Assembly (NCBI GenBank): GCA_025356745.1
Contig: JANXRS010000417.1
Location: forward strand, 1-42,400
DNA: 42,400 nt
Direction: 5' to 3'
Origin: Arcicella sp.
GTDB lineage: Bacteria; Bacteroidota; Bacteroidia; Cytophagales; Spirosomataceae
In this document: positions 1-42,400 of the stretch, piece by piece
How positions within the stretch are numbered: position 1 is the first letter of the stretch
Layout of the letters: each line of letters opens with the position of its first letter
The notes under the pieces: model-generated
The model's input: only the letters and a program-made list of their open reading frames with translations
The model's database searches: none
Told to the model about the DNA's origin: nothing
Program-made: the position numbers and the translations under genes

Positions 1-2
1 AT

Positions 3-181
3 TGTGTTGATGAAGAATCGTGTTCACTGCGGAATGTAATGGAACAGTGGAGAGATGCTAATTTGGCAGTTTTAGAGCAAAAAACGCTAATGGATTTGAT
101 TTGAATACGTTAAAAGAAATGTTCACTTTAGGTAAAGACCCTTTTGAATTAAATGTGCAAAGTTATGAAATAATTAAATGA
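3..181 (+). pseudogene. C-terminal end of an upstream gene, apparently frameshifted (or sequencing error) at an A6 run
   Basis: Frame 3 reads CVDEESCSLRNVMEQWRDANLAVLEQK; frame 2 continues NANGFDLNTLKEMFTLGKDPFELNVQSYEIIK*. Frames join at AAAAAA (79-84). Family not recognised. Confidence 0.45.
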
Positions 182-385
182 TGGGTGTAATCCTTTATTT
201 TGATGCTTAATGAATTAAGTTTATTGAAAATTACTTTTAAAGTATTACTTTTAAAGTATTATTTTTTCTTAATTTTATTATAATTATTTAATTACCTGTT
301 CCGCTTGCAATGAAATTTTAATCATTAATTTGTTCTTATCAGCATACATTTTTAATCAATAATCAAATCTTTATTCTTTCACAAA

Positions 386-3300
386 ATGAAAAAAATTTAC
401 TCAATTCCCATTAGGAAGAGTTATTTCCTATTTTTCTTCCTCCTATTTTCGGCAACTGCTTTTTCACAGAAAAAAGTCACGGGCAAAATTACTGATGGTG
501 AAAATAATTCATCCATCCCAGGAGCAACAGTTCAAGTAAAAGGTACAAATAGAGGAGTAACTGCTAATACAGAAGGCTCTTATACTTTGGAAGTGCAAAA
601 TGATGCAGTATTGGTTTTCTCTTCGGTAGGGTATTCTCCTAAAGAGGTCTCAGTAGGAAGTCAATCAATTATTAACGTATTATTAGCTCCCGATGCTAAG
701 TCGCTTTCCGAGGTGGTGGTTACTGGCTACGGCACGCAACGCAAGAAAGACATCACAGGTGCGGTGACGGTTGTGAATGCAAAAGAACTTATGGCTTTGC
801 CAGCTGCCAGTGTAACACAAATGTTACAAGGACGTGCTGCTGGAGTTACGGTTGGAAACGACAATTCGCCGGGTGGCGGAACAATGGTTCGTATTCGTGG
901 TTTTGGGTCAATCAACAACAACAGCCCCTTATATGTGATTGATGGCGTGCCTACGCAGGGAACGCTCAATCAAATAAATCCCAATGATATTGAATCAATG
1001 CAGGTTTTGAAAGATGCTTCTGCTGCTTCAATTTACGGAGCAAGAGCAGCTAACGGTGTCGTGATTATTACCACAAAAAGAGGCGGAACTGGCGAAGCAA
1101 AAATCACTTTTGATGCTTACACAGGAACGCAACAAGTAGGAAAAACTTTAGATTTGTTGAATACCAAAGAATTAGGACAGTTTTATTATGAATCTGAAAT
1201 TGGAGCGGGCAAAACGCCAGGTACATCTCCTTCAGCACAATACAGATTTTCTCCGACGGGTGAGCAAACAGTTTCGGATTATATTTATCCCAATGTTTAT
1301 GGCTCACTTCCTGCCAATTATACTTATACAAACGATATTACTGACCCAAAATTGGGAGTAACAGCCTTCAATATCACCAAATCGAACAAAGAAGGAACTA
1401 ACTGGCAAAACGAAATTTTCGGTCCTGCCAAAATCTCAAACTTTCAATTAGGAGCAACTGGTGGCACAAAGACAGGAAAATATGCCATTTCAGGAAGTTA
1501 CTTTAATCAAGAAGGTATCTTGAGATATACTGGCTACAAGCGTTATTCAGTTCGTGCCAATACTGAATTTACAAAAGGCAAATTGACTTTTGGGGAAAAT
1601 TTTACAGTTTCTTATGATGAAAGAATTGGTGTTCCCAATGGAAATAATAATGAAAGTAACCCCATTATGTTTGCTATCAGAATCCAGCCAATTATTCCTG
1701 TTTTTGATATTACGGGTGGTCCTTCTGGTTTAGGTGGTACAAATACGTCTAATTTAAATGGTTTTGCGGGAAGTAGAGGTTCAAACCTTGGCAATGCCCC
1801 AAATCCTTTAGCAAGACAATGGCGTGAAAAAGATAATGTAACTTATGGAACACATATTTTTGGAAATGTCTTCGCTGAATTGGCAATTATTCCTGACTTA
1901 AAATTCAGAACAAGCCTTGGAATAGAATATAATAACTATAATCTTTCAGCATACTTCAACCGTGATATTGAAGCGGCTGAACCCCGAAATTCTAATAGTT
2001 TAACGGTGTCTAATAGCTACGATAAAGCTATTACGTGGTATAATACCTTAAATTATGGCAAAAAAATTGGCGACCATAGTTTCAACTTCTTGGTTGGTAC
2101 AGAATCTGTTTATACCTATTCTTTTGGCTTCAATGCAGCAAGAAGTAACTTCGCTTTTGATGATTTAACTTATCGTTTCTTAAATCTTGGGGCGGCAGCA
2201 GGTTTATCAAATGCAGGAGCTGGACCTACAATTAGTGCTTTGTTCTCGCAATTCGGGAAAGTGAATTACTCTTTTAAAGACTTCCTTTTGGCTGATTTTA
2301 CTTTGAGACGTGACCGCTCTTCGAGAGTTAATGGCATTGGTGTTTTCCCTGCCTTTTCACTCGGTTTCAGAATGACGGAATTAGAATTCATGAAGAAATT
2401 AACGTTTGTTGAAGACATGAAACTTAGAATTGGTTGGGGTAAAACGGGGAATCAGTTAATTCCAAACGTTTATAATGCCTATACTTTGTATTCACCAGAC
2501 CCACTCAATAATGCTTATGATATTACAGGTTCGGGAAATTCAATTGTGAACGGTTTTGACTTGACGCAATTTGGAAATGCAAATGGAAGATGGGAAACCA
2601 ATACGTCAACCAATATTGGTCTTGATTTAACGATGTTGAAAAGTAAATTAGAAGTTATTTTTGACGTTTACGACCGCACAACTTCGGATATGCTCACGCA
2701 AGTACCAATTCCAAGAACTGCGGGAACGGGTTCAATTCCTTACGTAAATATCGGAGAAGTAAATAACAAAGGGCTTGATTTGAACATTACTTTTAGAGAT
2801 AAAATTGGCGATTTTAGATACACTATCGGAGGTATGTTTAGTACCTATAAAAATAGAGTTATTAAACTGAATAACGACCCTAACGCAACCATTTTTGGTT
2901 TCTCAACTCGTCTTCCAGCTATCTCAGTTACTAAGGCGGGTTTACCGATTGGGAGTTTTTACGGATACATTGTTGATGGTGTAATTAAAGATGATGCAGA
3001 AGCGGCGACCGCTCCGAAATTTGGTAACTACACACGTGCAGGGGTTTTTAAATTCAGAGATGTCAATGGCGATGGTGTAATAACCGCCGCTGATAAAACA
3101 ATTATCGGTAGTCCTCATCCTGATTTTACTTACGGATTCAATATCAATCTTGGCTATAAAGCCTTTGATTTAGCCGTATTTATTCAAGGTTCACAGGGAA
3201 ATCAGATTTTCAATTATTTGAAATATTGGACAGATTTTAATACATTTCAAGGCAACCGTTCAAAAGATATGTTGTATAATTCTTGGAAGAAACAAGGAGA

Positions 3301-3631
3301 CGATGCACTATTACCACGTTTGAATTCACAGGACGGAACGAGTCAGCAAATTTCAAGTTATTTTGTGGAAGATGGCTCTTACACTCGAATCAAAAACATT
3401 CAATTAACTTATACAATTCCCAAGTCAATTTTGTCAAGAATCAAGTTAAGCTCGGCTCAAATTTATATTCAGGGACAAAATCTTTTCACTTTTACGAAGT
3501 ATAAAGGCTTAGACCCAGACATTAATTTGAGATCATCTGGAGCTGACAATCAGGATATTCACATGGGTATAGACGAAGGAGCTTTCCCAGTAGCAAAATC
3601 TTATAATGTAGGTCTTAGATTAGGTTTTTAA
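386..3631 (+). CDS. SusC/RagA family TonB-linked outer membrane protein
   Basis: Signal peptide, CarboxypepD_reg-like domain (VTGKITDGENNSSIPGATVQVKGTNRG), TonB box/plug (SEVVVTGYGTQRKKDITGAV), VLKDASAASIYGARAANGVVIITTKRG motif, terminal aromatic barrel strand. Confidence 0.97.
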   Translation: MKKIYSIPIRKSYFLFFFLLFSATAFSQKKVTGKITDGENNSSIPGATVQVKGTNRGVTANTEGSYTLEVQNDAVLVFSSVGYSPKEVSVGSQSIINVLLAPDAKSLSEVVVTGYGTQRKKDITGAVTVVNAKELMALPAASVTQMLQGRAAGVTVGNDNSPGGGTMVRIRGFGSINNNSPLYVIDGVPTQGTLNQINPNDIESMQVLKDASAASIYGARAANGVVIITTKRGGTGEAKITFDAYTGTQQVGKTLDLLNTKELGQFYYESEIGAGKTPGTSPSAQYRFSPTGEQTVSDYIYPNVYGSLPANYTYTNDITDPKLGVTAFNITKSNKEGTNWQNEIFGPAKISNFQLGATGGTKTGKYAISGSYFNQEGILRYTGYKRYSVRANTEFTKGKLTFGENFTVSYDERIGVPNGNNNESNPIMFAIRIQPIIPVFDITGGPSGLGGTNTSNLNGFAGSRGSNLGNAPNPLARQWREKDNVTYGTHIFGNVFAELAIIPDLKFRTSLGIEYNNYNLSAYFNRDIEAAEPRNSNSLTVSNSYDKAITWYNTLNYGKKIGDHSFNFLVGTESVYTYSFGFNAARSNFAFDDLTYRFLNLGAAAGLSNAGAGPTISALFSQFGKVNYSFKDFLLADFTLRRDRSSRVNGIGVFPAFSLGFRMTELEFMKKLTFVEDMKLRIGWGKTGNQLIPNVYNAYTLYSPDPLNNAYDITGSGNSIVNGFDLTQFGNANGRWETNTSTNIGLDLTMLKSKLEVIFDVYDRTTSDMLTQVPIPRTAGTGSIPYVNIGEVNNKGLDLNITFRDKIGDFRYTIGGMFSTYKNRVIKLNNDPNATIFGFSTRLPAISVTKAGLPIGSFYGYIVDGVIKDDAEAATAPKFGNYTRAGVFKFRDVNGDGVITAADKTIIGSPHPDFTYGFNINLGYKAFDLAVFIQGSQGNQIFNYLKYWTDFNTFQGNRSKDMLYNSWKKQGDDALLPRLNSQDGTSQQISSYFVEDGSYTRIKNIQLTYTIPKSILSRIKLSSAQIYIQGQNLFTFTKYKGLDPDINLRSSGADNQDIHMGIDEGAFPVAKSYNVGLRLGF

Positions 3632-3655
3632 CTCATCAATATAACATTTAATAAA

Positions 3656-5419
3656 ATGAAAAAACTATTTATCATAGCACTCATCGGAATAACATTTTCT
3701 TGTTCCGAATCATTTTTCGACATACAGCCGCAGGGTGCTGCATCGTTGACTTCGTTGAGCAATAAAAATGGCGTAAATGCCCTCCTAATTGGTGCATATT
3801 CATTAATGGATGGTGTTGGAGCGGGTAATACTGGTCGTCAATCAACCATTTCAAACTACGTTTTTGGAGGAATTACCAGTGGTGATGCCGTGAAAGGAAC
3901 CGATATCGGAGACCAACCAGAACAAGAGTACATTGAGCAATATAATTGGTTATCGGATAATACTTATTTTTTGGGCAAATGGCAACATTCCTACGATGGT
4001 GTAGCTCGTGCAAACGAAGCAATTCTATTATCTCAAAATCCTGATGTAAAGGATATGACCGATGCCGAAAAAATTCAAGTTGTGGCTGAGGCAAGGTTTT
4101 TGAGAGGACATTTCCATTTTGAAGCCAAGAAAATGTGGAATATGGTACCTTATATTGATGAGAAAACCTACGTAGCGGCTGACCCAAATTCAACAAAAAT
4201 TCCGAATGATAAAGACATCTGGGCGAATATTGAGGCAGATTTTACCTTCGCCGCTGCTAACCTTCCAGCCGTGCAATCTCAGAAAGGAAGAGCATCCCAA
4301 TGGGCGGCAAAAACGTATTTAGCAAAAACGCTTATCTTCCAAAAGAAATATGCAGCAGCCAAGGCTTTGTTAGAAGATGTTTATAAAAATTCGGGTAAAA
4401 AATTGGTATCGAATTACCACGAAAACTACAGAAACATTTCGAATAATAATTCAGAATCAATTTTTGAAGTAGAATTTTCTGTAAACGACGGTACAAATGG
4501 AAATAATGGAAATGCAGGTGATAACTTGAATTATCCGTACTCTGCAAATGCTCCAGGTAGAGGCTGTTGTGGATTTTATTTACCTTCGCAAAATCTGGTA
4601 AATTCATTTAAAACGGATACTGATGGTTTGCCTTTAATTGGAAGCTCTGAAGATGGAACGGCTGATACTTATAATCAAGTGGATTTGCCAAACGACCAAG
4701 GTTTGAAGTCAGACCAAGCATTTACGCTTATGAAAACCGTTCCCGTTGATCCACGTTTAGATTGGACAGTTGGGCGTAGAGGCGTAAATTTCTTAGATTG
4801 GGGACCAATGCCGGGCTATAATTGGATAAGAAATCAAAATTATTCAGGACCTTATGTAGGGAAAAAATGGATGTATTACTTAGCAGATGAAGGTAGCTCA
4901 ACCCATTCAACTTCCAAGAGAAATACTAACAACAATTATCGTTTATTGAAATTATCGTCTGTAATTCTCTGGTTAGCAGAATGTGAAGCTGAATTAGGTA
5001 ATTTACAAGCTGCTGAGGGTTATATTAATCAGATTCGTAGTCGAGCCAAAAATGGTTCTGTTCAAGATGCAACGGTAAATTATGTCGTTAATCCTTATCC
5101 AACAGGCACATTTACTGCTAAAGGATTAAATTATGCCCGCAATGCTATTCGCATGGAAAACCGTTTAGAGTTTGCGATGGAAGGACATCGTTTCTTCGAT
5201 TTAGTACGTTGGGGAATTGCCGAAAAATACTTGAATAAATACGTCAAAGAAGAATCAATTGATGGCAAAGATTTGTCAGGCAGAGCTTATAATAAACGAG
5301 GATATTTAGTTGGAAAAACGTTTACTTCCAAAAATAGCTATTTCCCATTGCCAAATGATGAGATTTTAAATAGCCAAAAAGATGGAAAAGCAACCTTAAC
5401 CCAGAACCCTGGATATTAA
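3656..5419 (+). CDS. SusD/RagB family nutrient-binding outer membrane lipoprotein
   Basis: Lipoprotein signal (IALIGITFSCSES), RagB/SusD pattern (EARFLRGHFHFEAKKMWNMVPYIDE; RMENRLEFAMEGHRFFDLVRWG), adjacent to SusC. Confidence 0.96.
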   Translation: MKKLFIIALIGITFSCSESFFDIQPQGAASLTSLSNKNGVNALLIGAYSLMDGVGAGNTGRQSTISNYVFGGITSGDAVKGTDIGDQPEQEYIEQYNWLSDNTYFLGKWQHSYDGVARANEAILLSQNPDVKDMTDAEKIQVVAEARFLRGHFHFEAKKMWNMVPYIDEKTYVAADPNSTKIPNDKDIWANIEADFTFAAANLPAVQSQKGRASQWAAKTYLAKTLIFQKKYAAAKALLEDVYKNSGKKLVSNYHENYRNISNNNSESIFEVEFSVNDGTNGNNGNAGDNLNYPYSANAPGRGCCGFYLPSQNLVNSFKTDTDGLPLIGSSEDGTADTYNQVDLPNDQGLKSDQAFTLMKTVPVDPRLDWTVGRRGVNFLDWGPMPGYNWIRNQNYSGPYVGKKWMYYLADEGSSTHSTSKRNTNNNYRLLKLSSVILWLAECEAELGNLQAAEGYINQIRSRAKNGSVQDATVNYVVNPYPTGTFTAKGLNYARNAIRMENRLEFAMEGHRFFDLVRWGIAEKYLNKYVKEESIDGKDLSGRAYNKRGYLVGKTFTSKNSYFPLPNDEILNSQKDGKATLTQNPGY

Positions 5420-5434
5420 TTTTATTAAAATTTT

Positions 5435-5470
5435 AAAAGAGCGTCAAGAGATTTCCTTGACGCTCTTTTT
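5435..5470 (+). terminator. Rho-independent terminator after susD-like gene
   Basis: AAAAGAGCGTCAAG-N7-CTTGACGCTCTTTT followed by T. Confidence 0.85.
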
Positions 5471-5692
5471 GGTTTATATCAGCGATAATCTTCTAACATA
5501 CTAACCTCTTTTCTGATTCGTTTAAATATCGAAAGTAGACATCAAAATTCTTTACAAAAGAATTATTTATAAACCTTTAAAATTCAGAACATTAACTTCT
5601 TTTCAATGTTTTCTTTCTAAATCCACGCAACCTTTCATTAAAAATCAAGTATATATAATCAAATTCTTATCATACTAAATCCTTCAATCAGA

Positions 5693-6148
5693 ATGAACAC
5701 AGAAAATCAAGCAGAAAAATTTAATCGCTTCGAATTCCTTAAAAAAATGGGATTATCAGGAGCAAGTCTAATGGCTGTTTATTGTGGCGTAACGATGTCG
5801 TCTTGTAAAAATGAAGAAAATACTGCTCCCGCCGCCTCGACAGGTAAAACCGTAACTTTTGACATGGGTACGGCAACTTACACAAAGTTATTAACCAAAG
5901 GCGGGTTCTTTGTTGATAACACAAACAACATCGTTGTTGCCAATACCAGCGATAATGGATATGTAGCTGTAACGCTTGTATGCACGCACCAAGGCAACAA
6001 AAATATCATTTATTCAACTAATAAATTTGCTTGCACTGTTCATGGAGCTACCTACGATAATACAGGTAAAAATCTCTCTGTTGCGCCAAGTCCTTTGAAA
6101 ACGTACAAAGTTTCTCAGGCAGGAAATGTTTTGACGGTAACTTTATAA
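5693..6148 (+). CDS. Rieske-type [2Fe-2S] domain protein, probably exported lipoprotein
   Basis: CTHQGN...CTVHGATYD cluster-binding motifs; N-terminal NRFEFLKKMGLSGASLMAV resembling a degenerate Tat signal. Confidence 0.85.
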   Translation: MNTENQAEKFNRFEFLKKMGLSGASLMAVYCGVTMSSCKNEENTAPAASTGKTVTFDMGTATYTKLLTKGGFFVDNTNNIVVANTSDNGYVAVTLVCTHQGNKNIIYSTNKFACTVHGATYDNTGKNLSVAPSPLKTYKVSQAGNVLTVTL

Positions 6149-6226
6149 AGTATTCACAGGAATCTTCTTTTGTAAAAGGTTTCTGTGAAAAAGCTAACAC
6201 ACATTACAAATTAATTAAACGTGATT

Positions 6227-7135
6227 ATGAAAAAACTTCTCATTATAGTTTTATGTTCGTTATCTACTGCCATTTTTGCACAAGATGATTTGATGAAAAT
6301 GCTGGATAATGAAACCAAAAATCAAACTGAATATGTGTCAGCAACTTTTAAGAGTACAAGACTAATAAACGGTCAAACCATTGAAACAGTCGGTAAAAAC
6401 CAATTAAATTTCTGGATTTCTCACCGTTTCGGAGCCTTAAATACTGGATTTATTGAAAATTTTTTCGGATTAGACGAAGCCAGAATCCGTTTGGGTCTTG
6501 AATACGGAATTAGTAGCCAACTTACCGTGGGAATCGGCAGAAGTTCGCAAGAGAAAATGTATGATTTTTATGCAAAATATAAATTGCTACGTCAGTCGAA
6601 CACAATGCCAGTAACCATGACTTTATACGGAAGTAATGCCATAAGTACTGTTGCAACGGGTTCGGTTTTAGAATCTGGTACGGTGATGAAATACAATGAT
6701 AATTTAGAAAGAATGACTTACACAGGGCAAGTTTTAATAGCAAGAAAATTTAGTGAAAGAATATCCCTGCAATTAATGCCCACATTCCTTCATTTCAACA
6801 AATCTGAAACAAGTGATACACCAAATAATATGATAGCTTTGGGCGTTGGTGGAAGAGTAAAATTGACTAAAAGATTGAGTATAACTGGGGAATATTACTA
6901 CGCAGATTTCAATCGTCCAGCTTCCAGTAATTACTATAATTCTTTAGCGGTTGGCTTTGATATTGAAACGGGCGGTCACGTTTTCCAACTACATTTCACC
7001 AATTCAAGAGGGATGATTGAACGTCAATTCATCGCCCAAACCACTAAACAATGGAGTGATGGCGGAATTTTTTACGGCTTCAATATTGCAAGGAGTTTCA
7101 GTTTGAATAAAAAAGCCAAGGAATTACATAAATAA
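6227..7135 (+). CDS. DUF5777-like outer membrane beta-barrel protein
   Basis: Signal peptide MKKLLIIVLCSLSTAIFAQ; amphipathic strands; FWISHRFGALNTGFIENFFGLDEARIRLGLEYGIS pattern; adjacent to Rieske and YceI. Confidence 0.7.
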   Translation: MKKLLIIVLCSLSTAIFAQDDLMKMLDNETKNQTEYVSATFKSTRLINGQTIETVGKNQLNFWISHRFGALNTGFIENFFGLDEARIRLGLEYGISSQLTVGIGRSSQEKMYDFYAKYKLLRQSNTMPVTMTLYGSNAISTVATGSVLESGTVMKYNDNLERMTYTGQVLIARKFSERISLQLMPTFLHFNKSETSDTPNNMIALGVGGRVKLTKRLSITGEYYYADFNRPASSNYYNSLAVGFDIETGGHVFQLHFTNSRGMIERQFIAQTTKQWSDGGIFYGFNIARSFSLNKKAKELHK

Positions 7136-7198
7136 AAAAGAAGGGAATAGTTTTTAGTGGTTCAAATATCCACGCTTAAAAGAGAAAATAAGACTGAC

Positions 7199-7756
7199 AT
7201 GAAAAATACGATTAAACTTAACCTAATAATATTCGGTTTTTTAATATCAATCAACTCGTTTGGACAGCTCTACGCTACTCAAAACGGTGAAATAAATTTT
7301 TTCTCAGAAACGCCCGTTGAAAACATTTCAGCAATTAATAAATCCGTCGGAGCAATCCTCAATACAGCTACCAATGAAATGGCAGTAAGTATGAAAATGA
7401 CTGCCTTTAATTTTCCCAATAAATTGATGCAAGAACATTTCAATGAGAATTACATGGAATCAGAGAAATTTCCAACGGGTACTTTCAAAGGTAAAATTAT
7501 AGAAGTAATTGATTATCTCAAAAATGGAACTTATGATGTAACCGCCAAAGGACAACTGACCCTTCATGGAGTAACTCAAACTCGGGATTTGAAGGGAAAA
7601 TTAACCATAGAAAATCAGAAAATTAATTTGGTTTGTAACTTTGATATAAAATTAGTTGATTATAAAATTGACGTACCGAAATTAGTTTTTGCAAAAATTG
7701 CGGAGGTTATCTCTGTAAAGACAAAATATGCTTTTACGCCTTACTTAAAGAAATAA
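7199..7756 (+). CDS. YceI family protein
   Basis: Signal peptide; YMESEKFPTGTFKGKI, YDVTAKGQLTLHGVTQTRDLKGKLTIENQ typical of YceI-like domain. Confidence 0.85.
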   Translation: MKNTIKLNLIIFGFLISINSFGQLYATQNGEINFFSETPVENISAINKSVGAILNTATNEMAVSMKMTAFNFPNKLMQEHFNENYMESEKFPTGTFKGKIIEVIDYLKNGTYDVTAKGQLTLHGVTQTRDLKGKLTIENQKINLVCNFDIKLVDYKIDVPKLVFAKIAEVISVKTKYAFTPYLKK

Positions 7757-7771
7757 GTAAAATTATCATTT

Positions 7772-7813
7772 AAATAGAGAGCCACAACTATATACAGTCG
7801 TAGCTCTCTATTT
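7772..7813 (+). terminator. Stem-loop downstream of YceI gene
   Basis: AAATAGAGAGC...GCTCTCTATTT, 11-bp perfect stem. Confidence 0.7.
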
Positions 7814-8131
7814 GAATGACAATTCTCGATTTTTCAAACCCTTATTTAGAATAAAAAATAAGCTTCGTCTATTTTATATTAATGATTTGTACAATAACCC
7901 TATCAGTATATGATATATTTAACTTTCTCAAGTTCATTTCATAATCTTTAATAAAAAACATTTTTTTTCATGTTAATATTGATATTTAAAGAATTATTTT
8001 TATTTTTACAGTACAAACCCATAAAATATTCAACCACTTCGGCGCAACATTTGTTTTTGACTAATTGAAAGTGAAATTATACCACAATCTCTTAAAACTA
8101 ACAGACGGTTTTGACCGCTATCGAAATCAGT

Positions 8132-8317
8132 ATGAGAAAATTAAATCAATTCATGGTTCTTCAATGGCTAATTTTTTTCCCCTTAATCCTTCCTTTGAGC
8201 ATTGCTTCAGGAGCGTTACGAGGAATTAAGCACGCTTTTTTAGGATTAGTTGGTCAAATAAGAAATGACATTATGTTGCCTCTTATTCATGAAGATAATC
8301 AAGATTTTTTTGCTTGA
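8132..8317 (+). CDS. Small hypothetical membrane protein
   Basis: MRKLNQFMVLQWLIFFPLILPLSIASGALRG...; one hydrophobic segment; converges on and overlaps the RluA gene by about 35 bp; weak evidence. Confidence 0.35.
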   Translation: MRKLNQFMVLQWLIFFPLILPLSIASGALRGIKHAFLGLVGQIRNDIMLPLIHEDNQDFFA

Positions 8318-9008
8318 AATCATCAGGATCAAGTTCTAAGAACTCTTCCCAAAATGCATTAGGTGGTACGGCCGCTTTACAGATTATCGGTTCTTTCTTT
8401 ACAGGATGAATAAAATAAAGTCGTCTTGCATGAAGATTTATACTGGCATCTGCATTTGGCTTATCATAACCGTACTTCAAATCGCCACGGATTATACAAC
8501 CCATAGTGGCAAGCTGAACACGAATTTGATGTGGTCTGCCAGTCAAGGGCTCAACTTCTAATAAGTAGTGCTTATTGACTTCCCCCAAAACCTTATAATT
8601 CAACTCTGCTTTCTGAGCACCCTTCACTTCTTCGTCGTGGGCAGTCGTCACATTTTTTGATTCATCCTTGGTTAACCAATGCGTTAATTTCCCTTTAGGC
8701 TCTTTTGGCTTACGTTTTACGATAGCCCAATACGTTTTTTGAACTTCTCTTTTACGGAAAAGCTCCATCATTCTTTCCAAACCTTTTGAAGTTCTCGCAA
8801 AAATCACCAAACCACTCACGGGTCTATCTAAACGATGAACGGGATGAAGAAAAACATCACCAGGTTTGTTATATTCCTTTTTAATATAATCCTTTACAGC
8901 ATCCGTCAATGTACGGTCTCCCGTAGAATCTCCTTGAACCAGAATGCCCGCTCTTTTATTGACAACAATTATATGGTTGTCTTCATATACTACATGGAAA
9001 TCTTTCAT
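8283..9008 (-). CDS. RluA family pseudouridine synthase
   Basis: HPVHRLDRPVSGLVIFARTSKG and LTGRPHQIRVQLA motifs. Confidence 0.95.
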   Translation of the reverse strand: MKDFHVVYEDNHIIVVNKRAGILVQGDSTGDRTLTDAVKDYIKKEYNKPGDVFLHPVHRLDRPVSGLVIFARTSKGLERMMELFRKREVQKTYWAIVKRKPKEPKGKLTHWLTKDESKNVTTAHDEEVKGAQKAELNYKVLGEVNKHYLLEVEPLTGRPHQIRVQLATMGCIIRGDLKYGYDKPNADASINLHARRLYFIHPVKKEPIICKAAVPPNAFWEEFLELDPDDFKQKNLDYLHE

Positions 9009-9824
9009 TTAATAGCTTTCTTTTTCATTCGGGAAATCAACTGATTTCACGTCTTTAACATATTGTGAGATTGCCTCGTTCATGATACCGTCTAAATCGG
9101 CATATCTTCTCAAAAATCTCGGTTTAAACTCTTTGTTAATTCCTAACATATCGTGGACAACTAAGATTTGCCCATCCGCATCTGGACCAGCCCCAATACC
9201 AACTGTTGGAATTTGAAGACTTTGAGAAACTTTTTTAGTAAGTTCAGAAGGAATTTTTTCTAATACAATTCCAAATACACCTATTTCTTCTAATAATTTG
9301 GCATCCTCCATTAACTTATTAGCCTCAACATCTTCTTTTGCCCTTACAGCATAAGTTCCGAATTTATAAATAGATTGGGGGGTAAGTCCTAAATGTCCCA
9401 TCACAGGAATCCCTGCACTCAGCACCCGAGAGATAGAATCTTTAATTTCAGAACCACCTTCCATCTTCACGGCATGACCGCCCGATTCTTTCATAATTCT
9501 GATAGCAGATCTCAACGCCTCTGAAGAATTTCCTTGATACGACCCAAAAGGAATGTCTACCACTACCAAAGCTCGTTTAACTCCTTTCACAACCGAAGTA
9601 GCATGATAAATCATTTGGTCAAGGGTAATTGGCAATGTTGTTTCGTGACCAGCCATCACGTTGGAAGCAGAATCACCGACAAGAATCAAATCTACCCCAG
9701 CCGCATCAACAATTCGAGCCATCGAATAGTCATAAGCTGTGAGACAAGAAATTTTTTCGCCTCGGTTTTTCATTTCTTGCAAAATATGGGTTGTAATTCT
9801 TTTAACCTCAGTATGTACGGACAT
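9009..9824 (-). CDS. panB: 3-methyl-2-oxobutanoate hydroxymethyltransferase
   Basis: [85 protein letters not shown]. Confidence 0.97.
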
Positions 9825-10169
9825 AATTTACAAATAATTAAGTTTTAACTAATTTATTTATTTATAGATGTAGGTTTTTAGTTATAAGTAGTATCTTTGA
9901 GTGTTCGATATTTAGCTATTCCTTAGCTTATCTCATATTTCTGAATGTCAAAGTAGCTTTTAATTGTTAAAGTGTTGCAAAATTAAGATTAATCGGGTGG
10001 AATAATATAAAAAATATGCATATATCATATTTTTTATAAAAAAAAACAGGATTTCTAATAAATAACTTCTTATTTTTTAGAAAAATTATTGCTTTTATCT
10101 ACTCAAATTGTTTGACTACTAAATAATTCTGTCACAAAACCCTATCATTTTTATTAAAATTAAGCAAAT

Positions 10170-11897
10170 ATGAAACAGATTTTTTCAGGAAACAGTCTTT
10201 CAAAAAGACTCTTTATGGGGCTATTAACCTGCCTTGCTGTAGGTCATATAGCATCGGCTCAAGACTTGACTAAACCTACCGTTGTTAGCTCTCTAACGGA
10301 TAACGGTATTACTACAACGACCTATTCTAATGGGCAAGTAGTAAAAACAGTTGCTGATGGTTATTATCTTGACTCCGCTTTTTACAAGAACAGTAATGTT
10401 TTACGTTCAACTAAGGCAAAACAATATTGGAAGATTACTGATCGAATAGGTATTGCCATTCCCATTTGTAGGGATGGTGAAGACAAAACATTATTTTTAA
10501 CGCCAGGAGGTTATAACTCTTTATCAGTGAATCACTTTTGGGGTAAAATTGGTTTAGGATTAATGGGAGGTTATCAAAACTTTAATGTTAGTGATGACTA
10601 TAAAGGAGTTGATGGTCAAATTTCTAAAAATGCAAAAATGTTAGGAATTAGTCCAAGTGCTTTGAAATATGATACGCAAGGTAACTACGAAGATTTCTAT
10701 TTATTAATTGGACCGGCAGTAGCCCTACCCATCGGTAAGAAATTTAATATAGATATTGATTTAAAAGGTGGTTTATTCAACAGTTCTGCTGCAAGATTTG
10801 GAGCCGTAACGGCAGGTGCTTTAGGAGCTGATCAGTTGGTATTCCGTACATCACCTTCTGCTTCAAAAAACCAATTAGGTGGTTTTTTGAGTGTTGATTT
10901 TCTTTATAATATCACTAAAAAATGGGCAGTTGGCTTAAATGCACAAGGATTCATAACTTCAACACCATACACAGTAACTGGTGGAGATGTTACGCCTACT
11001 TCAACTCGAGTATTGACCAGAGAATATACTCGTACACATGGTGGTATTAACTTTGGATTAGCTCTTTCTCATACATTCGGAGAGAAAATTGGAAATACGA
11101 TTTATTCATTATTACCACCTCCTCCTGCACCAGTAATTTGTGCAATTCCAACGTTGCAAGGAGAAAATGGAATGATGTATGATAATGGTTCGACAACCAT
11201 TCCTTCATTTCGTTGGAAAAGTACTTCTGCAACGCCAGAAAACGAAGAATATATTTACAAATTGTACAAAGCTGATGGTTCAGGAACCCCAATCTATCAA
11301 CAAACCACTAAGAATACAAACTTGAACTTACCAGCTAACGTTGCATTAGTAAATGGTGATGATTGTAGCTTTTATTACTACACAGTTCAATCGAGCGTAG
11401 AAGGAAAATGTTTGTCAGAAGCAATTGCAGCAAGTTTTGGTTATAAATCAAAACCAGTTCCACAAAATATTGTTCCTACAAAACCAGTTGAAGATCAATA
11501 TATTTTCAAAATATTTGGAGGTTCAAGTGCAACAAGATATTTTGGAGGTACAGAAGGTTATAGACCACGCCGTAAAGCTACTTATGCAAAACCTGCTGAC
11601 GCAGTGGTTGTTGCTAAACCCAAAAAACGTTTAGTACCAAGACGTAAGAAATCTGCTGCTGGTGTAACAACTTATAGCACAACGATTAATTACGAAAATG
11701 TGGCAACTAATCCAAAGATTAAATGGCCTTCAGACCTTCCATTACCTAAAAATCCTTCTATATATGAATATGAAGTTCAACGTTTGAATGCAGGTGATTG
11801 TAAACCAACTGGTCAAGTGGCGAAATATAAATTCTATATTGACCCTAAAAATCCTACTGATATTCGTATCATTCCTGATAAACCTAGGAAAAAATAA
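10170..11897 (+). CDS. Uncharacterised outer membrane protein (N-terminal barrel-like part, Pro-rich linker, C-terminal globular part with very basic linker)
   Basis: Signal peptide ending AVGHIASAQD; glycine/aromatic alternating strands; LLPPPPAP; KPKKRLVPRRKKSAAG. Confidence 0.7.
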   Translation: MKQIFSGNSLSKRLFMGLLTCLAVGHIASAQDLTKPTVVSSLTDNGITTTTYSNGQVVKTVADGYYLDSAFYKNSNVLRSTKAKQYWKITDRIGIAIPICRDGEDKTLFLTPGGYNSLSVNHFWGKIGLGLMGGYQNFNVSDDYKGVDGQISKNAKMLGISPSALKYDTQGNYEDFYLLIGPAVALPIGKKFNIDIDLKGGLFNSSAARFGAVTAGALGADQLVFRTSPSASKNQLGGFLSVDFLYNITKKWAVGLNAQGFITSTPYTVTGGDVTPTSTRVLTREYTRTHGGINFGLALSHTFGEKIGNTIYSLLPPPPAPVICAIPTLQGENGMMYDNGSTTIPSFRWKSTSATPENEEYIYKLYKADGSGTPIYQQTTKNTNLNLPANVALVNGDDCSFYYYTVQSSVEGKCLSEAIAASFGYKSKPVPQNIVPTKPVEDQYIFKIFGGSSATRYFGGTEGYRPRRKATYAKPADAVVVAKPKKRLVPRRKKSAAGVTTYSTTINYENVATNPKIKWPSDLPLPKNPSIYEYEVQRLNAGDCKPTGQVAKYKFYIDPKNPTDIRIIPDKPRKK

Positions 11898-11903
11898 TTT
11901 CTA

Positions 11904-11959
11904 GGGTAAAAAATAAAAATCCTCTTCGTGAAAATGGAGAGGATTTTTATTTTTTACCC
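11904..11959. terminator. Long stem-loop terminator downstream of 10170-11897
   Basis: GGGTAAAAAATAAAAATCCTCT-N12-AGAGGATTTTTATTTTTTACCC, 22-bp perfect stem. Confidence 0.88.
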
Positions 11960-12097
11960 CATTCACACAACCTTTACTATTTTTTTTACGTCTCTACTAC
12001 AAATCCAAGAAATTAGGTTTAATCGTATATATTTGGTAGAGATTAATTATATAAAAAGAATGAATATAGAAAAATAAATAGCTTATGGAGAATACCG

Positions 12098-12129
12098 AAA
12101 GCCTCAAGAATATTTCTTGGGGCTTTTTT
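12098..12129 (+). terminator. Terminator-like hairpin with T-tract, no annotated gene directly upstream
   Basis: AAAGCCTCAAGAA-TAT-TTCTTGGGGCTTTTTT. Confidence 0.7.
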
Positions 12130-12190
12130 GTGGGTGTAATTAACTAATTATTAGATGAAACCTTAAAAGTTACTAATGGTCGAATAGCCA

Positions 12191-12237
12191 TAAAACAAAA
12201 ATCCTCTAACCGATAAGGGAAGAGGATTTTTGTTTTA
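12191..12237 (-). terminator. Terminator of the rpmG-DUF4295 unit
   Basis: TAAAACAAAAATCCTCT-N13-AGAGGATTTTTGTTTTA, 17-bp perfect stem. Confidence 0.85.
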
Positions 12238-12249
12238 GAATCATAGGAA

Positions 12250-12402
12250 TTAACCTTTCAATGCAGACATAACATCATCTTGAAGTATGATTTCTTCTTT
12301 AAATGTATAAGCACCAGTTAAAGGACTTTTAACTGCCTTAATAATCTTAGCGTATTTTACACCACCTTCTTTTTTCAGAGTTGCAACTACTTTCTTCGCC
12401 AT
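12250..12402 (-). CDS. DUF4295 domain-containing small basic protein
   Basis: MAKKVVATLKKEGGVKYAKIIKAVKSPLTGAYTFKEEIILQDDV, typical Bacteroidota protein encoded next to rpmG. Confidence 0.9.
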   Translation of the reverse strand: MAKKVVATLKKEGGVKYAKIIKAVKSPLTGAYTFKEEIILQDDVMSALKG

Positions 12403-12499
12403 TTCTTTAGTATAATTTATGAAGTAATAAATAGAAACCATTGAAAATGAGTCTAATAACTCATAATTTATAGCTTATAACCCAAAACTTCTTAGTGAA

Positions 12500-12682
12500 T
12501 TATTTAATTTCTTTATGTACAGTTACTTTCTTCATGAAAGGATTGTATTTCTTTAATTCTAAACGAGCCGTAGTATTCTTACGATTCTTCTTAGTGATGT
12601 AACGAGACATTCCTGGAACTCCTGATGTTTTTTGCTCAGTACATTCCAAGATAACTTGGATTCTATTGCCTTTCTTAGCCAT
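12500..12682 (-). CDS. rpmG: 50S ribosomal protein L33
   Basis: [60 protein letters not shown]. Confidence 0.97.
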
Positions 12683-12875
12683 TGCTTTATAAAATTATGC
12701 GTTAATCGTTGTGACGTAAATGAAGTAATCATCATTGTAATCATTTGATTATAAGTTTTACTAATAATCACAACCAATAACGATTTACTATTTCCTAAAC
12801 AGGACTGCAAAGGTAGTAAATCTTTGAGTTTTAGGCAAGTATGTTTGAAAAGTTTTTTAGTTTTTTATAATATAA

Positions 12876-14153
12876 TTACTTCCCCCCAACAACAATCTCA
12901 AATAGCGAATTAACTTCTAAATATTCATTGGCGGCTTCCAATAACATTACATCCGAAATTCGTTGAATTTTTGGGATATAATTTTTATAAAAATCTAAGG
13001 GAAGGTTTTCTGAAAAGATTACTTTATAACGGTCTGTAATATCAAATGGGGTATTTAATGAACCAGCAAATGAACCCACCATATAATTTTTTACTACTTC
13101 TAACTCCTCTCCAGTAATTAATTCTGTTTGTAAGATTTTGATTTCTTTGTAAATTTCATCAATGGTCTGTTGAGTAAATTCACGTTTTACGTCCGTTCCA
13201 ATCACAAAATATCCTGCTTGTCCAAAAAGAGCTAAATTAGAAGAAATCCCATAAGTCAAGCCTTTTTCTTCTCGAATATTTTTCATTAATCTTGAACCAA
13301 AATATCCTCCTAAAACTTCATTTAATAATAGCATCGTGAAAAAATCTGGATGCTTACGAGTCATTAATTGTTTACCCATTCGGATTGACGATTGCATTGC
13401 TCCTTGTTTTTCAATCAAAATATTTTCCCCTTTTGGAAGCTCTGTAGCTGTAAATATTTTATTAGATGCAGATGGGCTGATTGTATTACAGCCAAAATAT
13501 TGCTCAATCTGTTTAATTTCTGCTTCTCCTACATTACCCGAAAGATAAATACGACATGGTTTTCCTTGCCAATAATTCCGATAAAAATCGATAAGAACTT
13601 CTTGATTAATGTTTTCAATGGCTTCCTCAGTCATTGAATTACCATAAGGATGAATATCGCCAAAAACTTTTTTTCTAAAGGTCTTATTAGCAATAAAAGC
13701 AGTTTTCTCAGAATTGACTTGGAGCGTTTGTATCTGAATATTCTTAAAAGTATCTAATTCTTTTTCTGGGAAAATAGCATCATTTAATAATTCTTGAACC
13801 ATTGGTAATAAAAACGGAAGGTGTTTTTTTAATCCGTAAACCACAAAATTAGCACGATCCAAACCTTGTCCTGATTCAATGAATGAACCAAATTTATCGA
13901 AATATTCGCTAATTTCAGAAGATGAATATTTTCTTGTTCCTTCCGAAATCATTTTTGAAGTAAATGAGGAAACACCATTTTGAGGTTCTTGCCAACTACC
14001 TGCCTCAAAACTGAATTCAATTTTTATGACAGGTTGTTCACCCACATTTACCACATACAAAGGAATACCATTAGCTAACGTAATTATTTGTACGGGAGGA
14101 ATATTTATTGCTGCAATTGTCTGAAAAGCAGGGCTTATGGTTCTGTCTAACAT
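12876..14153 (-). CDS. M16 (pitrilysin/insulinase) family protein, zinc motif absent
   Basis: M16 fold pattern (VNVGEQPVIKIEFSFEAGSW; YLSGNV; LMKNIREEKGLTYGISS) but HxxEH region reads NGVSSFTSKM. Confidence 0.9.
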   Translation of the reverse strand: MLDRTISPAFQTIAAINIPPVQIITLANGIPLYVVNVGEQPVIKIEFSFEAGSWQEPQNGVSSFTSKMISEGTRKYSSSEISEYFDKFGSFIESGQGLDRANFVVYGLKKHLPFLLPMVQELLNDAIFPEKELDTFKNIQIQTLQVNSEKTAFIANKTFRKKVFGDIHPYGNSMTEEAIENINQEVLIDFYRNYWQGKPCRIYLSGNVGEAEIKQIEQYFGCNTISPSASNKIFTATELPKGENILIEKQGAMQSSIRMGKQLMTRKHPDFFTMLLLNEVLGGYFGSRLMKNIREEKGLTYGISSNLALFGQAGYFVIGTDVKREFTQQTIDEIYKEIKILQTELITGEELEVVKNYMVGSFAGSLNTPFDITDRYKVIFSENLPLDFYKNYIPKIQRISDVMLLEAANEYLEVNSLFEIVVGGK

Positions 14154-14216
14154 TTTTTAATTTTATTTGCTACAATTCGAATTACTAATTCTATTTCCAG
14201 CGTGGTTGAACTAAAC

Positions 14217-14249
14217 AAAAAATGACACTTCATGAGAAATGTCATTTTT
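14217..14249 (-). terminator. Stem-loop downstream of porV
   Basis: AAAAATGACA...TGTCATTTTT, 10-bp stem. Confidence 0.7.
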
Positions 14250-14270
14250 AAAAAAAATATGTACTGAATA

Positions 14271-15440
14271 TTAGTTCGCTATTACTTTCGGAGCAGCATT
14301 GAAATTAGCATGAAGCGAAATTCTCAATGTTTGAGCCAAAGGACTTCCTCCCGTAGTGGGAATTAAATAAGCGAAATCTAAACCGTATTTCTTTTCTAAT
14401 CTTACACCAAAACCAGTAGTAAAGTATTTTCTACCACCTTTATCAGCATTTTCAAAATGATAACCAGCACGTGCCGCAAACATATCATTATAAACATATT
14501 CACCACCTAATGAAAGATTTATCTCTTTCAACTCTTCACTAATACCATTTGGAGCATCACCAAATGAACCTAATATTCCACTAATGGCTGTAGTTGGTTG
14601 AAAAGGACTACCATTGGCATTTAGCGTTGGTGTTGGCACCATTAATTTATTAGCATCTAAGGTTAAGGTAAACTTGTTGTGTGCATCAATCATATTTGTT
14701 GCCGCAAAACCTACTTTAAGATTTGTTGGAACGAAGCTAGATTGTGAACCACCATAAGAAACTCTTCCTGTGATATTTTGAATCATCAAACCCCAGTTAT
14801 AATTCCATTTTTTATCACTTTTTGAAGTATGAAATAAACCAATATCAGCCGCAACCGTTGATGCTGGTTGTATTTGAAGTCCGTTAACAATACCAGTAAA
14901 CAATGATGAATTGATATATTTTATGTTTACCCCCAAACCTAATTTATCAGATAATTTACGTGAGTAGGAAACAGTAATAGCATATTCTTTTGAATTGTAA
15001 TTTCCTAATGTCTGTCCGTTATTGTCAGTAGCCTGGAAAAGCCCTTGGTCAAAATAATGAATAGAAGCACCAACTACTTGATTATTTTTAATTTTCTTGT
15101 AAAAACTAGCATTTAATAAGGCCATATCATTTACTAATTGGCGTAACCAAGGCGTATATGATAATGAAACACCCATATCTTTATTAGAGAATGGCATTTT
15201 ACCTGGATTCCAAAAAATTGAATTTGCATCACCATCAGTAGCAGAAAGTGCCACACCAGCATCCCCCATAGCCGCTGAACGTGCATCAGGCGTGATAATC
15301 AACGATGGAATTGCAGGCGTAGGGATACGTCGGTCGGCTGGAAGTAGAGGTACAGTTGTCTGAGCGAATATATTCGCAGCTGACATCGTCAATCCAAGCA
15401 TCAAAGACGCTCTAAGAGCGTTAGTAATATTTTTAATCAT
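14271..15440 (-). CDS. porV: Type IX secretion system outer membrane shuttle protein PorV (LptO)
   Basis: TPDARSAAMGDAGVALSATDGDANSIFWNPGKMPFSNKDMGVSLSYTPWLRQLVNDMALL; adjacent to porU. Confidence 0.95.
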   Translation of the reverse strand: MIKNITNALRASLMLGLTMSAANIFAQTTVPLLPADRRIPTPAIPSLIITPDARSAAMGDAGVALSATDGDANSIFWNPGKMPFSNKDMGVSLSYTPWLRQLVNDMALLNASFYKKIKNNQVVGASIHYFDQGLFQATDNNGQTLGNYNSKEYAITVSYSRKLSDKLGLGVNIKYINSSLFTGIVNGLQIQPASTVAADIGLFHTSKSDKKWNYNWGLMIQNITGRVSYGGSQSSFVPTNLKVGFAATNMIDAHNKFTLTLDANKLMVPTPTLNANGSPFQPTTAISGILGSFGDAPNGISEELKEINLSLGGEYVYNDMFAARAGYHFENADKGGRKYFTTGFGVRLEKKYGLDFAYLIPTTGGSPLAQTLRISLHANFNAAPKVIAN

Positions 15441-15580
15441 TGTCTTTAAGGTTAAAGTTTCTCGGAACGAGGCTTAATAACGCATTGTGAAATATTAATA
15501 ACAGAAATCTGTTTTGTACTCTCAAAAGTAATGAATAAACCAGTTTTAAACAAAACTTCCTATAAATTAACTTCGTGAAA

Positions 15581-18500
15581 TTATTTAACAGACATCATCT
15601 TACCAATTCCTATTGCTTGATAAGCAGATGATAGTGATTTCGCAAAAATACGATAAAAGTAATTACCAGTAACAATTGGCATGGAATCTTCAGAAATATT
15701 CCATGAAATTTTGTTGTAAGGGTTACTAATTTTGTACACATTTTCGTTAAACTGCTTTACTAAATGCCCATAACTATCAAAAATTTCGATGATAATATTT
15801 AAGTCATCACCAACTCGTTCATGTTCAAAACTAAAAGTGGTTGTTTGGTTGGAAGGATTAGGATAACAGAATACGTTGGTTAAAGTGGTAAATTGTTTTA
15901 TTTTTACCATAAATTTTAACGAAGATTCGGTTGAATTATTATAATTATCCCAAACTTTTAATCTTAATTGATGTTGCCCTTCAGATAGATTTTTTAAATT
16001 ATACCTAATTTCTCCATTTTTGTAATTATCTAATTTATTGATAAAGTATTGATTTACAGAGATTTTTGTAGTGTCATCAAGGGTTAATATCATTTCGTGA
16101 CCTAATCCCTCCGTTGCCATATTTATACCATTTTCATCTGATAGTTTTGCGATAAAAAGCGGATTGTCATTCGTCTCTCCATCATCAATGAAAGTTTCAT
16201 CATCAAGAAACAGATTGATTTTCGGGGGTAGATTATCGGTTAAATCTTCGTTATTTGCTCCACCCACTATCGGCTTAAACGACCCAAAACTATCAGAGGT
16301 TGCATCCGTTGTTTGAGCATAGACAAATATTTTCCCTTCGCCATACTGATAATTAATATCTTTGGGGACCATAAACGTACTGAAAAAAAATCCATTTTGC
16401 ACTTTTACTGGCCCTTTAAACAAAATATTTTGGTATTGTTGATAAGCGAATTTATCCCCTTGTTGACCTAATGTTTGTAATTTTTTTACCTTATCGTAAA
16501 CTGTAATTTGAGCAATTCCGTTGAAATTATTTGCTTTAATTTGTGTGCCAAATTTCTGAATTTCGCCTTCAATAATAACTTTACTTAATGCTTTTAAAGT
16601 ATCTGATTTTATAATAGATTTACTATTAATTTTTGTAATAAATATTTCATTTTCAGGGTATAATAATTGCATTGAAGGGTCACCTAATAATGAAAAATTA
16701 CGATTGATTACACCTTGTAAACTATTATTTTTGGTATAAATCATTACGTCACCCAATCGTGGCATTTTCCCCTTTATAGGCTTGAAAACTGATTGATAAA
16801 ATGCTTGATTTATAACAAAATTTGTATTTTGATAAACAGGTCTGGTTGTGGTTAATAAGGCAATTGCTCCTCCTTTGGGATTGAGTATAGCATCTTCTGC
16901 CCCTGATACTTTATTTGGATAATCGAAACGTCCAAATTGGCAAGTGGCGGTGAGCATTAAAGGCATTGTATTGTAATTTGTAAACCCTTGAATATCTCCC
17001 ACTCTTAAAATTTGTTCATCCGTCAAACCTTCCTCTGAACCATGCCCATTATAGTTCATTATCAAAACCCCTTGTTGCAAAGTCTGAATTAAGTTTTTCT
17101 TTGCTTCTGGCGAACGTTGTATGCCTGTCGATACCACTAATGGAAAAGCATCAACGTAAATTTTATCAATTCGATAACTAGGATTTTTTATATTAATTTG
17201 TTTAGCAAAAGTATCGGCATCCTGTTGATGAATATTACCATCTCCATTGTCGGCAACGAAAACAATTTTACTTCGCCAATCGCCCAATGTATTTCTGCTG
17301 GAGCTGTAATAAATTAGTTTATCAACCACATCTTTTGCCTCTTGAAAGTTCTTTACGGGCAAACGACCTATCCCAATTTCAAGGGTGTGATTTCCATCTG
17401 AATTTTCTATCCATTCACCTTCATTATTTTCCAAGAAACCAAAATAATCATCTGAATTATAACTATAAATTGGATGTAATGATTCTCTGCTTTCATAAGT
17501 TGGAATATAAATATTTTTAGTTTCATCACTAACTACATTTATTCGTTTTTTATAATCGTAACAAGCATCTCCAAAAAGCAATAAATACTTCATTTTCAAA
17601 GGATTACGGTCATATAAAAACTTTACAAAATCCCGAATTGCTGTTATGTCTTGTTTCCCCGAAGAGAACTCATTGTAAACCTCTTCCGTAGAAACCACTT
17701 GCACCGTCAACTTATCATTTTGTCTTCTGAAATCTGCCAAACGATTGGCTTGTTTTCGTAGAATTTCGGAAGTAACTATCACTAAATCAGGAACTTCAAG
17801 ATTATGCAGATTTTGATTATTTATTTTTTGAACGGAAATGGGTTCAAAAAAATTTGTATTATTAAAAACGATAAATTCCTTTAACGTTGATGTACTTGCA
17901 CCAAAATTGAGCTTTTGGTTTTGGGATATATAAAGTTGATTTTGAGGAATTTGTGGGTTGGAAATATCCCATATTTTTAGACTTGTTGAAGATTCATTTA
18001 AAATGAATTTTGCAGTAGGATATTTTAGACTTTCCAAAGAGCGAAAAATAGTTTGGTTTTTATATAACTTTAGATTTCTGACAGCTTCTACGGTTACATA
18101 ATTCAAATAGCCCGCACCGCCAATAAGTGTGTCTCGTTTATATAAAAACCCAACAGTAATTTCCTTTGAAGAAATAAAATTGCTTGAATTGATACTATTT
18201 CTTTTCAAATTGAAATACCCTTTACTGTCATAAGTATCTTGCCCAATGGCATACATTGTGGTACTATCTACTAATTGACCATTAGCTTTTATAATAAATT
18301 TTGTTTGTTTATAAGATGAAGCCGCCAACGATGAAGTAATTTTCAAGTTAGTATTTGGTTGAATTTCTGTGAAAGGAAAGATAAAAGATTGCTCATCTTT
18401 ATTGCTGAATTCTTCACCTACCCATTCACGACCCGAACCCGCAAATGGTGCTTGTGCAAGAATATTTTTACGGTCTATTTCATGGAAATCGTAATCATTA

Positions 18501-19000
18501 AAAGTAGTAATTTCTTGCGTTGCTGAAATGGAATTTTGGTCTTTTATTCTTAGCCCTTTAGTATCCGAAACCGTCAAGAAATAGAAAGTTGTATCGGAAT
18601 AAATATTGAATTGGTGTTTGAAGGATTTTGATAGAGAATCATAAGAAATGGTGTGTGGACTTTGACCGTAAAATATGATAAAATCTTGATTATCAAAACG
18701 TCCATCGGCTTCTCCCTCTACGGATATGGCATTTTCGATTAAATCTTTTGCACGAAAAGCATCATTGGCTTGAGGCAACATTCCTCCTCCATTGCCATAA
18801 ATTTTGATATTTTGAGGATTGATTTGGGAGAAATTTATTCCTGATTTTTGAAGAAAACTAGCATCTAATTTATGAATTCCAGAAGAAGTTATCCCAATTT
18901 TTATCCAATCTCCTTTGGCTAAAACTGAATTTTGGGCAACAGTTTCATGAAAGAAAATACTAAATAAAAACAAGAAAATATGTAAGTAAATTTTCTTCAA
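15581..19000 (-). CDS. porU: Type IX secretion system sortase PorU (C25 gingipain-like), TTG start
   Basis: C25 motifs: MNYNGHGSEEGLTDE (His) and LTATCQFGRFD (Cys); C-terminal CYPNPSNQTTTFSFEH... sorting-like domain; N-terminal signal peptide. Confidence 0.95.
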   Translation of the reverse strand: MKKIYLHIFLFLFSIFFHETVAQNSVLAKGDWIKIGITSSGIHKLDASFLQKSGINFSQINPQNIKIYGNGGGMLPQANDAFRAKDLIENAISVEGEADGRFDNQDFIIFYGQSPHTISYDSLSKSFKHQFNIYSDTTFYFLTVSDTKGLRIKDQNSISATQEITTFNDYDFHEIDRKNILAQAPFAGSGREWVGEEFSNKDEQSFIFPFTEIQPNTNLKITSSLAASSYKQTKFIIKANGQLVDSTTMYAIGQDTYDSKGYFNLKRNSINSSNFISSKEITVGFLYKRDTLIGGAGYLNYVTVEAVRNLKLYKNQTIFRSLESLKYPTAKFILNESSTSLKIWDISNPQIPQNQLYISQNQKLNFGASTSTLKEFIVFNNTNFFEPISVQKINNQNLHNLEVPDLVIVTSEILRKQANRLADFRRQNDKLTVQVVSTEEVYNEFSSGKQDITAIRDFVKFLYDRNPLKMKYLLLFGDACYDYKKRINVVSDETKNIYIPTYESRESLHPIYSYNSDDYFGFLENNEGEWIENSDGNHTLEIGIGRLPVKNFQEAKDVVDKLIYYSSSRNTLGDWRSKIVFVADNGDGNIHQQDADTFAKQINIKNPSYRIDKIYVDAFPLVVSTGIQRSPEAKKNLIQTLQQGVLIMNYNGHGSEEGLTDEQILRVGDIQGFTNYNTMPLMLTATCQFGRFDYPNKVSGAEDAILNPKGGAIALLTTTRPVYQNTNFVINQAFYQSVFKPIKGKMPRLGDVMIYTKNNSLQGVINRNFSLLGDPSMQLLYPENEIFITKINSKSIIKSDTLKALSKVIIEGEIQKFGTQIKANNFNGIAQITVYDKVKKLQTLGQQGDKFAYQQYQNILFKGPVKVQNGFFFSTFMVPKDINYQYGEGKIFVYAQTTDATSDSFGSFKPIVGGANNEDLTDNLPPKINLFLDDETFIDDGETNDNPLFIAKLSDENGINMATEGLGHEMILTLDDTTKISVNQYFINKLDNYKNGEIRYNLKNLSEGQHQLRLKVWDNYNNSTESSLKFMVKIKQFTTLTNVFCYPNPSNQTTTFSFEHERVGDDLNIIIEIFDSYGHLVKQFNENVYKISNPYNKISWNISEDSMPIVTGNYFYRIFAKSLSSAYQAIGIGKMMSVK

Positions 19001-19062
19001 AATGAGTGGATTTTAAGCTTAAGAACGAAAAATACAGATTAAAATTATAGCTTCTCTTTTCT

Positions 19063-20457
19063 TTATTCACCCAGAAAATCCCTAAACCACTTTCCAGACC
19101 CTTTCAAAGTTCTTTTTTGCGTTTTAAAATCAATGTGAACCAAGCCAAATTTGGGTTTGTAACCTTCCGTCCACTCAAAATTATCGGTTAAAGTCCAAGC
19201 CATATAGCCACTTACTTTTATTCCTGATTCTTTTGCTTTTAAAACGTGTTGAAGATAGCTTTCATAAAAAGCAATTCTTTCTATATCATTGACATTACCT
19301 TCTTCTAAATTATCTTTAAATGCAGCTCCATTTTCAGTAATAATAATTTGTTTAATCTCCTGATACTTTGATAGTTGATTTAAGATTTGAAATATTCCAT
19401 CGGGAGAAATCTCCCAGCCCATATCGGTTAATTCCTTTACATTCCTTTTGTGAGGTTTCACTTCCGAAGCACCCAAATAGGGCATCCACCAAGCATTTTT
19501 TACGACTACTTTAAAATAATTTTGAAGACCTATGAAGTCAAAATCAAAGGCTAATTTTTCCATATCGCCTTCGTGAACGTATTTTCTTACCATCTTTTTT
19601 AAAAATGGCAGTTCTTCAACAGGATACCCCATTCCCAAAGTAGGTTCGAGAAACATCCGATTTAGTAAAGCATCGGTGCGTTTGGCAGCTTGAACATCAG
19701 CAGGTTTTTGAGAAAATGGTTCGACAAAAGAGCAAGAGAAGGTTGTACCAATGATTGCATCAGAAACATTTTTTCGGATAATTCTGCCTCCTTCAGCTTG
19801 GCACATGGTGGCATGGTGAATGGCGGGTAAAAAATTCTTCATTCCGATACGCCCAGGGGCATGGTAACCCGTCATGTAACCTAATCCCACAAATCCTGCT
19901 GGTTCGTTGAGAACCATCCAATTTTTGACTTTACCAGAAAATTCACGGGTTACAACTTCACAATATTCCGAAAACCAGTTAATTACTTCTCGGTTTGTCC
20001 AACCGCCACGGTCTTCTAAAATTTGGGGCAAATCCCAATGATAAAGTGTCACGAAAGGTTCTAGACCATTTTCTAAACAACAGTCAATGAGTTGATGATA
20101 AAATTCTAAACCAGTATGATTAACTCGTCCAATCCCATCAGGCAGAATTCGTGACCACGAAATAGAAAAGCGAAAAGTATTGAAATTAAGGGATTTAGCG
20201 ATGAGAATATCTTCCTCGAAGCGGTGATAAAACTCACAGGCAGCATCAGCGTTCTGATACTCCTTATTAATATTTTTACGGTGAGAGAATTTATCCCAGA
20301 TTGATTCTCCTTTCCCATCCAAATTCCAGGCACCTTCATTTTGGAAAGAAGCCATGGCAACCCCCCAAACGAAATCATTTCCGAAGGCTTTTTTTGAGAA
20401 AGAATTTGTTTTGTATAACTGCTCATCTACTGAGCTAATCGTCTGATTATCTTGCAT
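19063..20457 (-). CDS. Glycoside hydrolase family 1 beta-glucosidase
   Basis: FVWGVAMASFQNEGAWNLDGKGESIWDKF; VLNEPAGFVGLGY (acid/base); IIITENGAAF (nucleophile). Confidence 0.96.
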   Translation of the reverse strand: MQDNQTISSVDEQLYKTNSFSKKAFGNDFVWGVAMASFQNEGAWNLDGKGESIWDKFSHRKNINKEYQNADAACEFYHRFEEDILIAKSLNFNTFRFSISWSRILPDGIGRVNHTGLEFYHQLIDCCLENGLEPFVTLYHWDLPQILEDRGGWTNREVINWFSEYCEVVTREFSGKVKNWMVLNEPAGFVGLGYMTGYHAPGRIGMKNFLPAIHHATMCQAEGGRIIRKNVSDAIIGTTFSCSFVEPFSQKPADVQAAKRTDALLNRMFLEPTLGMGYPVEELPFLKKMVRKYVHEGDMEKLAFDFDFIGLQNYFKVVVKNAWWMPYLGASEVKPHKRNVKELTDMGWEISPDGIFQILNQLSKYQEIKQIIITENGAAFKDNLEEGNVNDIERIAFYESYLQHVLKAKESGIKVSGYMAWTLTDNFEWTEGYKPKFGLVHIDFKTQKRTLKGSGKWFRDFLGE

Positions 20458-20528
20458 TTGCACTAAAATTTTATAGGGGTGCAAATGTATATAAAATTAT
20501 CGTTAAGTTAATATTAAATTTCATGTAT

Positions 20529-20565
20529 TTAAGGAAGATTTCACTCAAAGCGTTGACTTCCTTAA
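20529..20565 (-). terminator. Inverted repeat between glycosyltransferase and GH1 genes, likely terminator
   Basis: TTAAGGAAG...CTTCCTTAA. Confidence 0.5.
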
Positions 20566-20585
20566 TATTATAGAGAATTTAAATT

Positions 20586-21749
20586 TCAGAATCCAAATGC
20601 TTTACGAAAATACTTCGATAACATACTACCTCTACCTCTTTTAAAAGTATAAATCTCAGCTTCTTTATGAGTAACTTCCTCAAAATTTTTCAAAAATAAT
20701 TGATTCGTTTGTCCTTGCCAAGCCTTAAATTTATCGCTAACATTTTGATGCACAGGTAGATAATCAATAAATCTACTGAAATTAAATTCCGTATCGGTAA
20801 TACCTGCACCCGCTCGTTGACCGTCCCAAGCATTGATTTGTTGTTCGATATGATTAGGAACGGGAACCATCATAATCGGTTTTCCCAAGTACATTGCCTC
20901 ACAAACTGACTCGAATCCAGCAGTACAAATTAAGCCCGAACATTCTTGCATCATTCGCAAAAATTTCTCTGAATTAACCTGATGAAAAGTTAAATTTTCT
21001 CTAAATTGCCATTCATCCACAAATTCTTTATTATTCCAAAAGCAATGAATTTGTACATCCCGATGATTAGCGTGCCAGTTGATAATATCTTCACTTAATT
21101 TATGATGTGTGATATAGGCAAGGATAAATGGTTTAGACTCAGTAATTATTTTTTTGACTTCATTCCGTAATAAAGGAGGTGTAACAGAAATTCTATGTTG
21201 TTTATCATCAGGCATTTGTACGAAAGACAAGGCTAATTTTCTGGTTGAATTTAAGGAAGTAAGACGGGTGTTTAAGTTTAACAAAAACCTGTCAATTTGT
21301 TTATTCGGCAGGGAAATAAAAGATTCGTGTAATAATAAATATTGATGTCCAATACAAACTACTGGAATAGTTGGGCGATAAAATTGAGCGTATAATCCGC
21401 AAATCATATCATAAAAATTGACAATGACATCAGGTTGATGTTGTTCCACCTTTTTGGCTAAAAACTGAACACTTTTTCGATATTTTGATAATTTCTTAGC
21501 GTGCGTACTGATGGTATCCCAAATTTTCACAGCCTTGGTTTGTCCATATACCAAACTTGGGGCGGGAAAAGTATTAATTTCAACGGGGATTTTTTCACGA
21601 AAAAAAGCAGGAAGATTTTGCTCATTATCCATGCCTACCATCACAGAAACTACTTGATGCCCAGAGGAAGTTAAAATTTCAAAAAGAGAAATGGCTTGGG
21701 TGAGGTGTCCTCGACCTTCGCCTTGTACAACGAATAAGAATTTGCTCAT
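20586..21749 (-). CDS. GT-B glycosyltransferase (MurG/MGDG-synthase-like)
   Basis: MSKFLFVVQGEGRGHLTQAISLFEIL; LICTAGFESVCEAMYLGKPIMMVPVPNHIEQQINA; start moved to MSKF. Confidence 0.88.
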   Translation of the reverse strand: MSKFLFVVQGEGRGHLTQAISLFEILTSSGHQVVSVMVGMDNEQNLPAFFREKIPVEINTFPAPSLVYGQTKAVKIWDTISTHAKKLSKYRKSVQFLAKKVEQHQPDVIVNFYDMICGLYAQFYRPTIPVVCIGHQYLLLHESFISLPNKQIDRFLLNLNTRLTSLNSTRKLALSFVQMPDDKQHRISVTPPLLRNEVKKIITESKPFILAYITHHKLSEDIINWHANHRDVQIHCFWNNKEFVDEWQFRENLTFHQVNSEKFLRMMQECSGLICTAGFESVCEAMYLGKPIMMVPVPNHIEQQINAWDGQRAGAGITDTEFNFSRFIDYLPVHQNVSDKFKAWQGQTNQLFLKNFEEVTHKEAEIYTFKRGRGSMLSKYFRKAFGF

Positions 21750-21777
21750 TTTATGTTTATTTAGTAGTAAATCAATT

Positions 21778-22611
21778 TTACGACACACTCATATAAATTC
21801 CCTTGACAGTATTCAAAGCTTCATTATCAAGTCCTTCCAAATCATCTTCGGATAAATCCAAGTCATTATCTCTCAGAAAATACAATAATTCCCAATTGCC
21901 CTTATGGTCTTCCACTAAAGCCGTTAAAGATTCTACCCAATCACCCGAATTCATGTAAGTTATGTCGCCAATTTGTCGAATATCAGGTTTGTGAATATGT
22001 CCACAAATGATGCCTTCACAACGGTTCGCCTTAGCAAGTTCAGTCAATTTTTCCTCATAATCAGACACATAATTGACGGCTTCTTTCACTCTCTGCTTTA
22101 TACGTTGAGAAAAGGAATAGTAATCTAATCCCCGCCAAGAACGATATTTATTGAATAATTTGTTGATTGTCAGAAGAAAAGTATAACCAACATCACCCAA
22201 ATAAGCAAGCCATTTCATGTGAGAAGTCACTGAATCGAAAATATCACCGTGAATAATGAGGAAGTTTTTCTGGGCTGATTTAAGGATATAATCTCTTTGA
22301 ATAGTAAAGGATTTACCCAAAGAAAAAGGAATAATTTGGTCTAGAAAATCATCGTGATTTCCTCTTAAATACACTACTTTTGTATTTTGCGTTTCAATCA
22401 TTTTTAGAATAATTCTGAAAAAAGCTGTGTGTTTTTTCTTCCAAGAACCCCCTTTTCTTAGTTGCCAACCATCAATAATATCACCGTTTAGAATGAGTAT
22501 TTCGCAGGTTACTGATTTCAAAAACAAAATTGCTTCCTTTGCTTTTGAACCCTCAGAACCCAAGTGAACATCCGAAATAATGACAGTTTTATATTCCTTA
22601 ACGGTTTTCAT
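21778..22611 (-). CDS. PlcP/LpxH2-like calcineurin-type metallophosphoesterase (usually annotated UDP-2,3-diacylglucosamine diphosphatase)
   Basis: ISDVHLGSEG; LNGDIIDGW; LRGNHDDFL; IHGDIFDSV; ICGHIHKPDI; MNSGDWVESLTALVE. Confidence 0.9.
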   Translation of the reverse strand: MKTVKEYKTVIISDVHLGSEGSKAKEAILFLKSVTCEILILNGDIIDGWQLRKGGSWKKKHTAFFRIILKMIETQNTKVVYLRGNHDDFLDQIIPFSLGKSFTIQRDYILKSAQKNFLIIHGDIFDSVTSHMKWLAYLGDVGYTFLLTINKLFNKYRSWRGLDYYSFSQRIKQRVKEAVNYVSDYEEKLTELAKANRCEGIICGHIHKPDIRQIGDITYMNSGDWVESLTALVEDHKGNWELLYFLRDNDLDLSEDDLEGLDNEALNTVKGIYMSVS

Positions 22612-22691
22612 AAGTGGTTATTTACCATAATTTATACAACAAATTTCATCATTTACTTTAACCATACCATTTCCGCAATATTAAAGAATTG

Positions 22692-23387
22692 TTATTTAGT
22701 TTTGGAAAAGAGATAACCTACGCCTTTTATGGTGCGGATATAGTCATCTCCAATTTTTTCTCTAATTTTTCGGATGTGGACATCAACGGTTCTTTCCGTG
22801 ACGTGAATTCCCCTACCCCAAACATTAATCAAAATTTCATCACGAGTGTAAACTTTATTGGGATTACTGACGAAGAATAAAAGAAGGTCAAATTCTTTTT
22901 TTGGCATCGTGAAATTGATGTCTTTTATGGCAATTGAGTAGTTCTGACGGTTAATAATTAAATCTTCCATCACCAAATTTTCATTTTCTTGAGTCTTTAA
23001 AATGGTGGAATTTCGCTGAAATATAGCCTTAATTCTACTGATTAAAGCACGAGGTTTCACGGGTTTTGTAATATAATCATCGGCACCAATTTCAAAAGCC
23101 GCAATTTCCGAGAATTCTTCGGTACGAGCAGTTAAATAAATCAGGTAAGTATTTCTTGAATTTTTCTTTTGCTTAATGATTCTTCCCGCTTCAATGCCAT
23201 CCATCACGGGCATCATCACGTCCATTAGAATCATATCGGGCAGAAATTCCTCAGCCACTTCAATGGCTATTTGTCCATTTTCGGCAGTTTTGATTTGAAA
23301 ACCTTCACGAATAAGGTTGTATTCGAGCAATTCTAAAATATCAGGGTCGTCATCTACTAATAAAATTTTTAGGGATACATCAAGCAT
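22692..23387 (-). CDS. OmpR/PhoB-type response regulator (REC plus winged helix)
   Basis: LLVDDDPDILELLEYNL; DMILMDVMMPVMDG; GADDYITKPVKPRALISRI; VTERTVDVHIRKIREKIGDDYIRTIKGVGYLF. Confidence 0.96.
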   Translation of the reverse strand: MLDVSLKILLVDDDPDILELLEYNLIREGFQIKTAENGQIAIEVAEEFLPDMILMDVMMPVMDGIEAGRIIKQKKNSRNTYLIYLTARTEEFSEIAAFEIGADDYITKPVKPRALISRIKAIFQRNSTILKTQENENLVMEDLIINRQNYSIAIKDINFTMPKKEFDLLLFFVSNPNKVYTRDEILINVWGRGIHVTERTVDVHIRKIREKIGDDYIRTIKGVGYLFSKTK

Positions 23388-23431
23388 AGTGTGTTTTAGT
23401 TTTATTTAATTCTACCTCAAACTTACTATCA

Positions 23432-23461
23432 CAATGTTATCCCAATGTTAAGGATAAGTTA
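23432..23461 (-). promoter_or_regulatory. Candidate tandem response-regulator binding site (11-bp period direct repeat)
   Basis: CAATGTTAtcCCAATGTTA on + strand; minus strand TTAACATTGGG ATAACATTGTG; 45-63 bp upstream of regulator start. Confidence 0.5.
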
Positions 23462-23730
23462 TGGTTTTTTTAATGAATCATCATTGTTCTATTCAGAAAA
23501 AAACATGGAAGACATGAACCATCTAAAATTACATTGAAAAGCAATTAAATATTTTGATACTTTCTGAATGATAATGATTGTTTAATTTATTGCAAAATAA
23601 TTAATTATAAAGTTATGATTTACAGGATTTTATGAAATTATAATTTTAAATTTAATGTATCCATAATTTTTCCTTAACAGTGTTATCAAATCATGGAATT
23701 AGTTTTGAGCAAATAATTAATCTTGTAAAA

Positions 23731-24675
23731 ATGAAACCTCGTAAATTAATTTATCTCTACTCAGATTCCACTTTTACTCCGTGGAAAGAGAATATTTTTG
23801 GAACAACAATTGCTCATTTCTTAACATCAACTCCCGAAAATCATTATCCTTACATTACCCATTTTGTGGGTTTTTCCAACGAATTTGCTGAATTTTTAAA
23901 GCAATTTGATGTGGTTTTTAATGTTTGTTATGGCTTTAAAGAAGCAGGACAGGCTGACATTGCCCACTGGTTGGATAGTCATAATATCAAGCATACGGCA
24001 AGTTCTTATGAAATTCAGATTCTGGCAAAGGATAAATTAAATATGCCTGAACTATGCCAAACAGTTGGCTTAAAAACCCCGCCAATTATTGATTTAGGGG
24101 ATATTTCTACGTCAAATTTTGAACGTTTTATCGTAAAACCTCGTATGGGAAGCTTACATTTGAATATATTGGTTTTTAATAAATCTGATATTCCTTATCA
24201 AGAATTATTAGAAAGAGAAAATTATATTATTCAGCCTTATTTAACGGGGCGGGAATTTACAATTGCTATAATTCCGAACGAAGATGGCACAGACTACGTT
24301 GCCTTGAAACCTTTAGAAATTCGTCCGAATGATAACCGTGAGGTTTATATTGCAGGTCAAAATTATGGTATTACAGAAAAAATTCTGAATCCAGATTTAG
24401 ATGAAAATCTTAAAAATGACATGATGAAAAAAGTATTATCTTTGCATAAGTCCATGAAAATAAAGGGGATGTCTCGCACTGATGTACGTATTCATGCTGG
24501 AGAAATTTTCATTTTGGATATTAATACGATGCCTAATTTAGATGCGAGAAGTTTTTTGCCTCTCATTGCACAAAACGAAGGAATTAACTTGAAAGAATTA
24601 TTTAGGAGGATATTGTTGAGCATAGAAGTTGCCCACAAATTTGTCATTAAAAAAGAAGTATTTTTGGAAGTATAA
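23731..24675 (+). CDS. ATP-grasp protein, divergent D-alanine-D-alanine ligase-like
   Basis: KDKLNMPELCQTVGLKTPP; FIVKPRMGSLHLNI; SRTDVRIHAGEIFILDINTMPNLDARSFLPLIAQNEGI; ATG at 23731 preferred over GTG at 23680. Confidence 0.8.
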   Translation: MKPRKLIYLYSDSTFTPWKENIFGTTIAHFLTSTPENHYPYITHFVGFSNEFAEFLKQFDVVFNVCYGFKEAGQADIAHWLDSHNIKHTASSYEIQILAKDKLNMPELCQTVGLKTPPIIDLGDISTSNFERFIVKPRMGSLHLNILVFNKSDIPYQELLERENYIIQPYLTGREFTIAIIPNEDGTDYVALKPLEIRPNDNREVYIAGQNYGITEKILNPDLDENLKNDMMKKVLSLHKSMKIKGMSRTDVRIHAGEIFILDINTMPNLDARSFLPLIAQNEGINLKELFRRILLSIEVAHKFVIKKEVFLEV

Positions 24676-24710
24676 GTAGTTAAGTGCTTAGATAAATTAA
24701 GTTAGCATAA

Positions 24711-24779
24711 TACTCATGGCATGACTGATTACAATTTGTTCAGTATCAATGATTTATGAGTTAAGTCATGCCATGAGTA
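24711..24779. repeat. 16-bp perfect inverted repeat with 37-nt spacer
   Basis: TACTCATGGCATGACT (24711-24726) and AGTCATGCCATGAGTA (24764-24779); outer 7-bp arms TAAGTGC (24681) / GCACTTA (24791). Confidence 0.85.
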
Positions 24780-24893
24780 AATATGTCCCAGCACTTAGCG
24801 ACAATTAATTAGCTATTAGCTTGAATTTCGAGTGATTATTTAAAAATTAATTTGTATTAAGTTATTTCGTAATTTACTGATCAACAACGAATT

Positions 24894-24935
24894 ACAATAC
24901 TAATTCCTAACAACTAAAACCTGATACCTACTTAG
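24894..24935 (+). repeat. Degenerate heptanucleotide-period tract ending at the SMR gene start codon
   Basis: ACAATAC TAATTCC TAACAAC TAAAACC TGATACC TACTTAG | ATG. Confidence 0.65.
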
Positions 24936-25304
24936 ATGGCTTGGATTTATCTCATTATTGCGGCTGCTTTGGAAGCTTGTTGGATGTTTTCATTGAAGTT
25001 TTTGTCTTTCTCAAAGTTCAATACTTTAACATTAGATAATTTTTTTAAGTCTGAAGGATTGATTATTTGGTTGCCTTTGGCTGGCTATATTATTTTTGGA
25101 ATTACGAATACTTATTTCTTTTCTTTGGCAATGAAAAGTATTCCGACGGCAATTGCTTTTACTATTTGGACGGCAGTGTCAATTATGTTCATTAAAATAG
25201 CAGATATTGCTTTTTTTGAAAATAAAATTACTCTCACCGAATTCTTATTTCTGGGATTAATCATTGTAGGAATTATTGGGTTAAAATTGTCTTCAAAAGT
25301 TTGA
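24936..25304 (+). CDS. Small multidrug resistance (SMR) family transporter
   Basis: AWIYLIIAAALEACWMFSLK with conserved Glu; IPTAIAFTIWTAVSIMFI; four hydrophobic segments. Confidence 0.88.
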   Translation: MAWIYLIIAAALEACWMFSLKFLSFSKFNTLTLDNFFKSEGLIIWLPLAGYIIFGITNTYFFSLAMKSIPTAIAFTIWTAVSIMFIKIADIAFFENKITLTEFLFLGLIIVGIIGLKLSSKV

Positions 25305-25424
25305 GACATAGAACTTCTTAACAATTTCCTCACAAATCCTGCCATTCCTTTACAAAGTCTTAATCATCAGACAATCAAGAGATTAAACTAAATCACCAAC
25401 TTTGTGCAACCAAACTATTAAAAT

Positions 25425-26366
25425 ATGCAAAGACGTGATTTACTTCGTTCCGCCAGTCTACTGGCGGGCGGCTTATCCTTACCAAGTTTTACAAAAGCAA
25501 ATCCAAAACTCACCGAAGCGTTGGTCTCCACACCAAAAAGAGTTCTTCGTATTGCCCACATCACGGACGTGCATATTCAGCCACTTATTGGGGCGGCAAA
25601 AGGTTTTGAAAAATGTTTGCATCACATTCAAAATCAGGATATTAAGCCCGATTTCATTATTAATTCTGGCGATTGTGTGATGGATGCCCATCGCCGAAAA
25701 CATGAGAATGTTCAGAAACAGTGGTCGCTTTTTAATCAAGTACTGAAAACAGAAAATTCACTTCCAATTTTTCATTCTGTGGGTAACCATGATATTTGTT
25801 GCGAGGGCGATAGTGTTAGTAATTTTGAGGATGGTAAAAAATGGGCAATGGACGAAATGTCGTTGAGTAATCGCTTTTATAGTTTCGATAAAAAGGATTG
25901 GCACTTTGTAATGTTAGATAGTGTTCAGAAGAAAAAAGATGGGTCTTGGTACACCGCTAATTTAGATGATGAACAGATGGATTGGTTTCGTAAAGATTTA
26001 AGTCAAGTTTCTGACAATAAGCCGACTATGATTATTTCACACATCCCAATTTTGGCAGCCTGCGTATTTTTTGATGGTGATAACATGAAAGAAAAAGAAG
26101 GACGATGGGAAGTGCCAGGCAGTTGGATGCACACCGATGCTAAACAAATTTCAGAGGTTTTTAATGACCATAAAAATGTTAAATTAGCCGTTTCGGGGCA
26201 TATTCACTTGACGGATAGAGTAGATTATAATGGCGTTTCTTATTGTTGCAACGGAGCTGTTTCTGGTCGTTGGTGGTTTGGAAAATATCAACATACCGAA
26301 GCGGGATATGCCATTATTGATTTATTCGACGATGGAAGTTTTACCAATACTTATGTGAGTTATTAA
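25425..26366 (+). CDS. Tat-exported calcineurin-like metallophosphoesterase
   Basis: MQRRDLLRSASLLAGGLSLPSF Tat signal; ITDVHIQP; NSGDCVMDAH; SVGNHDI; SGHIHLTD. Confidence 0.93.
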   Translation: MQRRDLLRSASLLAGGLSLPSFTKANPKLTEALVSTPKRVLRIAHITDVHIQPLIGAAKGFEKCLHHIQNQDIKPDFIINSGDCVMDAHRRKHENVQKQWSLFNQVLKTENSLPIFHSVGNHDICCEGDSVSNFEDGKKWAMDEMSLSNRFYSFDKKDWHFVMLDSVQKKKDGSWYTANLDDEQMDWFRKDLSQVSDNKPTMIISHIPILAACVFFDGDNMKEKEGRWEVPGSWMHTDAKQISEVFNDHKNVKLAVSGHIHLTDRVDYNGVSYCCNGAVSGRWWFGKYQHTEAGYAIIDLFDDGSFTNTYVSY

Positions 26367-26382
26367 TATTTTTTAGTCTTAT

Positions 26383-26424
26383 CTTCCCGAAACAATTCCA
26401 TTGCGGATTAAAACTTTCGGGAAG
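26383..26424. terminator. Inverted repeat between two convergent genes, likely bidirectional terminator
   Basis: CTTCCCGAAA...TTTCGGGAAG, 10-bp perfect arms. Confidence 0.6.
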
Positions 26425-26450
26425 GTAATTAACTTAATAAATCAAAAATC

Positions 26451-27356
26451 CTACATAGTATATTCACCTGAAATATGCTTTCTTAATTTCTTCATTTGAG
26501 CAATTTCTGCTTCATACACTTTCTTTATACCATCGCCTGCGGCAGTTTCCACATCACGAATGTCCTTAACCAATCTCGCAAAACCTTGTGGTTCAATTGA
26601 AGCTGCATGGTCTGAACCCCACATCGCACGGTCGAGCGTGAAATGGCGTTCCACAAAAGTTGCTCCCATTGCCACTGCGGCTACCGTTGTTGCCAAACCA
26701 GTTTCATGTCCTGAGTAGCCAATGGGCGTATTTGGAAACATTTCGCTCAAGGTTTTAATCATATTCAAGTTCAACTCTTCGGGTTTGCATGGATAAGCAG
26801 ACGTTGAATGGGCAATCATTAAAGGATAATTTTTATCAAATCCTTTGATAAAATCAACGGTTTCAACTATTTCATTTGGGGTGGACATTCCTGTAGAAAT
26901 TATCAAAGGACGACCCGTTCTGACAATTTTTTCGATTAGTTCAAAATCTGTCAAAGATGCCGATGCTAATTTGTACAATACGGGATTAAAATATTCCAGA
27001 AAATCCACTGACTCCACATCCCAAGGCGAAGCAAACCAATCAACTCCTTTAATTTTTGCGTACTTATTAATGTCTGAATATTCTAAATTTCCAAATTCGG
27101 TTTTACGTTTGTAATCAATGTAACTCATTTTCCCCCAAGGCGTATCCCGCATAATTTCCCATTGGTCGAGTGGAACGCACAATTCGGGTGTTCTTTTTTG
27201 GAATTTAACGGCATCCACTTTTGCAATTTCACCTTCCTCAATGAGTTGTTTTGCCGTTTCTAAAGAGCCATTATGATTAATTCCGATTTCGGCTATAATG
27301 TAACACGGATGTCCTTTGCCAATAATTTTTCCAGATGATAATGTAATACTTTTCAT
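26451..27356 (-). CDS. NeuB/SpsE family PEP-dependent ulosonic acid synthase, TIM barrel only (no SAF domain)
   Basis: CYIIAEIGINHNGSLETAKQLI; DAVKFQKRTPELC; FASPWDVESVDFLE; IGYSGHETGL; FVERHFTLDRAMWGSDHAASIEP; ends at residue 301. Confidence 0.93.
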   Translation of the reverse strand: MKSITLSSGKIIGKGHPCYIIAEIGINHNGSLETAKQLIEEGEIAKVDAVKFQKRTPELCVPLDQWEIMRDTPWGKMSYIDYKRKTEFGNLEYSDINKYAKIKGVDWFASPWDVESVDFLEYFNPVLYKLASASLTDFELIEKIVRTGRPLIISTGMSTPNEIVETVDFIKGFDKNYPLMIAHSTSAYPCKPEELNLNMIKTLSEMFPNTPIGYSGHETGLATTVAAVAMGATFVERHFTLDRAMWGSDHAASIEPQGFARLVKDIRDVETAAGDGIKKVYEAEIAQMKKLRKHISGEYTM

Positions 27357-27865
27357 GTATTTATGTTAGTTTTTGAGGCAATAATTAATTCGGAAAATTC
27401 TCTAAAACACCCTTCTCCACCTTTATTTTCACAGATATAATCAGCGATATTTTTTGTAAAACTGATAGCATCTGCGGGGCAAGCGGTTAAGCCTACTTTT
27501 TGCATGATGGAAATATCATTCACATCGTCACCGATGTAGGCAATATTTTCTTTAGTTAAATTTTGACTATTCATAATTTGTATCAAGACTAACAATTTAT
27601 CCTTGATACCTAAATGCAGTTCAGTAATTTGAAGTTTTTCGGCTCTTTTAATTACTGAAGGAGAACGTTCACCCGTAATAATTCCTGTTTCAACTTCTGC
27701 TAATTTTCGGAGTCTTTCAACACCCATTCCATCACGGACATTAAACTTTTTCAAGATTTCTCCCTGTTCTCCGTAATATACTCCGCCATCAGTTAATACT
27801 CCATCGCAGTCGGTTAATAAGAGTTTTATGTTTCGGGCTTTTACTTTTATTTCTTCGGTTATCAT
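27353..27865 (-). CDS. KdsC-like HAD phosphatase (ulosonic acid phosphate phosphatase)
   Basis: LLLTDCDGVLTDGGVYYGEQGEILKKFNVRDGMGVERL; GIKDKL; AYIGDDVNDISIMQKVGL. Confidence 0.93.
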   Translation of the reverse strand: MITEEIKVKARNIKLLLTDCDGVLTDGGVYYGEQGEILKKFNVRDGMGVERLRKLAEVETGIITGERSPSVIKRAEKLQITELHLGIKDKLLVLIQIMNSQNLTKENIAYIGDDVNDISIMQKVGLTACPADAISFTKNIADYICENKGGEGCFREFSELIIASKTNINT

Positions 27866-27955
27866 TTCGTATTAATTGAATTATAAATTAGTAAATTGTG
27901 CCTTGTTTGATAATTATGATTATTAAATCATCCTTTATTACCGCATACCTAAAAA

Positions 27956-28774
27956 TCAAATAGCTGTCCAGCCACCATCAACCACCAAATTTGCTCCCGT
28001 CATATAGGCCGATGCATCAGAGGCTAAAAAAATAATAGCTCCTTGATAATCAGCCATTTGTGCCATTCTTCCGAGTAAAGTTTTTGCGGAATAATTCTGC
28101 ACGAAAAACTCATCTTGTGAATTTTCAACACCGCCTGGAGATAATGTATTTACTCGCACACCTCTTTTGCCCCAATAAGCGGCTAAATAGCGAGTAAAAT
28201 TGATAATTGCCCCTTTGGTAGTTGGATAAGACGGTGATTTAAAAAAGGTTTGTTCTCCCGCTTCATTCTTATAAATATTCTGGTCAGGACCAACCATTCC
28301 GTAGGTTGAAGCCACATTAATAATACTTCCAGAACCTTGTTTAGCCATAATAGTTCCAAAAACTTGCGAACACGAAAAAACACCTAACACATTTACTTCC
28401 AATGATTTACGAAATGAATCAATTGGATAATTTTCAAAGGCTGATAGTTCAGATGCCATTTCAGGATTTTCAAACATATCATTAATAGCAGCGTTATTTA
28501 CCAAAATATCAATTGTTCCAAAATGGGTAATAATAGTATTTTTAGCATTTTCTAAAGATTCCGATTTGGTTACATCCATCCCTAATCCAATACAATTTTT
28601 ACCCAAAGTTTCAGCGAATACCCTACTGTTTTCTGCTGAAATATCAGCTACTACAACATTGGCTCCCGCCAAAGCCAAGGCTTCACAATGTTTTTTGCCA
28701 ATTAGTCCCGTGCCACCCGTTACAATGGCAGTTTTTTCTTTTAAAGAGAATAATTCAAATGGGTGTTTTTCCAT
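27956..28774 (-). CDS. Short-chain dehydrogenase/reductase
   Basis: AIVTGGTGLIGKKHCEALALAGANVVVAD; NNAAIND; YPTTKGAIINFTRYLA; classical SDR C-terminus MTGANLVVDGGWTAI. Confidence 0.95.
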   Translation of the reverse strand: MEKHPFELFSLKEKTAIVTGGTGLIGKKHCEALALAGANVVVADISAENSRVFAETLGKNCIGLGMDVTKSESLENAKNTIITHFGTIDILVNNAAINDMFENPEMASELSAFENYPIDSFRKSLEVNVLGVFSCSQVFGTIMAKQGSGSIINVASTYGMVGPDQNIYKNEAGEQTFFKSPSYPTTKGAIINFTRYLAAYWGKRGVRVNTLSPGGVENSQDEFFVQNYSAKTLLGRMAQMADYQGAIIFLASDASAYMTGANLVVDGGWTAI

Positions 28775-28841
28775 AATTTGAATTTATAATTTAGTTACCG
28801 CTAACTTTACTCACAGCAAAGTCGTCCGTATAGAATATTTC

Positions 28842-30185
28842 TTAAACTTTTGCTACTGCTGGTTTGATATTATAATTACTCGTTTTTCTAAAGACAGCTT
28901 CTAATACTTCTCCTTTCAAATAGGATTTAACATTTTGAGTTTCAATGGCTTCCTTTACAATTGGCATAACTTCACGATATGCCAAAAGAGTATAATTCAA
29001 GTCTTCATCGGAATGACTAAAACACATATTATGAAAACCCGCCCAAAGAATCCCACGCTTAATCATTTCTTGTTGCATGAGAGCTTTCACTTCTAAGGCA
29101 TTCCCCGCTTCGGGGGCAATAGTTACCATCGTCCTACAATTATATCCGACACATTTGGTCAGATTTTCCATGCCAAATTCTTGGGCAATTTGGTTATAAC
29201 CGTCTTTAATTATTTGTCCTTTTTCATCCAAATATTTTGGAACATTTTTCTTTCTAATTTCTTTAATTGTGGCAATGCAAGCGGCTAAAGAAAGTGCTTC
29301 TCCCCCAAAAGTTGTATAGCTAAATACTTCATTATTAAAGAGTTCCATTACGTCTGCCCGTCCCGTTAAGAGAGAAATGGGCATTCCGTTGGCACAGGCT
29401 TTTGAGTAAACAGCTAAATCTGGAACCACATTAAAATATTCCTGAGCCCCACCTAAAGCGATGCGGAAACCCGTCCACATTTCATCAAAAATTAAAAGCG
29501 TTCCATTTTCTCGACAAGCCTCCGCCAAGGCTTGAAGAAAGTCATTTTGCGGTGCTTCAAAAATAAATGGTTCTAGAATTACCGCCGCCACATCTTCATC
29601 TAATGCTTCAATAATGGCTTCAATATTGTTGTATTCGAAAGTATAAGTCATATTTTGAATGGCTTCTGGAATGCCCGAATTACGACTGGTAATACCGATA
29701 TACCAATCGTGCCAACCGTGATAACCACAGCAAAAAATCTTGTCACGTCCTGTAAATGAACGGGCAACTCTCACCGCTGCGGAACAAACATCAGCCCCCG
29801 TTTTCGAGATTTTTACGGCTTCGGCATTGGGAATTACTTCCTGAATAAGTTCGGATAATTCCACTTCCAAAGGGTGCATTAACGAAAAGGTAATCCCATC
29901 TTCTAATTGTTTCTTGATGGCTTCGTCCACCACAGGATAAGCGTATCCTAAAGAAATTGGACCAATTGCGGAATTGAAATCAATATATTCATTACCATCT
30001 ACATCCCACACGTGCGAGCCTTTTCCTTTTTGTAAATATTTAGGAGCAACACCTTTTGTAAATTGCCCCGGTCCTTTGGCAAGTGTTTGAGTGATAGGCT
30101 TTTGCACTTTTAAAGCACGCTCGTATAAGCTATCAGAATGGGTGATAGTTGGGTAATGTTGATTTGATGTTATAGTATTTGGCAT
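28842..30185 (-). CDS. Class III aminotransferase (glutamate-1-semialdehyde aminomutase-like)
   Basis: YIDFNSAIGPISLGYAYPVVDEAI; CCGYHGWHDWYIG; LLIFDEMWTGFRIALGGAQEYFNVVPDLAVYSKACANGMPISLLTGR. Confidence 0.93.
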   Translation of the reverse strand: MPNTITSNQHYPTITHSDSLYERALKVQKPITQTLAKGPGQFTKGVAPKYLQKGKGSHVWDVDGNEYIDFNSAIGPISLGYAYPVVDEAIKKQLEDGITFSLMHPLEVELSELIQEVIPNAEAVKISKTGADVCSAAVRVARSFTGRDKIFCCGYHGWHDWYIGITSRNSGIPEAIQNMTYTFEYNNIEAIIEALDEDVAAVILEPFIFEAPQNDFLQALAEACRENGTLLIFDEMWTGFRIALGGAQEYFNVVPDLAVYSKACANGMPISLLTGRADVMELFNNEVFSYTTFGGEALSLAACIATIKEIRKKNVPKYLDEKGQIIKDGYNQIAQEFGMENLTKCVGYNCRTMVTIAPEAGNALEVKALMQQEMIKRGILWAGFHNMCFSHSDEDLNYTLLAYREVMPIVKEAIETQNVKSYLKGEVLEAVFRKTSNYNIKPAVAKV

Positions 30186-30188
30186 ATT

Positions 30189-31130
30189 TTATTCGAGAAT
30201 TAATTTATTATCATTCAAATCATCAACCATTATTTCTTCAAAATAACTACTTATCTTTTTCGCCATTTTCATACCCGTAAATCCTTCATATTCAAGCACT
30301 TCTTGAAGTCTGGCGGGTTTAAACCACCTTTCTTCCAAAGCAATTGGCAAAACATTAGCAGTGAGTCGATTTTTCAAAAGCGTTTCTGCCACGATAGAAT
30401 ACAAACCACCCGTTTGAAAATGGTCTTCAATCGTTACCATCAATTCACAACGTAATGCTACACGAATAATGGCTTGCTCATCCACAGGTTTTAGGCTTCT
30501 CATGTTAATTAATCCGACCGATTTTCCTTGTTTTCTCAGAATTTCAGCGGTAATCATGGCTTGTTCAAACATAAATCCATACACCAAAATTGTAACGTCC
30601 GTTCCTTCCGAAATAATTTCGGCTTTACCAATTTCAAAATAGCTATCATGCTGATATACAGATGGTTTTGTGCAAATTCGGACGTAACTTGGATGAGATG
30701 AATCCCATATTTTAGGCAACATCGTTACTAAATCTTGTTCATCAGTAGCCGCAAAAACTTGCATATTTGGAATGCCACGCATAATGCTAATGTCTTCGAT
30801 AGCTTGGTGCGTTGGTCCGTTTCCATCCGATAAAAATCCTGGAATAAAACTGCTTAATTTGACGGGTAAATTACCAATTCCCACATCAGTGCGAATAAAT
30901 TCAAAGGCTCGCATGGATAAAAAGGCTGCTAGAGCGTGAACTACAGGCGTTCTTCCTCGCAAGGCAAGTCCAGCCGCCGCTCCAATCATTGTTTGTTCAG
31001 TTATACCTGTATCAATAAATCGGTTGCCCAAAATAGTGGGCAAATTTCTAACCAAAGCTCGATTCTCGGCGGTCATTACGATGAAACGTTCATCGGCAAG
31101 AGCAGTATTTTTTAATAATTCTTCGTACAT
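30189..31130 (-). CDS. Transketolase, C-terminal (pyrimidine-binding) subunit
   Basis: FIVMTAENRALVRNLPTILGNRFIDTGITEQTMIGAAAGLALRGRTPVVHALAAFLSMRAFEFIRTDVG. Confidence 0.93.
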   Translation of the reverse strand: MYEELLKNTALADERFIVMTAENRALVRNLPTILGNRFIDTGITEQTMIGAAAGLALRGRTPVVHALAAFLSMRAFEFIRTDVGIGNLPVKLSSFIPGFLSDGNGPTHQAIEDISIMRGIPNMQVFAATDEQDLVTMLPKIWDSSHPSYVRICTKPSVYQHDSYFEIGKAEIISEGTDVTILVYGFMFEQAMITAEILRKQGKSVGLINMRSLKPVDEQAIIRVALRCELMVTIEDHFQTGGLYSIVAETLLKNRLTANVLPIALEERWFKPARLQEVLEYEGFTGMKMAKKISSYFEEIMVDDLNDNKLILE

Positions 31131-31168
31131 TTCTTTAATTTTTTTGCCAATAAGACATAAAGTTTGAT

Positions 31169-32026
31169 TTATCGTACCACCATTACTTCTGATTCAAGCG
31201 TGGCTTGATGCGTTCCGTGAAGTTCTTCCAATAATTGTTGTACTTCATTTTCAGAGAAATTACAAAACCAACGGTCGGCTCGGGCTTCGATACTTGGCAA
31301 ACCTTTCCCTCTTATGGTATCGGCAATAACCACATTTAATTTCCCTTTTTTATAAGGAATATCAGCAAATGCCTCTTCTAAGTCTTGAAAATTATGGCCA
31401 TCAATTCGGGTAACGGATGCCCCAAAAGCCTCAAATTTATCCACCAAAGGTTCGAGCGGAATTAAGTCTTCAGTTGCCACGTTTGCTTGAAATTTATTGC
31501 GATCAATTACAAAAATCAGGTTGTCTAATTTGTAAGCATTTGCCACCATCACGGCTTCCCAACATGAGCCTTCGTTGAGTTCGCCATCGCCCATAATACA
31601 AATGACAAGATTCTTTCCTCCTTTGATTTTACAGTCCAATGCCACGCCAATTGCCACCGAAGGCAAATGACCTAACGAACCCGAATGAAATTCAACGCCA
31701 GGAATTTTCGTATTGGGATGCCAATAAATATTATCCAGAGTGGAAAGATGGTTTTGTAGTCTTTCTTCCCCTAAAATTCCCATTTCTACGAGTGTACCAT
31801 ACAAAGCAGGTACGTCATGTCCTTTCGATAAAAAAAGATAATCACGGTTTGGGTCGTGGAGATTATCCGACGAAATATTCAAAAAATCATTATACAGATA
31901 AACCATTAAATCGGTCGCTGAGAGTGATGCACCTACAAAACACCCCCCATCGGTGGACATTTTGATGATGTGTTCACGAACACGCAAGGCAATAGATTCT
32001 AATGCTACAATTTTGTTTTCAATCAT
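31169..32026 (-). CDS. Transketolase, N-terminal (TPP diphosphate-binding) subunit
   Basis: DYLFLSKGHDVPALYGTLVEMGIL; GSLGHLPSVAIGVALDCKIKG; ICIMGDGELNEGSCWEAVMVANAYKLDNLIFVIDRNKFQ. Confidence 0.94.
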   Translation of the reverse strand: MIENKIVALESIALRVREHIIKMSTDGGCFVGASLSATDLMVYLYNDFLNISSDNLHDPNRDYLFLSKGHDVPALYGTLVEMGILGEERLQNHLSTLDNIYWHPNTKIPGVEFHSGSLGHLPSVAIGVALDCKIKGGKNLVICIMGDGELNEGSCWEAVMVANAYKLDNLIFVIDRNKFQANVATEDLIPLEPLVDKFEAFGASVTRIDGHNFQDLEEAFADIPYKKGKLNVVIADTIRGKGLPSIEARADRWFCNFSENEVQQLLEELHGTHQATLESEVMVVR

Positions 32027-32030
32027 TTTA

Positions 32031-32852
32031 TTAGTTTGTTGGTAACTTTTTTGTTTGTCGTGATGAAATAGTGTTTAATTCATCCAGATGATTTCTGTAC
32101 CAATTAACACCAGCGTACTGTTTATTAAAGTCATAAATTTCTGGTTTCAATTGGATTAATTTCAGAATATCCTCCATCGAAAAAGCAACATTTTTGGGGT
32201 ATAATTCCTCAAAAACTCGTTTAATGAATAGGTAATCTTCTGGATAATCAATCGTAAAACGGTGGCTCATCGAATAGTCTAAACCAGTTTCCCATGTCAG
32301 GTTTGCCATGCGAAATTTATCGGGATTTTCCCAAAAATAAGGCGTTGTATGCTCTCTTTCCAAAGGTCGTTTTGCTTCATACCAAGCCTTTTCCAAAGCA
32401 CCAAAAGTCATTAATTCCACATCATTTCCGTCAGGATAAGTCGCAGGATGGAGATTACTAATAAAATTAAATTCTTGCTGATTTTCAAGATAGTAATCAA
32501 TCACTTGATCAATAAGTTTAGGGTCAATTAAAGGACAATCCGAAGGAATCTTTATGACCGCATCTGCCCTTGTTAAAAGTCCGACTTGATAATGACGGTC
32601 GAGTAAATCTTCTAATTCACCTGCGTAGAAAGGTATTTTTTTTTCCGAACAAAATGTTTTGATTACCTCATCTTTTTTGTCTTTAGAAGATGCTACGATA
32701 ATATTAACCGGAAATTTTATCCGCTTCAAACGTTCCAGCATTCTGAATAATAACGTCTCGCCCAAAATTGGGAGCATCACTTTTCCAGGCAAACGACTCG
32801 AAGACATACGAGCTTGTACAACCACGGCAATCGTAGGATTATTACTATTCAT
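32031..32852 (-). CDS. SpsF-like cytidylyltransferase
   Basis: AVVVQARMSSSRLPGKVMLPILGETLLFRMLERLKR; VIKIPSDCPLIDPKLID; RFTIDYPEDY. Confidence 0.92.
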   Translation of the reverse strand: MNSNNPTIAVVVQARMSSSRLPGKVMLPILGETLLFRMLERLKRIKFPVNIIVASSKDKKDEVIKTFCSEKKIPFYAGELEDLLDRHYQVGLLTRADAVIKIPSDCPLIDPKLIDQVIDYYLENQQEFNFISNLHPATYPDGNDVELMTFGALEKAWYEAKRPLEREHTTPYFWENPDKFRMANLTWETGLDYSMSHRFTIDYPEDYLFIKRVFEELYPKNVAFSMEDILKLIQLKPEIYDFNKQYAGVNWYRNHLDELNTISSRQTKKLPTN

Positions 32853-33882
32853 AAATCAATTCTTGATTAGCAATTTTGTATCGATAATTTTTCATAAAAT
32901 CTTCCTTTTTGCCAGTAAATACCAAAAAATCACGACAAATTTGAGCAATATTTTTAGCCGATTTCCCTCCATTTTGAATAGGCATTTGTTGTTTCAATTC
33001 TTCTATATCAAAATAAGAATGAACCTTTTTCTCCAACGCCATGCCCACATACACAGCAGAGGAATATTGCGTGATAAACTCATCACAATTAGCAATCATC
33101 GGGTTAATATCACCAGTAATATAAATAATTGTTTCGGCGGGACCGTGTTCTTTGATTTCAGCGATAGCACGTTCCATTATTTCGTTGGGATGAACTTTGA
33201 AGACCAATTTTCTACCTGCTGCTTTTTCTACACATTCTTTGATAAAAGCAGGACGGTCTTCTTTGCGGAAACATTCACGATTATCAGAAGTGGCCACTAA
33301 AACAAAATCACGAAGTGGAAAATCATTCTGACGATATTGTTGGACATTATCAAAATTGGGAATTCCAGTGGTAACAATTTTATGAGAATCTGTCCCAATT
33401 TTAACGAGTCGTTTTTTATATCCTTCCGAAGCGGAACAATAGACATCACAGATATTGGACGCACCATTTAGGGCAGTTCCCACAGCAAAATAAGGAGGGA
33501 GATGTAATTTTTTAATTACTTTACTTAAAGAAGTATATTCATCAATCATGCCTTCTTGCACCCAAAGGGTCTTGGTTTGCAACATCCTATCTGGAATAAT
33601 CATGTCTGAACAATAAACAACCAAATCGTACTGATTTCTTTTGGCTTTATAATCCATTTTCAAACCCTGTTCTTGGCAATATTTTTCTGAATTTTCTTTG
33701 AATTGACCCGAAACAACAGTTTTCGACAAAATTTTTGTATTATCAATCAACCATTGAAAGGGCGGGAAATCAACGAAGATTTGACTAAACCAACATTCAT
33801 AATCAGTAAGTTCATTTGCAATTTTATGCATTTGAGTCGTTTGATTAATAGAACCTGTGATAAATAAAATTTTTAATTTCAT
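32845..33882 (-). CDS. Predicted GT-B glycosyltransferase, first gene of the ulosonic acid operon
   Basis: LKILFITGSINQTTQMHKIANEL; KLVFKVHPNE; EFITQYSSAVYVGMALEKKVHSYFD; overlaps the cytidylyltransferase gene by 8 bp. Confidence 0.7.
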   Translation of the reverse strand: MKLKILFITGSINQTTQMHKIANELTDYECWFSQIFVDFPPFQWLIDNTKILSKTVVSGQFKENSEKYCQEQGLKMDYKAKRNQYDLVVYCSDMIIPDRMLQTKTLWVQEGMIDEYTSLSKVIKKLHLPPYFAVGTALNGASNICDVYCSASEGYKKRLVKIGTDSHKIVTTGIPNFDNVQQYRQNDFPLRDFVLVATSDNRECFRKEDRPAFIKECVEKAAGRKLVFKVHPNEIMERAIAEIKEHGPAETIIYITGDINPMIANCDEFITQYSSAVYVGMALEKKVHSYFDIEELKQQMPIQNGGKSAKNIAQICRDFLVFTGKKEDFMKNYRYKIANQELIYE

Positions 33883-34388
33883 AAGGAGAAGACTTAACTA
33901 TATCATTATATCAGTTAATTTCAATAGGCAAAACTACAAACAGAGTATTCCCAGAATGTTAGAAATGAATCAAGAATTCAAGCATAACATTTGTAAAAAA
34001 GCATGGCAATTTTCTTTAAGCAAATATGAGTATTCCTATCACAATAAGTGTTACATAATATTCTTTAAAAGTTACATAATTTCCAGATTTAGTTGGGTCT
34101 TTCATCAAGAGATTTAGCTACAAATTCAACTTCTTCCAAGTCATTCTAAGCATAGCAGAGGAGATAATTGATATTTAGACCATAAATTATTAAGTGTAAA
34201 GCAGTGTTATTTCTGAAAATCTTCCGATGGCTGTCAGAGTAGAATTTGATATTAAAGGGCGACTTGAAGACAGTTAAATGTTGATTATTTCATATTACAA
34301 AAGCAAAGGAAATACAAATGTTAAATTAGATGTTCCTTTGAGTTCTGGGACAATTAATCTTGACAATTAAAGCACCTCTTTAGCATCA

Positions 34389-34424
34389 AAAAAGCCTGTT
34401 CATGTATATGACAGGCTTTTTTGA
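34389..34424. terminator. Strong terminator hairpin downstream of EVE-McrB-like gene
   Basis: AAAAAAGCCTGT-N11-ACAGGCTTTTTT. Confidence 0.9.
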
Positions 34425-34427
34425 TTT

Positions 34428-35756
34428 TTATATTTCTAACAACTTCAGTATTTCCTTCTTCGCTTTTTCTTCATTATCAAACCAGTATTCCTCCAAAAGT
34501 GGGGCAATTTCCAGATTTATTACCCGACGATACCATTTCTCTACATCTTCGCCTTCCGTAAAGTTAGAAAAATAACTATGCCCAATCTGAAAGCCTTTTT
34601 GAAGATTTTTATCGTTAGTAATTATTTCGTTGAGTTTTGAAATACGAGCAACGATTTTTTCAGAAAATGATTTTTTAATTCCTTTTCCCAATAAAAAATC
34701 AACAAATTTTTCGTTAAAAAGTGGTTCGAGAGAAATAAAAGCAAAACGGCGACGAAGGGCATAATCAATCATGGCTAATGAACGGTCTGCGGTGTTCATG
34801 GTTCCGATAATATGTAGATTATCAGGCACATAGAAAGGCTCTGAATCTTTATCTCCGTAGGTTAAAGTCATTTCGTTGGCTCGTCCACGCTTGTCAGATT
34901 CTATCAAAAGGAGTAGTTCTCCAAATATTTTACTCAAATTTCCACGATTAATTTCGTCAATAATAAAAAAATGGTCAATCCCAGCATGACGCTGAGCTTG
35001 TCGGCAAAATTCGTAGAAAACACCATTTTTCAATTTAAATCCGCCCGAATCATCTGGTCGTAAACCTTGAATAAAATCTTCATAACTGTATGATTGGTGA
35101 AACTGAACCATCTTGATTCTGGAATCGTCTTGCGTGCCAATTTGTGTGTATGCCAATCGTTTGGCGATGAAAGTTTTACCAACACCAGGAGGTCCTTGAA
35201 GGATAATATTTTTCTTATAACGAAGGGTATCAATTATTTCATCAAATTTTTCATCATCAATAAACAAGTCTTTCAAAGCATCTTTTCGCTCATAAGGAAT
35301 CAATATATCTTCCCCTTGCAATGATTCTTTTTGAGCATCAATCATAGCTTGAATCGCTTCAAACTCTTCTTCTGTCAATTTAAATAAACTACCTTGATTA
35401 TTTTTTAAAATTTCAGAATTCTTAAAAAAATGCAATGATTTTAACGCTGACCAATCAATCGGTTCAGGAATTTTCTCTTTAATTTTAAATGATATAACCT
35501 CTCCTAATTTAATATCACGATGTAAAGATTCAGTAATTTCAAGCGTAGCTTTCACTTGCTTTACAGGTGTAGATTCATAACCTACCACAATATCTCCCTT
35601 CTGTACAGATTCAAAATACTTATAAATTCTACGCTTATTTCCAAATTCATTATAAGAGGTATAATGCTGAGTTTGATTGATTTTAAATGAATCAATTGAC
35701 CAGATGCGGGGATTGGCATTGAGCCACCAATAATTTTGGGATTTTTTATCAGCCAT
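34428..35756 (-). CDS. EVE domain plus McrB-like AAA+ NTPase
   Basis: N-terminal NYWWLNANPRIWSIDSF...VQKGDIVVGYES; Walker A GPPGVGKTFIAKRLA; Walker B HFFIIDEINRGNLSKIFGELL; McrB signature IGTMNTADRSLAMIDYALRRRF. Confidence 0.93.
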   Translation of the reverse strand: MADKKSQNYWWLNANPRIWSIDSFKINQTQHYTSYNEFGNKRRIYKYFESVQKGDIVVGYESTPVKQVKATLEITESLHRDIKLGEVISFKIKEKIPEPIDWSALKSLHFFKNSEILKNNQGSLFKLTEEEFEAIQAMIDAQKESLQGEDILIPYERKDALKDLFIDDEKFDEIIDTLRYKKNIILQGPPGVGKTFIAKRLAYTQIGTQDDSRIKMVQFHQSYSYEDFIQGLRPDDSGGFKLKNGVFYEFCRQAQRHAGIDHFFIIDEINRGNLSKIFGELLLLIESDKRGRANEMTLTYGDKDSEPFYVPDNLHIIGTMNTADRSLAMIDYALRRRFAFISLEPLFNEKFVDFLLGKGIKKSFSEKIVARISKLNEIITNDKNLQKGFQIGHSYFSNFTEGEDVEKWYRRVINLEIAPLLEEYWFDNEEKAKKEILKLLEI

Positions 35757-35930
35757 TTTAAAAATATTTTCACAAAGATAATTAATGAAAAGATTAATTA
35801 TAAACGAAGAATCAGGAATTTGTAATATCCTGACTATTAAAATGTTATCTATTCCAGTCGTACAAATATCTTTTTCTATTTCTAATATACAAAAGCTTCA
35901 TAGCGCTGAAACCATAAGGCACAAAAAAAA

Positions 35931-35949
35931 GTCTTGACTAAGTCAAGAC
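35931..35949 (-). terminator. Terminator of small lipoprotein gene
   Basis: GTCTTGAC-TAA-GTCAAGAC next to an A-tract (T-tract on minus strand). Confidence 0.75.
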
Positions 35950-35987
35950 CTTCTTGGGTTCTTTCGAAAGAAACTATAAAGTAGATA

Positions 35988-36161
35988 TTACTTCTTAGTT
36001 GTATCAGCAGCCATTGGAGCGGCAGCAGTATCAACAGCCATAGTAGTATCAACAGCAACAACAGCAGTATCAACTGTAGTTGTTGTTTCAGCTTTTTTCT
36101 CAGAACAAGCAGCTAATGACATCATTGAAGCTACTAATGCGAATGCAAAGAATTTTTTCAT
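35988..36161 (-). CDS. Small low-complexity lipoprotein
   Basis: MKKFFAFALVASMMSLAACSEKK then Val/Asp/Thr/Ala-rich VDTAVVAVDTTMAVDTAAAPMAADTTKK. Confidence 0.75.
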   Translation of the reverse strand: MKKFFAFALVASMMSLAACSEKKAETTTTVDTAVVAVDTTMAVDTAAAPMAADTTKK

Positions 36162-36405
36162 TTTGTTGTGGTGATTTGGGTTTGTTACTGATACAAAGTT
36201 ATGTACAACTTTGAAGTAGTACAAGTAATTGTTTATAAATTTTAAGGGAATTTTAATAATTACTAATTATTCTTTGTTATTACTTAGTTATTAATGGAAA
36301 AATACCATTTTTTTATTAAAACTATTTAATTTTTAACTATAATTTTATCTTTCGAATGAGTAAATAATAATTTTTTAGATATTTGAATCTTAGATTATTA
36401 CAATT

Positions 36406-36457
36406 TTATGCAAAAAAATAAGTCTTCATTTTGTTGAAGGCTTATTTTTTTGCATAA
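36406..36457 (-). terminator. Terminator of the nuo-GtrA unit
   Basis: 23-nt arms TTATGCAAAAAAATAAGTCTTCA / TGAAGGCTTATTTTTTTGCATAA, one G-U. Confidence 0.88.
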
Positions 36458-36459
36458 AT

Positions 36460-36942
36460 CTATGAAACAATTTTTTTCAATCGATCATAAAAACCTGTGC
36501 TTTTAAAAGTAAAAGTCTTATGAAGTACATAGTTAAACACAAAACTTACACCCATTCCCACAAGCTGACAACCTAACTCGTTTAAATTCGAAGGTTTACT
36601 GGTAAAAGGTAATATTATGCTGTGTTTTCCTAAGGTAGTTTCAACATATTTAAGTGTGGTTACTGAGAAAAAGACCGTAATTCCCCATGATGCCGTTGCT
36701 ACCATCATAAACTTCAACATCTCTCGACGTGTCTGATTAGTATTACGAGCATCAAAAGCGAACATTTTGGTTAATGTAAAGCCTACAATAAACGAAATTA
36801 AATACGCTAAAGAAACTGCTTCACTGTACGAGAAATGAAAATTATTACGTAGAATACTGCCTGCAATTAACTGTACAGCAGCACCAGTTCCTGCTACTAA
36901 AAAATAAGCAATGAGGTCTTTTTTATTTAATAATTTTGACAA
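36460..36942 (-). CDS. GtrA family membrane protein
   Basis: FLVAGTGAAVQLIAGSILRN; FSYSEAVSLAYLISFIVGFTLTKMFAF; VFNYVLHKTFTFK. Confidence 0.88.
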   Translation of the reverse strand: MSKLLNKKDLIAYFLVAGTGAAVQLIAGSILRNNFHFSYSEAVSLAYLISFIVGFTLTKMFAFDARNTNQTRREMLKFMMVATASWGITVFFSVTTLKYVETTLGKHSIILPFTSKPSNLNELGCQLVGMGVSFVFNYVLHKTFTFKSTGFYDRLKKIVS

Positions 36943-36946
36943 TGTC

Positions 36947-38362
36947 TTAAAATAATTTTTTAACTAAATCAGGGGCAATACCCAAGAGAATAGTTAAGAT
37001 GGTTGTGAGGATTAAAGTATATTTAAAAATAGGCGAAATTTCAATTTTTTCAGTATCTCCACTTCTCATGTATGCGGCAATTATTGGCTTGAAATAATAA
37101 TAAATACCAACAGCTGACATTAAGACTGCAACAACTAAAAGGCTTTTAAAAATGCTTGATGGATTAGAAAAAGCATCCGTAAAGATGAAAAACTTTCCGA
37201 AGAAACCTGCCGTTAAAGGAATTCCTGCTAAGGATAACATTGAAACTGCCAATACAAAAGCTAAAAATGGATTATTTTTTGATAACCCATTCAAAGCATC
37301 AAAACTCTCATCTGGCTTTCCTGCCTTAGATTTTGCCTCTGAAACAACTATCAAAACGGCAAATGCACTAATCGTTGCGATTGAGTATGCCAAGGAATAA
37401 AACAATATCGAAGCATTCGTCTCCGGACGTTTTGCTAAAACTGTAATCAATAAATATCCTGCGTGTGAGATACTCGAATACGCCAACATACGCTTGAAAC
37501 TCTGTTGGTAAACAGCCGTTAAATTTCCAACTATTAGGGTTACCGCTGTGATATAAACCATTGGATTCCCCCACGTTCCATACATATCTGGAAAGGCAAT
37601 TGACAACAAACGATAAGTGGCTGCAACGCCCGCAGTTTTCACAACGGTAGACATGAAGGCTGTGAACAAACTTGGAGCTCCATCATATACATCAGGAGTC
37701 CAGAAATGGAAAGGAGCAGCTGATATTTTGAACAATAAACCTACTAGCATTAAGATAACTCCTGCCGTGAGAATTGGTCCATAAATTCCCCCCATTTGAG
37801 CTTTTGCATCCCTAACAGCTAATCCTATTCCATGAATATCGAATGAACCCGTTGCTCCGTAAACCAAAGCTATGCCAAATAAAAGAATTCCCGTGGCAAA
37901 TGAACCCATCAAAAAATACTTTAAAGCGGCTTCATTTGAACGCAAATTACGTTTGTCTGACCCCGTTAGGACATACATTGAGACAGAAAGAATTTCCAAG
38001 CCTACAAAAAGCATAAGTAGATTTTCGTAAGTTACCATCATGATTGCTCCAACTACAGAGAACATCAAAATTGCGTAATATTCAGCGGGATGTGAGTGTT
38101 CTTTATCATCACCAAATCCTCTTGAAATGGCTACTACCAGTAGCGTTGAAATTAAAATTACAGCTGTAAAATTAACAGATAAATTATTGGTTCTCAACAT
38201 GGAGTTGAACCACAAATATTCATGGTTCCAGTCTGCAAAATTCAGACCCAATGCAATGAGGGTAAAAATTAGGGTTGCAGGTAATAATATTTTACGGTTA
38301 TTTAAAAAACCGAGAAATAAACTACCTATTCCAAAAAGTGATAATGCTATAATTGCGTTCAT
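36947..38362 (-). CDS. nuoN: NADH-quinone oxidoreductase subunit N
   Basis: proton_antipo_M family; FHFWTPDVYDGAPSLFTAFMSTVVK; AYSSISHAGYLL; third in K-L-M-N order. Confidence 0.96.
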   Translation of the reverse strand: MNAIIALSLFGIGSLFLGFLNNRKILLPATLIFTLIALGLNFADWNHEYLWFNSMLRTNNLSVNFTAVILISTLLVVAISRGFGDDKEHSHPAEYYAILMFSVVGAIMMVTYENLLMLFVGLEILSVSMYVLTGSDKRNLRSNEAALKYFLMGSFATGILLFGIALVYGATGSFDIHGIGLAVRDAKAQMGGIYGPILTAGVILMLVGLLFKISAAPFHFWTPDVYDGAPSLFTAFMSTVVKTAGVAATYRLLSIAFPDMYGTWGNPMVYITAVTLIVGNLTAVYQQSFKRMLAYSSISHAGYLLITVLAKRPETNASILFYSLAYSIATISAFAVLIVVSEAKSKAGKPDESFDALNGLSKNNPFLAFVLAVSMLSLAGIPLTAGFFGKFFIFTDAFSNPSSIFKSLLVVAVLMSAVGIYYYFKPIIAAYMRSGDTEKIEISPIFKYTLILTTILTILLGIAPDLVKKLF

Positions 38363-38364
38363 AA

Positions 38365-38410
38365 TATCAGTTATCAGTTATTAGTTATCGGTTATCAGTT
38401 ATTAGTTATT
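38365..38410 (-). repeat. Heptanucleotide tandem repeat, 6+ copies, directly upstream of nuoN start
   Basis: + strand TATCAGT TATCAGT TATTAGT TATCGGT TATCAGT TATTAGT TATT. Confidence 0.9.
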
Positions 38411-38477
38411 AAAAAAAAAGTGAAAACGCAGCATATAACTTAACGATTAAACCATGATTTTAAAATACTTAACACTT

Positions 38478-38505
38478 GATACCTCCTACCTAATACCTAC
38501 TAATT
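38478..38505. repeat. Degenerate heptanucleotide-period tract
   Basis: GATACCT CCTACCT AATACCT ACTAATT. Confidence 0.65.
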
Positions 38506-39958
38506 ACTTAATGATTGATAATAATTGATTAACGGCTGGTTCGGTTAATTTTAAAAACATATTTGGAGCGATACCCAACCCAATAACCATAAATGATAGT
38601 GGGAATAATACTACTTTTTCAGATAATGTCAAGTCAGCAAAACCTTCTGTAATGCGTGAAGTAATGCCAAACATTGATTTCTGAACCATTCTTAACATAT
38701 AAACGGCTCCTAAAATGATTGTTAAACCTGCAATTGCACCCGCCCAAGCATTGTATTGAAACACTCCTTTCAATAATAAAAATTCTCCTACAAATCCATT
38801 GGTCAATGGCATCGCTACTGAACCTAACATTAAGATTATAAAGTAAACTGTTAAGTTTGGAGTGGTTTGCGTAATACCTCCTAAACGAGCCAATTCACGT
38901 GAATTAGTACGTTGTTGGATAATTTCTACAATGAAGAAAAGACCTACTACGTTGATTCCATGTGCTAACATTTGGATTAATGCTCCTTGGATTCCGTCAA
39001 TATTTCCGCTAAAAATACCTGCTGCCATCAAGCCTACGTGGGCAAATGATGAATAAGCAATTAAGCGTTTCATATCTTTTTGTTGAATGGCAATAATTGA
39101 GCCATATACAATTCCGATTATAGAAAGAATAATCGCAACCATTCCGTATTTATCTACTGCTAAGGGAGTAATTGGTAAAATGAAGCGAATCAATCCGTAA
39201 GTACCCATTTTTAACATAATTCCTGATAATAACATCGTTCCAGCGGTTGGGGCTTCTACGTAAGTATCTGGTTGCCAAGTATGGAAAGGGAATAAGGGCA
39301 TTTTAATAGCAAAGGCAATAAAAAATGCACCAAACAGATAGCTTTGTTGCGTAATATCTAAAGTTTTTGCCACAGCATAAATTGATTCAAAATCAGCTTT
39401 ATGAGCAATCCCTGGAGTTTGGATGTATAAATACACTAAAGCCAACAACATAAACAATGAGCCGAACATCGTATAAATAAAGAACTTGAAAGTTACTTTA
39501 ATACGATTCTCTCCTCCCCAAATAGCGGCAATAAAATATACAGGAATTAAGGCTATCTCAAAGAAGAAATAAAATAAGAAAATGTCTCTCGCCGTAAACA
39601 CACCAATGAGTGCCGCTTGCATAAACAAGATAAGGGCATAGAAAGTAGGAGCATTTTTATAGTTATTGTTGAATGTTGAAAGGATGATGAAAGGCACCAT
39701 CAAAGTTGTGAGACATACCAAAATTAGACTGATACCGTCAATACCTACCGAAAATTTAATACCTGCCGAATGAATCCAGTCGTAGCTTACGGCAAATTGC
39801 GTCGTTGCATTTGGTATGAAAGAATAATAGACATAACCACCAAGAATCAGTTCTGCAAAGGCAAAAATGGAGGCAATCTTTTTAGCATTTTCTCCTTTAT
39901 TCGTGAGAGTCAAAAGCCCTGCAATGATTGGGAGGAGAATTAGTGAAATTGTTAGCAT
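38504..39958 (-). CDS. nuoM: NADH-quinone oxidoreductase subunit M
   Basis: FAIKMPLFPFHTWQPDTYVEAPTAGTMLLSGIMLKMGTYGLIRF; AYSSFAHVGLMAAG. Confidence 0.97.
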   Translation of the reverse strand: MLTISLILLPIIAGLLTLTNKGENAKKIASIFAFAELILGGYVYYSFIPNATTQFAVSYDWIHSAGIKFSVGIDGISLILVCLTTLMVPFIILSTFNNNYKNAPTFYALILFMQAALIGVFTARDIFLFYFFFEIALIPVYFIAAIWGGENRIKVTFKFFIYTMFGSLFMLLALVYLYIQTPGIAHKADFESIYAVAKTLDITQQSYLFGAFFIAFAIKMPLFPFHTWQPDTYVEAPTAGTMLLSGIMLKMGTYGLIRFILPITPLAVDKYGMVAIILSIIGIVYGSIIAIQQKDMKRLIAYSSFAHVGLMAAGIFSGNIDGIQGALIQMLAHGINVVGLFFIVEIIQQRTNSRELARLGGITQTTPNLTVYFIILMLGSVAMPLTNGFVGEFLLLKGVFQYNAWAGAIAGLTIILGAVYMLRMVQKSMFGITSRITEGFADLTLSEKVVLFPLSFMVIGLGIAPNMFLKLTEPAVNQLLSIIK

Positions 39959-39997
39959 AATTTTTTATTACTTATCAATGGAATTTGAAGTGTATTT

Positions 39998-41935
39998 TTA
40001 CTTAGAAATCAAAGCTTTTAAACTATCGAATAGTTGAGAAATATCACCTCCGAAGAAACTGAACCCTAATATTCCAACAATTGATAATACCATGATAAAG
40101 ATATAATTTCCTGTTGTTCCGCTTTGTAATAATCGAGCTTCAGATGAAAGTCCTTTTACGCCTTTCCCAATGCCTTCCACGATTAAATCTATTACTAAAA
40201 ACTCAAATACTGAACTAAAAAAGTTTGATAATACCGTAATTGGTTTTACAAAAATGGCATCATAAATTTCATCAACGTAGTATTTGTTATAAATTACTTT
40301 CTGAATTCCTGAAACTTCGCTGTCTGCCGATGGCACTACTTTTCTGCTAACGTAAATAACATAAGCCAAACCTGCTGAAACCAAGGCAGCAACTACTGAA
40401 ACAATCATCAAAGTTTTTTCCAATGATTCATCAACGGCAGCGTGTTCAACGTTTGAATGCGCAAATAACGGAGCCATAAATTCTGCCAAACTTGAATGTC
40501 CTCCAAAGATATGGGGTAAATTAAAGAATCCTCCAGCGGCTGAAAGAACTGCCAAAATCATCAAGGGTGCGGTCATCGTTAATGGTGATTCGTGCAAATG
40601 ATGTTTTTGTTCAGATGTTCCTCTGAATTCTCCGAAGAAGGTTAAAAATAATAAACGAAACATATAGAATGAAGTCATTACTGAACCCAAGAGGGCAAAT
40701 CCCCACATCAATTTGTTATGTTCGTAAACATGAGCTAAGATTTCATCTTTCGAGAAAAAACCTGCAAATGGAGGAATACCCGAAATGGCAATCGTAGCAA
40801 TCAAAAAAGTAATAAACGTAATAGGTAATACTTTACGCAATCCACCCATTTTACGAATATCCTGTTCGTTCGACATGGCATGAATCACAGAACCTGCTCC
40901 TAAAAATAAAAGAGCCTTGAAAAATGCGTGCGTCATTACATGGAAAAATGAAGAAGAATAAGCCATTACACCCAATCCCATAAACATATAGCCCAATTGA
41001 GAAACGGTTGAATAAGCCAATACTTTCTTAATATCATTTTGGAAAAGACCAATCGAAGCCGCTAAAAGTGCGGTTGCTAATCCAACCCAAGCCACAATTT
41101 CTAAGGTTTCGGGAGCCAATGAATACATGAAATTTGAACGGATAATCATGTAAATTCCAGCAGTAACCATCGTAGCTGCGTGTATAAGCGCAGATACAGG
41201 CGTTGGACCTGCCATCGCATCTGGCAACCATGTGTATAAGGGAATTTGGGCAGATTTACCCATCGCTCCTACGAACAATAATAATGTAATGTAAAATAGG
41301 GTTTTATCTCCAGAAAGATAACCACCTTCAACCACTGATTCTTGAATGCTTGCGTATTCAACTGAACCGAAATGATTGATTATCATAAAAATACCTAACA
41401 AAAAACCCAAATCACCAATACGGTTCATAATAAAGGCTTTGCGAGCTGCATTTCCATAATTAGTATTTTTATTCCAAAATCCAATCAGTAGATATGAACA
41501 AAGTCCAACACCTTCCCAACCGATAAACATCACAACATAATTTGAACCCATCACCAACAAAAGCATGAAGAACAAAAAGAGGTTAAGGAAAGCAAAGAAT
41601 TTCCCAAAACCTTCGTCGTGGCTCATATAGCCGATTGAATAAATATGAATCAATGAACCTACGCCTGTAATGATTAACAACATCAATAAGGATAATTGGT
41701 CAATTAGGAATGAGAAAGAAATATTCAGTTTGCCAACTGTTATCCAATCGAAAACGGAAACAACTTGTGGTTTGCCGTCAAATCCGAAGAAAAGCGATAA
41801 AACGCAAGCAAAAGAAGCTAAGGCAACCCCAGAACTGATAATACCAGCTAATGATTTTGGAATATGGCGAAAACCGATTCCATTAATCAAGAAACCAAGG
41901 AGGGGAAGAAGAGGAATTAATGTAATTAGGGACAT
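39998..41935 (-). CDS. nuoL: NADH-quinone oxidoreductase subunit L
   Basis: IGWEGVGLCSYLLIGFW; AQIPLYTWLPDAMAGPTPVSALIHAATMVTAGIYMI; STVSQLGYMF. Confidence 0.97.
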   Translation of the reverse strand: MSLITLIPLLPLLGFLINGIGFRHIPKSLAGIISSGVALASFACVLSLFFGFDGKPQVVSVFDWITVGKLNISFSFLIDQLSLLMLLIITGVGSLIHIYSIGYMSHDEGFGKFFAFLNLFLFFMLLLVMGSNYVVMFIGWEGVGLCSYLLIGFWNKNTNYGNAARKAFIMNRIGDLGFLLGIFMIINHFGSVEYASIQESVVEGGYLSGDKTLFYITLLLFVGAMGKSAQIPLYTWLPDAMAGPTPVSALIHAATMVTAGIYMIIRSNFMYSLAPETLEIVAWVGLATALLAASIGLFQNDIKKVLAYSTVSQLGYMFMGLGVMAYSSSFFHVMTHAFFKALLFLGAGSVIHAMSNEQDIRKMGGLRKVLPITFITFLIATIAISGIPPFAGFFSKDEILAHVYEHNKLMWGFALLGSVMTSFYMFRLLFLTFFGEFRGTSEQKHHLHESPLTMTAPLMILAVLSAAGGFFNLPHIFGGHSSLAEFMAPLFAHSNVEHAAVDESLEKTLMIVSVVAALVSAGLAYVIYVSRKVVPSADSEVSGIQKVIYNKYYVDEIYDAIFVKPITVLSNFFSSVFEFLVIDLIVEGIGKGVKGLSSEARLLQSGTTGNYIFIMVLSIVGILGFSFFGGDISQLFDSLKALISK

Positions 41936-41941
41936 AATGTT

Positions 41942-41976
41942 TAGTTATTGGCTTTCGGCTTTTGGCAATCAGCTTG
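41942..41976 (-). repeat. Degenerate heptanucleotide-period tract upstream of nuoL
   Basis: + strand TAGTTAT TGGCTTT CGGCTTT TGGCAAT CAGCTTG. Confidence 0.65.
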
Positions 41977-42142
41977 AAAATTGAACACATAATTAGGAAA
42001 TGGCAGGAATCAAATTTCGTAAGTACCTATCAATTGACTTTTTCAAAGTTTAATAGGTTTTCGATGTTTTATGATTGACACTTTTGTCAGCTAATGCTTT
42101 GATTTTAAGGCGACTGTCGCCCAGATGATAGCCGACAGCTAT

Positions 42143-42400
42143 TTACCATTTCAATTTATTCAATAAACCAACGTCAATGGTTTTGATATTTCTGTAAATC
42201 ATGACGATAATTGCGAGTCCGACTGCTACTTCTGCCGCTGCAACTGCCATAATAAAAAAGACAAAAATTTGACCTGCGGGATCAGATTTATATGATGAAA
42301 ATGCGGCTAAAAGTAAATTGACAGCATTGAGCATTAACTCAACCGACATGAAAATAATAATCGCATTTCGACGAGTCAGTACGCCGATGATTCCGATACA
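42143..42400 (-). CDS. nuoK: NADH-quinone oxidoreductase subunit K, truncated at the window edge
   Basis: Reverse strand reads ...[36 protein letters not shown]; frame open to 42400, so M at 42349 is internal. Confidence 0.95.

Follow-up and report, generated by a model that had tools for sequence, protein, structure and literature searches.

A conserved NeuB and split-transketolase gene cassette of Bacteroidota that may make an aminated ulosonic acid for a membrane lipid

What could a split transketolase and a class III aminotransferase contribute next to a sialic-acid-type synthase, and where would the resulting sugar go? The question is raised by eight adjacent genes in the window, a 42,400-nucleotide stretch of Arcicella sp. 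DNA (contig JANXRS010000417.1) that was analysed as a whole. We hold, with moderate confidence, that the product of the cassette is a CMP-activated aminated ulosonic acid, which a dedicated glycosyltransferase (GT) puts on a membrane lipid and not on capsule or O-antigen. The literature searched contained no paper describing the cassette, and none combining a transketolase with a nonulosonic acid and an aminotransferase, or with NeuB and GSAM; broader searches returned canonical NulO or unrelated work only.

Results

The minus-strand block spans positions 26451-33882 and consists of eight tightly spaced ORFs, whose coordinates and strand were confirmed. GT, the first gene of the operon, overlaps the SpsF gene by 8 bp; 4 bp separate the latter from the gene for the N-terminal half of the transketolase (TKN), 38 bp lie between this gene and that for the C-terminal half (TKC), and 3 bp between TKC and the aminotransferase gene (AT3). 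The short-chain dehydrogenase gene (SDR) follows after 67 bp and KdsC after 90 bp, and KdsC overlaps NeuB by 4 bp. The ORF coordinates thus bear out the gene order and both overlaps listed in an earlier note on this DNA, and Pfam/NCBIfam profile searches agree with its calls of a SAF-less NeuB, a KdsC-type phosphatase, an SDR/aminotransferase pair and a cytidylyltransferase. As that note also claimed, no epimerase, dehydratase or N-acetyltransferase of the Neu/Leg/Pse type is found among the conserved cassette genes. A second, canonical NulO pathway was not seen in the window genome (an assembly 88% complete), which has one NeuB only. A metallophosphatase gene at 25425-26366 was rejected as a part of the cassette, being common to near relatives only (9/57 loci).

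About 45 named loci of Bacteroidota carry the cassette, which comprises eight to ten genes, with NeuB proteins 64-85% identical; of 395 genomes drawn from across the phylum, 40 have it. It was found once outside Bacteroidota, on a plasmid of the gammaproteobacterial methanotroph Methylomagnum; spread beyond the phylum was judged from plasmid records only. Of 57 Bacteroidota loci that were fetched (a few are the same contig fetched twice), 47 have the genes together, in an order that is identical in all but two. Clustering of this extent far exceeds what chance would give. The conservation of transketolase and aminotransferase with NeuB and SpsF in relatives, expected in the earlier note, holds in the 47 loci that extend to these genes, and no NulO or Kdo pathway already assigned in the literature searched matches the operon. 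The genes flanking the cassette vary between loci and do not form a recurring polysaccharide locus.

The destination of the sugar is addressed by GT and by the genes linked to the cassette. The GT gene (32845..33882, minus strand) encodes a candidate glycosyltransferase without a family match over cut-off in Pfam/NCBIfam and without a significant sequence match in PDB. Its AlphaFold2 model has a GT-B fold (pLDDT 87.8, pTM 0.86), and motifs W-x-QEGM and K-x-HPNE are invariant in an alignment of 30 members. CMP-sugar glycosyltransferases have a GT-B fold with HP and acidic-E-G type motifs. Foldseek matches include a CMP-bound capsule multienzyme, TagF and a polysialyltransferase, while non-hydrolysing 2-epimerases make up most of the closest folds. 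A role as UDP-GlcNAc 2-epimerase was set aside: the fold is similar, but sequence similarity to these enzymes is weak and no family is matched at cut-off (Epimerase_2, 26.8 bits versus 30.6).

In other loci, NeuB is usually followed by genes for an OlsE-like membrane hydroxylase (FAH) and a small membrane protein of the multidrug-resistance family (SMR). An SMR homologue is present in 50 of the 57 loci, normally directly downstream on the cassette strand, after NeuB or FAH. The SMR gene of the window (24936..25304; PF00893, 47.7 bits) is on the plus strand, an inversion also seen in one other locus (L059). For FAH, OlsE (NF052566) was the sole match in 13/13 members, with 105 bits in one member against a cut-off of 475. 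FAH was found neither in the window genome, where there is only a 28% match elsewhere, nor on the Methylomagnum plasmid, and therefore is not essential. On that plasmid, KdsC shares 4 bp with a gene for LplT (552 bits against a cut-off of 297), which is followed by OlsB-like and then OlsA-like genes, whose products score below curated cut-offs. In five Bacteroidota loci, OlsF or a homologous ORF lies downstream on the same strand; OlsF scores 717.7 bits in locus L149 (NF052615 cut-off 620) and is also above this cut-off in genomes G089, G108, G123 and G400. OlsF and the cassette occur together in seven genomes (Fisher p = 0.0004, phylogeny ignored), all of them in one genome family (f35), so that shared ancestry could carry OlsF along.

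At the thresholds used, OlsF and GlsB were not found in the window genome (G000) or in G006, G008, G012 and G025, which leaves an ornithine or glycine lipid acceptor unsupported in the window's own family. Because the window genome and its close relatives G008 and G012 lack both genes, an ornithine or glycine lipid from OlsF/GlsB is not a likely acceptor in the window. A serine palmitoyltransferase probe (TIGR01825) gave matches below cut-off only. According to one report (PMC5155239), Flectobacillus major makes a "unique type of glycosphingolipid" in large amounts; no description of its biosynthesis genes was found in the literature searched.

The OlsE-like and SMR genes, the fusion of KdsC to NeuB (29/57 loci) and the linkage to lipid genes together make a lipid, and not a surface glycan, the likely product. 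Also counted for the proposed reading as a whole are the conservation of the unit and its persistence even where the operon is split: in genomes G063 and G181, the same NeuB subtype is kept at a second locus, which in G063 (L170) reads FAH-NeuB-KdsC-SDR and is apart from TK-AT3-SpsF-GT. In the strongest competing explanation, TK, AT3 and SDR modify a nonulosonic acid, Kdn-like or otherwise, that ends up in a conventional surface glycan (of O-antigen, capsule, S-layer or flagellin), and the lipid genes are nearby by coincidence. Surface glycans are where known bacterial NulOs are placed, the GT-B fold of GT resembles capsule enzymes, and SMR proteins are not lipid-specific. However, the variable flanks, the single GT and the lack of additional conserved glycan genes do not fit such a locus, and lipid-synthesis genes adjoin the cassette in two unrelated lineages. 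We regard a surface glycan as possible, though not probable.

The starting sugar is indicated by NeuB and KdsC. NeuB (26451..27356, minus strand; PF03102, 248 bits) has no SAF match in Pfam, and its scores against TIGR03569 (255.5 bits, cut-off 399.65) and TIGR03586 (209.1 bits, cut-off 340.25) are below threshold. A tree and a motif table place it in an "FQKR" clade with KdsC-linked relatives, outside the Neu, Leg and Pse clades; the same clade includes a Nonomuraea single polypeptide, NeuA~KdsC~NeuB. KdsC (27353..27865, minus strand) belongs to the HAD phosphatases of TIGR01670 (159.5 bits, cut-off 107). Its best equivalog is the KDN-9-P phosphatase NF058599, and because the score of 168.7 bits is under the cut-off of 180, we grade it as Kdn-9-P phosphatase-like, short of a full assignment. 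The closest solved structure is 3e81/BT1713. Equivalents of Glu56, Arg64 and Lys67, which we take to be markers of Kdn-9-P phosphatases of the BT1713 type and which were reportedly described by Lu et al. in 2009, are present in 54/54 KdsC copies; the E. coli enzyme has Arg, Arg and Thr there. These markers and the NeuB clade point to a Kdn-9-P-type route, and not to Kdo, Neu, Leg or Pse. For B. thetaiotaomicron and Prymnesium, a route that leads from Man-6-P through Kdn-9-P has been established (PMC6200933). A start of this type, from a hexose-6-phosphate, would need no transketolase upstream.

The closest solved structures of TKN (31169..32026, minus strand; Transketolase_N, PF00456) and TKC (30189..31130, minus strand; Transket_pyr and Transketolase_C, PF02779 and PF02780) are 6yak, a split transketolase, and 6yaj, respectively. 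ThDP residues are kept: the GDG Asp, Asn, H70, H103, Glu45 and His108 are invariant, and TKC has the catalytic Glu and the GPTH His in 90/90 copies. The substrate histidines, His26/His261 in E. coli and His30/His263 in yeast, are replaced by Phe at the first position and Trp-Phe at the second in 92/92 TKN copies, and the D469-equivalent of TKC is Asn in 90/90. In 17 non-cassette split transketolases of related genomes, the first substrate His is kept and a His is present at the second motif. The H461-equivalent of TKC was rejected as diagnostic, as it varies in other split transketolases too. Since both substrate histidines are lost in every copy, the cassette enzyme is probably not a sugar-phosphate transketolase.

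This bears on the model of the earlier note, in which a sugar phosphate is built or shortened by the transketolase ahead of NeuB and the amino group is already in place when condensation occurs. Membership of the transketolase family speaks for such an order, as do NeuB and KdsC, which imply a phosphorylated aldose, and aminoshikimate-type pathways offer a precedent. We nevertheless consider it improbable: the loss of the histidines sets the cassette enzyme apart from the 17 non-cassette ones, the Kdn-9-P markers imply a substrate of the Man-6-P type that is already available, and in G063 the transketolase is grouped with late steps.

AT3 (28842..30185, minus strand; Aminotran_3, PF00202, 171 bits) carries the PLP Lys and Asp in 49/49 copies. 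Its PDB matches are GSAM and C-6' aminotransferases. Scores were below cut-off for PRK06209 (360 bits versus 486) and for hemL (TIGR00713, 243.6 bits versus 527.3), and an internal loop region is shorter than that of 2hoy. Of the "GSA-aminomutase-like transaminase" of the earlier note, the class III, GSAM-like part stands; the scores do not show the enzyme to be a GSA aminomutase. SDR (27956..28774, minus strand; PF13561, 161 bits) has Tyr, Lys and an NAD-type Asp after beta-2 in 51/51 copies, and is probably NAD-dependent. SpsF (32031..32852, minus strand; CTP_transf_3, PF02348, 104 bits) is closest to structure 6oew, "Cytidylyltransferase" (E 1e-41).

Discussion

What the computation shows is the conserved gene set, the KdsC~NeuB fusion, the altered active sites and the linkage to lipid genes. 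We propose that NeuB would join PEP to a hexose-6-phosphate, in the simplest case Man-6-P, to form a Kdn-9-P-type nonulosonate, from which KdsC would remove the phosphate; it is these two steps that the markers support, while the later ones are inferred. SDR may then oxidise a carbinol. C8 is an attractive site because its oxidation leaves HOCH2-CO-CHOH-, exactly a transketolase donor. Chemical reasoning suggests that this compound, which carries no phosphate, would be the substrate of the modified transketolase. In the simplest form of this step, C8-C9 would be cut off as a two-carbon unit, so that C7 becomes a terminal aldehyde, and the GSAM-like aminotransferase would convert the aldehyde to CH2NH2. 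SpsF would make the CMP-sugar and GT would move the sugar onto a lipid, on which the OlsE-like hydroxylase and the SMR protein (elsewhere LplT, OlsF and OlsB/OlsA) may act. Oxidation at C8 with trimming by the transketolase is a tentative suggestion. More speculative is the full structure, in which 7-amino-3,7-dideoxy-hept-2-ulosonic acid from a trimmed Kdn-type nonulosonate would form a phosphate-free zwitterionic headgroup of a ceramide-type or amino-acid lipid in roughly one tenth of the sampled Bacteroidota.

The same enzyme set and the same loss of substrate residues would also suit a transketolase that elongates the sugar, adding a ketol unit to an ulosonate aldehyde made by SDR to give a C11 chain whose new ketone AT3 aminates. 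The usual reaction of an SDR is oxidation of a secondary alcohol, and that of a GSAM-like aminotransferase takes place at a terminal aldehyde; both habits fit trimming better, and we think elongation quite unlikely. TK, AT3 and SDR could instead make the lipid part: glycolaldehyde would be joined to a long-chain aldehyde and the product transaminated, and Kdn would be attached to the resulting amino-diol base. This would suit the linked lipid genes and a transketolase that has lost the residues with which ordinary transketolases touch the sugar carbonyl, but it is very improbable, as the OlsB/OlsA-like acyltransferases of the Methylomagnum plasmid already provide acyl chains and the enzymes closest to AT3 work on small polar substrates.

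If a trimmed and aminated ulosonic acid is indeed placed on a lipid, the cassette would specify a kind of bacterial membrane lipid without description in the literature searched, a widespread, unannotated cassette would explain a class of ulosonic-acid lipids, transketolase would gain a job outside sugar-phosphate metabolism, and sialic-acid-like sugars would be tied to bacterial membrane lipids. This is directly testable, because Flectobacillus and Mucilaginibacter, both cultured, carry the cassette.

The nearest known system is the Kdn-9-P pathway of Bacteroides thetaiotaomicron (BT1713-BT1715), which shares a NeuB-type synthase, a KdsC-type phosphatase with E56/R64/K67, a cytidylyltransferase and a phosphorylated intermediate. 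The cassette differs from it in an SpsF-type instead of a NeuA-type cytidylyltransferase, and in the split transketolase, class III aminotransferase, SDR, own GT, KdsC~NeuB fusion and linked lipid genes. Canonical Neu5Ac, legionaminic and pseudaminic acid (nab) clusters also have a NeuB-family synthase and CMP activation, but the cassette lacks their 2-epimerase, 4,6-dehydratase, N-acetyltransferase and SAF domain, has a phosphatase, and its NeuB is outside their clades. In the Shewanella Kdo8N pathway (KdnA/KdnB), which acts on Kdo for LPS, an ulosonic acid is oxidised and transaminated to a zwitterionic ulosonate, which is then activated with CMP. The logic is the same in the cassette, while the enzyme families are different and the Kdo8N pathway has no transketolase.

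In Acinetobacter, EpaA/EpaB and AciE invert C8 of a nonulosonic acid with an SDR and a CTP_transf_3-aldo/keto reductase protein (PMC12053666). This SDR, like that of the cassette, is of Pfam adh_short_C2 and works with a CTP_transf_3 protein, there at C8; epimerisation is the end, and an aldo/keto reductase domain stands where the cassette has transketolase and aminotransferase (PMC12053666). With ornithine-lipid synthesis and modification (OlsF, OlsB/OlsA, OlsE), the cassette shares linked OlsF and OlsB/OlsA-like genes and a hydroxylase that matches OlsE only. Known ornithine lipids, however, are without ulosonic acid in the literature searched, FAH is far under the OlsE cut-off, and the window's family is without OlsF and GlsB. 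Finally, the cassette enzyme resembles the C. hydrogenoformans split transketolase (6yak/6yaj) in its two chains, ThDP residues, catalytic Glu and several His, and differs from it by Phe and Trp-Phe in place of the substrate histidines and Asn at the D469-equivalent, all of them invariant.

The cassette and its distribution

With genes called as simple ORFs, the eight-gene minus-strand block described in the earlier note was located exactly where it had been placed, at 26451-33882, in the order GT, SpsF, TKN and TKC (the N- and C-terminal halves of a split transketolase-like ThDP enzyme), AT3 (a class III, GSAM-like aminotransferase), SDR, KdsC and NeuB, and the family assignments made for the eight genes were upheld. 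Intergenic gaps from GT to NeuB are -8, 4, 38, 3, 67, 90 and -4 bp. The NeuB protein is without a SAF domain and is the only NeuB in the window genome. A calcineurin-like phosphoesterase gene (25425-26366, plus strand) adjoins the cassette; this synteny is confined to near relatives, in 9 of the 57 loci examined below. Upstream of the operon, past a gap of ca. 550 bp, lies a gene judged by eye to encode a McrB-like AAA ATPase (34428-35756, minus strand), possibly a restriction or defence gene. In several Spirosomataceae loci (L059:546-3116, also L110, L111, L112 and L114), an outer-membrane-like protein of ca. 855 aa is encoded directly upstream of GT; the window has unrelated genes there instead.

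When contigs of sequenced genomes were scanned for the window NeuB, 51 loci were obtained; 48 share 64-85% identity with it, and these 48 are all from Bacteroidota (Flectobacillus, Pseudarcicella, Spirosoma, many Mucilaginibacter, and a few bins). Among 57 loci examined, which include some contigs fetched twice via two tools and over-represent Mucilaginibacter through redundancy, the block was present in 47, namely those extending to the GT gene. Gene order deviated in two of the 47 only (L093 and L116, the latter giving no KdsC match), and genes missing from most incomplete loci were lost to truncation at contig ends. In 29 loci, KdsC is fused to NeuB in a single frame of ca. 479 aa; the fusion was confirmed in L064, where both Pfam domains were matched. 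In Mucilaginibacter sp. SG564 and OK268 (L094, L097), the fusion gene stands alone, the rest of the cassette being absent from the fetched flanks. Cassette-type NeuB (67% identical) was likewise found alone on the mobilizable Hymenobacter psoromatis plasmid CP014769 (L185:12001-12882), with the other cassette genes absent from the fetched stretch.

In a phylum-wide sample, cassette-type TKN (E <= 1e-70) was detected in 40 of 395 genomes and 27 of 171 genera; occurrence outside Bacteroidota is known from plasmid records. The block was intact at most places fetched from these genomes and split at some. In genome G063, 0.6 Mb separates the GT-SpsF-TKN-TKC-AT3 half from a half containing FAH (an OlsE-like, FA_hydroxylase-family membrane protein), NeuB, KdsC and SDR, and genome G181 also retains the same NeuB type elsewhere. 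Conservation of the separated parts argues for one shared pathway.

The set of eight genes listed in the earlier note overlooked FAH, present in 52 of the 57 loci, and a small multidrug-resistance (SMR)-family membrane protein, present in 50; the usual place of both is directly downstream of NeuB. In the window, the SMR gene (24936-25304) is on the strand opposite to the cassette, an arrangement also seen in L059. No FAH gene separates the window NeuB from the adjacent metallophosphatase; the only candidate in the window genome (assembly 88% complete) was a 28% match elsewhere. The sole NCBIfam match of FAH was ornithine lipid hydroxylase OlsE in 13 of 13 members tested. Since the score, in the member shown, was well below the OlsE curated cut-off, we refer to the protein as OlsE-like and do not assign it to OlsE.

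A transketolase without its substrate histidines

Residues were compared at the marker positions of transketolases. The ThDP Asp and Asn, the catalytic Glu, the GPTH His and two further His are invariant in about 90 TKN/TKC copies. The His of the G-H-P/T motif is replaced by Phe, and that of W-H is changed to give W-F, each in 92 of 92 cassette copies; 17 non-cassette split transketolases of related genomes retain the first His and have a His at the second motif. In established structures of ordinary transketolases, the two histidines lost here make contact with the substrate carbonyl. Because both are gone while ThDP residues are retained, we infer that the cassette protein is a ThDP enzyme for a different, probably non-phosphorylated, substrate. 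Another split transketolase, with an ORF of ca. 460 aa between its TKN and TKC genes, was observed in two Cytophagales relatives (L120, L121).

Early and late steps of the predicted pathway

The nearest solved structure to the KdsC protein is 3e81, that of BT1713, the Kdn-9-P phosphatase of B. thetaiotaomicron. Equivalents of Glu56, Arg64 and Lys67, the markers of that activity, are found in 54 of 54 KdsC copies; E. coli KdsC has Arg at the first position and Thr at the third. The B. thetaiotaomicron Kdn pathway has been described (PMC6200933). In a NeuB tree, the window type falls in a clade with an FQKR motif, together with Nonomuraea and Azospirillum proteins; Neu, Pse and spore-coat synthases differ at this site (FQM, HQT, IQT and similar), and FQKR recurs in a few other, very divergent Cytophagales NeuBs (L022-L024). 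From these sequence features, we read the cassette as starting with a phosphorylated, Kdn-type route.

The Nonomuraea member (54% identity) belongs to a 730-aa frame of N. gerenzanensis (NZ_LT559118, L184:13654-15846) that joins NeuA-like cytidylyltransferase, KdsC-like phosphatase and cassette-like NeuB, with no transketolase nearby; it looks like a compact CMP-Kdn-type synthase. On Azospirillum thermophilum plasmid NZ_CP029359 (L186:11998-13941), the gene after the FQKR-type NeuB encodes a protein of the HAD hydrolase family, and a legionaminic-acid-type cluster lies alongside on the opposite strand.

In Acinetobacter, C8 of a nonulosonic acid is inverted by a protein of the cytidylyltransferase family acting together with an SDR from the Pfam family to which the cassette SDR belongs (PMC12053666). 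An Asp follows beta-2 in 51 of 51 copies of the cassette SDR, which is thus NAD-type; this enzyme might oxidise C8 of a Kdn-type acid to a HOCH2-CO-CHOH- end. Such a terminus is a transketolase donor, and the transketolase would take off C8-C9, leaving a C7 terminal aldehyde. AT3 resembles GSAM-like and C-6' aminotransferases, which handle groups of this type, and the end product, which SpsF would then activate, would be 7-amino-3,7-dideoxy-hept-2-ulosonic acid. Such a series of C8 oxidation, trimming and amination is consistent with all the enzymes; we put it forward tentatively, as a possible but on balance improbable scheme. GT is a GT-B protein (AlphaFold2 and Foldseek) with invariant QEG and HPNE motifs, and its fold matches CMP- and CDP-using enzymes and non-hydrolysing 2-epimerases.

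Linkage to lipid genes

A plasmid of the gammaproteobacterium Methylomagnum ishizawai (NZ_AP019784) carries, downstream of the cassette and in the same orientation, lplT, which shares 4 bp with the KdsC gene, and then OlsB-like and OlsA-like acyltransferase genes; LplT scored 552 bits, above its cut-off, and the other two scored below theirs. A homologue of OlsF, the bifunctional ornithine lipid synthase, is the next same-strand gene in five loci chosen to represent Bacteroidota (L149, L156, L177, L180 and L164, the last truncated by a contig end); the L149 protein scored 718 bits, the cut-off being 620. An LPG_synthase_TM protein is encoded just 5' of GT in four other loci. In the phylum sample, OlsF was above cut-off in 16 genomes, the cassette was present in 40, and both in 7 (Fisher p = 0.0004, a value that ignores relatedness, all seven genomes being from one family). 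OlsF was not found in the window's own family, nor GlsB in relatives tested within it; thus, the lipid acceptor probably differs between clades. A passage in PMC5155239 cites F. major for large amounts of a "unique type of glycosphingolipid". Flectobacillus carries the cassette (L061, L062), and this lipid is a possible link to it, as a lead only.

Comparison with known systems

In its predicted early steps, the cassette resembles the B. thetaiotaomicron Kdn pathway, though to a limited extent: its phosphatase has the residue markers but scores below the curated cut-off. It lies outside the class of Neu, Leg and Pse clusters, and its NeuB, aminotransferase and FAH all fall below the curated cut-offs of named families. 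No description of the combination of transketolase, NeuB and aminotransferase was found in the open-licence papers searched. From sequence comparisons, we regard the cassette as a variant of a nonulosonic-type pathway whose new destination is probably a membrane lipid.
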